From: Amyloporia xantha | Lineage: Eukaryota; Basidiomycota; Agaricomycetes; Polyporales; Adustoporiaceae | Reading direction: 5' to 3' | Length of the DNA: 64,000 nucleotides | Assembly: GCA_036971615.1 (NCBI GenBank) | Contig: JAYKKR010000017.1 | Location: 1 to 64,000 of the forward strand | Part shown: piece by piece, positions 1 through 64,000 of the stretch | Layout of the letters: each line of letters starts with the position of its first letter | How positions within the stretch are numbered: the stretch's first letter is position 1 | Made by a program: the position numbers and the translations under genes | Notes under the pieces: generated by a model | Seen by the model: the letters and a program-made list of their open reading frames with translations, nothing else | What the model was told of the DNA's origin: nothing | Database searches by the model: none

Positions 1-126
1 AGCCATTGAGGAGAGCTGCTGTACCGTAAGGGCAAACTGCTATCTATGGATGTTGACAAAGTACACGCGCGTGATGGATCGTTTCCTCTACGGACACTGT
101 ATGATTCAGGGGGCTCTGGGTCATAA
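1..126 (+). pseudogene. 3' end of a third copy of the unnamed tandem gene family (partial, broken)
   Basis: Reading from base 10 gives the family C-terminus (GELLYRKGK...MDVDKV...DGSFPLRTLYDS) and a stop at 124-126. It matches the last exons of the genes at 4487-5860 and 6732-8120, which lie on the opposite strand. Just upstream the frame is broken: the family reads PSEGE, but here two bases are missing relative to the other copies and an in-frame TGA sits directly before the GGA codon. Everything further 5' lies outside the window. The 3' flank (127-200) also matches the flank of the 4487 gene, so this is a copied segment in inverted orientation and not an isolated motif. I infer a non-functional relic, though only about 40 codons are visible. 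Confidence 0.6.
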
Positions 127-634
127 TACGCGCAGTGTTTGATATTACGATTGTAATGCGAACATCGGGCTTCCACTCTAGAGGGGACATGCTAGACAGT
201 CGATGAGAAGCTCTGCGCCACGTACGGCAATTATACCGCTGAGTGATCTGTATGGTGCAAATTCCATGTTGTTACCTTTCGGTGTTGGTACCGACTTGGC
301 CCAAGAGATCAGAGGTATCAAGCGCGACTCTGCTGACTCTGGGCGGGGGCTTGCCTGTGAAGTTCGTTGCCACTGACCAGGAAGTTAATAATAGCATCAA
401 ACCGGCCATCTACTGCTAGGCCCCTTTCAGATCCATGTCTCGCATCGTCGTGTGCGTAAACGCGTTGGTTCCCATTTACTCCCCCATGATTGATATATTT
501 CCCAACATTTAGCTTCTTCTTCTCGCCGGAGGAGAACCGCTCGATAGCTCTGCGAATTCTCCTGCTCACCATACTACGAAATGAGTGTTTCCTGGTAGCG
601 AATCCCGAGGTTCACTAGGCGTAAGGAGTCACAC

Positions 635-643
635 TATATATAA
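635..643 (+). promoter_or_regulatory. TATA-like element upstream of the ORF at 720
   Basis: A TATATATAA run lies about 77 nt before the ATG at 720. In the other inverted-repeat arm the surrounding block is conserved but this run is replaced by non-TATA sequence. That fits a promoter kept only in this arm, but there is no direct evidence of transcription. Confidence 0.3.
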
Positions 644-719
644 GCGTTTACATCGCGCGAAATCATTCATTGCACAAGGTTAGTCCGTTTGATTCCATAC
701 GTACCGATCGACCACTCTC

Positions 720-1082
720 ATGATCAGTCTGACGTCTCACAATAACCTCCGGAAGATAACAAATCGGTGCATGCGCGTGGTGCGTAATCTTTTAGAAGGG
801 AACCCTTCGTCTGATCATATGCTGATTGTGCCAATCACTACAGCGCCGAAAGATGGATACTCTGGCCGCTCAGATTTGTCTCAACATCCTGATCAATTGT
901 CGCTAATCTTTGTCTTGGCTGGCATAGTATGGTCGTACTCTCGAAACTCTGACAGTATGAATGTCACTGAAGAACTATATATCGTTAGGATAGGCCATTT
1001 CAGTGCCCATTATCCACCATACACTGCGGACAAGTACAGAGCGATGACTGCCAACCTGCATCTCAAAATATCGGACGCTTAA
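720..1082 (+). CDS. Hypothetical 120-aa ORF in the left inverted-repeat arm
   Basis: This single-exon frame starts MISLTSHNNLRKITN and has no domain I recognise, no signal peptide and no convincing membrane segment. Part of it, around codons 7-45, is conserved in reading frame in the opposite arm near 3910-3790: the stretch NPSSDHMLI is kept and several differences fall at third codon positions. The opposite copy lacks the ATG (CTCATGATC here, CTCAGGGTC there) and the TATA-like run. It could be a small lineage-specific gene whose partner has died, or simply conserved repeat DNA. Confidence 0.25.
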   Translation: MISLTSHNNLRKITNRCMRVVRNLLEGNPSSDHMLIVPITTAPKDGYSGRSDLSQHPDQLSLIFVLAGIVWSYSRNSDSMNVTEELYIVRIGHFSAHYPPYTADKYRAMTANLHLKISDA

Positions 1083-1704
1083 GCTGATTTGATCGCCGTC
1101 TTGTGTGTGCTTGTTACTATCGGGTCTCTGCGCGCTTCTTGCTCTGTAGCCATTTCTACAGTCTATCTGTATGTTCTGCCTGCTTCTTTGTATCTACGGA
1201 TATATACTTAAAGTATGTCGGGGTGTTCACCACAGACAACGAACAATGCGATCCAGCAATAATTTGTAACTCGACAGCATCCCCATTTCTTCTTCCTCGA
1301 GACAACTACCCCGTTGCCTACTTTCCAGATAACTCGCCGCCCCTTGCCTCTCTCCAGACTGAGATGATGAGGGCCAGAGGCGGTGCAATTACAACTATGA
1401 CAAAAGGGCGTATCACTGTATGTATCGACACATTGAAATCATGGTAAATAACAGTTCGACGTCGTCAGACATTCTTATGGATATGAAACTCATCAAACGC
1501 CGTACTACCGTGGTAAAGGGTCGATTGTGTGAACTGCCGTGAAGGAATTTGAATCACAGAATAGCACAAATCAGAACTGAAAACGTACTGTCATCAACGA
1601 TTCAGCAGTCATGTTAGACGCATGAATCCAGAGATCATTCACTCAGCCAAGACCTGCTCCATACAATTAGACAATGTCTTTGTCACCGTCTCATTTCGAG
1701 TAAC
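1083..1704. other. Gap with no convincing gene
   Basis: Only short overlapping frames occur here. The last 60-80 bases (about 1640-1704) resemble 2540-2600 and so belong to the tandem duplication carrying the small secreted-protein genes. Confidence 0.5.
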
Positions 1705-2340
1705 TCACCCTATGTAGCCGTTGTCGCCCGTTCGCTTCTCGATATCTTGTGTCACAGTCAGACAACATCTCTCGTTGCTATATGAACTGGACCTACCACC
1801 AATAGCGCGGTCAGCGCACGGCGTAAGCACAGGGTTGCGCTTGGCGATATCTGTATAAGATTTACCAATGCCGAGTGAGTATGCCATGAAGCATGACATA
1901 TCAAAAACCGACTACTGACCATTGTAAGTAACAGGTGACGCAGCAATCACTTGCAACAAGGCGATTGAACATAAGCCAAAAACGGACTTAAAGAGCATCG
2001 TGAACTTTAGAGAGTGAATCGACTACAGGGAGGCGCTGCTGTCGCCTGTACTTGGAGACAGCATTTATGCATCAGCATCGCTCAACCACCCCGGGCCGAC
2101 TAGTTGTGTATTTCTCTGCACCAATCATAGACAATAGACACGCGCATGATCATTGAGCAGACATGCAGTGGGTAAGTGACGACGAGATAGTTTACGATGT
2201 GAAACTGATCCGAACAAATGCTCAAACAATCATCAATGGGAGACTCGCCGTAAGAATGTATGGGTTTACAGACATCCGAAGACCTATTTTGACCATTTAG
2301 CCAGTGGCCTGATGAAAAGGAAGCCGCCACGAGCTCTGTC
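1600..2340. repeat. Tandem duplication unit 1 (small secreted-protein gene and promoter)
   Basis: It aligns with about 2530-3500. The match covers the 3' flank, the last exons, the signal-peptide exon, the leader and about 250 bp of upstream DNA (for example AGACAATAGACA...GCGCATGA.CATTGAGCAGAC near 2130 and 3340). Unit 1 is shorter because three internal exons present in unit 2 are absent. Confidence 0.75.
1705..1998 (-). CDS. Small secreted precursor with exon-encoded Kex2-type sites, short form
   Basis: I predict three exons: 1998-1920, 1850-1797 and 1745-1705. They sum to 174 nt and encode 57 residues. Exon 1 encodes MLFKSVFGLCSIALLQVIAA followed by SPVTYN, a clear signal peptide. Introns 1919-1851 (GTCAGT...ACAG) and 1796-1746 (GTAGGT...AAG) are both phase 1. 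Each downstream exon therefore begins with the codon completed by the upstream G, giving DIAKR and then DIEKR. KR is the classical Kex2 cleavage site, so the expected products are a Cys-containing peptide beginning NPVLTPCADR and a C-terminal TGDNGYIG. The paralogue at 2588-3209 shares the signal peptide, splice phases and cassette pattern. I do not recognise a named family. Repeated Kex2-site precursors are known in fungi (for example the KEP class), but this exon-per-peptide layout is inferred here. Confidence 0.65.
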
Positions 2341-2587
2341 AATGAGCTAGGTATAGCAAGGGGTTTTCAGCCTAGGTTGGGAGCAAGCCCTTCTCAGAAT
2401 CTCACCGGGGGCAAAATTAAGATTTGCGACGGTGGAACACCCTTCGGGCATGCTCCAGCATGTGATTAATTCAGGAGGACAATAACAAATGGAAATAGCG
2501 TTCTGGAGCGGTTCTACAGTTTTCCAGTAGCTTTATCGCTCAGTCAAGACCTTCCTTGAACGATCAGGCCATGTCTGTGTCACATTC

Positions 2588-3209
2588 TCATCTCGCCGTC
2601 TGGATCTGGCCTCCCTTTCGTTTCTCGAAATCTTATGTCACAGTCAGACAATGTCACAACGTTTGTCATTCCCATATGCACACACATACCACTAATGATG
2701 CCGTATAGGCAGTGCGTTTCAGGGCTAGCGTCGCGCTCAGCGATACCTGTACGAGGTTTCCAACAGCGAGTGAGTATAGCATGGAGTACAGTCATCCTCG
2801 GCAGACTCACCGCATTCGCGTTTCGCGAGATCTTCGCCCTTGCGATGAGACAAAGTTTTGGACTGTCATATGGATCCACTCACCGTCCGTGGGGAAGTAA
2901 ATGTGCCCATCTGACACGCGCTTGGCAAGTTCTACTCAATAACAGGAATCACCAATGTCAATGAGCTGGAACATCTATGAACGGGAGTCAGGACAATTCT
3001 CACCTGCGCGCTCCGCAAGGTCTTCTCCCATTCAGCGCAAGTTAGATCAAGAGCCCCTCAGCATTACTGAACGCACCTTCAGCAGGGATAATGTCAATAC
3101 TGTAGCATAGAATATTGACCGACTACTGACCATTGTAAGCGACAGGCGACGCGACAACCACTTGCAGCAAAGCAGCCGCACATAAGCCAAAGACGAACTT
3201 GAATAGCAT
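2588..3209 (-). CDS. Small secreted precursor with five Kex2-like exon cassettes, long form
   Basis: I predict six exons: 3209-3131, 3021-3004 (18 nt), 2931-2884, 2831-2811 (21 nt), 2746-2690 and 2631-2588. They sum to 267 nt and encode 88 residues. Exon 1 is a signal peptide (MLFKFVFGLCAAALLQVVVA then SPVAYN). All five introns are phase 1 with GT-AG ends (GTCAGT, GTGAGA, GTGAGT, GTGAGT, GTATGT). Every following exon opens with the same motif class: DLAER, ELAKR, DLAKR, GIAER, DFEKR. Three carry a KR dibasic site and two have ER. Predicted peptides include VSDGHIYFPTD and the C-terminal KGGQIQTAR. The first intron (109 nt) is the least certain, because an acceptor 3 nt earlier would also keep frame. 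The function could be secreted peptide signalling or an effector-like precursor; this is inference. Confidence 0.65.
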
Positions 3210-3272
3210 CGCGAGTTGACAGAGCGATTCAATTTCGGGGAGACACTTCTGTAACCGGCACTTGGAGACAGC

Positions 3273-3279
3273 ATTTATA
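3273..3279 (-). promoter_or_regulatory. TATA box of the long-form secreted-precursor gene
   Basis: On the minus strand TATAAAT lies 64-70 nt upstream of the ATG at 3209. The short-form paralogue has CATAAAT at the equivalent place (about 2063-2069), so the element is conserved but weaker there. Confidence 0.4.
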
Positions 3280-3649
3280 CATCAGCGCTCGACCACCTAA
3301 CTACCTGCGCATTCTTGTGCGCCTATCAGACAATAGACATGCGCATGAGCATTGAGCAGACCCGCAGTAGGGTCAGTGGGGTATGTGATGACAAGAGATT
3401 TCGCCAAAGAACTGATCCGAACACGTCTTCGGACAATGTTATCGCCCAGCTGTCACCATTTGACAGCAGACGCTGTTCCATATTAAATTCAGCTAAAAAG
3501 AAATCATGATGTCTATGTCATCCATAATGATGGCGGTGACAAGTTGACTTATAGGCTGTTTGTGAACCTTTGAGTACCTGCTTCAAAGCTGCATTTCACC
3601 GCGGCCTGACGTGACTCAGGAAGAAATTGACATAGCTCATTCAACATGG

Positions 3650-4620
3650 TAGGACCTACCAGTGTGGCCTATTCCTGACGGCAGCTCTTCAATAGCAAAG
3701 GGTCGATGGTGCTGGCATACTCTGCTAGCCTTGAGGTTGGACGACGGTGGATGACAATGTCAAGACAGATCTGAGCGGCCAGAATAACCCGCCATTCGGC
3801 GCTGCCTGAGTGGTCGGTGTAATTAGCATATGATCAGATGAAGGGTTACTTTCTAAAATAGTACGCACCACGCACATGCGCCAATTTGTTATTTCCTGGA
3901 GGTTATTGTGAGATGTCAGCCCGACCCTGAGGGTGGTCTTTCGGAGCTGATGGAATCAGGCTGGCTGACTTTGCGCAGCGAATGATGTCGCGCGATGCAA
4001 ACGCTCGTAATGTGACTTTAACGCGAACAGCCAATCCTGAGATTGTAACAGGTAGGCCGCTAGGGAACGCTCATGTTGTATACTGATTAGGACAACTCGC
4101 AGAGCTATTGAGCGATTCTTCTCCTGCAAGACGAAGGAACTATGAGTTGAAAAATTATGAATCATGGCGGAGCAGATGGAAGTTGACGCGTTTACGTACA
4201 TGCAGGATATGAATCCGGAGGGCGCCCACCTGTGCAGGGAAGGCATACGGTGTGAATAGTAGGAGACGGTCGGTTTGATGATGTCGTAATTAGCTTCCGG
4301 GCATCGATCAGAGAACGGTCCGTGCCCGCCGAGGTATGGACACCGAATCCGCACCGCATAAATTACTCCGCGGTATGATTGCGGTACGCAGCGCAGAGTA
4401 CGAGTTCCCTATCTGCCGTCTAGTCTGTCCCCTCTAAAATAAAAACGACATTCACATTGCATCCGTAATATCAGACACCGCGCGTATCATGGCCCAGAGC
4501 CCTCTGAATCGTATAGTGCCTTTATAGGAAAGCTCCCATCACTTGCCTGTACCCTGTCGACTTTTATAGCGACCGGTTTGCCCTTACGGTACAACAGCGC
4601 TCCTTCCGACGGTTCCGCTA
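3650..4620. repeat. Right arm of the diverged inverted repeat
   Basis: This is the reverse-complement partner of 1-1010. Between the two arms lies the tandem pair of secreted-precursor genes (about 1.6-3.5 kb). The distal end of the arm runs into the 3' exon of the gene at 4487-5860. No intact gene was found inside the arm; the partner of the ORF at 720 has lost its start codon here. Confidence 0.65.
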
Positions 4621-6480
4621 GGTAGCGGACTCGATTGGACACGATCGGCCGCACAGGATCAAGCACCTTCACGACACGCACCAAGAGCACCCTTTTCTTC
4701 GCGTGTTCCTCCAAAGTGGATCGCTCAAGACGACAGACGATCGTACCTGGGTGAGGACATAGTTACATATGTGCATGCCTACGTTTCATCTGACTCACCA
4801 GAATACTCGGGCATGTACTTATTGCCTTCGCTTCGTGCGAAATGGGTCACTCGCGTATAGAGTGAGGTCCAACGGTGCAATCCGCCCTCTGCCCAGACCC
4901 AGATCGGCGAGGCTATGCGCTCCAGGTTGATTACGATTGGATCATCGAGGGTAAACATGTATTGAGAAAGGCTGCGCATGAAGCGTCTTACACCAGCCGC
5001 TTCGAGAACAGCACGGCAGCGTGCCAGCAGACCAGGGTCAATGAGCCGATCCCTGAGCAAAACGCTCAACAGCATACCATACGAAGGCAATGCGGAGATG
5101 TCGAGAAGGCTTATGATGTAGGGGATACCGGAAGGAAATTGGAGATCCATGCCCCGCTCAAATTCGGGCGGTCCCTCGTTAGGGACAAGCCGGAAGCGAA
5201 TCCCTCCAGCAACGTCAGGGTGATTTGGTGGACGGTGGTAGTAGAACCAACCCCGGGTGTCGGGAGGAAAGGGAAGCTGGTTGAACTGGTTTCTGTTTGG
5301 ATTGGCCCGCTCTTCTGCCTTGGATCGTTCTGTCTTGGGCCATAGAAGTTTAGAGTACGAGAGTAGTGCCCATCCAACACGATTCCAGTCCTCGTCAGAA
5401 ATATCGGGACGTCGTTTCCACGCGGACCCTGCACGAGTCTCTCGGCTGCGAGGCACCAAGCACTGTCTATCGTAGACCATGACAGTGTATTTTGACAAGT
5501 GAACTATATCCGATGGGCCTAGGCGACGCGGATCGAACGTGTGCACATTCACATCAAATAGAGGCCTTGGCGGGGCGGAAATTGTCTGGTGCGCTCAACT
5601 CAGCAGTCCATAACCATTTTCTACAGAAAGATGAGCTTACAAGTTTGCGATGTGAAAGCTTACTCGACGAAGTGAGAGCCGTTGTCCTCCGGGGGAAAGA
5701 CCTTGCAGTTTTGACCCAGCAGGAGTGCAGCATCATACCGACGAGCCGGAGGCCGGTTTAAAAGCTCGGCTTGGATGGTATATCCTGTTTGTATGGTCTC
5801 CTTAACTTGCGACTCCTGATCCGGAAGCAGTTGGCAAGCCAAGTCGTAGGCCGACTGCATGAACCAGAAGGGCCTTCCAGTACGCGTCTGCACGCGTTAT
5901 TTTGGCGTTTTGTACCTTCCTGAAGGATACGAGCACAATATTAGTAGATACCAGGTGAAGATGAAGGGGAGTACCCACAACTTGACAGTCGCAAATTGAA
6001 TCGTTTGAAGTAACACTGCGTCTGAATTTGCGCTTGCTACGCCGCTACACGTGAGGTGCCGGCGCTTGCCATTCTGCGGGCATTTCGAAGTACGTACCGC
6101 GGCCATACTTAGTACCTCCAGCCGGTCTAATATCATTATGATACCTCTGGAGGTACAAGCATTATAGGAATAAGTATTACAACTGAAGTACTGAATTCGC
6201 CGACACTCGCAGACTAGTTATGGAAAATTTCCCAACCAAGAACCTCATATCTAGCTTGGACGTATTATTGAGACGTTCAGCTCTGTTTGACGTCCTCACA
6301 TTGGATGACCCCAGTGAACACATGTACATCGGGGGCGAGTGCGCTGAAATGATCACACAATGCCCCCGGACGCTATCCCGGTCCGCGTCCCCACAAGGGG
6401 CACTTATCACTGTCGGCGTCATAGAATACAGTCGGGACGCCCATGGTCACGTTGAGATTTGGCCGACCATAGACTGGTCG
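4300..6480. repeat. Tandem duplication unit A of the unnamed gene family
   Basis: It aligns with about 6570-8740 in the same orientation. Matching parts are the 3' flank (CGATCAGAGAACG at 4306 against CGATCAAAGAACG at 6573; CGCAGTACGCAGCGCAG-type block), the whole gene, the 5' flank (TTGTACCTTCCTGAAGG in both) and a distal block (GATCACACAATG...GTTGAGATTTGGCCGA at 6350-6470 against 8625-8740). Confidence 0.75.
4487..5860 (-). CDS. Unnamed lineage-expanded protein, intact copy
   Basis: I predict three exons: 5860-5664, 5565-4799 and 4746-4487. They sum to 1224 nt and encode 407 residues. Introns are phase 2 (GTAAGC...AAG) and phase 1 (GTGAGT...CAG), and both junctions are supported by the paralogue at 6732-8120. 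Conserved stretches between the copies include FPPDTRGWFYYHRPPNHPDV, AGGIRFRLVPNEGPPEFERG, LLRDRLID and the C-terminal LLYRKGKP. There is no signal peptide or membrane segment and I recognise no catalytic motif. I recall similar unnamed proteins being abundant in polypore genomes, but no function is known to me. The start chosen is the first ATG in the 5' exon (MQSAYDLACQLLPD). A still earlier exon is possible, because the duplicated sequence continues upstream. Confidence 0.6.
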
Positions 6481-6569
6481 GTATATTTCATCGATCCAAA
6501 CCTTCCCCTCCTTTATTTTCCCCTCTACGTGGTCGGTTTGATGGCGTTCTAGTTGACTTCCTGACATCG

Positions 6570-8740
6570 ATCAAAGAACGAAGCGTGCGGGCAGGCAAGC
6601 CTGTCGAAATATCAGCATTGAATTCGCACAGCTGTATGATCGCAGTACGCAGCGCAGGATTCCTTATCTGCCGTCTACAAAGCCACGGTCTCCTCCACGC
6701 ATTACACTCGTAATATCACACACTGCGCCTATCATGTCCCAGAGCCCTTTGAATCGTACAGTGCCCGTAGAGGAAGGGATCCATCAGCCGCGTTTACTTT
6801 GTCGACATCCATGGATATCGGTTTTCCCTTACGGTACAGCAGCTCTCCCTCCGATGGTTCCACTAGGCAGGGGTCACGATCGGGCACGAGCAGTCGCACA
6901 GGCTCAAGCACCTTCACAACACGCACTAAGAGCACCCGTCTCCCGGCATGTTGTTCCAAAGTAGACCGCTCAAAGCGACAGATGATTGTACCTGGGTCGG
7001 AACACAGTTATTCATGTGCATGCCTACGTTTCATCTCACTCACCAGAATATTCGAGCGTGTAATGGTCGCCTCCGCTGCGCGAGAAACGGGTCACTCGTG
7101 TCCTAATCGAGTTCCAATGGTGTAATCCACCATCTGACCAGATCCAGATACGCGAGGTTAGTTGACCCAGGTTGATCATGAACAAATCGTCGAGCGAAAA
7201 TATGAATTGAGAGAGGCTGCGCATGAAGCGTTTTACACCAGCTGCTTCGAAAACAGCACGACAGCGCGCCAGTAGATCGTGGTCAATGAGCCGATCCCGG
7301 AGCAAGATGCTCGACAGCATATCATACGAAGACAATGCGGAGATGTCGAGAAGGCTTATGACGTAGGGTACACCGGTAGGAATATAAAGATCCGTGCCCC
7401 GCTCAAATTCGGGCGGTCCCTCGTTAGGGACAAGCCGGAAGCGAATTCCTCCAGCAACGTCAGGGTGATTTGGTGGACGATGGTAATAGAACCAACCCCG
7501 GGTGTCAGGAGGGAAGGCGATGCGATAGAACCAGCATTTCTTTGGATTGGGTGATATTTCTACCTTGGACCGTCCTGCATGGTGCCGTAGAACTTTGTAG
7601 TACGAGAGTTGCACACGTCCAAAGCGATCCCAGTCGTTGTCAGAAATGTCTTCGCGTCGTTGCCATACAGCTCCTCCTTCAGTCGGTCGGGCGCGAGGCA
7701 CCAAGAACTGTCTATCGTAGAGCCCAACAGTATATTTTGACAAGTTGACTATATCCGATGGACCTAGGCGACGTGGATCGAACGTGCGGATGTTTACCTC
7801 GAATTGAGGCCTGTACTTGTGGGAAGTTGTCTGGTGCGCTTAACTCAGCGGTCCATATGCGTTTTCTGCAGCAAGACAAGCTTACAGTGTTGCGGGGTGA
7901 AAGTGGACGCGGTTTACTCGACGAAGCGAGACCCCTTGGCCTCTGGGCAAAAGACCGAGCACTTGTAACGGCCCAGCTGGGTTGCAGTACATGGTGCAGC
8001 ATCATACTGGCGAGCCAGATGCTGGTTCAAAACCCCGACTTGGGTGAAGTATCTGGTTGACACGGTCTCGTTTGCTTGTAGGCCGAATGTATGCAACCAG
8101 AGGGAATTTCTAGCAGTCACCTACACGTCTGCACGCGGTGCTCTCCCGTCTTGTACCTTCCTGAAGGGTGTGAGCGCGAATAAGTACCAAGTGAAGATGG
8201 AGAAGGAGACCTAAGGAGACCTACAACTCGACAAGTCGGAAACTGAGTCGTTTACAAGAACGCTGTTTCTGAAGGCACGTGAAGCACCGGCGCCTGTCGT
8301 TCTGCAGGCGTCTCATTGAAGGTGTGCAGCTCTGCCGCCAGATCAAAGGAGGCAACAACTAAACTTGAAGTACGTAGCGAGGTCGCTCTTGTCTCCCGTA
8401 GGCACAGTCTCTAAATTGTTACCTTACAGAGGGAGGGGAGGATGGTAACTCATACTCACAGGTTATTTGGCAGACTAACCCACGGGCCGAAGGTTACGTG
8501 ACATTGACACTTCCCAAGCAAGCAGCTTGGTATTAAATATTGAATGTTAATACCTTTAGCTCTTGTATTGTTTGCCATCATGAATTAGACTCCTGACCCT
8601 ACACTGAGGGCGAGTGGCTCGGTGCGATCACACAAAATGTCAGCTCGGACGCTGTCTGCATCTCCATGAATTTCCGAGCGCACTCGGGCTGTCACCATCA
8701 TATAGTCAGAACACCCGTCGTGGTCAGTTGAGATCTGGCC
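6570..8740. repeat. Tandem duplication unit B of the unnamed gene family
   Basis: This is the direct copy of 4300-6480, about 2.2 kb long. Coding exons 2 and 3 have exactly the same lengths as in unit A (767 and 260 nt), while the first exon and the flanks have diverged with indels. Confidence 0.75.
6732..8120 (-). pseudogene. Second copy of the unnamed family, 5' exon degraded
   Basis: Exons 7810-7044 and 6991-6732 are open and match the intact neighbour over their full length (GWFYYHRPPNHPDV, GIRFRLVPNEGPPEFERG, LLRDRLID). The first exon (about 8120-7918) is damaged. The ATG of the intact copy is replaced, about 40 nt are missing just after it, and a short insertion precedes the YKCSVF region. 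No in-frame ATG precedes exon 2. The donor GTAAAC at the end of exon 1 is still present, and an acceptor ACAG precedes exon 2. I infer loss of the normal start. An undetected upstream ATG exon could rescue it, so the pseudogene call is tentative. Confidence 0.5.
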
Positions 8741-9670
8741 GATTGTATAAAATAATATCACCAATTACCATTCCCCTCATCATTTTTTCTTTCAAATGCT
8801 GTATATACCATGCTTCAACTACAAGACAAATCCAAGAGGCTGAGGTGTCCGTGTCGGCTCTCAGATCTCAGCTAGCGTGGACTTCACATCCCTCCACCGC
8901 ATGCATGCGCTTCAGCTGTCGAATATCGGATGATTTATCTTTCCCTTCTCTAGATCTGAATTTGACATATTCTTGCTGCAGTATGACTCGTGCAACTCTA
9001 AATATATTCAACTCTTCTTTAAAATCACTGCGAGGAAGTGAGCGTTCGGAATAAATTTCCATATATGATCCAGGACCTTCTATATTAGGTGCCTCCTAAC
9101 AGTCCGTTCTCGGGCGTCGTCTTGCTGTCAGACAGGCTTGAGCTTTAGAAGCTTTTGCGGAGCTCGAATTTCTTTCCGTCCATATAAAAAGGATCCTCAC
9201 AATCTCACTTGAGGACTGTCTCCTTTCTTCCACCCTTCTCGTGGCTCGCTATGCGTATACGCATCTTGCGGTAGCGTATCCTGTGGGTCTTGCGTTTATG
9301 AAATCTGTTATAATGACACGAGGAAAGCAAGACACATGTTATGTAACGACAGCCGTTCTCACCATTTTATCTTTGGTCGACCTCTCGCTGTATTCTCAGG
9401 TCCGCAACGTCGTATATTCTGGTTATATTCTGGAACGAGTCGCGTTCATTCATAACTGTAGGACTTAGAGCGGGTGTACCTCGCGTCGTTCGTGGCTTTT
9501 CTTTCAGTCAACCAATCATAAGCATGGCCAGCATACGCGACCGCCAAGACGCGTCGCGTCGAGACCGCGGCATGACTCGTGTTTCGGTCATGTGATATCC
9601 CGACCCGGTGGTGTTTGAGGGCGCCTGTCTTTCCCAACAGGGTAGACCAGTTCGGGACAGGAAATTCTCG
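8121..9670. other. Intergenic stretch without a supported gene
   Basis: The first 600 bp are the 5' flank of duplication unit B. The rest contains only short frames with no recognisable protein. A TATAAAAA run occurs near 9184 but no convincing gene follows it until the SHMT start at 9671. Confidence 0.4.
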
Positions 9671-11745
9671 ATGTTGCGCCTTTTGACTCGTACCATTCGC
9701 TCCCCTGCTCCCATCGTTCGCAGAACGATGGCCTCCACTCCTGACTTCGTGCGTCCCACTTTTTCCCGTCATTTTCAGATTGTATGCTGATAGCTAAACA
9801 CAGAACAAGCCGTTGTACGCCCCTCTCGCCGAAGTCGACCCCGAGGTGCAGAACATCATCGACAAGGAGACATGGAGGCAGTTCTCTGGGCTCGAGCTCA
9901 TTGCGTCTGAGGTGCGCCGATTGCTGTGAGCTGTTGCAACGCAATATTCAATGCATCCCTATCAGAACTTGACGAGCCGCGCAACGATGGAGGCCAACGG
10001 GTCTATCCTCACGAATAAGTACTCAGAGGGTCTTCCGTCTGCACGATACTATGGTGGTAACGAGTGGATCGATGAGCTCGAGGTCCTCTGCCAAAAGCGT
10101 GCTCTCGAGGCATTCCACCTCGATCCCGCCAAGTGGGGTGTCAACGTGCAGCCTTACTCCGGAAGCGTTCGTAGTCTTCGTCTGTCTCTTGCCCCGCTGT
10201 CTAACCTCACTCTGCATTCAGACTGCGAAGTACGCTTGCTTCCTACGCCCACTCTATACTCGATGCTGATGACCTTTGCTACAGCTTTGCCGCACTAACG
10301 GCGCTCCTGCAGCCCCAGGACCGTCTCATGGGTCTCGGGCTTCCCGACGGTGGTCACCTGACGCACGGCTACTACGTAGGTCCCTTTCGGTCGTCCGTAC
10401 TTCCTTTCTCCCTTCTCTTTCCCAATGCCGCGTCCTCTTAACCTTATAAGGGCGGCCGGCTAAACGGGCAAGCAGATTACCTTCTAGAGAATCAGCGTTC
10501 GCCCCCCCCTTCCGCGTTCTCCAACCCGTCCGTGTATCATGCCTGCGTTACTGACATGGACACCTGCAGACCGCAAAGAAGAAGATGACGGCGTCGTCCA
10601 TCTACTTCCAGTCACTGCCTTACGGTCTGGACCATGCGACGCAGTTGGTTGACTACGACAACCTTGCATCGCAGGCGAAGATCTACAAGCCGCGGCTGCT
10701 GATCTGCGGTGCTTCCGCGTATCCGCGGGACTGGGACTACGCGGCGCTCCGTGCGATCGCAGATGAGCACGGTGCATTCCTGATGGCAGATATCGCGCAC
10801 ACCAGTGGACTGGTTGCAGCTGGCGAGCTCGTGGACCCGTTCCAATACTGTGATGTTGTCACTACCACGACGTACGTTCCTGTGTCTACGATGTTGCATA
10901 GGAAGTACTAACTGATTGATTGTACAGACATAAGACGCTACGTGGTCCTCGTGCCGGGCTGATCTTCTTCCGCAAGGACAGCGACAAGGCGAAGGACCTC
11001 GAGAAGCGTGTCAACGACGCGGTGTTCCCCGCCTGCCAGGGCGGCCCCCACAACAACGTGCGTATCGCTCGTCGTCAATTATCACAGACCACGAACCTGA
11101 CTGCCTGTACGCTGCGTAGACCATCGCGGGTATCGCTACTGCGCTGCTGCAGGCCTGCCAGCCGACGTGGAAGGCGTATGCGAAGCAGGTGATCGCCAAC
11201 GCTCGGACGCTTGGCGAGCAGCTCGTCGCGCACGGGTACAAGCTGCAGACGCAGGGTACGGACAACCACCTCGTGTTGTGGGACCTCCGCCCCCTGGGTC
11301 TCACCGGTAGCAAGCTGGAGAAGCTGTGCGATCTGGTCGGAATCACCATCAACAGTGCGTCTTCACCCCGAGTACTCCCTTTCGCAGTGCTGACTCGAAT
11401 ACAGAGAACGCGGTCTCCGGTGACGCGTCCGCGCAGGTGCCGGGCGGTATCCGGCTGGGCACGTCCGCGCTCACGTCGCGTGATATGCTGGAGGCGGACA
11501 TTAAGGTCGTCGCGGACTTCCTGCACCGGGCGGTGCAGCTCGCGCTCGTGCTGCAGAAGGAGGCGGGGAGCAAGCTGCTGAAGGACTTTGTGCGCGTCGC
11601 GAGCGTCGAGGAGGAAGGCAAGGAGGGCGCGCGGAAGGTGCGCGAGCTCCGTAGGGAGGTGCGTGAGTTCGCGCAGCGGTGGCCTGTGCCGGGTGTCGAC
11701 GTGTCGGCGCTGAAGCGGCCGGCGGGGATCGAGGAGGATGATTAG
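9671..11745 (+). CDS. SHMT: Serine hydroxymethyltransferase
   Basis: This is the PLP enzyme that interconverts serine and tetrahydrofolate with glycine and methylene-tetrahydrofolate. I predict nine exons: 9671-9748, 9804-9911, 9966-10166, 10222-10229, 10285-10375, 10570-10871, 10928-11057, 11120-11354 and 11405-11745, encoding 497 residues. Family motifs are clear: [58 protein letters not shown], and the PLP-lysine region [16 protein letters not shown]. The 8-nt exon is required to read GSTANFA. Two in-frame starts exist. The ATG at 9671 adds a basic, hydroxylated, Arg-rich leader ([19 protein letters not shown]), typical of mitochondrial targeting. The ATG at 9728 (MASTPDF) would give a cytosolic form. 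Dual localisation from one gene is inferred. Confidence 0.95.
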
Positions 11746-13136
11746 GGATTTAGGTGGCTGGGAGTGGTCGAGCAGGATGCTGTGCGGGGGTCTTTCGGTA
11801 TTTGGGTGTCAGTGTGATCTCATCATCGTAGAGGTAAAAAGGCGGACGTTCAACATGGTCTGGCCGACCCGGGCATATTTCAACATGGTCTGCGGCTGTA
11901 GATGTATACTAAAGAACCTCTCCAGGTGTATTGTTAGCGTCTTTTGACGGATATTGCAGATTTTCTATGATCATCCTAGCTGTTCTCATCACAAGTCAAC
12001 CGCAGTGTTTTATACACAAGCGATTGGCCGTATTGTTTCTCGATGGCTCTCTGGTTCATTCTATTCCCGCTTTACCTTTGATGGTCGATAATTTGGTGAC
12101 ACCAATCTGGATCAGAGTCTGCAAGACCTCATAGAATGTGTGAGATGAGTGCATCGTGTCGAAAATTGCGTCTTCGTGGCCATCTAAAGCAAGATTTCTC
12201 CCTTCGAGATATCAGAATCAAACATAAAGCACACGTCATTCGTGATTATGGATCAGTCGACAGACGTGCCTGCTCGAACCTTCGTCTCAACATTGAAATC
12301 CAGGATATCTCCACGATGCCACTCTCAATGTTGCGGGACGGTGCTACCTCGACTTCAGTCTTGTCTTATCCGGTTGTAAGTAAAATACTCAAGACCATGT
12401 GACGCAGGATTCTATAGTACGCCATATTCATGCTGTGCTTTGGAGGAGATCATCACCGTACTCGACGTCACATTGGTGAGTCAGCCAGGAAGTAGTCGTA
12501 CACTTAGATTAAGACACTTCCATTACGCGGTCAGGTAACCTTGAAACTATACGCCAATAAATCAATACTTCTGCGGCGTGGATGTTTCAGTTGTGTTGTG
12601 TGCAAAGCAAGTCCAATCTAGTCTCGAGAACATGGGAATGATTCGCACTTTGAGGCTATCATCGGAATGCTCAACGGCTGGTTTTTGCATCATAGCTTGC
12701 TGACGTTAATCAGGCCTTCTCTGTGAAATTCCTCCTCCGTGGCGCCCCAATCAGGTGTACGAGATTGACGTCTTGTGCGATCCTTAGGGTTCCATTGACG
12801 TTGGTAATCTCCATCCAAGTTTTGAACTGTGATGACTGCGTAAAGGAACAGGATGCTGCCGTCGTAGGAATATGTTAACAGGATAACACACGCCACAGAT
12901 ACATCTAGCAATTTCGATCAGCAGTTTTGATCACTGCATATATGTTTCATACCCAGAATGCGTATTTTGTGAGCCGCTATCACATGTGGTTTCAATTGTC
13001 TGTTCATTTGGGTGCGATTGCTGATCACACATTCAGGAAGTTTTCACAATTACGACTCTAGGTGATTCAAGTTGTCGATTTGCGGCAAGGTTCGCCACAG
13101 CTCCTTGAGTACCTGGTTACCGTCGCTTGATTGCGG
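11746..13136. other. Intergenic stretch without a supported gene
   Basis: Short AT-rich frames only. A minus-strand frame at 12911-12690 starts with a hydrophobic stretch, but no splice-supported continuation was found. Confidence 0.4.
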
Positions 13137-13143
13137 TATAAAA
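13137..13143 (+). promoter_or_regulatory. TATA box of the chitinase gene
   Basis: TATAAAA lies about 115 nt upstream of the predicted ATG at 13259, a plausible core-promoter distance. Confidence 0.45.
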
Positions 13144-13258
13144 GGGCTTCGAGCTCTACCCTCTCAATATCTAACAGCCCAAGCTCTCCATTCAAGACCT
13201 TCTTTTCTAAACATTCATGATCTTCTACGGACCGTTGACTCGTTTGAGACTCTCGAAC

Positions 13259-14868
13259 ATGTATAACGCTCTTCTTGTACCACTGGCGATTCTTCCATTA
13301 GTTTCCGTGGTCGCTCGACCTCAGTGTAATGGCATGGCCGGTGCAGTGTTCTCAGATGTCGCTAGCGAGGGGAACAGCACTGCTCACCTCGTTGCTATGA
13401 GTTGGTACCCCGGCTGGCTCGGTTCAGATTCAGATTCAGAATTAGCATTTCCTCCTGTGAATATTAGTTGGTCGAAGTACACCAGAGTGGCGTACGCATT
13501 TGCGTAAGTGTTAGGACCGCATCTAAAAGTAGTTCTGACCTCTACTTCTTGGTAGGACTGTCACTTCCAACGGTTCGCTCTACCTGGATCCGTCGGACGA
13601 GAAACTTCTTCCTCAGTTTGTCGAGCTGGCTAAGCAGCATGTAAGTCCTGCGAGTCGTTGGATTGAGGCAAACTAGGCCAAGCTGACGAAGTCTTCAATA
13701 GAATGTCTCGGCGGTCCTTACGATTGGCGGCTGGTCCGGATCACAATATTTTTCGTCGTCTGTTGCCACATCTGAGAACCGCAGCGCGTTGGTAAACGCA
13801 TCCATGGACATAGTCTCAAGTTATAACTTGGATGGCCTTGATTTCGAGTGCGCATTTCCTGGTCGTTTGCGAGAGCAATCCTCTAATATAATTGCACGTA
13901 GCTGGGAGTATCCTGTGACAGGAGGCCTGGCTTGTAACGAAAAGTCAGGGAATGACAGCGCCAACTTCCTTTCCTTCCTCCAACTCCTCCGCACGAGGTC
14001 TTCAAGCCAGGACCTGTCTCTCTCTGCTGCGGTGGGGCTCACTCCCTTTGCAGATCCGGATGGCAAGCCTATGGCCAATGTCTGTGGGTTCGCCGACGTC
14101 CTGGACTACATCGAAATAATGAACTTTGACGTCTGGGGCGCTGGGAGCTCAACCGTGGGCCCCAACGCCCCGCTCATGGACTCCTGTGCTCCCGCAGCTG
14201 ATCAACATGGCTCCGCCGTCAGCGCCGTCAATGTGTGGTCACTTGCGGGGTTCCCTGTAAACAAGACGATACTGGGCGTGCCCGGCTATGGACATACTTA
14301 TCTGGTGAATGTCAGCTCTGCGGTCAAGAACACCAGCATTCAGCTGTATCCGCCAATCATGGACAAGCAGGCCCCTAGCGATCCTTGGAATCAGCCTTCT
14401 CAGATGAATGGAACGTGCGAGGATAGCACTTCATACGACGGGACATACAATTTCAGGTTCCTTATTCAGGATGGGTATCTCACCAAGGGTGGAGGCCCAG
14501 CTTCCGGTTCCTTGTGGGATACTTGTACCTATACGGTAAGTCATTGCCCGCTTGCTCAAAAGCCCATGAGCTCATGCTCGTGCAGCCCTATACATACAAC
14601 ACGTCTACCCAGGTCATGGTCTCCTATGACAATGCGGAGTCTTTCGGTGCGTCATAGTCTTCCTGCTGCAATCATGTTGGGCTTACTTGAACGTGACCAG
14701 CTATTAAGGGCGATTACATCACTCAGTCTGGACTAGCAGGATTTTCTATGTGGCACGCAGGAAGCGATTACGGCGATATTCTCCTTGATGCAGTATGGAA
14801 CGGTACGTGTTATGGGTTGTAAACGAAACAGATAATTGTATCATGTAGTCTTCATCGCTCTCAAGTAA
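13259..14868 (+). CDS. Secreted GH18 chitinase
   Basis: This is a glycoside hydrolase family 18 enzyme that cleaves chitin, probably secreted and active at the cell wall. I predict seven exons: 13259-13503, 13556-13640, 13702-13847, 13902-14535, 14586-14646, 14701-14802 and 14849-14868, encoding 430 residues. The N-terminus MYNALLVPLAILPLVSVVA is a signal peptide; the ATG at 13217 would add a non-signal extension. The (beta/alpha)8 landmarks are VLTIGGWSGSQYF, the catalytic DGLDFDWEYP (created by splicing out 13848-13901), IEIMNFDVWG, LGVPGYGH and a C-terminal GLAGFSMWHAGSDYG. The DxxDxDxE motif is complete, with Glu as the proton donor. No chitin-binding module is seen. The final 20-nt exon is the least certain part. 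Confidence 0.9.
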
Positions 14869-17699
14869 CCGATACAGTTGTGAAAGTATTTCCGGCTGAT
14901 GAAGTGGCTGTGATAAATTTTTCGTACAAGTGAGAATTGAGACGCATGTTTGATTAGGTTCGAGAACAGGCCGAAATGTGGAACAGTCAAAGTTCCTTCG
15001 CGAGTTCTCTCATGTCCTTACTTCTGAACAACTCTTGATTCGGCTAACGTCTCTTAGCCCACCTCCGCTGTGATATGTGCCATATCCTCAATCGGAGAAA
15101 GCAGCGAGCGCGCGACTCGGAGGACAGAGTACAGCAGAGTCTTGCTGTAGTAGTCGACAAAACCAGCGGGGGCAGACCGCTGAGGCTTGCGACCTTCATG
15201 ATATTTCAGCGAGGGGAAGAAGTATCCCGGACGGTACATGTGTGCCTTCATATTCGGGGAAGCACTGCAGAACTCGATCAGGACTTTTTCTGTCTTTCCC
15301 TATGCGTGGAGTGTAGACAAGGGAGTCCAGCCATCGGATTGAAGGGACTGAAGTTAACCAGATACCTTCACGCGAACACATCAAAGGTGGATCAGGCGGT
15401 ATCTGCCCGCTGCAAACGCCAGATGAATACCGACTACCTGCGAACTGTACATGGCAATGAGCGCGAAGGGGCTCAGCATTACCGAGCGAAGCCGATGGAC
15501 GAAAGTCGAGCGTCCATTGATGGCACAATGGAAGAGAAGGGAGCTAGACCCTAGAGGCAAATCTTCCAAAGCAAACGGAGAGCTTCACCCTCAGAGTATC
15601 TCCTGTGCCAGCGGTAGGTCAGGAATGCGCTCAGAGTGAATCGGTACCCTTGCCCCTCAAAGGATATTGATAAAAGCAGCCACGTGAAGGGGAATAAGGT
15701 AACTTTCAACACTAGCGACCACGCAAAAGTGGCAACTATATGACAATAGCCTCTGCTTCGTTGCCATCATGGGCATGTAATTGTGGCAGCACTGAGCGGC
15801 GCGACCAGAACAATCATCCGATTAGATCTTTGGCTCAGGTATGAATCACCTGCCTCGACACTTGAAATGTGTTTGAAGAGCCGGCTGGAATGATGATGCG
15901 CGTTCCTGCGGCGAAGGGCTGGTCATGAACATATGTGCATTATGAGAACGGAATGTATCGATGTTTCGCGCGGGGTGTACATGTTGAAGTTTCGTGACTT
16001 CTGTTGCCACTCATAGTAAGCGGAACGGCCAGAGTTGAACGTAAAACCCATTCCGGCAGTCCGATTATGCCCGCAGAAGTCGCTTATTGCGGTATTGGAT
16101 GGCAGTCTGCAGACTGCTAGTACGCAACTCCTGGGAAACAGCAAGAGACCCTGTCATTGCGCGCCCGCCGCATGTAGAACATCGCTCACAAAAACTGTCG
16201 ACCACCCCTGTCACATAGCTTCTATCAGCAACCACCAGTGTTCAAGGCTTTTTCCACGCTTCTCGTTCAAGGCTTATGTGCGTAGTGAGCGATCTGTCTG
16301 CGCGCCTCACATATGCCTGTGCTACTCACCAGGTTTTACTGGCTATCTAATCCATGCTTCATGATGTCAATTTGCATGAGATCCGACTGCGCAGTGTCTC
16401 GCGGCCATCACTTACCCGCTTCCATATGGATGATTGCGCCTTCAAGTCCAAGACAAGTAGTGACTCAGTATACTTGACTCAGTGCATCAGGAAAACTCAA
16501 TATTTTCCTTACAGACCTTATCAGGTCTTACCTTCTTATCAAGACAAATCCAAGACAGCCAAGAACGATCCTCACTCTTAATTTCGTCTTAATGTATCTT
16601 AATTTTCACAATTTGTGTCTTATGGTTCTTGTCTAAGGAAATTAAGAAATTAAGTGGGCTAAGAAAAAGTGGGGTTTTGCTGATGTGCAAGCTACGTGTG
16701 TGAAGAGCTGAAGGACAGTCAATACTGACAAGCCAATTCACATCTGGATATGCAAGCAATCAATCACCTTTATTGTTCAGCTCACCAGGTATGCACTTCA
16801 CTCAGAAGCACCCATTTAATAGCAGACTATGCATCACCTGCACTTTACATATGATCCAGAGCTCGAGCAACCCGGCCAACTGTAGTTATTCTAATATACA
16901 ATGGCCCTGACGAAAGACACTGTAGAACAAGAGCTGAGAAGGTACTGCCTCCTTGGACGCGAAAGATATTCACAGAACACGACGAAGGACAAACGAAGGA
17001 TGTATAATATAATAATTGAAGGAACACAGGTGGTCGCAAGGAACTGAGCGCTAAAATCGATATCCTCCTCCTCCTGGACCACGCTAGCCTACCTCCTTTG
17101 CATTGTGCATACAGTCAGATACGAAGAGCTCATGATTGTTGGTCACTCATATGCTGTACTCGTCTTGCTGGTCGATATTTTTCAATGCCACGCCGCTGCG
17201 ACTCCTTGGCCATCCCACCGGATGCCCGATAGCGTTCCGCTTCGAGACTGAATTCGAAGCACTAATAATACTGAAGACTCGGACAACAGTATTCAATCCT
17301 GACGGAACGCTGCATCGGTTCGAAGAGGGCATTTGGGGCAAGCTGCGAATGAGAGCGCCGATCCACCAAATTTGGGCGACAATAACTAGTGGGGTCTGCT
17401 GCTTCCGGAGGACAATAGATGCATTACATCGTAAGTCACTAATTGTTGCAACATTGTCTGCGGAGTCTTCTGAACGGGCGCAATCCAGCCGCGTGCAAAC
17501 CTTCAGTATCAACACAATGGTAGCCAGATATATCGGAGATGCGCTGACAAAAGGCACCATCTCACTTGGCGACTACGATATGAACTATTCGGGGTATGGT
17601 AGATGGTATAAATGACAGAGGATGTTCCGAGACTCTTCAAGCATCAGTTGACCCTGGACATCTTCTCCACAAACATCACATATCACTAGACCATTCGAC
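14869..17699. other. Long intergenic stretch, no supported gene
   Basis: Open frames of 100-159 codons occur on both strands (15075-15554, 15528-15196, 17136-17615), but none has a recognisable motif or a consistent exon model. The piece 16500-16690 is AT-rich with repeated CTTAAT/TTAAG words, possibly a degraded mobile-element end. Confidence 0.4.
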
Positions 17700-18569
17700 A
17701 TGCTTTCGGCTCCCGCAAACCCTTCACTGAGCAGTCGCGCTGCAGGGAAAGCCCGCGCTACAGACGTAGGCATTCGCGCCCGTCTCGCCACTACTCAGAC
17801 TGTTCTATCTGGTGAGTCTACGTCACCGCATCATATGAAATATTATTGGACCTGACGGAACCGCTTCCTTTCTCAGGAGCACGGACCCCTATGCCCGGAC
17901 AGTATACACCAGCGCAGCGTATGATGATGCTACAATCCGACACGCGGCCAAACGAGATTCGCGAGGCGATAAATGCCCAGCAGATGGCCAGCCTGACGAA
18001 GCCTGTGCCCAAGCCGCAGGTCCGAGGTCGTCCTACCCAGGCGGACCTGCAGCACGGGAACATGTATGTGAACTGGGTCCGGAAGGGCATCCTTTCACGT
18101 AAGTCGCAGGCCACTGATCTGACTCGGCGAAAGCGGTGTTCATGATGTGTTTACCACCTAGGCGTCCCGTATATGCACCTGAAAGAAGTGTCGGACGAGC
18201 AGAAGGCGGAGTACGACGCCACGTTCGACGTGCTCTGGAGCTACGTCTTCGAGATGGAGCCTCTTCTGCCCGTCTATGCATGCTGGATGGCCGAAGACAC
18301 CATCCGCCAACTTATCATTGCTGTAAGTGCCATATTTTCCCTCACTCTGGACGATGTGGTCTCAGTCGGATTGGCATCGGTAGACGACGGTAGTCAAGCA
18401 TCAGAAGGCCTCCATGTCCTCGCCCAACCCACGATATATTCTAGACTTGCCCTCTACCTGCATGATGATCCGCGAGGTGCAGGGAATGCGGGAGGCTATC
18501 GCTGCTGCTCAGAAGGGTCTGTACCGACCGGCCCATTGCGCTGATACCGACTCAAATATGCGTGTCTAA
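17700..18569 (+). CDS. Unidentified conserved-looking protein, four exons
   Basis: I predict exons 17700-17811, 17877-18098, 18162-18322 and 18405-18569, which total 660 nt (219 residues) and stay in phase across three GT-AG introns. I recognise no family. The N-terminal half is basic and Pro/Gln-rich (RTPMPGQYTPAQRMMML, KPVPKPQVRGRP). The middle looks structured (EVSDEQKAEYDATFDVLW, PVYACWMAEDTIRQLI) and the C-terminus is amphipathic (REVQGMREAIAAAQKGLY). There is no signal peptide or membrane helix. The last acceptor (GCATCAG at 18404) was chosen because it alone keeps a long sensible frame. It converges with the SRP19 gene on the other strand. Confidence 0.6.
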
Positions 18570-18968
18570 CTTGACGCGGCCTTCCTTTTCGTCTGTCATC
18601 AGAGTTTCTTTGGGGTTCTACGTGACTACTGGTGCGGCTGGTCCTTGACATAAACATGCACTAGTTCCAATGGGTAGATGTGTACGTGAGGCGGCTGTTT
18701 CTGTCCCTTGCTCAGCGGCGCTGAGCGTCAGGCTCTTTATTGTTTTGAAAGCACAGAATCTGGAGACGGTCATTGTAACATACCCGCACTTTTCTATGTT
18801 TTATGTACTGTTATTTTGCAATTCGGCTTCCACTGAGACAACATCTCCGAGTATATTGACGGGGAGGAAGTCAATATTCGAACAAATGATCGGATTCCTC
18901 TTTACTTCAAAGTACATGAGCGTTACACCGGTCATACCAATATCTCACCTTCCGACAGATACAAGCTA
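18570..18968. other. Convergent intergenic region
   Basis: This 3'-to-3' spacer lies between the unidentified gene and SRP19. No feature is seen beyond AT-rich likely 3'-UTR sequence. Confidence 0.4.
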
Positions 18969-20061
18969 TCAACCCCTTACTCTCACAACCTTCCTCTTCC
19001 CTTTACCACCCCCGCCACCTCCTGCTCCAGGAACTGCTTCCTGAGCATTCATCCCTGCTTTAACCGTCTCGATCAACACGCCCGACGGTAACGCCGGAGA
19101 ATATGGAGAAACCCTGCTCGTCAGTGGTGGATATGGTTGAGGCGGACTGGGCGGTTTCGGGCGATGATTTTTTGCCTGTGAAGGCGTCGCCGTACTGATC
19201 GAGACCGTCGCCGACGCCGTCGTAGCCTTCGAGCCCTTCGCCGCGGCGGGCTGCTTGCCTTTCGTCACCGCCGTCGCAGCAGGTTTCTGGTTCGCGGTCT
19301 GCGCGGACTCCGTGTCCGTTGTCTGCGTTGTGTTATAAGGCGGTTTCGGGATGTTGTCGGGCTTCACCAGCTGTATCTGGTCTGCGATCCGCTCGAGCAG
19401 CTGTTTCTCTGTGCAGGCGAAGCGGCATCGGCATATCATCTCCCGCGGGTACAGCGCGCAGCGCGAAGGGGGAAGCGAAGCACGTACTTGTTCGTATCGC
19501 GGGGTTCATGAGCCGCCCGTCTTTCTTCCACTGCACACGCACGCGCCCGGGATTCTCCCAGTCCCGCGGGTGCGCCTTGTTGATCTCGTGCAGCGTGCCG
19601 AGCCCGAGGCGGTTCGTCGCGTCGGCGATGTCCTTGCTCAGTGGCCACCAGATACTCTTTGAGCGCGCGATCCGCCGTTCGCCCCGGCCAGAAGGGCGCT
19701 TGGCGTCGATGTAGATGGGGTAGACACACGTCCATCTGCAGGGTCAGACCAGCGAGTTATGCAAAGTGAAACGGGCGTTATGCATATGAATGGGGCAGCG
19801 CGCGAACACATACTTCTTGTACGGGGTGATGTCTGTCACGGTCCTCTGTGCGTTCTCGTCTGGCGCAGAAGGTTTGAATTGCATTTGCGAAGGCGACGCT
19901 GGTCCCGCCGTGGGCTCGAACAGGGTTGGAATCTCGTCCTCGTCGTCTGAGAGCTCTTCGAGAATGGCGCCGCGCGTACCGGTATTGGGCAGAGGTCGAC
20001 TTGGGAGGGGAAGATCTGTGTCGTCGTCGAACTCCTCCACGACTGCTGTTCTCCGAGACAT
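18969..20061 (-). CDS. SEC65: Signal recognition particle subunit SRP19/Sec65
   Basis: SRP19 binds SRP RNA and helps assemble the particle that targets nascent secretory proteins to the ER. I predict three exons: 20061-19814, 19735-19488 and 19408-18969 (936 nt, 311 residues). The SRP19 fold is spelled out across the first junction (ITPYKK then WTCVYPIYIDAKRP). It continues with ARSKSIWWPLSKDIADAT, RLGLGTLHEINKAHPRDWEN, PGRVRVQWKKDGRLMNPAI and, over the second junction, RTKKQLLERIADQIQ. The N-terminus is an acidic extension (VVEEFDDDTDLPLP, LEELSDDEDEIP). The C-terminus is an Ala/Thr/Pro-rich tail ending in a Gly run and a basic KGKRKVVRVRG, as in other fungal Sec65 proteins. Confidence 0.95.
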
Positions 20062-20195
20062 GTTTGTGATGGGTTATGTGCGGTCTGGGCAGCTGGAAAG
20101 CCTTTCTGCTACTGATAGACTTGGTCGAGGAGCGTGTGAAGCCTGATCCAGGTCTCGACTTTCGAGGATGCACGTCGGGCTGTGCCGACTGACTG

Positions 20196-20583
20196 TTAGC
20201 GCTCAAACTTATCACCGCTTGCGCTCAGCTCATGAAGCAAACATTCGTTGGCAGTGAGCAAGACCACTTGCTTGCCAATTCTCGTTGGTGACTGAACGAC
20301 TGTTTTATGTAGCATGACGATTAAATGGAAGACATGGTAGGTCGTTCTCAGTCCATTGGACGATATATACTGAACTCAGGGAACAGGCTAGTTGTGTCAT
20401 CACTGGTGTATTCGACCTCAGGACTCGCGCCACCAGGTAACGAGACAAGCCTTGTATGCAGACCATTTGGAGCTTGCGAACCATGTCCAGAAGATGCTGT
20501 GAGTGTGCATTCAGTGAGTCCGTAATGTATTTCCGGTACTGATGCGTCGATTCGCTAGCTTCATGAGCCATTCTGTCGACCAT
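20196..20583 (-). CDS. Possible small two-exon protein (71 aa), unidentified
   Basis: Exon 20583-20464 reads MVDRMAHEASESTHQYRKYI and continues as an amphipathic helix ending MVRKLQM. A GT donor (GTCTGC) and an acceptor GTTCAG at 20292 lead in phase 0 to 20291-20196, reading SPTRIGKQVVLLTANECL and ending SGDKFER before a TAA. The 71-residue product looks helical. It would lie just upstream of SRP19 on the same strand and its start is only 17 nt from the ATG of the divergent gene at 20601, which is unusually close. The donor is weak and no family is recognised, so this is tentative. Confidence 0.3.
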
Positions 20584-20600
20584 TTGGCAACCGTCGTCTT

Positions 20601-20939
20601 ATGCACTGCGCGCCCTCTCCCTCTACCACATCAGACAGTGCCCACTCTCCGTACCCGACGAGCATTGATCCTCCGCCGTTCTACGACGACCGACCGCCTC
20701 CCATTCTAGATCCCGACGCCCAGCAAGGGGTGATCCCGGCCTGGGAGTCCTGCGGGCGCATCGTGGAGAAAGAGCGAGCGGACTTCTACGAATTCCTGGC
20801 GTGCAACCTCGTCATCGCGATCATAGCCTTGCTCGTGCTGTTCGCGAGGTCGAAGCGGTTGCAAGCCATGCATGCGCGGCAGCTGGCGGCGCGTATTGGT
20901 CTGGTTCGGGGCACACCTGGTGGATGGGTCAATGGATAA
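20601..20939 (+). CDS. Small single-pass membrane protein, unidentified
   Basis: A single exon of 112 codons. The N-terminal half is Ser/Pro-rich with DPPPFYDDRPPPI, which resembles a PY-type motif. It is followed by acidic WESCGRIVEKERADFYEF, one membrane helix (LACNLVIAIIALLVLFA) and a basic flank (RSKRLQAMHARQLAARIG). The positive-inside rule places the C-terminus in the cytosol, although the Pro-rich motif would then be luminal or external. It resembles in style, but not in sequence, the PY-motif membrane protein at 21772. I recognise no family. Confidence 0.5.
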   Translation: MHCAPSPSTTSDSAHSPYPTSIDPPPFYDDRPPPILDPDAQQGVIPAWESCGRIVEKERADFYEFLACNLVIAIIALLVLFARSKRLQAMHARQLAARIGLVRGTPGGWVNG

Positions 20940-21489
20940 TTTGGTGTAGCGAACGGTGTGTGTCCATCATAGCATAATAATATGGGCTCTTGACTCATGG
21001 GACTACCCGAGTTGGGCTTTTGGTACTCCATAATCATGACCCTTATTTATTACTGTCATTGCATCTTATATATCCATTCCTTACGGAAATGCAATTTAGA
21101 GCCTACGGTGGAAAGCGATTACTTGCGTGTCTTCAGTCTAACGGTGGTCAATCGACAGCGAAATCTAGAATTTGACAGTCACAGGATCGCAGCAATTTTT
21201 GGGATGCAGTGAGCGATCACATTTCACTGCTAGCTAGGGAGTTGTCGACCTGCAGGTGCTTGAAATGACTACAGCCTCAATGTCAACGGTGAATCAGTGA
21301 TTAAATTTGTGTAGCTACAGACAGTAAAGTAATCGAGAAACCCAAGTGAGCGCTGCCACCGCTCTCCTCCGTCCAAACTGTCGCGCGCAGTGCGTGATCA
21401 ATTCTGGAAACATTAATCTTATGTCGGCCCTCCCTACAATAAAACAAACCGAACGACCTCCGTGATAACGACGACAAGCGAAAAGGGCG

Positions 21490-22950
21490 GAATGGTGGGA
21501 ACCTTGCCATGCTGGCACCGTGTGTGCGTCTGTGGGTCCGTGAGGGCGTGAATTTGGAGACATTTTGCTCAATTTTTCCCTGTCGACAGATTCTCGATGA
21601 TTGCAATCCAGTTGCGACCGCCGACTTCTCTGTAGGTCCATACGCCTTGATTGCACCCTCTTCTCAGAGTTATATAGCTTGCCATGACCGCCATCATGTC
21701 CTCAGCAATTCCCGACGTCCCAGTCAAGCCAATTCACCCACATCCTCCTCGACACGTCCAATTCACCAACAATGTCTGCATCATTCTCTACTTTTGTGAT
21801 CCCGTCCATCTTCACCTGGAGCGAAGCCCGCCCTGAGCACGATATTGAAGCCCAGGTCATCGTCGGAACGCACGAGGAATATATCAACATCACACTGCCC
21901 GCTCCTCCGAGCGCTGTCACCTACATTACCCGCACCCCGCTCTCCCCTGAGGAAGAGGGCACGGACCCCATCGACGACTTCTTCGGCGTTGTACGCCCTT
22001 CACGGACATCGCGCTCTGCACACGGCACGCAGGATAGCCGCCACGATGCAGCGACGCTCCCCGTACACCACGATGATATCCCCCCGCCGTACTCGTACGT
22101 GGCAGACCCGCCTGCCTACTCTCGGTTCGAAGAGCAGCCCACGCTTGCCATGTACCTGTTCTACTTTGGCCTTGGTGAGCATATTTCTGTGCATTGCTGT
22201 GTATTAGAACCGGGGGCTGATTTTCTCGCTCTTCTTCAGTGTTCCCATTATTCTGGATCGCAGGCGCCTTCATTCTCATCTCACCTCTCCGCGCACCAGA
22301 GGATTGGGAGACGTCCAAGACCGAGACGGAGCGTGAGGAGTTGATCGGGAGCATGAGGCGCACCGAGGTCAAATGGGCGAAGCGCTGTCTCCTTGCCCTC
22401 ACGGTGTGGGCGGTTGTACTCGTGGTGGTCACACTGGCAGTCGTGTTCGCAGACAGACGGTGAACGCCTGCTGCTCAGTTCCCCCTTCTCTTGGCATTGC
22501 CTGCCGCTCGACCTACGTCGCTCATCGCATTCCTTGATGTCCTCGCCGACCGCTATTGCGCCTTGTCAGCGATCACACGCTCTTTCGCATTCCCGTAGAC
22601 CCGGGTGGAACTTCCGAGCACGCCTCTGCCACTCCCTGCAAGACAAACCAATCGTCTGCTTCCTGCTTTCACGGCAGCCACTACCGCCCACAACACTGTG
22701 GACTTCACCCCGTTCATTAGAAATAACCGCGACCACCGACGCGCTCTCACACTAATTTCAACTCGCACACACCACATCACGATATTTTATGTGTTTTTAT
22801 GATTTCGTTCTATTTTTTTTCCTTCTTTCATGGACGCGGTACCGGATACCGCATTGTACACAAGTGTAGCGCTAGCACCCAAAAATGTATAAATAAATGG
22901 AATGACCTCTCGTACATCGTATCGCAATGAAAGAGCCACTAGAGAGATAT
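21490..22950. repeat. Copy 1 of a recent inverted segmental duplication
   Basis: This segment matches the reverse complement of about 47535-48985 nearly base for base, including the promoter, both exons, the intron and the 3' flank. Similarity begins at GGTGGGAACCTTGCCATGC (about 21492) and ends near TGCGATACGATGTACGAGA (about 22920). Confidence 0.9.
21772..22463 (+). CDS. Two-helix membrane protein with PPPPY/PPAY motifs (copy 1)
   Basis: Two exons, 21772-22174 and 22240-22463, encode 208 residues with a phase-1 GTGAGC...CAG intron. The N-terminal 130 residues are soluble and acidic/Pro-rich, ending DIPPPYSYVADPPAYSRF. These PY-type sequences are typical of docking sites for WW domains of NEDD4/Rsp5 ligases; that role is inferred. 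Two hydrophobic helices follow: one across the splice junction (AMYLFYFGLVFPLFWIAG) and one near the C-terminus (LLALTVWAVVLVVVTLAVVF), separated by a charged loop (PEDWETSKTETEREE). No enzymatic motif is seen and I do not know a named family. A near-identical inverted copy lies at 48017-48708. Confidence 0.8.
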
Positions 22951-23462
22951 AATTGCGAACGTATGAAGAGGACAACACACTGAATAGACTGTTCGAAGCT
23001 CAAAGCCATGGAGCGCACTTCGAGAGCGCACTCCGGTAGATAGCCTCTGCTTGCTCTAGCAACGATCGCTTGACAATCACGACCACGGTGACCTGGGTCA
23101 GGTCGCGTTGCTCAAAGTGATGCGGACATGTCGATTTGAGTCGCGAGGAGCTGGCGTTGTCGAGTCTCGACAGTGGACAGGCTGAGATTCTCAGTATATG
23201 CAGAGCACCACTCAGACTGTAAGGAGAGAGCATCTCAGTTGTCAAGGTCCTTCATGAGTCTGGACAGCATCTACTATGCAAATCTCATAGGTAGCAGCTA
23301 TACTAAACATGGTGGCGGCCAGAGCCAAGGTGGTCCAAGCCACAAGCGCCCTTACTCGACCTGAGTAGATACTTTCTTCTTGCCTAGTCTAGTCCTCAAA
23401 CACTACTTGGGCGACGACCTGAGCTCTCTTTTCGAGACACGCTTAGCAAAAACATTACGAAC
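22951..23462. other. Intergenic spacer before SEH1
   Basis: A minus-strand frame (23245-23000) is open but has no start context, splice support or recognised motif. No gene is called. Confidence 0.4.
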
Positions 23463-25257
23463 ATGTTACAGACAGGGCTGATTCCCAACGCCCACAGCGA
23501 TCTGGTGACGGACGCGTCCTACGACTTCTACGGCCTCCGTCTCGCGACGTGCAGCCTGGACCAGAGGTGCGCTTCTTGCACATTACAGTGTATTTTACCC
23601 TGGCTGAGAGGAGAAACGATCTCTGCCCAATGAAATCGGCGGGAATAGGATCAAAGTATGGCGGCTGGACGAAAACAACGGTACCTGGAGCGTCGAGGAC
23701 GACTGGAAGGTGCGTGCCTCTTTCGATGTTCGAAGGTGCAGCAGTCACGAAGCAGCGTGTGTGCTACACTCAGGCGCATGACGCCGCGATATCAAAAGTC
23801 AGCTGGGCGCATCCCGAGTTCGGGACCGTGCTCGCGTCCGGGTCGTTCGATCGCACGGTGAAGGTGTGGGAGCAGGCGTTTGCGGGAGAAGCGGACGGCG
23901 CGCAGCTCAACGGCGGCGCGGGGCCGTCGACTTCCTCGAGGTGGGTGGAACGCGCCATGTTGGTCGACGCGAAGGGCACGGTGCGCGCGGTCGAGTTCGC
24001 GCCACATCACTTCGGGTTGAAGCTGGTATATGCGTCATATATATCTTCCCGCTCCTATATAGTGCTGAACAAGTGTATTCGACGATGTCACGCAGGCCAC
24101 GGTCTCGTCTGACAACCATCTCCGGGTATACGAGTGCCTCGAACAGCCATCGCTTACGACCTGGCAGCTATCTGAAGAAGTCGAAATCCTCTCCTTGCCG
24201 TCCTCGTCTGCGCCACGCTCGATAGCGGCCACCCTCACGCAAGCCACACCGACCCAGCCGTCTGCAACGCTTGATGGTGCCTCCGTTTCTCTGGCGGCCC
24301 ATGCAGCGCAACAGCAACAGCAGCAGAGTCAGATGCCCAGTAGACCAGGGCTAGGATACAGGGAGGCAAGCAATAGCACGTCAATAGCAGATTTACCTGA
24401 AATACTTACAATATGCTGCAGGCGGATGGAGGATGGTGTATATCCTGGTGCAAAGAACGATATTGGGGCGAGGTTATTGCCACAGGTTGTGGGATTAACG
24501 GCGTCGTCAAAGTATGCTCGATCTCCTCCACACCCTTTACTCCCAACAGCATAAAGCTGATCACCGTGTTATCACAGATTATCCAGCTATCGCCCTCCCG
24601 CCGCCCCTTGACGCTTCTCACACTAGACCCGTCTCCCACACCCAATACATCTTCCGGAGAGGGGACAGCAAGAGGTCCGGCCACACCCACGGATAGTGAT
24701 GCCCCCGCGCCGTTTGCGATTACATCCGTCGCGTGGGCACCATCATGTGGGCGCTCGTATCACCTCGTCGCTACAGGCGGACGCGACGGGCACGTGCGAA
24801 TCTGGCGAGTGAGACCGCCAGCGGCGGGCGACGAACGGGAGGAGGAAGGCGAGGGGGATGCCGCGTCGGACGGCAGTTGGTCAGCAAGCGTCGTGGGTGA
24901 CTTCGACGATCACAAGTCAGTAGCGGTCGTTCTCTGCATCCCCTCATCGGTGCATGTTGCGGCAATCTGCTGATCTTTTCCTTCGTTCAGAGCGGCGGTA
25001 GGGAGGGTCGAATGGAATATCACGGGGTGCGTCCTCATCTGATACATGCGGCTTGCTCTGGGTCGCACACACACATGGTGCTGATGCAGTTGCTCGTGTG
25101 CTGCAGGACGATTCTTTCATCTGCTGGAAATGACGGGCGCATACGACTCTGGAAAATGACGGCAGGGAACGTGTGGAGACCAGCGGGACATATAAGTGTC
25201 GAGCAGGCGGAAGAGCACCAGGCAGATGTCGATATGGATAATCCTGGTGATGATTAG
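23463..25257 (+). CDS. SEH1: Nucleoporin SEH1 (WD40)
   Basis: SEH1 is a beta-propeller shared by the nuclear-pore Y complex and the SEA/GATOR2 complex. I predict eight exons: 23463-23566, 23649-23709, 23774-24025, 24096-24365, 24422-24511, 24578-24915, 24991-25026 and 25107-25257, encoding 433 residues. Diagnostic segments are VTDASYDFYGLRLATCSLDQ, RIKVWRLDENNGTW, ISKVSWAHPEFGTVLASGSF, FAPHHFGLKLATVSSDNHLR, TSVAWAPSCGRSYHLVATGG and ILSSAGNDGRIRLWK. The protein is longer than typical SEH1 (about 350-360 aa) because of a Gln-rich insert (residues about 190-220) and an acidic insert (REEEGEGD) in the propeller. The fourth intron (24366-24421) has a GC donor (GAG|GCAAGC), and only this choice keeps YRE-ADGGWCISWCK in frame. 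Confidence 0.93.
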
Positions 25258-26165
25258 ACAAGGTAGGCATGCACCTCGAGGATGTTTGTAGGGCATCGCC
25301 GAAAGTAAAGCTGATCTAGCATGCTGTGTAGTTTGTAGACTTCTTGATCGTGTGCTGCCCTGATGTCATCGATGTCGGTCGTGCTCAGAATCGTATGTGC
25401 TCTGGGCGAACCCGGCGAGGGTCTATCTTTACGTCTGCAGTTGCCACTTGGTATCATCAAGGAACCAGCTACGGAGTATCCAGGCAATGATGCAAAGATC
25501 CCGTGCTCAGGCTATTCACGGCACTCCGTCATTCCTCTTTGATGTGCTAGTGACGCGCTCCAATCACTGGCAATACACTTTGAAATGCCCGATTCCTTGA
25601 GGACGAGGTCTCGACCGCTGCTGTTCTGCGGTACCTCATTTTGGCTCATTCGACCCCGGGGGGGGGAGCTTTCGCATCACGCACCTTACGGAGCAACAGA
25701 CTAAGTTGTGCCCCCATCAGAATATGCATATGACGAGCCACTCAGCACCACGCTCTCAGCTATTTCCTACGCTGTCCAGCAGCCGTTTAATGCCTTGCAA
25801 TACGACAGACGAATTGGACGCTGCCAAGCCAGCGCAGACGAGGACAGGGTAAGAATTGATTAATTTCGCAGAGATAGTTAACCGGTTCAAGTTTAGTGAG
25901 GCACTGATATCATGACAGTGATCGCGCCCATACGGCAGGGCGCCTATCGCAGATCGCCCGACGGCAATACCCCTTCAGGAAATTGTCATAAATTCATGGC
26001 CGTTACCTGTTTCAGCCATCCGCACCCTCCTTATTATGCAACCCCTCTCACCTCTCACCCTGCCATCCCGTTCCGAAGGTTTCCAGCCAGCAGTGAGCAC
26101 CCGTGCAGGCGTGTCCTCCGCGCGAGGGACGCAGTCCTTTTAATCCCACAGCTTGTCTGTCGGCC
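25258..26165. other. Intergenic spacer, no supported gene
   Basis: A G-run (G10) occurs near 25660. A 77-codon minus-strand frame (25487-25254) abuts the SEH1 stop, but no splice-supported gene was found. Confidence 0.4.
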
Positions 26166-27453
26166 ATGACGACATTCGCCGTGACCATTCGAGGCGAGCT
26201 CCTTTCTTAGAATTTCATCAGAGGCGAGGAGATTGACCGTGAACTTCTTGCTGAAGTTGTCGCCACCCTCTGCGGCACGGTCGCAATTTTAACCACCGCA
26301 CTGCGCTTGTACTATCGCTGGAAGAGGAGACATCTCGGTTACGATGATGCATGGGCAGCCTTCGCCCTCTTCTCAGTCTTCTTCCTCATAGCAGGAGCCT
26401 GGCTGCGAGCGGATGCTAGCGCGACAGACCAGCAAAGGATTACAGGGTACTTTATGCTCGACGCATCTTTTACATGTGTTTTATGGTGCGAGTCCTTTTA
26501 ATTCCGGGTGAATTGACCTAACAGCTCTTATGTGTCCCATAGGGCAGCTCGCATGAGCATCCTTGCCTCCATTATGCGGATTATTCCCTCCCTGATGACA
26601 CTGCGACGCTACTCATATGTCTGCGCATTCCTTCTGTTGGCGATGTGGATCGTCATGCTCGTTCAAAAGGTGTATATCTGCGAACACCATTCGGCCTGGA
26701 AGTCCAATCCCAAAGCACAGTGTGTCCTCGGGAAATCAGTAGGAGCCGTCGAGTTGAGCAGTAAGCCTCCTCTGTTCTCCGCCATTGCCCAGCTTAAAGT
26801 CTCTAATATTCCTTCCGTAGCGGATATCACGTCCGATCTCATACTGATCGCGCTTCCGGTCCGACTACTCTGGGATATCAGCCTTTCCCCCTCACGACGC
26901 AAATTGCTCCTTACGATTTTCTCCGCGAGCATCATCACCACCATCGTCAGCATCGTGCACGCTTCGTTCGAGCTCGGTCCCAACCGCGATGCCGAAGGAA
27001 TTGCTGCCCACGTCGAGGCAAGTATATTCCGTAGCTTTTTGTCCCTTCATACTGAGGTAGTCCGGCTCCCAGGCCAACACCTCTCTGGTCATATGCAATC
27101 TATCCGTCCTCGTTACCTGGCTCTTCCGCGCGCTGCGGTGCGGTGAAGACCTCGAGTCCGGCCACGGCGGCTTCTCGACCGGCTCAAGCAGGCGCCGCGG
27201 CACTCCTCGCCAGACGCAGCTGACGACACTGCGCTTCGGACAGGAGCCCCCGATCGTGCTCACTGCGTCTGCGATGGACGAACCGGACTCGGACGAGAGC
27301 AAGGCGCACGAGCTGTCTGTGGTGAAGCACGATCACCAGCGGTCGGACAAGGCGCCGCCGGGGGTGTCGGCCGTGTCGTTCGCGGCGGACGATCTGGGAT
27401 CGGACGCTAAGACTAAAATGCGGGAAGACGCACGGGACAGTTACGGCGAGTAG
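26166..27453 (+). CDS. Rhodopsin-domain (PTH11-like) integral membrane protein
   Basis: I predict five exons: 26166-26180, 26229-26485, 26543-26760, 26821-27017 and 27073-27453, encoding 355 residues. The layout is that of the fungal rhodopsin-domain membrane family. It has multiple helices (VVATLCGTVAILTTALRL, AFALFSVFFLIAGAWL, YVCAFLLLAMWIVMLVQKVY, LILIALPVRLLWD, TIFSASIITTIVSIVHA) and the family's conserved AARMSILASIMRI and ANTSLVICNLSVLVTWLFR segments. The cytosolic C-terminal tail (about 110 residues) is hydrophilic and Ser/Asp-rich. Helix count suggests seven segments. The intron at 27018-27072 uses a GC donor (GAG|GCAAGT). The tiny first exon (MTTFA) is the least certain. The ligand is unknown. 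Confidence 0.75.
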
Positions 27454-28039
27454 GCGGCGCTTGGGGTTTTCCTGGCTCTGCGCTCCTGTCTTGCGGCGTC
27501 GACAGATGTCACTTTTAGACTGGACGCTATCGCATTGGCGAGCAGGGTCGCCGCCGTCATTGGCGCCGTTGCTTTACGCCCTCTGGTACTGTACATAATG
27601 TAATGTAACTATGGCTACTGTCACGGTCTGCCTAGTTGGCGCTTCACAAAGCCTTCGGTTCGAGACCATGACGGAGGCGGGGACTATGTTAGAGCATCAG
27701 TACTGTCACGGTTATGTTGTTGTCGCCATGTCGTACAGACTACTGTAGACTTAAAGTTTCCTCGCCTGTCGTATTTGACAGTGCGGCAAGGAAGCGGAAT
27801 GTAGCCTTCGCACTCATTTGGGAATAGTTTTGTGACCCTGAGCGGAGCGAACTGCTATGGGCACCAACGAGCATGTCAAATTTCGATATCTGAGAAGCAA
27901 ATTCTCAACCATCGCCGCCTGTGATGAGGATACATCTCCAATTTATTAGAACATTCATACAAATACATTCCGCAGGCTAGCACATATATTGCGTTATACA
28001 GATCAGTGAAACTGCTGAAACTTATCTCATCGGTCTGCT
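27454..28039. other. Convergent intergenic region
   Basis: This is the 3'-to-3' spacer between the rhodopsin-domain gene and the dehydrogenase. The phrase CTACTGTCACGGT and relatives recur (about 27615 and 27700), a minor local repeat. Confidence 0.4.
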
Positions 28040-29575
28040 TCATTGGGGCTTCACCGCTATCTTCAGCGCTCCGCGGCTGTTCATCTTGTCCAACGCCTTC
28101 TGGTAATCCGCAATAGCGAACGTGTCCGTCACCTTCACGCCCGACGCCATGACAAACAAACGTCAGAGAAGCTCGAAGAAGGGCACGTCGCCCCGGTGAC
28201 CAAGAACGCAGACGCACCATCCCTTTCACCCGAATTTTACCGCTGTCAAGATACGCCACCGCACGGGGGAAGCAGTGCGTTTGCGCGAACGAGCCGATGA
28301 TCTGGCACGGAAGGGTTGTTTTTTAGTGCGCTGGACTCTGGAGGGCTGGCGGCCGAGGCTCGGCGTACCTGGATCTCATCCCCGAAGATCTTGGACGGCG
28401 GGTAGTGGACAAGCGCAGCGTTGTCGTAGACACCGTAGATCATGAGCGTTCCTCCTCGTCGGACGTAGTTGATCGCGTCATTGGCGACTTTCTCGGAGCC
28501 CGTCGCCTCGACCTATGTAGCAGTGCACTCCTTGTCAGTTGCGCGAATCCCTGTCTATTATTGAGCCCCCTCGAAGGTGCTCACCACGACGTCGAACCCA
28601 TACGGGTTGTCCTGCTTGAGCTTTTGCCACTGCGACTCGGGGTTCGTGCGGTCGAGCTCGACGTATTCGTCGCCTGCTTCAAGTTGCTTCGCAATCTCAG
28701 TCTTGATCCCCTTGTTGGCAGCAATGACGACTTTGTGCGCGCCGTTAAGCTTGAGTAATTGGGCGAGGATAAGACCAGTAGGACCCGCCCCGATGACCAG
28801 AGCATCAATGCCCACCGCTGCGCCAAGCTTGTCCATCCCGTGGATGGCGCACGCAGCGGGCTCAATGAGGGTGGCTTCCTCGTCGCTGAGGTTGTGGATC
28901 TTGTATACCTTCTTGGCGGCGCTGACAAGAGGCGTTAACATCCTGAGAAGATGGATAGTTCATGTAGGGTCACTGACAATTTGATGTATTCGCTGAACCC
29001 GCCGGGCTCGCTGGAGCTAACGCCCTTCCCTTGGAAGTTCTCACAGAGCAGCGGCTGGCCGCGACGACAGTAGAAACACGCCTCGCACTGGCGAAGATCG
29101 AAGTGAGTTCAGCGATCCTGATTCTGCGAGTTTGTTCACTTGCCGTAACGCCAGGGTCAGCAACGACACGATCGCCCTTGGCGAAGCCTGTGACGTTCTT
29201 CCCCCAGTCAGCTATCACACCCACGACTTCATGCCCTGGGATCAACTGGTAAAATGCGGTAAGCTATTGGAATCGGCGAACAGGGTAGGGTGCTGATTAC
29301 CGGAAAAGAAGCAATGAATTCTCCCTCGTGCACATGTCCATCTGTACCACAGATCCCGCAGCATGCGACTGTTCAGGGGTTGCTGCTCAAATAACTTCTC
29401 AAGTGGATTCGCTGCTCTGTATGTACCTTTGAACAGCACCTCATCGTCTCCGACTTGGGGGATGGGCACCTCGCGTATATCGAAGTTGCGTGGCTGGTGA
29501 TGGCTATCTGAACATTTCAAATTGCTAGGTTTTGCTCGATCAGTTCCGTACCGAATGATAGTATACAGCTTTCAT
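28040..29575 (-). CDS. Zinc-containing MDR dehydrogenase (polyol/alcohol type), paralogue 1
   Basis: I predict nine exons: 29575-29552, 29493-29427, 29368-29301, 29245-29144, 29087-28978, 28921-28585, 28512-28369, 28301-28218 and 28132-28040, encoding 342 residues. Motifs are the catalytic-zinc Cys and His ([23 protein letters not shown]), a structural-zinc Cys cluster ([15 protein letters not shown]), and the Rossmann motif ([20 protein letters not shown]). The enzyme should oxidise a secondary alcohol or polyol with NAD(P)+. D-arabinitol or sorbitol-type dehydrogenases are the closest I can recall, so substrate is inferred. The fourth intron (29143-29088) has a GC donor (ACG|GCAAGT), supported by alignment with paralogue 2. 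It is divergent from CTP synthase, with about 490 bp between the starts. Confidence 0.85.
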
Positions 29576-30068
29576 GGTAGTGGCCATCTCTTGTCGGCTT
29601 AAGCGGAGTCTGGAGGAGCTTCCGAGGTACAAACAGTCCAAGTTGGCGCAGCAGATGATGGTATAGAACAGACGCCAATAGCAAGGAACTCGAATATAAA
29701 GGCCCCCTGCTCGAAGAATCGATGCAATTGGTGTGATGAATCAGTTCGGTCGCCCGCCCGGACCGAGGACGGCGTCGACGCGGGAGCCGTTGCGGACGCT
29801 GAAGGACATGCCATGAGTAAAAGCACGATGACCACCAACACGATAGCCTATGCAGCTTGCCTCGTACAGTACACGTACAGACGAGAGTCCGCTCTGGCGA
29901 CATCATGCACCGTCACGGTGCTGCGTGCAGCCACTGGCCCACTGTGCAGCCCGAACAGAACGGAGAACGGGTGCGTGACAGCTGTGACAACCGCGTCAAG
30001 TCACGGTCGCGTTGGGCGCTTCAGCGTGCTCAAATTGCAGGCTCGCCTCTGCACCACCACCATCCGCA
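29576..30068. promoter_or_regulatory. Shared upstream region of the dehydrogenase and CTP synthase genes
   Basis: The two genes are transcribed away from each other from this 493-bp spacer. Frames on the minus strand here are shadows with no coding support. No specific operator was recognised. Confidence 0.35.
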
Positions 30069-32569
30069 ATGACCAAGTACATTATCGTCTCCGGAGGTGT
30101 CGTGAGTGGGATCGGGAAGGGGGTGATTGGTACGCCTCAGCGTGTCCCACTTTTCTGTCGACAAGTCATGTTCAAGCACTGCATATAGCCTCTTCGACAG
30201 GCTTGCTCCTGAAAACGACCGGTCTGAAGGTGACCGCCATCAAGATTGATCCATACATGAACATAGATGCAGGAACTATGCGACCGCAAGAGCATGGTGA
30301 GAGGTTGAACGTTTTAACGCCGATCAAACCATTTCTGAGAGCGGGATAGGTGAGGTTTATGTGCTAAACGATGGTGGCGAGGTCGACCTCGATTTGGGCA
30401 ACTACGAACGATATCTGAATGTTACATTGTCTCGGGATAATAACATTACGACTGGGAAGATCTACCGGGAGGTCATCGAAAAGGAGGTCTGTTAAACTTA
30501 TGTGTTCTGTCAGACCAACACCGCTAAGACGGCAAATTTTTCTTGTCAATAGCGTAGAGGAGATTATCTCGGCAAGACCGTTCAGGTCAGCATTTTTAGA
30601 CATGTCACAGAGCGTTGTTTTGAGGAGGGCCGTGCTATGTACCTGACCAAACTGAAGTTCGCTTGACTAGATTGTCCCGCACGTCACAAATGCTATACAA
30701 GATTGGATAGAACGAGTGTCAAAAATCCCAGTAGATGATACAGGCGAAGAGCCGGATGTTTGCATCGTCGAGGCAAGTAGAACAGAGTGCATCTCAGAAG
30801 CAGTCTAATAAATTGTGTTGCATTAATTCAGCTTGGTGGTACGGTGGGCGACATTGAGTCAGCGCCGTTCGTAGAAGCGATGCGGCAGTTCCAATTCCGC
30901 GTTGGCTACGAAAATTTTGCGCTCATCCACGTTTCTTTGGTGCCGGACATGCATGGAGAACAGAAAACAAAACCAACACAGACCACTGTCCACGCCTTGC
31001 GTGGTCTGGGTCTCCTCCCCGATCTGGTATATCCTCCACTTCTACATCCCGGAGATTTTACGCTCAACTGGGTATCTGCAGATCGCATGTCGTCTGATCG
31101 TTCAAAAGCCGCTAGAACCTGCCACAAAATCAAAAATATCCATGTTCTGTCATGTCGCACCAGAGCAGGTCATCGGCGTGCACGATGTTTCATCCGTCTA
31201 CCATGTCCCACTACTTCTGCAGTCACAGGGAATCGTGGAGTATCTTAAGAAGCGACTCAACCTAGCGAGCATTAAACTTACACCTGAAATGAAAGAGCGC
31301 GGGGAATGTCTCGAGATCCGGTGGAGGGAGCTCACAAAACGGTACGTGCTAGTCACCAGAATACCGAGCGTTTTGTCAGCGTCCGCTTTTTGTCCTGAAT
31401 TCTAATCGTTCTCTAGACAAGAGCGGGTGTTCGATGATGTATCGATAGTGCTCGTGGGCAAATACACTGATTTGCAGGACTCATACATGTCGGTCACAAA
31501 ATCTCTGGAGCATTCGGCCTTCCGCTGCAATAGAAGACTTATTCTGAAGGTATGTAGACCTGACGATCTGTGGGACACCTGTGTCTGATAGTTGGCTATT
31601 ATCAGTGGGTAGACTCATCAGATTTGGAGCCTGAAACGCAAGTGACGAATCCAGCTAAATACCACGATGCATGGAGATATGTCGTATCTGCAGGGTGCGC
31701 TATTCTCTAGTTTCTACCTAGGACCGTCCCTGACGTATCACGGCTTTAGGGGCATCTTGGTGCCGGGCGGGTTCGGCATGCGGGGTACGGAAGGAATGAT
31801 GCTGGCCATCAAGTGGGCTCGAGAACAAAAAATACCTTTCCTGGGTATCTGTCTGGGCTTCCAGTTAGCCGTCGTCGAGTGGGCGCGGAATGTGTGCGGG
31901 CTGACAGGTAAATACTAGTTTTTTCCCGAGATCAATCATCGCAATTGACCTCCTGAAAGGGGCTATTTCGGGCGAATTCGAACCTGAGGCCGAGCATCCT
32001 GTCATCATCTTCATGCCGGAGATATCCAAAACTCACATGGGCGGCACCATGCGCCTTGGTCTGCGGCCTACCGTTTTCGAGCCCCAGACAGAGACGACGT
32101 CGAAGGTTCGGAAGTTGTATGGAGGGGCTGGGAAGATCTGGGAAAGGCATCGTCACCGCTACGAGGTCAACCCCGCGTACATTGACAAACTTTCCGCAAG
32201 CGGGCTGTCGTTTATGGGCAAGGACGAGAAGGGAGAGAGGATGCAGGTCCTCGAATTGCTGGGTATGTTATCGCTCGATCTACCTAGTACTCCATTGGCT
32301 CTGGCTCATTGAGTTTTTTTGCAGATCACCCGTACTTTGTCGGATTTCAAGCACACCCTGAGTTCTGCACAAGACCGCTCAATCCTTCACCACCATTCCT
32401 GGGCTTCGTCGCTGCAGCCTCTGGACAGTCGGTCCTAAATGAACAGCTGGAGTACCAGTTGAAGCATTTCCATCCTCCACATCCTGAGGGCTCCATGGTG
32501 AGTGAGGCAGAGTTGAGACGGACGGACACACCACCTCCAGGTGCAGAGGTAGCCCTTCGTATCGAGTAG
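30069..32569 (+). CDS. URA7: CTP synthase
   Basis: This enzyme aminates UTP to CTP using glutamine, the last step of pyrimidine nucleotide synthesis. I predict twelve exons: 30069-30129, 30189-30296, 30350-30486, 30553-30585, 30671-30772, 30832-31026, 31082-31341, 31417-31549, 31606-31694, 31750-31907, 31960-32262 and 32325-32569, encoding 607 residues. The synthetase half shows [48 protein letters not shown] and [17 protein letters not shown]. The glutamine amidotransferase half shows [15 protein letters not shown], the nucleophile Cys in [30 protein letters not shown] and the catalytic His/Glu in FQAHPEF. The intron at 30773-30831 begins GCAAGT, a GC donor needed to keep IVE-LGGTVGD. Phase is consistent throughout. 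Confidence 0.96.
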
Positions 32570-32855
32570 AGGCGAGGTACATCTGAAATGGACTGAGGGT
32601 TTGGCTGCATTTTGGTTTGACTTGGCGATTACGGTGATGCTATCTTTGCTTTTACAAGCTTTGCATAACAATAGAGCGTTAACCCAGGGCTGCTGATACA
32701 TTATGAACGTCTCGGCTGTAATGCTTCCTGACGAAAGTAAGCACAAGACAAACACATGTATACCATCCAGGCGCTCGAGACCGAGTTAGAAGAGGTATCA
32801 TACTGTATAGCGATACACCCTAAGAATCCCAAAGAGACAAGAATAAAATACATGT

Positions 32856-34486
32856 TCACAAGTTCTTCGCTTCCAAGCTGAGGATCTTCTCGGGGGCAAC
32901 CCCGACACCATTGCCCACCTTCTCGATGATCGCCTCTACCCCTGACTCGGCCTTGGCCAGTCCAAATCCATGTCCAACCTCCTTATGACCAGCAATGACA
33001 CGCTGCCAGCCCTTCCCATCACCCTTCTGGTGCTCCAGCACGACCTTGCACACACCCTCCATCGTTGTCACGCTCCCGTCGTACCCTAGCCCTCCCTTCT
33101 CCGGCGGCGCGCGCGCGCGCGAGTCGTCAAAGAACAGATGCACGAGCGTCAGCCCGAACATCGACGGCTGCAAAAAGACGATGTCGCCGCTCAACGGGGG
33201 CATGAGTCGTGCCAACGCGGCGAAGGGCGAGTTGAGCGCGAAGTGTCGTGCGAGGTAGTACGCCTCGACGACGTGCGCGAGCGCAAGCATGGCTGAGCAC
33301 GATATATACTTGAAGGTGGCCTCACCATGGCTGATGCGCGTGACCGCGTCGTACACCTCGCCGTATGTCGGCGGCGGTCCTGCATCCGCTACGCAGAAAG
33401 CCTGCCCGCTGATGTCCGGATTACTGCTCCCGCGCTGGAGCTCGATCAGCCGCTGCTCATAGCAGAGGTGGGCTTGCGAGCAGTTCTCCACGTATATGAA
33501 CGACTGAAGGATGTTGGGGATCCACGTCGGGTTGACCTTCCTCACGAGGTATAGCCCGACGAGCAGATCGCCACCGGGGCCGTAAATCCCATTGCCTGGG
33601 CGTATACAGCCGGTCCTGAGTACGCCTTTGCCGGAAGGCGTCTTGTTGGCAGCGCGCACGAGGCGTTCTGCGGTTCGTTTCGAGACAGCATAGTTGGAGA
33701 AATAGTCCTCGTGACGCTTGGGTATCAGGTTGTCGTCGTCGGTGATCGGCTGCACGAAGTACTCTGGCTCTTTCTCCCAGGGCCATAGCCACAGCCGTGT
33801 GTTCCTGACAGAAATGGACCCGGAGGAGGTATATACAAGGGTAGAGACGCCAACGCGCCGCGCCGCTTCCAACACGTTCTGTGTTCCCTTCACATTCACC
33901 TGGTCAGAAAGACCGAGGAGTGCAGGATGGCGTTCGAAAAACCGGATCGTAGCTGCGGTGTGAAAGACGGTCACGTCGGGCTCTCCAGGCCCGTCAGACG
34001 GTGCAGACGGCCAAGCTTTGCGGAACGCAGCATCCACGGCCTGCGCATCCGTCACATCGACTTGAACGAAGTCGACCTCTTTCGCAGCGCCCTCTGTGAG
34101 GTCTTTGCGGATCGGGAGACGGATGTCGAGTACCCTGATGCGCCGTGGATCCTCGCCACGCTCTAGCAGGTGCAATACGATCCACCCACCGAGGAAACCC
34201 GCCTACGGTCATGTTCGAATTAAATCCACTACACAAATTGTAACACACGTACCCCGCCAGTAATAATGTACCTGCGGCCAGTTCTTGGCGGCAGTTTCTT
34301 ACCGAGTAGAGACCCTGGAGATTCCGCTATATCCTCTGCAGTCCGCTGAACTTGGTCTGGTGTCCATCGTTTCGGAGAGAACAGTGTTGCTTCCGGCGGT
34401 AGTCGTGCAAGTTTAGAGTCGTTGAGACGAATGTACAGCACGAATATCAGTATGGAGCCTACAACGAACCAGACCGTAGCAGCCAT
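32856..34486 (-). CDS. Membrane-anchored 3-beta-HSD/ERG26-type short-chain dehydrogenase
   Basis: Two exons, 34486-34253 and 34202-32856, encode 526 residues. The ATG chosen gives an N-terminal hydrophobic anchor (VWFVVGSILIFVLYI). The NAD-binding glycine motif is assembled across the intron (YIITGG then AGFLGGWIVLHLLERG). Further SDR landmarks are DVTVFHTAATIRFFE, NVKGTQNVLEAARRVGV, VYTSSGS and the active-site Tyr/Lys (YFSNYAVSKRTAERLV), followed by RPGNGIYGPGG. This matches the 3-beta-hydroxysteroid dehydrogenase/isomerase family, which includes sterol C-3 dehydrogenase Erg26. The long C-terminal half (about 200 aa) is more hydrophobic (SAMLALAHVVEAYYLARHF) than in Erg26, so an ergosterol role is possible but not assured. 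It converges with CTP synthase. Confidence 0.85.
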
Positions 34487-34972
34487 GGCAGCAATTCTGG
34501 AGAGATTGACTCTCACAATTGTTTCGACGGGGTATATAGCGGAACAACGCGGAGTCCTAGTGCAACGACACTAGCATCCTTTGTTGACCGAGCAGTGTAC
34601 TGCAGATGCGGGCCCCGACCGTGCAAGGGACTGCAAATGGCAATTGGTTCGCGCATCTAAGCAGTTGACGGACTCTACCACCCAGTAGTATACTATGATC
34701 GTGAGAGATACAGAGGCCGGCAGGTTGACAAATTCGAGGTTTCACTCGACGGTAGACAGTATACCACATCAGCTATCCTCAAGATCATCCCTACTTCAAG
34801 TAGACAGCCAAGCAATGATTTATTTACCAAACGAAACAAGTAACATGTGTCCCGACGATAACAACACGGTACAGTGGACGACAGCAAGAACAGACATAAC
34901 TTCACCGCCGCGTTTTCGCGCTACCCACTAGATCAGCACAAGATGGAGGAGACAAACCGCAGAATGAAGAGA
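34487..34972. other. Spacer between two minus-strand genes
   Basis: This contains the promoter of the dehydrogenase-type gene and the 3' flank of KHDC4. No ORF with coding support is present. Confidence 0.4.
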
Positions 34973-36573
34973 TCACGCAGGAGGGGGTGGAGGAGGCGCT
35001 GCGTCGCTGGGAGGCTGAGCCCCAGGTGCCGGCGCACTCCCGTCTGCAGGTGTCCCTGCGTATCCCTGCTGTGCGTAGTACTGCGCGTACTGTTGCTGCT
35101 GCCATTGCTTGAACTCTGGAGAGTTGACGTCATACCCATATGCAGCCCTAGAAAATGAATAGACATGAGCCATGCACTCCGCTGACTGTAGGAAGACCTA
35201 CCAGTATGCAGCGTATGCGTCAACATCACTCGCATTGGGTGCTGCGCCGGCCTGCGCTACTTGTACACCAGGCGCGCTACCGTCTGGCGGAGGTGGCGGC
35301 GGCTGCTCACCAGGCGGAGGTGGTGGAGGGGCACTTCCCGGTTGTGGTGGTGCATATCCCTGTACATCACACAATGTCAGCGACCCACAGAGGAATGATA
35401 CATGCCGAGATCAAGTTAAAGGTCAAGCTCAAACATGGGCGACTTTCCGGGTCGACCATCACACACGAGCAGGAAGAAAGAGAAAGGAATGAGCGGAGCA
35501 TACATACGGCATAAGCACTGTAGGCGGCGTACTGGATCTGGGCTTGATGCAGTTCCATCTGCTGTTGCTGCACAACGACCTTCACTTTCGCGTGCTCTTG
35601 ACGAACGACCTCAAGTAGGTCCTCTGTGAGAACCTTGGCGCGTGCTACTTGCCCTTCGTCAGGTCCACTGAGAAGGCATAAGCTGAGCGTTATAACGGAT
35701 ACGTATAGACACGTACGTCACATGGATGTACATGGGCTCGTCATGTTCGTGGCCAGTCTCTTGGTCGACGAACCCAGAGCCAATACCCTTGATCTGTACA
35801 CGAGTCCCTGTCTCCTGCTGAATGTACTTGACAAACATACCCTACGCTCTCTCAGAATCGAGCGCATTCGTGAAGTAGAATACGACATACCGATGGCCCG
35901 ACTACCTTTGCTCGAACGTTGAAGTTGCGGATTGTCTCAATACCGACTGGGATCTTTTCCTCGGGCCATTTGCGCTGCAAAACCATGAGATAGACAATGA
36001 AAGATGAGATACAAATGACGCACTCTTTCCCTTAGACGATCCTTCTTGTCCTCTACCAGCGAACCCATGTCCAATGAGATAAGTTCATTGACCTTGTCTA
36101 TTGCGCTCTGCAGAATCTCTTGTGTATTGGCTGAGATATGCAGGTATAGCGGAGGATCCTTCTCCGTGGCCTTCGAGCGATCGGGATACCATGTACCCTT
36201 GGTGCTCACAGAGGCACCAGTCTCTTCATGAATCTAAATGATCAGGGTCGTCCAGCTCTCCTTCATGTGCGCCCAGAGCATGATTACTCACCTGTGACTG
36301 CGTTGAGCCCTTCGTCAATAGATATCTGTTCCGAACGTCGTTAATGTCGATATCATGAGTGAAGTCCGCATCATGAGGGTCCTTCTGCGAGGGCGTCCCT
36401 CCACCTCCTCCAGCAGACCCCGGGCTGGCGAATTGTGCTGCAATTTTTGCGGCGATCGCTGCTGCTGCCGCGGCCGCTTCTGACGCTGTCTTGCCATCCT
36501 CGGTCTTGGTAGCTTTTGTCGGAGTATCTGAGTCCTCTGGGCCGGCCTGATCCCACTTGCGCTTGGAGGACAT
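34973..36573 (-). CDS. KHDC4: KH-domain splicing factor KHDC4/BLOM7-like
   Basis: I predict seven exons: 36573-36292, 36233-36024, 35974-35891, 35841-35717, 35667-35508, 35359-35202 and 35147-34973, encoding 397 residues. The N-terminus has MSSKRKWDQAGPED and an Ala-rich helix (ASEAAAAAAAIAAKIAAQF). The characteristic HDIDINDVRNRYLLTKGSTQ leads into KH-type repeat 1 (IHEETGASVSTKGTWY, LYLHI). The second KH domain reads FNVRAKVVGPSGMFVKYIQQ then ETGTRVQIKGIGSGF and EPMYIHV. The C-terminus is Gln-rich and then Pro-rich (APPPPPPGEQPPPPPP), ending in a poly-Pro tail. KHDC4 relatives bind pre-mRNA and associate with SF1/U2AF-type splice-site recognition. The start is only 182 bp from the divergent helicase gene. 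Confidence 0.9.
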
Positions 36574-36755
36574 TGTGGTGGACTGGTATAATGGTCGGGG
36601 TGGTCTACACTACACTCCCGGGACGTTGCCGGCTCTGATCGCGGGTCGTGTTTGCTCGTGTGTGGTCGTAAGATCACGTGTCTGCACGTATACCTTTTTT
36701 TCGAAATGCATTTTCTTGTACGCATCCGCCCCGAGCTCTTCTACAGCTCGACACC
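36574..36755. promoter_or_regulatory. Bidirectional promoter between KHDC4 and the DEAD-box helicase
   Basis: Two RNA-handling genes start head to head 182 bp apart, so the spacer must hold both 5' control regions. It contains CACGTG-like words (ATCACGTGTC at about 36672), a potential bHLH E-box; binding is not shown. Confidence 0.5.
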
Positions 36756-39133
36756 ATGGCGGCTTCAATCTGGGCAAGAGCTGCCCGGACATCCACGTCC
36801 ACCTTCAGGACCATATCTCGGTCGACTAGACGCGTTTGTGCTGTGAGACAGCCAGGTATGTCACGTCTGTCATAAGCTATGATCGTCACTAACGCAAATT
36901 GCAGTTTTAGCAGCAGGTCAGGTCACTGCCCGACGATGGGCCTCTGCCGCTACTGCTGAGAAAGAGCTCTTCGCACTGGAGCCAGATGCTTTGACGGAGC
37001 GGGAAGAAACACCGGTGGCGAAATCCATGAACTCGGAGCAGCCGAAATTCGACACGCTTAAGGGTGCCGTTTCGGACGCGACCCTTGAGGCTCTTACTCG
37101 CACACCGTTCAATCTTACGTATATGTCTCAGGTTCAGGCCGCTGTCCTTCCACTACTTCCTGGTCTTGCAGAGCCTCACGATCCGTCGACAAACGATGCG
37201 GAACGGTCAGCACGGGATTTGCTCGTCAGAGCAAAAACTGGTACCGGAAAGACACTCGCATTCCTCATACCTGCCGTCGAGGCCCGGTTGAAGGCGATAG
37301 AGGCACACGGTAAACAGGCGGTCAAGGATGCAGGTCTCGTTAATGATAAGGCGTTGGAGCTCCGTGCAAAACGACTGTTCGCTCGAACAAATGTTGGCAC
37401 CCTCATCATCAGTCCCACTCGTGAATTGGCGTCCCAGATTGCCAGCGAAGCACTTCGGCTCACTCAACACCATGACGACTTCCAGGTCAGGCTCTTCCTC
37501 GGTGGAAGCAGCAAGGTTCAGCAGATGCGAGCTTTCATGCGAGGCCGGCGTGACATTGTCGTTGGAACACCTGGTCGTCTTCGAGATCTATTAGAGAGCG
37601 AGCCGGAGTTCAAGAAGAGCATGGACAAGTGCAACATGGTACGTCTCATATCTTCTATCATGGGTACTGCATAAGTGTCGATCAACGATCATTATTTGCG
37701 TGTAGCTCATTTTGGACGAAGCGGACACTCTTTTGGACATGGGCTTCCGGGATGATCTCGATGCTATCATAGGATGTCTTCCTCAGGCTCCTGCAAGGCA
37801 AACGTTCATGTTTTCTGCCACCGTCTCCACGCAGATCAAGCAGGTTGCGCGTATAGCACTGGACAAGAGCCACACGTTCATCAACTGTGTATCTGACGAT
37901 GCGCCTCCGGTTCACGCTCATGTCGCGCAATACCACACCATTCTTCCCAGCGCTGGACAGCAGATTCCTCATATCCTTCGTCTCCTGGCCCACGATCAGC
38001 TCACCAACCACAAGAAGTCCAAGTCCATCGTGTTCTTCCCCACCACGAAGATGACTCAGTTGTTTACCACCTTGTTGAAGCAGCTCTCGAAGACTTGCTT
38101 GCCGTCTGGCGAGAAGACTCGCATATACGAGATGCATTCGAAGCGACCGCAGATCCAACGTGATGGTACATCGAAGGCTTTCAGGCTGGACATGTCCGGT
38201 GCATCGATCCTCGTCACATCTGATGTCTCTGCACGTGGCATTGACTATCCCGGTGTTACCCGCGTGATCCAAGTTGGTGTCCCGTCAGGCACCGACCACT
38301 ACATCCATCGTGTTGGTCGTACTGGTCGTGGTGAGCAGACAACTGGACGCGCTGACCTTGTCCTCCTTCCTTGGGAAATGGGCTTCGTCACAGGGCAACT
38401 CACCCATATCCCGCTCAAAGCACTCACTACAAACGAGCTCAAGACCCAGGTGTTGGGTCTGGCACACCAGTACGATGCTAAGTCCAACCCGTACATCAGG
38501 GACCAAGTCGTTCCCGGTCAGACGGGCGCACCTGTTAACCCAGTTTGGCCCTATGCACCTGCACTCGAGCGGATACCTGACAATATCTCGTCGTTCTTGG
38601 AGAAGTTGGACGAAGATGCCGTCCGCGATGTGATGGTATCGATGCTGGGCTACTACCTGGGCAGGTCAGGGGACCTGCGTGTGCAGCGAAATGCCATCCT
38701 TCAAGGCTTGAAGGACTGGACCGTGGATGCATTGGGGTTGTCCACGCCTCCTTACATCTCTGACGCCTTCTTGGAAAGACTGGGCGTCAACAACAGCCGT
38801 TCGAGTCGTTCGGGCGAGCAGCGGAAACCCAGAAGTTCTCAACAGTCTTCTGGTGGACGCCCGTGGGAAGGGAGGGGCTCACGCTCCTCGGAGGGAAGAC
38901 GGAGTCGAGACTCGTATAGCGAGGATGGCGGCTCGTTCGGGAGCAGAGACCGTTCGTTCGGCAGTGGTGATCGCTCGTTCGGCAGTGGTGATCGCTCGTT
39001 CGGTCGTAAGGATCGTTCATTCGGCGACAGGGATCGTTCATTCGGTGACAGGGATCGTTCATTCGGCGACAAGGGTCGGTCGTTTGTGCGGAGGGAGCAG
39101 TCATCTCGCTCCACGTTTGGCACGTCTGAGTGA
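36756..39133 (+). CDS. Mitochondrial-type DEAD-box RNA helicase (Mss116-like)
   Basis: Three exons, 36756-36855, 36905-37638 and 37706-39133, encode 753 residues. The N-terminus (MAASIWARAARTSTSTFRTI, then RR) is Arg/Ser/Ala-rich and lacks acids, a mitochondrial presequence. Helicase motifs are complete: I AKTGTGKT, Ia PTRELASQIA, GG, Ib TPGRLRDLL, II LDEAD (at the start of exon 3), III SATVS, IV VFFPT, V SARGIDYP and VI HRVGRTGRGE. The combination of a long linker, a motif-VI region followed by TTGRADLVLLPWEMGFV and a basic tail matches the Mss116/Cyt-19 group, RNA chaperones for intron splicing and ribosome assembly in mitochondria. The tail carries about seven heptapeptide repeats (SFG-x-x-D-R). 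Confidence 0.92.
38934..39083 (+). repeat. 21-nt coding tandem repeat in the helicase tail
   Basis: About seven consecutive 21-nt units encode SFGSRDR, SFGSGDR (twice), SFGRKDR, SFGDRDR (twice) and SFGDKGR. Adjacent units are nearly identical at DNA level, so slippage or unequal crossover is likely. RG/RS-like repeats of this sort commonly bind RNA. Confidence 0.9.
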
Positions 39134-39673
39134 TCAGATGACCTAAAAGGATTCGACGAGCCAGCTGGCTCATGGAGGGCATGTATTGCCAGGAGGACGA
39201 AGCATAGAGTTCTCCTTGTCAATGTGCGGGTCATGCAGCATTGCTAGGTTGCATTGTATAGTAGCTATAGAGTATATCCGCATCACGCATGTAATCTCCA
39301 TTATCGCATACTTATTAGCATATAGATACACTCGCTCATCATTGCGCGCGAATTGAACTGAGGTGCCTAATAACCGGCTGTTGGTCGACATGGCGCCATA
39401 ATGCCCGGAGCAATGTCGTTGGCCAATTGTATACAACCCTTGCAGATCGACGATACTGGCAAGCAACGCCCAAACGAAACTCAAACGATTGAATGGACGT
39501 ATTGACCGTAAGGTTGGTATAGTAAGATAACAAGGGGATGATATGTTGGCCGTGCGTGCGGCCGAGAGCAGAGCAATTAGGTACAGTAGAACATACATCA
39601 CGCACTGAACACGGCTGTCAACCCAGTGAACGGGACGGAAACGACAGAAAACGAACCTCCAGATTATCCAAAG
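39134..39673. other. Convergent intergenic region
   Basis: This 3'-to-3' spacer lies between the helicase and the DUF6533-type gene. No feature with support is present. Confidence 0.4.
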
Positions 39674-41793
39674 TCAATTATCTACAAATATCATCTCGAG
39701 AAATCCGTCTTGGCCTTCGGTGTCGCATTTCCCCGACCACACGACGCGTGGATTGCGATATGACTCGCGCTGGTACGCGTCTGAATCGTACTCAACCTCG
39801 ACCGTCACGCTGTGCTCGACTTGCACCTGCACGTCAAGCTCGATGTCGCCTATATCACGGACGATATCAGTGAGCGACTGCCCGTCTGCGGGAGGGGTAC
39901 TGGACAGGCCGAACGCCTCGTCGAGTCCTTCCTTCGACTCGAACTGCGTGCGCATCGCACGCGAGACCGAGGGCGCAGAGTGCAAGGGCCGTGAAACGGT
40001 ATGTGTCGTGCGATGATGGTCGGCGGCGGCATCTGGGTTGGCTGTGAGGCGCAAGAACGTGTATAGCTGATGATCACGCACCTCGTAGATGGATCAGGAC
40101 TCTTTGACTCATGATCCATGTGACGGCTTCGCCGAGGCATGCTCTGGCATGGAAGAAACTATCAGGCTGACCTCTGACACCGACAAAGCATGTTCACTAA
40201 CCCAGAGGCCTGAAAAAATGTGAGTTCATCTGATATACGGCGGCGGAGCGACTACTGACCTGAGTGTGCGAATCACTCGTGCGGAACAATATCAAATTCA
40301 AAACATTCGCAGCTGGAAGGCAAAATTGATGTTTATCCTCGACAAGAAAAGGTGACGGCTTGGCACGCACCAGTCAGAATGACGAAGAAACCTATACCAT
40401 CTACAAACATCCTACATATTTCAAACTTAGTCCACAGTTGACCAATATTCTGCAGATTTCACTGACAACTTGACAAGGCGAGACATCCTGGGGTCTGAAT
40501 ATAAGCATTACAGATTATGGCGAAAAGAAATGCAAATGCACTGTACCTTCCCGAAGGTGGAGTAAATCGTAGTAGATAGAATGTGGAGATACTCAAGGTG
40601 ACAAGATCATAGAACATGGCCAGTACGTAAAAAAGCCACACAGAATAATGTCCAGTGTATTCTGCGCCTTGGCAACTATCATGGCCGAGATCCATCAGCG
40701 GTGAGTTTAGTCCTCAGAAGGGTTTTACTCGTGGCTCACTTTTTATGCTATTGTATGAATATGGTGGCATTAGCAAGACAATCGCCTAGTACATCTGCAC
40801 CATGGGACTTACTCGGTTCTGAGCAACTAAAAACTCAAATTGATCAGGCTTAGCATAAGCATGGATATGATACCACTTACATCCAACATCAAAGAGATTT
40901 GTGAACCATTCGGCCTGGGAATGGTGAGACACCTGATATCTAAGCATTCAATTCACTTACCGCTGTCACGGTGACGAAGATGAATAGTAGTGTCCATGCG
41001 ATGCGGAGGGACCGTCCTGATATATTTAGTGCCCTGCGGACACGGTAGCACAATTTCAGTATTATGTATACAGCGATCGTTTGAGAACAGTGACAGTTGC
41101 CGCATACAACGCGTGTTATCAAGGCACATCATGAATACAAGCCTGAGGACGGCACAGGACATTGCTCCAGGGGCGACGCTGAACCCACTGTCATGATAGA
41201 CACAGTATATATGGCCATTTCGTCTTCGCGACTCGGCATGCACTCTCAAATCAGGAAGGATGATGCATCAAAACATACCTAATACCTAGAATGACCTGAG
41301 ATACCATTGACTGTAGCACTAAGGTGCATGTAATAGATTAGCATTCTCTTCGTGCTCAAGTCAAGTGACACTTACGCTTGAAGATTGGCGCAATTATGAA
41401 ATACCTTTGACACGTCGCAGGCGAGAATTCAGCGAAGTATCCGACGGTACTAACCGTCATGGTGATCAAGCTAACATATCTGGGAGTAAAATAAGCGACT
41501 ACATATATGTGACCAGACGACCAGCGTACTAACCTGATGAGAATAAAGAGAATGCAACCTGGGCTAAGTCTCCATGACTTCTGTGTCTTGTAGAACCGCC
41601 ATTCCGCAGGTAACGTCATGACATAGCTGTCGAGAACCAGTCAAGCTGAAAGGCACCGAGCAATGTAATAAAGGAGTACACACTCATAGGCAGTAATTGA
41701 GACTGCCGCGATCCGGATATACGAGGCTGCCGCATCGCCCAGGTAATGGCCCGGATAAGGCCCATGCCCGGACACAGAGTGGTATGCCGACAT
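39674..41793 (-). CDS. Multi-pass membrane protein, DUF6533/DUF6534 type (14 exons)
   Basis: Predicted exons: 41793-41684, 41626-41534, 41479-41376, 41318-41279, 41033-40961, 40932-40877, 40675-40547, 40487-40467 (21 nt), 40411-40371, 40312-40260, 40209-40172, 40143-40082 and 40032-39674, and possibly one more between 41279 and 41033. Phases are consistent at every junction. The segment ITAYDYVMTLPAEWRFYKTQ followed by SPGCILFILIR is the DUF6533 signature. Hydrophobic segments include YVSLITMTVSTVGYFAEF, SLRIAWTLLFIFVTVTA, YSVWLFYVLAMFYDLVTLSI and FVDGIGFFVILTAANVLNLI, then the typical EAVTWIMSQRVLIHLRD. The cytosolic tail (about 120 aa) is acidic. Function of this agaricomycete family is unknown; its seven-helix plan suggests a receptor or channel. 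The donor at 40877 (GTGGTA) is the weakest junction. Confidence 0.75.
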
Positions 41794-42092
41794 AGCACAC
41801 GGGCTGGTCCTAGCTGTCGACACTGACGGGGAGCTCTCGAGGCAACATCTAAGTGCAGCTAATTGAACATGGATGCTGATAGAGAGTGTCCAAGGCGCAA
41901 CGGTCCAGTCTCACACTAGCACGTACCCCGCGCTCGAACTATCTGATAAGGTCGGTTTCACGAGGACTATTCATCAGAATCACACAGCAGGCGAACACCG
42001 ACAAATGCTAATCTCCGGTGATACAAATTAAAGACACGATAATTCCATTTTCTTCTCGTTAATGATCAGTGGCGCTACATTTCCGCAGCCCT

Positions 42093-45000
42093 CTACACAC
42101 CACTGCGTCCGACCGCTCGGGTGCTAGGCCCATCAGCCAGCTGCGGTAGACTTTTCTCGGCCCGCGAATCCGCAGGGGGTGGAAGGAACTCTGTGCGGAC
42201 GAGCCACGCTAAGTATCGCCCCATCAACTCATCGTCCACAGTGCAGTTCACTTCCCGGACATGAGGTGCCAGCAGTGTCCTCATGTTGGCATCGTTCAAC
42301 TCCGGTGCCTTTGTACTTGTGGGTAGATCATCAAGCACAAAATGCAGCAGCGGGAACAGCGCATTATCCTGGACCTCCATGACGTGCTTCTCCAGCTGGC
42401 GTCGCCACAACAGATATTCGCAACGCTCTGTGCCAAATCCGTACCGCGTGAGTGACGAGAGGAAATCGTTGAAGGTAGGGCGGGGATGTGCTGCAACGTG
42501 CAGCACACTGAGTGCATCCCGGGGAGACGGAAGGGGTGCAAGTGCTGCGAGCGCCGTACACTGCGCTACGTGATCGACGGGGACCATGTTGACAGTGTTG
42601 TTGATGTCAGGCACCAAACCTAACTGGATGCAGCCCTTCACCATCCGCCAGATGAAATCATCGGTGTTGGTGACTGTAACCGCCAAGAGATGTTAGATCT
42701 AGAATGGAGTGTGTAACATTGAGCGTACCTGCAGATTGGGAATCGCCGACCACGTATCCCGGCCGTAGAATGTGGCCTTTCAACCCACGTCGTCCAGCTT
42801 CGAAGAGCAGCTTTTCCGACACCCACTTTGTCTGTCCATACCCGGTCTTGAGGTTCGTCCTGGCGCCTTCGAGGTCATCATTCTCAGGGACACCTCCGAG
42901 GCTCTTCTGGTCCCGCGACAACGTATCGGACAACGATACGTAGTGATCGGTGTCGATAGCCGACGTGGACGACACGAAGACGAATAGCTTGGGCTTGACA
43001 GTCGCAGCGAATTCCATCGCTGTCAACGTCCCAATCACGTTTGCTGGTCGGAGCTTCTCGTACGGATACACCCAATGGACCTGATCAAACGAGACCGATC
43101 AGCAACGGATGTAAGGAACCCAGTTCGCATTTTCCATACTAGTGCGCCATTGTGTATCACCGCATCTGCATCCTCCGCAATGCGGTTCCAAGTCAGTTTA
43201 TCTAAGCCGAATAAATCCTGGTCCAGGTCGCCCTTCACCACCTCAAGTCTCGACTGCCTCACCCACTCTTCATTCCAGACACCTCGTCCACTGGCGGCGT
43301 CTCGAAGACGCTCGAGGGCTTTGTCTGAGTCAGCTGCCCTAACGAGACAAATTACTTTCTTCACCCGATCAGGGCGGGAGAGCAGGTCCCGTAAGATGAA
43401 AGCTCCGAGGAAGCCGGTCGCACCTGTCAAGAAGATGGTGAGGGGACGATGGGAATAATCTGACGACACGGCAGCGTATGAAGGCCGTAATTGAGATAGT
43501 AAACTCTCGTAGTCCTCGCTGTACGTGACCTTCTTAGATACAGCAGAGCGTTTTAGGGCTGTCTTCAGTGTTGACGGCTCGGCTGTTGGCGACAGCTTGT
43601 CGCTCTCTCTGCCGGTGAAGCCTAGGTCTGCATTGCGCAGTTCGTCGACGGCCGCAGCGAGTGCGCTGATAGTCGGCTTATCGAAGACGAGCCCTAGAGG
43701 CGCTTCAACAAGGAAGGCCTTGCGAATCTCGAAGATCAGGCGAGTAGCGAGGATAGAGTGTCCCCCAACGTCGAAGAAGCTCTCGTCCAGTGGGATCGGG
43801 GATGGCGGATTGGGTAGAATGCGAGACCAGATGGCACGGATCGCTTCCTCAGTAGGTGTTGCAGCAGGCCCGCGATGCGCCTCGGCTGGCGCCGCTTGGG
43901 CAGTGTCCGGGAAGGGCAGAGCTGGCTTGTCAATTTTTCCCGTTAGGGTTCAAAGGCATCCGTTTGAGAGGGACAAAGACTAGGCAGTCAAGGAATTAGA
44001 GTCGAGAGAACAAAGCGAAGAGAAATCATGCTCACGAGTTGGTACACTATAACTAGGTAACTTCTTTTTGAGATACTCTCTGATATCCTTGATCAGTCTC
44101 CTATACCGTCTCATACCGCTGACGACGCCCTTCTCATCGTCGCTTTCCGCAATATCACTTGCGAACTCATCCAATGCCGGGCCGCCGACAGGCACGAAGT
44201 AGCTTACGAGGACCTTCTCCTCGTCCTTGTCTCGCCGGACAAGGGTGACATTTTCTCGGATAAGCGGGTGCTGGCTGAGATACAGGTCGATCTCGCCCAA
44301 CTCGATACGGAAGCCACGTATCTTGACCTGGTCGTCCGCCCGACCTGTACACTCCACGATGCCAGTGGGCAAGTACCGCCCCAAGTCGCCTGAGCGGTAC
44401 ATCCTGTCGCGTATGCCCTTCCAGAACTGCGCCTCAGGACCTGGGTGCCCTGATGCTGGTTCGCGTATGGTGTCCTTTCGTGACTGAAGATTGAGGGAAA
44501 ACCAGTTGATGACGAACTTCTCCGCGGTCGCCTCTTGGTCTGAGTAGCCCTCTGCGAGCCCGCCCGAGCGAACATAGATCTCGCCGACCTCGCCCACGGC
44601 ACAGGGCACATTTTTGTCATTGCGATTGACGACGAGCAGCTGCACGTCGATCATACCTTCTCCCGCAGGCATGATCTCTTTCTGAGTAGCGAGGAAAGTT
44701 GCATCCTCGGAGACGCTTGGGATGAGGAAGTATGATACGGCGCGTTGTGTTTCAGTTGTACCGTACATATTGATGATACGCACATTCGCAGCGAGGGATT
44801 GGAGACGGAGGCAGTCACGTTTGGTGAGGACGTCGCCCACGAAGAAGGCATTGCGGAGAGAAGGAATCTGGCGTGTGGCTTGCGCGGAGAGAAGCTGACC
44901 CATAGCGGGCGTGAGGTGTGTAACGGTCACCTCGTTATCAGCCATCCATTCTGCAAGTCGTCCAGGGGTACCGATATCCTCGGCAGTTGGGACGTAGAGC

Positions 45001-46702
45001 CTCGCGCCAAAGAACAAAGGAGTAAACACTAGAATGGCACAGATGTAGACAGACACGAGGAGAGGAATCAAAGACGAGCTCACTGTCGCGCTGGATCGGG
45101 TCATGAGCGATCCCGCTGAGCATCGTGAACTTTGAATCTTCGCCCAGCCCGAACCTCTGCCCCATCCACGGGAAGAAGTGCGTCAGACTGAAGTGTCTGC
45201 CCCGGACACCCTTCGGTATGCCCGTGCTGCCGCTGGTGAACGACAGTGTGCCGACGCTATCAGGACCAAGCGCTACATCAGGGTCCTTGTCAGCCAAATG
45301 TATATGTGGCTTGAGCACGTCGTCGCCGCTTTTGCCCTGTCCGCCGACTACCTCCCCGTCCGCCAGTAGCTCCAGGGCAGGTACCTCGACACGGATCTGC
45401 AGCTCAGAGGAGACGAACTCGCGTACTGGCGCGCTGATCTTCCCCGCGCCCTTGAGTACGACCAATGCACGGGGTTGCGCGACCTTGAGATAAATTGTTT
45501 GCCTGGATGGAGGGTATGCGGGATCTACAGCAACATCGATCCGCAATAGGAATCTAACAGTCAGTTGCGAACAAGTCCTAGATAAGTTGAGACGAAAGTG
45601 AAGCACCTATGACGGAAAACGTTGCGCCAGCCTTCAGCACCGCCATGACCGCGACCACGAGTTCGACACTGCGGTAGGCATATACCATGACGACTTCTTC
45701 GCGCTGCACGCCTCCTTGCAAGAGGTGGTGCGCGAGTATGTTTGCTGCATGCAGGATCGTCTGGTAGGTGAATGTCCTTCTCTGTTGAGGCTCGTCAAAC
45801 CTCTCCGGAGTGAGGCACTGGATCACACAGGGGCGGTCTGGCCACCTCCGTGCGTTCCGCGAAAAGACATCCGTGATGGCGCCCTTCCAGTCGCACCAGT
45901 TCAGATCTGCCGTCGGGTCGGGCAAGGTTGCGCGCTGCGCGGGAGTGAGCAGAGGCACGGCGCCCACCAATGTGACGGGGTTCGCAGCAACCTTGCGCAG
46001 GAGTACCGAAAGCTGATCGACGATGCATGTGATCCTCGCCGGCGTGAATAGTAGCGAGTTGTACAGCAAACGAAGCGTGATGTGCGGTGCCACGGAGCTG
46101 CGGCTCGTCTCGTGTTGCCGGGTGACGAACACGGTGAGATCGGACGTCAGGCTCGTAGAGCGGAGGAAATTCTCCTGCGGTGCGTCTGTCTCGTCAAAGA
46201 AACGCACACGGAAGAGCGGGCGCGAGCTCTCTGCTGTGTCCGCCTTGTCTTTTCCAAGCGCACGCACGATGGCCTCGTACGGCAGGGCGTCCGCCTCGGC
46301 TTCCCTCTCGACCTGCTGCACTTTGCGCACGACCGCCCAGAACGGATCATCCGGATTAACCGATATTCGAAGAACCAGTGGATCGCGTGCAGATGCTGAC
46401 GACGAGCCGATGACCAGATCCGTGTCGCCTGTGTACCGGTGAAGCAGCACAGAGAACGCAGCAAGCAGGAGATGGAAGGGTGATGGCGTCTTGTTCTGAA
46501 CTGTCTCTTCCTCCTCCCCGTCTTCATTCTCGTTGTACAGCGCCAGCTTCAGCAGACCGAGGCATGTCTGCTCCGAGAGATCAGTCGAGTATGCAGCCTC
46601 CACTAACCTGTTTCCCGCAAGCCGTGGATAATCCGTCGGAAGTGATATCGAAGGAAGGTTTTGCAGGCGAGATGCCACCCGAGCCAGACGTCCGTCAGCC
46701 AT
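42093..46702 (-). CDS. LYS2: L-2-aminoadipate reductase (with a single-base frameshift)
   Basis: LYS2 activates alpha-aminoadipate with ATP, loads it on a phosphopantetheine arm and reduces it to the semialdehyde in fungal lysine synthesis. I predict exons 46702-45607, 45524-45084, 45028-44036, 43979-43140, 43080-42729 and 42673-42093. Domains in order: an N-terminal condensation-like region (to about residue 230); the adenylation domain with [35 protein letters not shown] and [19 protein letters not shown]; a carrier domain with [14 protein letters not shown] (Ser is the pantetheine site); and an NADPH reductase domain with [19 protein letters not shown] and [12 protein letters not shown]. 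The homopolymer at 43934-43938 has five T (plus strand), and the frame breaks exactly between NPNGK and IDKPALPF. Removing one base makes all exon phases agree (about 1433 aa). This is either a sequencing error or a real lesion. Confidence 0.93.
43934..43938 (-). other. LYS2: Frameshift site in LYS2
   Basis: The minus strand reads GGG followed by AAAAATT. The conserved Lys2 sequence NPNGKID needs one A fewer. Exon 4 is 840 nt, whereas its flanking phases require a length one base shorter. Downstream codons are intact through the carrier and reductase domains. Confidence 0.85.
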
Positions 46703-47534
46703 GACAAGGCGTCCACAGATACTAGGATCGAAGTGTTCTCGTGCAGCACACAATGTGTGCAAAAGAATTTTGAAAGCGAGTAAATAAAATAAATGACTCG
46801 AGAGGTACTCTATTGGGCGCTTATCCAACGCGTAAAATGGTCACGTGCATCGTGTCTTCAAATTATTTGACGTCGCAATGCGTTACGGCATATGGCTTTG
46901 AGTAGTGAAATAGGCTGAGCTAATCAGCTCAGCTAATTAACCTATGTAATTCACCGGTAAATTTCAGGTCAATTTCAGGAGGGTCAAGAATCTTGGGTCA
47001 AATAGGGTCAATTTGACAGTGGTGATACAGGATAATTTCAGACATTTTTGGGCTATCTCAGAGCCCATAGGACTGCAGTAGCACTATTTACCTGGAAGAC
47101 CAATGACGTCTATAGACAATCTGAAGGCAAGGACATAAAATTCTACTCAAGACTTATAATGATCATGATGCGCGAGAAGTGAGATGCGTTTGTTGCTGTA
47201 GTCCAGGATCTCGTGCTCATGGAAGTTCTTTCGGACAAGTCTATCAACGCACCGCGGTTATCACCAGAGCGAGATACCGCGAACAAGACAGACTACAGCG
47301 GCCCCGAGAATGAGGAGCTTGACTGGGACGCATGGTAGTACCAAAGTGCGCTAATTAAGTTGAATTAACCGTCAATTTGACCAATTTGACCGGTTAACCA
47401 TTGATTAGTGCTAATTAGCCAATGGTTAATTAACTGTGACATAAATTAGGACCCTGAGCTTCGAGCAGTCAGTACTAGTCTAAGTCAGTCCTTTCAGAGG
47501 GCTGTCTTCTATATACGTTCACGATTATTTCTCA
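46703..47534. other. AT-rich intergenic DNA with simple TTAAT/AATT repeats
   Basis: Words such as GCTAATTA, TTAATTAAC and GTCAATTTGAC recur around 46920-47040 and 47340-47440. No ORF has coding support. It could be a degraded non-autonomous element; no clear terminal repeats were identified. Confidence 0.35.
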
Positions 47535-48985
47535 CAGTGGCTCTTTCACTGCGATACGATGTACGAGAAGTCATTCCATTTATTTATACATTTTTGGGGG
47601 GGGGGGCTAGCGCTACACTTGTGTACAGGGCAGTATCCGGCACCGCGTCCATGAAAGAGGAAGAAAGGAGAACGAAATCATAAAAAGACATAAAATATCA
47701 TGATGCGGTGTGAGAGTCGAGATTGGTGTAAGAGAACGGGTTGTTGATCTTCGAAAGAGCGGGGCGAAGCCCGAATTATGTAGTGGGCGGTAGGGGCTGC
47801 CGTGAAGGCAGGAAACAGACAATGTGATCCGTTTTGCAGGGAGCGGCGGAGGCGTGCTCGCGAAAATGTTCCGTCCGGGTGTACGGGAATGCGAAAGAGT
47901 GTGTGATCGCTGATAAGGCGCAATAGCGGTCGGCGGGGAAAGTCAAGGAATACGACGGTCGACGTATGTCGTACGGCAGGCAATGCCAAGAGAAGGGGGA
48001 ACTGAGCAGCAGGCGTTCACCGTCTGTCTGCGAACACGACTGCCAGTGTGACCACCACGAGTACAACGGCCCACACCGCGAGAGCGAGAAGACAGCGCTT
48101 CGCCCATTTGACCTCAGTACGCCTCATGCTCCCGATCAACTCCTGACGCTCAGTCTCGGTCTTGGACGTCTCCCAGTCCTCTGGTGCGCGGAGGGGTGAG
48201 ATGAGGATGAGGGCGCCTGCGATCCAGAATAATGGGAACACTGAAGAAGAGCGGGAAAATCAGCAACCAGTTCCAATACACGGCAATACACAGAAATATG
48301 CTCACCAAGGCCAAAGTAGAACAGGTACATGGCAAGCGTAGGCTGCTCTTCGAACCGAGAGTAGGCAGGCGGGTCTGCCACGCACGAGTACGGCGGTGGG
48401 ATGTCATCGTGGTGCACAGGGAGTGTCGCTGCATCGTGACGGCTGTCCTGCGTGCCGTGTGCAGAGCGCGATGACTGTGAAGGGCGTACAACGCCGAAGA
48501 AGTCGTCGATGGGGTCGGTGCCCTCTTCCTCAGGTGAGAGCGGGGTGCGGGAAATGTAGGTGACTGCGCTCGGGGGAGCGGGCAGCGTGATGTTGATGTA
48601 TTCCTCGTGCATTCCAACGACGACCTGGGCTTCAATGTCGTGCTCGGGGCGGGCTTCGCTCCAGGTGAAGATGGACGGGATCACAAAAGTAGAGGATGAT
48701 GCGGACATTGTTGATGAATTGGACGTGTCGAGGAGGATGTGGGTGGATTGGCTTGACTGGGACGTCGGGAATTGCTGAGGACATGATGACCGTCATGGCA
48801 AGCTATATAACTCCGAGAAGAGGGTGGAATCAAGGCGTATGGACCTACAGAGAAGTCGACGGTCGCAACTGGATTGCAATCAGCGAGAATCCGTCGACAA
48901 GGGAAAATCGAGCAAAATGTCTCCAAATTCACGCCCTCACGGACCCACAGACGCACACACGGTGCCAGCATGGCAAGGTTCCCAC
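47535..48985. repeat. Copy 2 of the inverted segmental duplication
   Basis: This is the reverse-complement copy of 21490-22950. A difference of note is a run of eleven or more G at about 47598, where copy 1 has three. Both exons are preserved. Confidence 0.9.
48017..48708 (-). CDS. Two-helix membrane protein with PPPPY/PPAY motifs (copy 2)
   Basis: Exons 48708-48306 and 48240-48017 have exactly the same lengths as copy 1 and encode 208 residues, differing at roughly a dozen positions (for example F5S, the SYVAD/SCVAD change, F-to-L in the first helix region). The reading frame, splice sites, PY motifs (DIPPPYSCVADPPAYSRF) and both helices are intact, so the copy looks functional. The change SYVAD to SCVAD removes a Tyr next to the PPPY core but leaves the PPPY itself. 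The copy is alone between LYS2 and the RBR ligase, with its own promoter carried in the duplicated segment. Confidence 0.8.
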
Positions 48986-50507
48986 CACATCGCCATTTCT
49001 CCGAGGGCCATTTTGTCTCATTCTCCAGACAGCTCACCAAGAGGTAACCACGTACAATACACATCAATCATCAGATCTAGAGAGCTTGAATGGATGGGAG
49101 AATGATCAATTGGTACGCCGTTACACTATCGGATAGCTATGATTGACTCAGCGATATCCTTAACCCCAACTGGTCCCTGAAGCAAAAGGATTGCGCAGGA
49201 GCGTGCTCTTGCACTTTCCAATGTTGTGAACTACGTGATTGGACGTCTGCTCGATGATATTTTGGAAGACACCCCTCCGACGGCGGTGTGATCTAGTGAC
49301 TCGGACATGGCTCCCTCCGCTTTTTCATCACTCCCGTTACGCCTCGCATTAGGGATTGCATTTGTGGTCAAGGACATACTACTGGTATGCGATATATAAC
49401 CGTTACTACTGATCGTCTATCTGTACTCCCTCACGCAACCAAAACGCATTGGTGATTCACCAATGCATATGAAACTAATTGGCTGTTTAAAACGGTATGT
49501 AAGTAAGTCCTGGTTTTATGTTAGTTATATACAGGTGTTTTTTACGTTTAAAACACACGTCACGTGCTATTTCTCTGCCTGCGGCGCAAAGGGCTGTGGA
49601 GACGCACTGGGTGGACCATAGGTTTCAGAATGCCTTGGAACATACAAAGTTGTGCTCTGAGCCAGTATTAGAGGAAGAAATGTGAATTTGAGTGAGTTAT
49701 TGCCAAGATTCAAGACACGATCGTCGAGATCTCACACACTTCGGCATCTGCCGGATGCGCATCGTCTCGCGCCTGGACTTGCCAATGTCCAGGATAGCAG
49801 AACTTTAGGCATAGAGGTATTCCAAGGCGCATTGCATCCTCCAAGATTGTGAACATATCTAAACCAATTGCCTATTTCAGTGCGGTGGGCCTCTATCTAT
49901 GCATAGAGTCGCTGCTTCACGGGAAGCGTCACGTGTCCTGACTTAATGACATTATATACATGAATAGTTTTGGCCCGTGTTTTTTACTTGTAAAAAACAT
50001 GTTTTAAACATGTAATATACATCCATGTTTCTTACGTCGAGTTGTATACGCGACACTACACCGCGCCAGCGGTAGTTCAGCCACATATTTGTCACGACCC
50101 CTCATGAACTGAACTGGGTGTCCTGTCACTGGTCACATCCACTCCTGAACTCATGAACTGGTCAGATTTTCTGTCACATGTCACAGTGCTTGAACTGGTG
50201 GTCGAAATGGTACAGTATTGGTGAAATGCGAATCCTTCCATGAGACGCCATCACGTGCCGTATACGATCGAGGTCATTTACTGAATTTGAATTTTGAAGA
50301 CCGACTTTGATTCAGTATTGATTGTACCGATACGACCGACTCGCCCCTTTGTGTTTAGTGACTTGAACCCTCTGCCATTCTTCTAGGAGACAAAGGTTTC
50401 GTGTCTATCCGCTCGCCCTAGGGTTCAGATTGAATAGGACTATCACAACCTTGCCAACCGGACGTTCAATCAAATATCAGACAAGTACTGCTGGTATTTA
50501 GCGCACC
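48986..50507. other. Intergenic DNA with an AT-rich direct repeat pair
   Basis: Two related stretches (about 49505-49580 and 49935-50030) share GTCCTG...TTATATACA...GTGTTTTTTAC followed by palindrome-like AAAAC/GTTTT words, and both neighbour CGTCACGTG. They may be ends of a small non-autonomous element. No gene is supported before the RBR ligase at 50508. Confidence 0.35.
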
Positions 50508-52820
50508 ATGTCGAACGACGGAGATGTTCTCAGTGAACTTCTCATCGCTCGTCTCCTGGAGGAAGATATGCGTGTACTCACATACGCCCAAGAAGCCGAG
50601 AAGGTGCAGCTAGGCCAGGCGCTTTCAGATTCTGCTCTCGCTGCAGGGCGTTTCCCGAGGAGGACTCACAAATCACCACAAGAATCGACCCCTACTTCAG
50701 ATAGCGACCTGGCGCTGCGGCTATTGGCTGAGGAAATGCGGATGAGCAGCGATGCCGCGTATGCCCAGTCCTTGCAGCACTCGGACGATGCCAGCATAAC
50801 TGCCAATCGGCAGCAGGCACAAAGGATTGCTGCAGCTGAAAAGAAATACATCATGGACGCGGAGTTTGCGAGAAGACTACAAGACGCAGATGAAAGCATT
50901 GACATTGATGACGCACGCTATAAGGACGCGGAGAAGTCTGTATCTACATTGACATGTCCGTCGTTGCGATCAACTGACACACGTCTTGCAGTGTCTTGGG
51001 CCGAGACACTATAGAACAACTACTGGTGATTCATGATAGAGCAGTCATCGCTGAGGTACACAAACCTCTGACGGACATTTATCTGGTAGGCGTCCGATCC
51101 CAACGACAAAGGAAAGAAGGCTGGTGCTGGTAAGGACAAACACATCGCCTCGGAATCTCGATCAAATGGTAGCACCAATTATTCTCCAATACATGCAGCT
51201 TTCTTACCATCTCACGGCAGTGAAAATGGAACAGGACGAGGATAGCAAACTATATCTGACTCCTGTTTGTGGAATTTGCATGGAATCCTTCCAGGCAACT
51301 CACTCCCCCCTTGCCGCGTCGGCGTCGGCGAACTCGTCCTCTCGCCTTCAATTCGGACTGACTTTGCCCTGCCCTGGGTCGCATGCCTACTGTCTCGCAT
51401 GCCTTGGGGCGTATATTCGCAACAAGCTGGACCCGGAAGGTGATGGATCCGGCAACCCGAGCACCGTCGTGTTCCCTGTACGCTGTCCTGAATGCCCTAT
51501 CGAGGAATGGACAAGCGGAATAACGGATGAGATTGCTGCAAGAATCCTACCGGAGAAAAGTATGGTCGCCTGGGTGGGTGTTTGTGTTGCGCACCGTGAT
51601 GTTGCGTCTAATCCATCTTGTAATTTTCAGCATCATCAGAAGTTGTTGGATAGTATGCCCCGATATTATTGTCCGAATCCACGCTGCTCTGTCCTTGTCC
51701 AAGTGCATGATGATCCAGACGAACCACAGGCCACTTGTCCATCTTGTTCTATAGCCATGTGTGTTCCATGTAGAGTAGTGTGGCACGAAAGTGAGTCAGC
51801 ATTACTCCAACCAGACCCCTCTCTTAACGCGATCGAGCATAGGCATGACTTGCGAAGAGTATCAGGTACGCTAGTTATCCTTGATTCAGTCGCCGTGACT
51901 TCAATATAGGGCTCGTCTGAAGGCGCTCCCTCTGGATGAACGCTCTCCGGAAGATCAACAGGCACTACAATTGATGAAGGTATACTAAAGTGCACTGTTG
52001 TCGAATGCGAATTGCTCTTAGGATTTTCCTACTTTTCATAGGCAAAACACTGGCGCCGGTGCCCGAACTGTTCCGTATGTTCCCCAGCTATTCACGCGAT
52101 CGCATCGACATGATAATGATCGTGTGATCTTCTAGTTCATCATCGAGCTGTCGGTTGGCTGTAACCATATTACATGTAGATGCAAGACGGAATTTTGTTT
52201 CCGCTGTGGATGTGCGTGTTTCTCTCGCAATGACCTGTCCGCTCCTCTTCTCTAACTCTATATTTGTCAAATGGCACATAGCGTTATGGGACGTCCGCCG
52301 CAAGCGCTGCACGCGTAATCCAGCCTGCGAGCTTTGGGATGAGGATATGCTGCTAGAAGAGCGAGAGAGACAGCGCGAACGCAGGCAACCTCCTGCTATC
52401 GCTGTCATCGAGCTCCAACATCAAGCAGTTCCGCCGCCTCCTTATGTCGAGCATGACGCCGGCGTCCACCAAGGGTTTCCTAGGGATACGTTCGACTGGA
52501 TGAATGACCCTAGTCCGTCGTATACGCCTTTCTTTCTTCCTACGTTTTTGACTGACTTGCCTTTGCAACTAGATGTACTCTGTCCGCGACACTGGTTCAC
52601 CGCGCAAATGATTCAGAACCTGGAGTGTGGGTACTGCGATACGCGACTCAACTCGTTGGCGGATCTGCAATATCACCTGCGAAGTGTCCGGCGACACAAT
52701 GTATATGCCTGCTGTGGACGCTTTTTCAGGCGGGAGGAGGACTTCGAGAGACATTCTGCTGCAGTGCCCAGACGTTTTGGGTTTCATGTCCATACGGTGC
52801 AAAGGGAAGGGCGGGTGTGA
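50508..52820 (+). CDS. RING-between-RING (RBR) E3 ubiquitin ligase with C-terminal zinc finger
   Basis: I predict ten exons: 50508-50935, 50992-51025, 51090-51168, 51221-51573, 51631-51790, 51843-51865, 51923-51979, 52042-52074, 52136-52211 and 52282-52820, encoding 593 residues. The N-terminal 150 residues are helical and charged (LLEEDMRVLTYAQEAEKVQL). RING1 starts CGICMESF and runs through CPGSHAYCLACL to VRCPEC. The IBR reads YYCPNPRCSVLVQV to CPSCSIAMCVPCRVVWH. A linker TCEEYQALPLDERSPED precedes RING2, CPNCS then GCNHITCRCKTEFCFRCG, in which the Cys of GCNH is the expected thioester residue. The C-terminus adds a Cys/His cluster (CGYCDTRLNSLADLQYHL, CCGRFFRREEDFERH). RBR ligases pass ubiquitin through a covalent Cys intermediate. 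The substrate is unknown. Confidence 0.88.
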
Positions 52821-52926
52821 TTGGAGAATACGGCCAAGAGTTCGCAAGGATAATATCATCTACATTCTAGTGAGTACATTGAAGCTTCATATTTGCTATA
52901 TAAACATGGAGAATATAAATGAGACC

Positions 52927-53025
52927 TCGGATATGGTGTAGTGGCTAACATTATCGCCTCTCATCATGCGATGCTGCCCGCTATATGGTTCGCGATAGCC
53001 CGGGGTTCAATTCCCCGTATCCGAA
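52927..53025 (+). tRNA. tRNA-Glu (CTC) with a 27-nt intron
   Basis: The acceptor stem TCGGATA pairs with TATCCGA near the 3' end, followed by an A discriminator. The D arm is GTGT-AGTGGCTA-ACAT. The anticodon stem ATCGC/GCGAT encloses CTCTCA..C with anticodon CTC at 52960-52962. The T arm is CGGGG-TTCAATT-CCCCG. An intron at about 52964-52990 lies one base 3' of the anticodon, the canonical eukaryotic position. The T-arm sequence and box-B motif (GGTTCAATTCC) fit an internal Pol III promoter. Confidence 0.88.
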
Positions 53026-53397
53026 AATTTTATGTCCTTCATCCCCTTTTCGCCTGTGCACCCCATTCCAAGTGAAGTTCCGTTGTCACAATCGGAGTTG
53101 CTCATTCACTTGTTGGTGATTGGCTTTTCGCAGTCTGCCAGTGTTTGACTCTGCTGTAACGGTTAATTTCAGTGGGATGAGGTCACCCGTGGTGCTTGCG
53201 ATGCCTTCCTCCTCTGGCCTCAGCTTCCAATTTTTATATCGTATACATAATTTCTTTCAAGGTGCTGTAGGCACTGCCAATGGCCATTGATGTGCCGCAT
53301 GTTTTCCTCGATGTTACACTTATGTAACATACTGCAGCTAGCAATCATGATCAGACATCTTTAGATCTAATTTATCAAGAATGCCACAAGAAATATG
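53026..53397. other. Spacer between the two tRNA genes
   Basis: No ORF or repeat with support is present. T-rich stretches follow the tRNA-Glu 3' end (AAAATTTTATG), compatible with weak Pol III termination. Confidence 0.4.
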
Positions 53398-53494
53398 TCT
53401 CTGGTAGTATATCGGTTAGTACACGCGCTTGTCATACGGGCAGCCCTCGTGAGGGTATGCGCGCGAAAGCGGGGTTCGACTCCCCGCCAGAGAG
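53398..53494 (+). tRNA. tRNA-Asp (GTC) with a 25-nt intron
   Basis: The acceptor stem TCTCTGG pairs with CCAGAGA, followed by a G discriminator. The D arm is GTAT-ATCGGTTA-GTAC. The anticodon stem CGCGC/GCGCG surrounds TTGTCA with anticodon GTC at 53431-53433. The T arm is CGGGG-TTCGACT-CCCCG. The intron (about 53435-53459) starts one base after the anticodon. It contains a small self-complementary CAGCCCTCGTGAGGGT, as expected for tRNA introns that fold against the anticodon arm. Confidence 0.88.
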
Positions 53495-53711
53495 TAATTT
53501 TTTCCCTTCTTATGGCAGCTGTTGCACGGAAATCAGTTTGGTTCAAGTACACATCCCCACATACAAATTCGAGGGTTGGAAATGTTGACAGGCGAAGGGT
53601 ATCTTACATGTCACGTTGGACCATCAATATGTTACATTCATGCATTTCTACTACTTAACACACTCCTTCTGTGTGCGCTACCTCCCTGGGCGTCCGAGTA
53701 GAGATACGACT

Positions 53712-55135
53712 TCAGGGCTTGATCACAATCTTGAGCGCGCCACGGCTGTTCATCTTGTCGAGTGCGCCTTGGTAGTCGTCCAACTTGAACACATCCGTGA
53801 CCTGAGACGCAACAATATAGTCAACACATTGGACAAGTCGCCGGATGCAGGAAAGGAACGTACCATGCCCTTCACATTAATCTTGCCGCCGTCCAGGTAG
53901 GCAACCGCACGAGGGAAGCAGTATGCTTGCGAGAACGAGCCGATGACCTGCACCTAGTCAGCCTTTTACTCTGTTCAAGACGGCGCATACATACCTTGAT
54001 CTCGTCACCGAAGATCTTTGAGGGCGGCCAGTGCACGAGCGCCTTGTTCTCGTACACACCGTAGATCATGATCGTGCCTCCACGCCTGACGTAATTGATG
54101 CTCTCCTGGGCAAGCTTCTCCACGCCCGTCGCCTCCACGACGACATCGAACCCGTAGGGGTTGTCCTTCTTCAGCTGCTCCCACTGTGGGCCAGGGTTTT
54201 GCCTGTCGAGCTCGATGTATTCATCGCCAGCATTCAGCTGCTTCGCGATGTCCATCTTGATGCCTTTGTTTGCAGCGATGACAACCTTGTGAGCGCCATT
54301 GAGCTTCAGCAGCTGCGCAAGTATGAGTCCGGTGGGTCCAGCGCCGAGGAGGAGCACATCGATTCCGACTGGCGGGTTGAGCTTGTCTAGGCCGTGAATG
54401 GCGCAGGCAGCAGGCTCCAGTAGTGTTGATTCCTCATCCGTGAGGTTGAGGATCTTATAGCACTTCTTCTGGTGGCTGTTGCACGAGTCAATATGAGAAG
54501 ATAATAACGAGCAATGTCGCGTACTAGACGATGTATTCCGCGAAACCACCAGGTAACGTAATACCACGCGCATTGAAGTTCTCACACAGCAGGGGCTGTC
54601 CGCGCCGGCAGTAGAAGCAGTTGTCACACTACAAACTCAGGTGAACAGGCTGTTTCGCTCGAGACATGCGCATATACTCACAGAAATGCCAACATCCGCT
54701 ACGACACGGTCTCCAAGATCGAAATCCTTGACGTTCTTGCCTTTCTCGATTACCTTACCAATAGCTTCGTGGCCAGGAATGAGCTGTATGCAAGCAATAA
54801 GCACAACGACACCACTCGATATGCACGATGTATATATACCGGAAATGTGGCAATGAATTCACCGTCATGAATATGACCATCGGTTCCGCAGACACCGCAG
54901 ACGGAGACTGCACGACTGCGATCAGTGCCTCGCGCCTATCGAGGAGGTAATCTTACACACCTTTGAGAAGGAGATCGTCATCCCCGCATTGCGGGATCGG
55001 CACTTGTTTGATCTCGAAGTTCTGGGGCTAGATGGACACGGATGCCATTTCGTCAGTCGACGCGATCTCGGATGGACCGGGCCAGAGCGGTGAACGACGA
55101 GCACGACGTACGCTGTTGTACCAGAGCGCTTTCAT
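53712..55135 (-). CDS. Zinc-containing MDR dehydrogenase (polyol/alcohol type), paralogue 2
   Basis: I predict eight exons: 55135-55112, 55027-54961, 54907-54840, 54783-54682, 54628-54525, 54475-53995, 53947-53864 and 53801-53712, encoding 339 residues. Exons 1-4 have exactly the lengths of paralogue 1 (28040-29575), and later intron positions agree except for one intron missing inside exon 6. Motifs are [30 protein letters not shown], the structural-zinc cluster [15 protein letters not shown], and the Rossmann motif [19 protein letters not shown]. Here the junction after DVGIS uses an ordinary GTGAGT donor where paralogue 1 uses GC. The reaction is NAD(P)-dependent alcohol or polyol oxidation; an arabinitol-type substrate is inferred only from recollection of similar sequences. 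Confidence 0.87.
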
Positions 55136-56338
55136 CGTTCCTTCCGGCATATTGGCTGCAAATTATGGGTGTTCTGAGCGGGACGGAGAGGTGAGACGGT
55201 GGAGGACAAGAACAGAGATACACGAGAGGGCTGAAGCTGATATTTATCTGCGGCCTCTTCGAGCGCCGACGAATGTCCTCAGCCATTGCGCGCCGGCGGG
55301 CCCGGGGCTGCGTGACATCACTCGAAATCCCAAATGACCTGTCATTTGGTTATCAATTGATGTACGGTGTATGGTGCTTACAAATCAGCTCCACCCCGTT
55401 GTAACCGCAACGTTTATCCGATCAGGTGACAGGAATACGGGCATATCATTCGCTGAGGTTCGTGGCGAATCATCACGTGATGACGGTCGTTGCAATTGGT
55501 GTCTTTCTGTCTTTTCGTCGGCTCCCTGGGTGCCGATGCTCAGTGCTGTCCTTGGCATATATCACTGACTACATTTACATTAACAAGAGTCCACTGAAAA
55601 CACATGCTGTAGAGGAAGCAAATGACGAGGGGGGATAATGGAAGACAGGTATGCAGCATACATGATGGTCCCAGCGGTTCGTTACCTACTTGATCAATGT
55701 ATGTATGTTCCAAAATCGAGCGTAATATGGCATGCGGCCAATCTCTGTACTTGACGCCTGAGGTGAGATCTGCAACAATGGTGACTAGAGGTCATTTGGG
55801 CTCGGGCGGGCGGAGCAGCGCCGTCTCTAACCAAGTGAAGTCGACGTGACCATAGCTCCACATCGGGTATTCTATTCGCACACTGTCACGTTCGAACGCG
55901 GTCCCGTGCGCCGTGACACTTGGCGTCATGCCCATACTCGGCCGTCCGCCACCGTTTTCGCGGTCGGCTCGCCGAAACCGAACTTATATCGAGGATGCGA
56001 ATCAGCACCCCCAACCTTGCTCAATCGCCGCGCCGTGCTGAAGCACCCCGTAATACGTAAGTGCGGAAGGCGAAGCGCTGCAAACATAATCCAGCTTAGC
56101 AGGAAAACGGAGCATATCAGATAGCAACGCATCGACAACGATATACGAGGGTACAAACAGATTTAGTACACGACAGCTTGCAATGTCCAGAAGTCCTTGG
56201 CGCAATTCAAAACTATATGTCTGCGTCATCATCGTGTAGAAGACGTGTTATATCAGGATTCGTCCATGATCATCTAAATGATATCATTACCACTCAGATT
56301 CTTTTGTGACTAAGACAAAGAAATATCACTCACCTCCC
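55136..56338. other. Intergenic stretch without a supported gene
   Basis: Short frames on both strands, none with recognisable motifs. It holds the promoter of the dehydrogenase and the 3' flank of the acyl-CoA synthetase. Confidence 0.4.
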
Positions 56339-59172
56339 TCAAATTCCCCCAACTTCTCTTCCAACACGCCCAACATCCTTCTTCGCCAACTCGCGAGTCC
56401 ACGACCTCAGCACATGCTTCATCACCTTCCCGCTCGCCGTACGCGGCACCTCCTCTGGAACGCCATCCTCACCCGCGAACCACACCCACGCTGGCGCGTT
56501 CTGGCGGTTGCAGGGGATTTCAGTCAGCACGCGTACTCATAAAGCGGGAGATGGGAAGCAACACGTTGTCCCTCACACAGCGCAGGACGTGAGAATCGAA
56601 AGGAGAAGAGATACATACCTGCGGGTTCATGCCTTCGGCGACAAGTGCGCGTACCTCCTCTCTCGATAGCTGAGTCATGGCGTTGGGATCGCGTACGATC
56701 CACGCGCCCACAACCTCGCCCAGTCGCGCATCAGGGACAGCAAGAGCGGCTACTTCTCGAATGGAGGGGTGAGCACTCAAGACGTTCTCGATCTGTACAG
56801 GGAAGAGGTTCTGATGCGCCAAGATCAGTCCGGTAGCGGATAAACTCAAGAAAGGGCCACTAACCTCTCCTCCGCGGATTATAATGTCCTGAGCATTGCA
56901 TCGTCAAGCCTCACTAAATTAGACTTCACAATGACGTGGAACTTGCCTTGATCCTGCCGACCACTGCATATCACGCGATTTAATTAGCGTCAAACCTGAT
57001 CGTGCGGCCAGGCGTACCTTGCATATATCCATCCTCATCTAGAACGCCTTCGTCCCCCGTGCGCATCCATAGCGTCCCATCCTCCTCTCTCTGCACCGCG
57101 CGCTCAGTCTGCTCCTTGTCTTCCCAGTACCTGCACAGCAGTCAATCAATTTCCATGCCTGCGACGTAGAGTACAACTAAACGGGAATTCTCACCCTTTC
57201 TGTAGCAGATATCCCGAGACAAGGATCTCACCCGGTGTTCCTAAAGGCACCGTGTTCCCCTCGCCATCGACAATCTTTGCTCGTACATGAGGCAGTGGTT
57301 TGCCCACTGTCTCAACGCGTTTCTCGATAGGATCGTCTGGGGTCGTTTGGAAAGACACAGGGCTGTGATAGATGGCAGAGATGAGTTTGTGCACTTCACT
57401 CAATGAGGGTCTATAGCCTACCTTGTCTCGGCTGGGATTAAGAAGCGAATCGTGTGACGTGTAAGACAGGACTAGGAGGGAAGGCGCTCACTCATTCCAA
57501 ACGCTACAGTCAACTCCGTCAGGTTCAGTGTTTCAATGAGCTGCTTCATGAGCTGGATCGGAATCGGAGCGCCCGACGCGATCCCCGTCCTGCAAGTGCA
57601 TATCGAATGAGCCATGGTCACTTCTTCGTGCCATGAGCCAGATAGCTACCGCAGCGTCCTAGTATTCACCGTCTCTCCCGCTCGTCGTCTTGCAAGCACG
57701 TCTGACAGGACACCGTGGAAATGTGTCGGCACGCCGTGCAAGGCAGTGCAGCGTTCCGCGGTGAGAGCATCCACGATTGCGCGTGGATCGTATATCTCGG
57801 ATGGGTAGACGACAGAAGAGCCATGGGACCAAGCCGCCAGATTTCCCAGGACAAGGCGTGTATACACGAATGTAGAGACCGGGACAGACAGCAAAGTGAA
57901 GACCAGAGATCAGTGTTGAGAAAGCAGAGACGTGAGAAAAGGCACTTATCAAAGCAGTGGAATAGCGGAGGAACATTGCCTCGAAAGATCAGCGATGCGT
58001 GAGTCAGAGCCATAGAATACAAGGAGATAATCATACAGAGGACATCAGAGGGCGTGAAACGCATGTTGTGTCCGACGGAGAGCGCATTATTTAGCAGATT
58101 GTGGTGCGTGAGCTACGCGAAGCTCGTTGAGTATCACAAAGTCGGAGAAAGAGTTGTTCATACCGAAACGGCTTTCGGGGCACCTGTAGTGCCACTTTGC
58201 ACAGTCAGAGTTATACCTACAAACCAAATACGAAGTGATTACCTTGTAAATTGCAGGTTGATCACCTCATCGTTTTTCAGTGTCGACGAAATCTCATTGA
58301 CGCGCTTATTCTCGATCCCATCTTCCCGCCAGACGAGCACCTCACGGAAGTCGACGGCACACTTCGCTATCTCTATTTCTCTTTGGGATGTTGCTAGGTT
58401 CCCGCTATTGTCGACCACGACGAGGTTTCGCAGTGCTGGGAGAGCAGGCTCTTGTATGTTGCCAGGAGAAGAGTCCCGAAGCGCAGGAAATGCATCGCAG
58501 AGCATGGACACGTAGGCGGAGCTCCGAATCCGGGGCACGACGAAAAGATGGCTGACGCCTACGAGGTTCAGCGTGTTCACCTACTTGAAATCAATTCTCC
58601 ATACTCAAACTCCCGACTCCAGTCAGAACGCACCAGCTCGGGAAGTCGGTAAGCTGGATTGAGCGTCACAAGAATCGCACCGATACTCGCACAGGCCCAT
58701 TGCAGTGAGGCGTATGCGCTGCTCCCAGTGTGATCGCCTGAGCTCGAGTGATCGAAGTGATGCTCTCCAAGTTCACGCACCTGTTATTTCCCATAACGAC
58801 TCCGACACGGTCACCCTTCTTCACTCCTAAATCCAACAGACCCCTCGCGAGCGCCTGGATGTGCACGTTGAATTCCTCGAAGTCCCAGGCCAGATGTTGC
58901 GAGATACCCATGTTGCGCGAGCGGGGACCGCCATGGGGGTGAGGCTGCTCGCTCCTCGCGATGAGGGCTTGCCGTGAGCCATGTTTGCGCAAGATCTCAT
59001 GTGTGAAATACTCCGGAAGCGTGTGAGATGTGAGAGGGGGATGCAAAGGACCTTCGACTGCAGATAGAGCTATAGACCGTCTCGAGAGCGATGCAGAAGA
59101 TGCAGAAATATATCCGCCAGCTAGCAAAGAGGGTCGCGAGGCAGACAGTAACATTTCTGTTCCTGTCGACAC
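56339..59172 (-). CDS. Acyl-CoA synthetase, ACSF2-like (AMP-binding)
   Basis: This gene has many exons. Supported pieces include 59172-58781 (start), segments near 58723, 58560-58250, 58190, 58100-58030, 57860-57650, 57590, 57400-57190, 57140-57020, 56870-56640 and 56480-56339 (stop). The N-terminus is Ser/Ala/Arg-rich (ASSASLSRRSIALS), mitochondrion-like. The order of ANL-family motifs is intact: GVKKGDRVGVVMGNN, SAYASLQWACASIGAILVTL, the P-loop SGTTGAPKAVS, HHNLLNNALSVGHNM, SGAPIPIQLMKQL, TETSPVSF, LWMRTGDEGVLDEDGY, GRIKDIIIRGGENLFPVQIE, and the catalytic-lysine tail VPRTASGKVMKHVLR. It should activate medium- or long-chain fatty acids with ATP and CoA. Exact small-exon limits were not all resolved. 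Confidence 0.88.
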
Positions 59173-60572
59173 TGGGTGTGAGCACGGCTTTAAGTGGTTC
59201 GGCCGCCCTCAACGTAATGAAATGACGCCCATATTCATAGGACCCCCCTCGCGTGACCGGGCACGCGAATATCCCTGCATCCGGTTGACGCGCTCGCAAT
59301 CGAATAGGAGCACTGGCTTTAGTCGGGCAGGTAACAGTGAATAGAATCGAGAGACCGACGACTGGACATGACCATGAGGATATGGTCACTGCAGTGGATT
59401 GACAGGGTGGTTCTGGTCAGAGTTTCTTCCAATATCTAGATCAATATGTTCCAGATTCAAGTGTCTGGGGGTCGTATAGCACTAGTGGTGTCAGCTCTCC
59501 ACAAAATATTTCGGGGTGAGTCCGGCGAGTATATCTGGTCGAGAAGTATCATCCCGCTCGATGAAGCCCAACACATGTACAGCGAAGTAAGGGCGCTATT
59601 GCGGCGTTGATGTCGCTACTTCACCGTCAGATCGACACGATGTGACGCGGTCTCGTGACTCTGATACGCTCACGCGTACACAACGCGTCGCGTACACCAC
59701 CGGGCGTTGTCAACGTCGCAGCAACATCGATCCGCGTATCGGATTTGGCATACATTTCGATGTTACAGTTGGACTGACATGGCAGGCCACCTCTCTCTCT
59801 GACATCAACATCGACCATCCTCACTCTGACATTCTGCGGTGGTGTTATTTCGACATGCTGAGTTCGATGTTATTTCGACATTCATACGGCCACCTGCTGA
59901 CATACACTTGATTGATGCCGAATTGTATTTAGGTGCTGATTATTTTTATGTAGACCTTCAGGCTTATATTTAAATGAATTGAATTGATTATAATAAGTCA
60001 GAATAAAGGAGAGTTTTAGTATGTCGTCAAGTTCATCCCTGCCCTTATCGTGTCTGCTCGTGCAGCGAGACGACTATCTACAGTAATGCCCAAGTCGGCG
60101 GAATCATCTCCGCATGTAGCGGCTAGATCAAGATGATGCCCGAGAAAGTGCAGTATGACACGAGTTCAGTGAGTACATCTTCGGGATTGATTCCTGAACA
60201 CGTACCAATACTGGAGTCGACATCGGGCTGTGGTATGCGGGCATATACGTTCGGGCCAAGGATGATCGCAGCGTCGAAATGGCCCAGGCGAAGCTACTGC
60301 AAACAGCGGCTCCCAGAGGTCAGTGTGCGCGCAACAGGAAGAATGCTATGAGTTTCCGAGCGCGTTTCTGAATGCGACAGAGGCTCTCTTATGATGCATG
60401 AAATAAAAAATTAATGGTTGAGACAGTAGCTTCTGCCATCCATATATCCAAATTAGAAGGCCAGGAAAATAGCATTGTGGAAAGAGTTCTATACGACGCC
60501 ATAAATATAACCAGCCTCCGGGAACTGTCTCGCCCAAAGTCCTCACTGCTCAGTACTGCCTTTTAGCCGTGT
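59173..60572. other. Intergenic stretch, possible coding fragment near 60.3 kb
   Basis: No full gene is supported. On the minus strand 60310-60210 is open and reads protein-like (GHFDAAIILGPNVYARIPQP, then DVDSSI before a GTACGT donor), perhaps a relic exon. 59920-60020 is AT-rich. Confidence 0.3.
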
Positions 60573-62947
60573 CATGACGAAAATGTGCCTGTGCTACATT
60601 CCGCTTCCCAATCGGTAGGCGTCAGTTCTTGTACACGTTCTCGAAATGCCGCGAGCGTGCAAAATTCTGGGTGCACCCGGATAATGCTTGCCCTCGCGTG
60701 CGCAGGCAGGCAATGCCAAATCACGATTCTGATACCGCATACGTACATCTATGTAGGACGGCAAAAGGTGAGCAGGGATAAGTAATAATAAGTACGCGAG
60801 GGGAAGAACACGTACAGTGGTCAGTCGAGGAATCCAGGCGCTGTCGTTGGAAAGGTGTTAGGACACTCTGCCAGATCGATGGCTGCGCCTCGCGTTGTTG
60901 CCGCTTCCGGAAGAGTTCGAAGGTAATCGCCGACGAAAACGCGGGCCACCTACATGCAGCTCTATCGTCAGTATGCTTCACAAAACCAGCTGACTGGGAC
61001 GCACTTGTCGTCGAATACGTCTAATGTACTGCAAAGCGCGGCAAGGCTTGTATCGTGGGTGCTGTGGATAAGGATCTTCAGTGGGTCTTCTAAGCCCTTC
61101 TCTGCTTTGCTGTGCATTTTTTGTGATAGGTCGCTCAACAGGGGACCCATACCGAGCCTCCTAACTTCTCCCGTCTTGTCTAGGATTTCCAGGCAAAATC
61201 AGAAGATAAGTCAATATCAGGAAAACTCGGTCGTAGATCGGGCGTCTCACACCCTAGAATTAGCCACAGCTTAGTGATCGGCAATAGACCAATACCAATA
61301 TGAGTACAGACCTGCGAACCATTCATGTACAACAGCTTTCTCCTGTTAAAGGAAGAGCAGCATAGTATGAGGTCAGACCGTTCAATATTGGACTGGTGAG
61401 ATTACCCCACGGACAATTAACTCAATTACACCCGGCTCTTTGAATTCTGGTGGGATCGGAACACCATGCGCGTCGGCAGCCCTGATCTATATATTCAACA
61501 CTTCAGGACATGACGAGCCGGGTGGAGTATGGGCCGCACAAACGCACCGTGTCCAAAATTCCAGATGCTCGAGGCTTCCCATCCAGACGAAGAGGCTTGC
61601 CGTCGATATACTTCGACAGCTTATCATCGAGGGTAGCAAGGGAGTCCTCCCACTCCAAAGCGGCAGCTGTCCAATAAAGGTGGTGTCTCGTGAGCTCTGA
61701 CTGCAGCTGCAACATGGACTCACCCTTCGCGAATCCGATTTGGAGTATCTCTAGTCGTCTGCAAGCGAGGGTGTTTCCAAATAGGTTCTCATCCTTTCCG
61801 TTTCTGCAGCGGTGAATTTGACACGGATTCAGGGGTTCTCTGCACCCGGGGTATGTGAAAAAGGAGCCTACCGTATTCTGAGATGGGGTACGAAGTTTTC
61901 CGCTGATTTGGTCTCGGGGTAGAGTCCGTGTGCAATCTGCTGGAGCGACTCTACCGTCCTTGGTACGTTGGTAGAGCGCAGGTAGAACTCCTCGTTTGAG
62001 CGGACGACATCAGGAAGAAATCCCAGTCTGGACATGATCGTGATTAAGCGAATTGTGGCGACGGGATACGTACGGCACACGGCACTTGACGTCACGCAGA
62101 TCATAGGGACTGGGATCTACTTACTTGTCGATGTAGAGCCGGCGTAACGCAAGCCCGAAATCATGCGTCGTCTATGGTCATAACAGTCCACCGCGAATCG
62201 CGGAAGAGAGGCGCGTCTTGCATGAGCCCGGCTTCTGCATTCATTGAAGAATATGGAGGGCCTGGGGCGCACTTACCTGTCTCCCCACGTCTGTCAACTC
62301 GCCCAATAGACTTCGTGTTCGAAGGAGAAGCACCAAGTCAGCATACACAGTGGGATCCAGAACATACGCGCGTGCCCAAATCGAAGGCATTCATATAAGA
62401 AGGTAAAAGTTACTTACCACTCTCCAGGAGCAATAGTCCCATCTGCGCGTTCCACGACCCTCAGCGTCCGTAGAGACTCCTCACTCGTATCGTCAGCCCC
62501 GGCGTTGCCCGTGGTGCCTGGGATGGTCTGGCTTCGACTCGTGACGGCAGCGCGGAAGTGGCGAGCAGTATGGCAGAACGACCAGTGTTTTGGGAGCGAA
62601 GCTGGCGGGTCGGCCATGCGCACTCCCACGGGAGTGCGTTCGCCTGTCGAACGGGGAACGGGGTGTGAGGTCTGCACACCGTTTTTCCAAAATAAATTAA
62701 ACATACCATGTCTGATGTATACATGCACCTGTTCGAGCTCAAGGTCTGCTGGGGCGACCGGATATCCCTCGACATCTAGCGGGACATGGCCTCGCCAGGA
62801 GTTATTCGCCGTCTTCACAATGGAGCTGGGGCCTGCGTTGTCGGAACTGCTCATGTCAGTGTATAGGCTTAGAATTCCCGGCGTCGCGAGCAGTAATACC
62901 AGGATGGAGAAGCACGCGACGACGGGAGAACGAGAGAAGGATGGCAT
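60573..62947 (-). CDS. Histidine acid phosphatase, ACP6-like, with a C-terminal +1 shift
   Basis: The start MPSFSRSPVVACFSILVLLL carries a hydrophobic signal or anchor segment. The catalytic RHGERTPVGVRM is assembled across the first intron (AGA CAT G|GTATGT...ACAG). Later pieces are LTDVGRQ, THDFGLALRRLYIDKLGF, FYLRSTNVPRTVESLQQIAH, and the second catalytic motif ILIHSTHDTSLAAL. This order matches branch-2 histidine phosphatases of the ACP6/PXYLP1 type, which remove phosphate from phospho-lipids or sugars. In the last exon YVRMRYQNRDLALPACAREG is followed by KHYPGAP; one extra base near 60665 then shifts the frame. After the shift the expected tail EFCTLAAFRERVQELTPTDW and EAEC appears, ending at 60573. 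Without a shift the stop would be at 60595-60597. Several middle exon limits are approximate. Confidence 0.8.
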
Positions 62948-63415
62948 GTGATGTGGCTTAGTTGTGTCGACTGCTGGAGGATGTTTAGGCTGAAAGTCCA
63001 AGCAGAAGTTTCTTGCTGCCAGTGAGTGGACGAACAAGTATCCCGGAGTTGTTGGGAGGGATTTTGCAGGACAGAAGTAGGACGTCTGCTCTAAGCCGAG
63101 TGTATCATAGATGGGAAATGTAGCGCTACGGTACTGCTACGGTGTCAGACTTTGTCAGACCTGACGGGACGCCCGACAGTGTATAGCCCTAGCGCCCCAT
63201 ATCGAGTGATGTTTCATTTTGTACATGGCGACGGTCAACTCAGGGGGACAGCAGGATATGAAAAATCGTGGATTAATAGGTGCGCAGCGGCGCAGGTAGT
63301 CCCGGGGCCATAAGCAGATAGTACGTAGTGTATCCGTAAGAAATAAAAGAACCATACATAACACTCTACACCCAAAAACCGAAGCCTGAATTAAGGGGCT
63401 GGGCGCGCGAGTCGC
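62948..63415. other. Spacer between two minus-strand genes
   Basis: This is the promoter region of the acid phosphatase and the 3' flank of the hydroxylase. No supported ORF is present. Confidence 0.4.
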
Positions 63416-64000
63416 TCACATCGGCAGAACAGTGTTGAACACGATGTCCCAAATCTTGCTCGTTACACCGAAACCAAGCTCAAAGTTCTTGTAGTGGTGC
63501 GCGAGATGGTACTTCTTCTGCTCGCGCACGTATGCGGGCAACTTCGTGTGATGCAGACTGCAGGAGCATAAGTCAGACAGAACTTCTTGACAGCGAAAAC
63601 GATATACTTACGCGTAGTGCATGCAGTCGTATAAAACATCTGCGGGAATGATGAGGCGGAGGAAACCAGCATACGCAAAATAAGACTCACAGAAGACAAA
63701 GGCACCGGAGATAACACCATTAGCCATCGCAGGCGGGAATAGAGCATGCGCCAGCTTCGTCATGGGAAATGAAAGAGCGGCGAACATGGCTGGCGGCATC
63801 ACAAGTCTCAAGCTGAATAAGTGAGATTAGCACGACAATGAGCCGGGCGACATGAAAATGACTGACGGGTCCATAGGCATGTAATGGTGGATGCCGTGCA
63901 TCAGGAAGTGCACGGTCAGCGCCGCAGGATGATCAGGCAACCACCTATCCACGTGGAATAGGAAACGGTGAAAGATGTACTCCAGAATGGTCCACACGAA
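63416..64000 (-). CDS. SCS7: Fatty acid 2-hydroxylase (Scs7 type), 3' part
   Basis: The gene is cut by the right end of the window. Visible exons are 64000-63867 (partial), 63812-63691, 63639-63612 and 63557-63416. Histidine boxes of the fatty-acid-hydroxylase superfamily are in place: EYIFHRFLFH, VHFLMHGIHHYMPMDP, the box made across a splice (CMHYA then LHH), and KKYHLAHHYKNFELGFGVTS. The C-terminus KIWDIVFNTVLPM is typical of Scs7/FA2H. The enzyme adds the 2-hydroxyl to the fatty acid of ceramides in the ER membrane, using a di-iron centre held by these histidines. Membrane segments are partly visible (LRLVMPPAMFAALSF). The N-terminal cytochrome b5 domain expected for this family would lie beyond the window. 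Confidence 0.92.

Follow-up and report, generated by a model that had tools for sequence, protein, structure and literature searches.

The two tandem genes near the start of contig C9 probably (we put the probability at about 0.8) belong to a gene family with no fewer than eight members, which encode KEX2-processed secreted precursors and are assembled from symmetric phase-1 mini-exons. The window analyzed here is the first 64 kb of this contig, in a genome of 46.8 Mb and 60 contigs, and the two genes lie in tandem on the minus strand at positions 1998–1705 (gene 1) and 3209–2588 (gene 2); all gene models and exon borders are predictions from sequence. According to the models, each gene would consist of a signal-peptide-like exon followed by phase-1 mini-exons, the internal ones 18–57 nt long. 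A tandem pair of this plan had been proposed in a sequence-only reading of the region and was borne out by the models, in which all seven introns are phase 1 and have GT–AG borders.

Gene 2 (CDS 267 nt) has six predicted exons on the minus strand, with a TATAAA located 70 nt 5' of its ATG. Exon 1 (3209–3131) carries the ATG and a signal-peptide-like sequence judged by eye, MLFKFVFGLCAAALLQVVVASPVAYN; it is followed by mini-exon 2 (3021–3004, 18 nt; DLAERA, with a non-dibasic cassette), mini-exon 3 (2931–2884, 48 nt; ELAKR and VSDGHIYFPTD), mini-exon 4 (2831–2811, 21 nt; DLAKR and EC), mini-exon 5 (2746–2690, 57 nt; GIAER and DASPETHCLYGIIS), and a terminal exon (2631–2588) encoding DFEKR, KGGQIQTAR and the stop. 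The predicted product is MLFKFVFGLCAAALLQVVVASPVAYN-DLAER-A-ELAKR-VSDGHIYFPTD-DLAKR-EC-GIAER-DASPETHCLYGIIS-DFEKR-KGGQIQTAR. Gene 1 (CDS 174 nt, minus strand), with a CATAAA 71 nt 5' of the ATG, has three predicted exons: exon 1 (1998–1920; MLFKSVFGLCSIALLQVIAASPVTYN), mini-exon 2 (1850–1797, 54 nt; DIAKR and NPVLTPCADRAIG), and a terminal exon (1745–1705; DIEKR, TGDNGYIG and the stop), giving the product MLFKSVFGLCSIALLQVIAASPVTYN-DIAKR-NPVLTPCADRAIG-DIEKR-TGDNGYIG. The stop of gene 1 is overlapped by a donor-like GTGAGT; an intron starting at this site would be in phase 2, whereas all others in the models are in phase 1, and the stop was provisionally kept. Both CDS lengths and all seven cassettes quoted in the sequence-only reading, each at its place, were recovered; the statement that no other splice choice gives lengths divisible by three was too strong, since dropping any internal exon keeps the frame as well. 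Comparison of the signal exons of the two genes revealed 78% protein identity and a pN/pS of 0.23, the latter over a short sequence, and the promoters and 5' regions (1999–2200 for gene 1 and 3210–3400 for gene 2, minus strand) were 80% identical in ungapped columns and 68% identical over all columns. RNA-family and tRNA scans gave no match.

Protein and pattern searches found six paralogues, which were modelled with the same plan on contig C13, at 302.9 kb (+), 491.3 kb (+), 492.4 kb (+), 502.6 kb (−), 505.5 kb (−) and 509.2 kb (−); this paralogy is read directly from the sequences. All eight genes start with MLFK, followed by a hydrophobic stretch and small residues (judged by eye), and all eight have a TATA-like box 70–76 nt before the ATG, one of these being CATAAA. 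The 44 modelled introns (49–143 nt) are without exception phase 1, a count that is partly circular because the exons were hand-picked with the phase-1 rule in view; their donors are GT in 42 cases and GC in two, their acceptors are all AG, and a branch-like YTRAC motif is present in 26 of them, compared with 6.05 (s.d. 2.3) in shuffled introns. Internal exons in the eight models are 12–75 nt long and phase 1. The model of the 502.6-kb gene has no clean 3' end (CDS 235 nt), and the 505.5-kb gene contains one exon with a degraded cassette, DLEDGEGG. Homologue searches with two spliced precursors, which depend on shared 5-residue words, yielded no match in a set of 5.8 billion proteins; the set does contain fungal UstYa proteins.

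The sequence-only reading had assigned a Kex2-type cassette to every mini-exon, which held for five of the seven cassettes in genes 1 and 2 but not for DLAER and GIAER, neither of which is dibasic. Dibasic cassettes are found in the single internal exon and the terminal exon of gene 1, and in two of the four internal exons and the terminal exon of gene 2. Across the eight genes, KR or RR occurs within the first six residues of 24 of the 37 internal mini-exons, and at residues 6–7 of one more. The junction codon is usually D (G|AT), and most cassettes therefore begin with D. Dibasic sites are present in 18 of 22 D-initial mini-exons, whereas none of the six G-initial cassettes is dibasic (they have ER, QR, GR or TR), and no cassette is present in two further G-initial exons of 12 nt (GLSE and GLTE). 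The G-initial non-dibasic set, which occurs on both C9 and C13, is possibly a second cassette type. The G-initial exons may stay uncut and act as spacers, may be cut by another protease, or may have lost a former site by decay. Two cassette-like stretches occur together in only 3 of 52 exons (exon 3 of the 502-kb gene and exon 2 of the 491- and 492-kb genes). The genome contains one place with a match to the kexin-type P domain (P_proprotein). Since about three residues separate each KR from the intron that precedes it, a released peptide would be split over two exons: the predicted peptide between two KR sites consists of the core of one exon and the first three residues (D and two more) of the next. 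Predicted released peptides include NPVLTPCADRAIGDIE, VSDGHIYFPTDDLA, ECGIAERDASPETHCLYGIISDFE and EGGEVYTFPDDLV, before any C-terminal trimming. The notion of one peptide per exon was thus nearly right, except that the predicted peptide spans two exons, and the peptides named earlier are present as cores, their predicted released forms being longer.

Comparison of individual exons pointed to correspondence between the two contigs. Mini-exon 2 of gene 2 resembles exon 2 of the C13 paralogues (GLAQRAP.., ALAGRAP.., GLVERAP..), mini-exon 4 is the likely counterpart of C13 exons of 21–24 nt (NLDRREC, YLERRICG), and the HCLYG of mini-exon 5 is also found in two C13 paralogues. Gene 2 and the 491/492-kb genes have a common exon order, [x-L-A-x-R-A..], [x-L-x-x-R-x-C], [G-I-x-x-R..HCLYG..], [D-x-E-x-R..], and because of this match the two shortest exons of gene 2 (18 and 21 nt) likely have counterparts on another contig; gene 2 has one exon more than the 491/492-kb genes in models read by eye. 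The number of internal mini-exons is one in gene 1, four in gene 2, and 3 to 13 in the C13 paralogues, and the frame is unbroken throughout, in agreement with the earlier proposal that whole exons can be gained or lost without a frameshift. Exon 2 of gene 1, together with the preceding intron, aligns with exon 5 of gene 2 and its intron, and the last exons align too; three exons are therefore cleanly absent from gene 1 or were gained by gene 2. Between the two genes, identity in ungapped columns is 79% and 86% for the cassette stretches but 67% and 68% for the core stretches, for which the values over all columns are 59% and 53%. These short stretches suggest only a trend toward cassettes being more alike than cores.

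Some of these features would also fit a reading of the C9 pair as fading pseudogenes whose processing has been lost: half of the internal cassettes of gene 2 (two of four) are non-dibasic, gene 1 has three exons fewer and CATAAA instead of TATAAA, and the pair is located at a contig end. We consider such decay unlikely, as both frames are intact with GT–AG splice sites, the signal exons show a pN/pS of 0.23 (from a short sequence), and non-dibasic cassettes occur at corresponding places in the C13 paralogues.

A genome-wide search for cassette exons had been suggested by the sequence-only reading. Together with protein searches, it led to the six C13 paralogues. A strict pattern (D-[LI]-[ADE]-[KE]-R after an acceptor AG) gave 83 matches in 46.8 Mb compared with 38 for a control in which the pattern was read backwards, whereas a looser cassette pattern gave 170 matches compared with 250 for the reversed control and was without genome-wide enrichment. 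Four of the 83 strict matches fall within 1.3 kb on one strand at genes 1 and 2 (Poisson probability about 2e-8), and among the matches listed for the looser pattern, which extend through contig C24, the only tight cluster is at the 13-exon gene. Because the looser pattern is not enriched, single cassettes prove nothing, but chains do. In the regions scanned, chains of at least three cassettes with a spacing below 300 nt were detected only in gene 2 and in the 492-, 502- and 509-kb genes of C13, a scan that missed the four other family genes, including gene 1 with its two cassettes only; the reversed sequences contained none. Neither fourteen regions of 8–9 kb around single cassette matches (L045–L058) nor 26 three-kb loci of strict matches outside the window's genes contained a chain of three; one of the former (L046) had one pair of cassette-like matches. 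The exons are very short and lone cassettes occur throughout the genome, which would be expected if these were intergenic frames that merely happen to be open; this explanation is nevertheless highly improbable in view of the complete lack of chains in reversed sequences, the existence of paralogues, and coding constraint, the constraint on the 509-kb gene contradicting it at the level of the family.

This constraint is evident in the 509.2-kb gene itself, which has 13 separate 45-nt exons, each encoding DL[VATS]KREGGEVYTFPD, that is, DL[VATS]KR-EGGEVYTFPD, one of them with L for F. Comparison of all pairs of repeats revealed that 520 of 592 differences are located at codon position 3, with pS of 0.63 and pN of 0.032 (pN/pS 0.05); the core residues are invariant except for the single F/L difference, and 12 of the 13 cores are identical. 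Identity among the exons is 83%, whereas the 12 introns between repeats are 64% identical, compared with 49% for shuffled sequences. On the basis of the position-3 bias, the pN/pS of 0.05 and the drift of the introns to 64%, it is very probable that these mini-exons are translated in the predicted way; such a pattern is what translation of precisely these exons in this frame would produce. The original observation on the C9 pair is thereby better supported than when it was put forward. The 502.6-kb gene contains one exon (C13:502405–502331, minus strand; L041) in which two repeats follow each other without an intron, joined at the predicted exon–exon border with a 39-bp period, and this arrangement supports the predicted exon borders. 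The fused exon, which has an unusual GAG acceptor and a GC donor, probably reflects a natural, precise intron loss, or else what looks like a copy of spliced RNA. The constraint test and the fused repeats are both less circular than the count of intron phases.

The repeats of the 509.2-kb gene form a 97-bp tandem array, and exon and intron were therefore copied together as a unit. One explanation that is compatible with the gene models regards the exon-per-repeat plan as a functionless by-product of duplicating an intron-containing unit, with only the final peptides mattering, and we see its chances as evenly balanced. It would account for the 97-bp units including the intron, for the paralogue in which two in-frame repeats have no intron between them, and for introns that drift while exons are constrained; however, genes with unlike cores (the C9 pair and the 303-, 491-, 492- and 505-kb genes of C13) share the plan, and 49 of 52 modelled exons have at most one cassette-like stretch (counted by eye), so that the plan has outlasted the divergence of the cores. 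That the symmetric exons instead serve alternative splicing, which would vary the set of peptides, is doubtful. All modelled introns are phase 1, any internal exon could be skipped in frame, and three of the 45-nt exons hold an internal in-phase donor-like site, but with 12 of 13 cores identical in the 13-repeat gene, skipping would alter dose more than kind. Copying of units together with their intron is simpler than such a splicing library and explains most of the data. We consider similarly doubtful a broader cassette system, in which one gene would yield varied peptide cocktails through exon skipping, whether regulated or stochastic, and through rapid turnover of exons, with UstYa cyclization at one locus.

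Our preferred reading, a family of KEX2-processed precursors, resembles a known class. KEX2-processed repeat proteins (KEPs) are described, in the main texts of three papers (Le Marquer 2019, Umemura 2020 and Vogt 2022), as proteins with a secretion-signal-like N terminus and repeated cores with KR sites that are encoded by several genes per genome and are known in Agaricomycetes (PMC6339444, PMC7329392, PMC9769878); in these main texts "exon" and "splice" are absent, and "intron" appears a single time, where a cloning procedure is described. The C9/C13 family shares a start that looks signal-like by eye, the presence of several genes per genome and, in part, the separation of cores by KR sites, and differs in that most sites and cores are on their own phase-1 mini-exon and that the C9 cores are mutually unlike. 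Repeats separated by Kex2 sites are found in the 509-kb (13) and 502-kb (three, near-identical) genes of C13, whereas the cores of the C9 pair differ. No description of KEP genes with one repeat per exon was found in the open-access literature, where the earlier claim that no described family has a mini-exon for each site and peptide also found no counterexample; the family appears to be a variant of this known precursor class with a gene architecture of a new kind. The KEP survey of Umemura 2020 was based on annotated proteins with repeats (PMC7329392). Genes split into exons of 18–57 nt would be easily missed by gene finders, and should the plan prove widespread, a large number of secreted-peptide genes in fungi may still lack annotation. 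The epichloecyclin precursor GigA, outlined in PMC6514808 as a signal sequence and four repeats with KR sites, has a signal-like start and KR-site repeats in common with the present family, as compared by description only; exons are not mentioned in that account of GigA.

Analysis of UstYa (PF11807, DUF3328) profile matches revealed 33 listed genome-wide, at about 23 places when counted from the individual entries; the Pfam scan on C13 covered three frames. Two UstYa genes on C13, at 498.7 kb and 512.4 kb, are located among five of the six paralogues (491–509 kb), the former between the 491/492-kb and 502-kb genes and the latter about 3 kb from the 509.2-kb gene. As a rough estimate, about 1% of random points would have a UstYa place no more than 10 kb away. 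None was listed near the 302.9-kb gene, and on C9 no match was listed at E up to 1. The 512-kb UstYa protein retains both HxxHC motifs (HLLHC and HASHC), whereas the 498-kb protein (L040:6604–7182, C13:498.6–499.2 kb, minus strand) is His-poor, with RQLRC and ESGRC in place of HxxHC and neither motif complete. Full HxxHC motifs are likewise absent from its four best database matches (P0001–P0004), and these sequences suggest a conserved His-poor UstYa branch that is here located beside KEP genes. In the 5.8-billion protein set the 498-kb protein has 18 relatives, 12 of them named; the named ones come from fungi that we take to be Agaricomycetes, and several of these (Rhodofomes, Sparassis, Postia and Fomitopsis) to be polypores. 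Tyr is present in 26 of the 37 internal mini-exons of the eight genes (18 of 29 distinct ones), 13 of the 26 being one repeated core. No cassette chain was present in 5 kb of sequence lying between UstYa genes of contig C34.

Dikaritins are RiPPs of the ustiloxin, asperipin and phomopsin type, as introduced in PMC6514808 and PMC12048977. The likeness to them at the main C13 locus consists of KEP genes adjoining UstYa/DUF3328 genes, one of which has two HxxHC motifs, and of many Tyr cores. The C9 pair differs from dikaritins in having no UstYa match on its contig, and it therefore cannot be called a pair of dikaritin genes.

In the mechanism that we propose, a gene made of one signal exon and successive symmetric phase-1 mini-exons, of which most hold one cassette and one core, would be spliced into a precursor that enters the secretory pathway, where kexin cleavage at the KR/RR cassettes would free the core peptides. 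UstYa-type neighbours at the main C13 locus may oxidize Tyr-containing cores, in a dikaritin-like pathway. The architecture, the paralogy, the constraint on the 13-repeat gene and the in-frame differences in exon number can be seen in the sequence itself; we infer splicing in vivo, Kex2 cleavage, secretion and UstYa modification. The family would change by duplication of an exon with its intron, by clean loss or gain of exons, and by change of the cores; such exon-wise change is possible because each unit keeps the reading frame, and the result would be a simple gene design in which peptides are gained or lost by whole exons. As to the biological role, our best guess is that the family acts on other organisms.

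To our knowledge, the nearest animal design is that of the aphid bicycle genes, and we know of no bicycle or micro-exon gene with a Kex2 cassette per exon. Schistosome micro-exon genes encode secreted, fast-changing proteins and have many tiny exons. They serve as a further animal comparison (PMC5825161). The bicycle genes are summarized in PMC9168663 as encoding secreted, fast-changing proteins on many tiny phase-2 exons; compared by description, the tiny one-phase exons are shared, theirs being phase 2 and those of the present family phase 1.

In the surroundings of genes 1 and 2, inverted repeat copies flank the pair (9–902 versus 3742–4604, and 10–160 versus 6698–6848; 74–87% complementary). 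Because of these flanking repeats, and because the window starts at the contig end, the gene pair may lie in a rearranged or subtelomeric stretch. A tandem pair of orphan genes on the minus strand (4782–5594 and 7027–7839) is 69% identical and has one distant relative on C60; the first of the two had no Pfam match. Pieces of an NRPS-like enzyme with Condensation, AMP-binding, PP-binding and NAD_binding_4 domains are located at 43038–46840 (−). Two frames of equal length, 21688–22341 (+) and 48139–48792 (−), lie 26 kb apart in opposite orientation with their first 50 residues near-identical, and are probably a repeat element or a duplicated gene.
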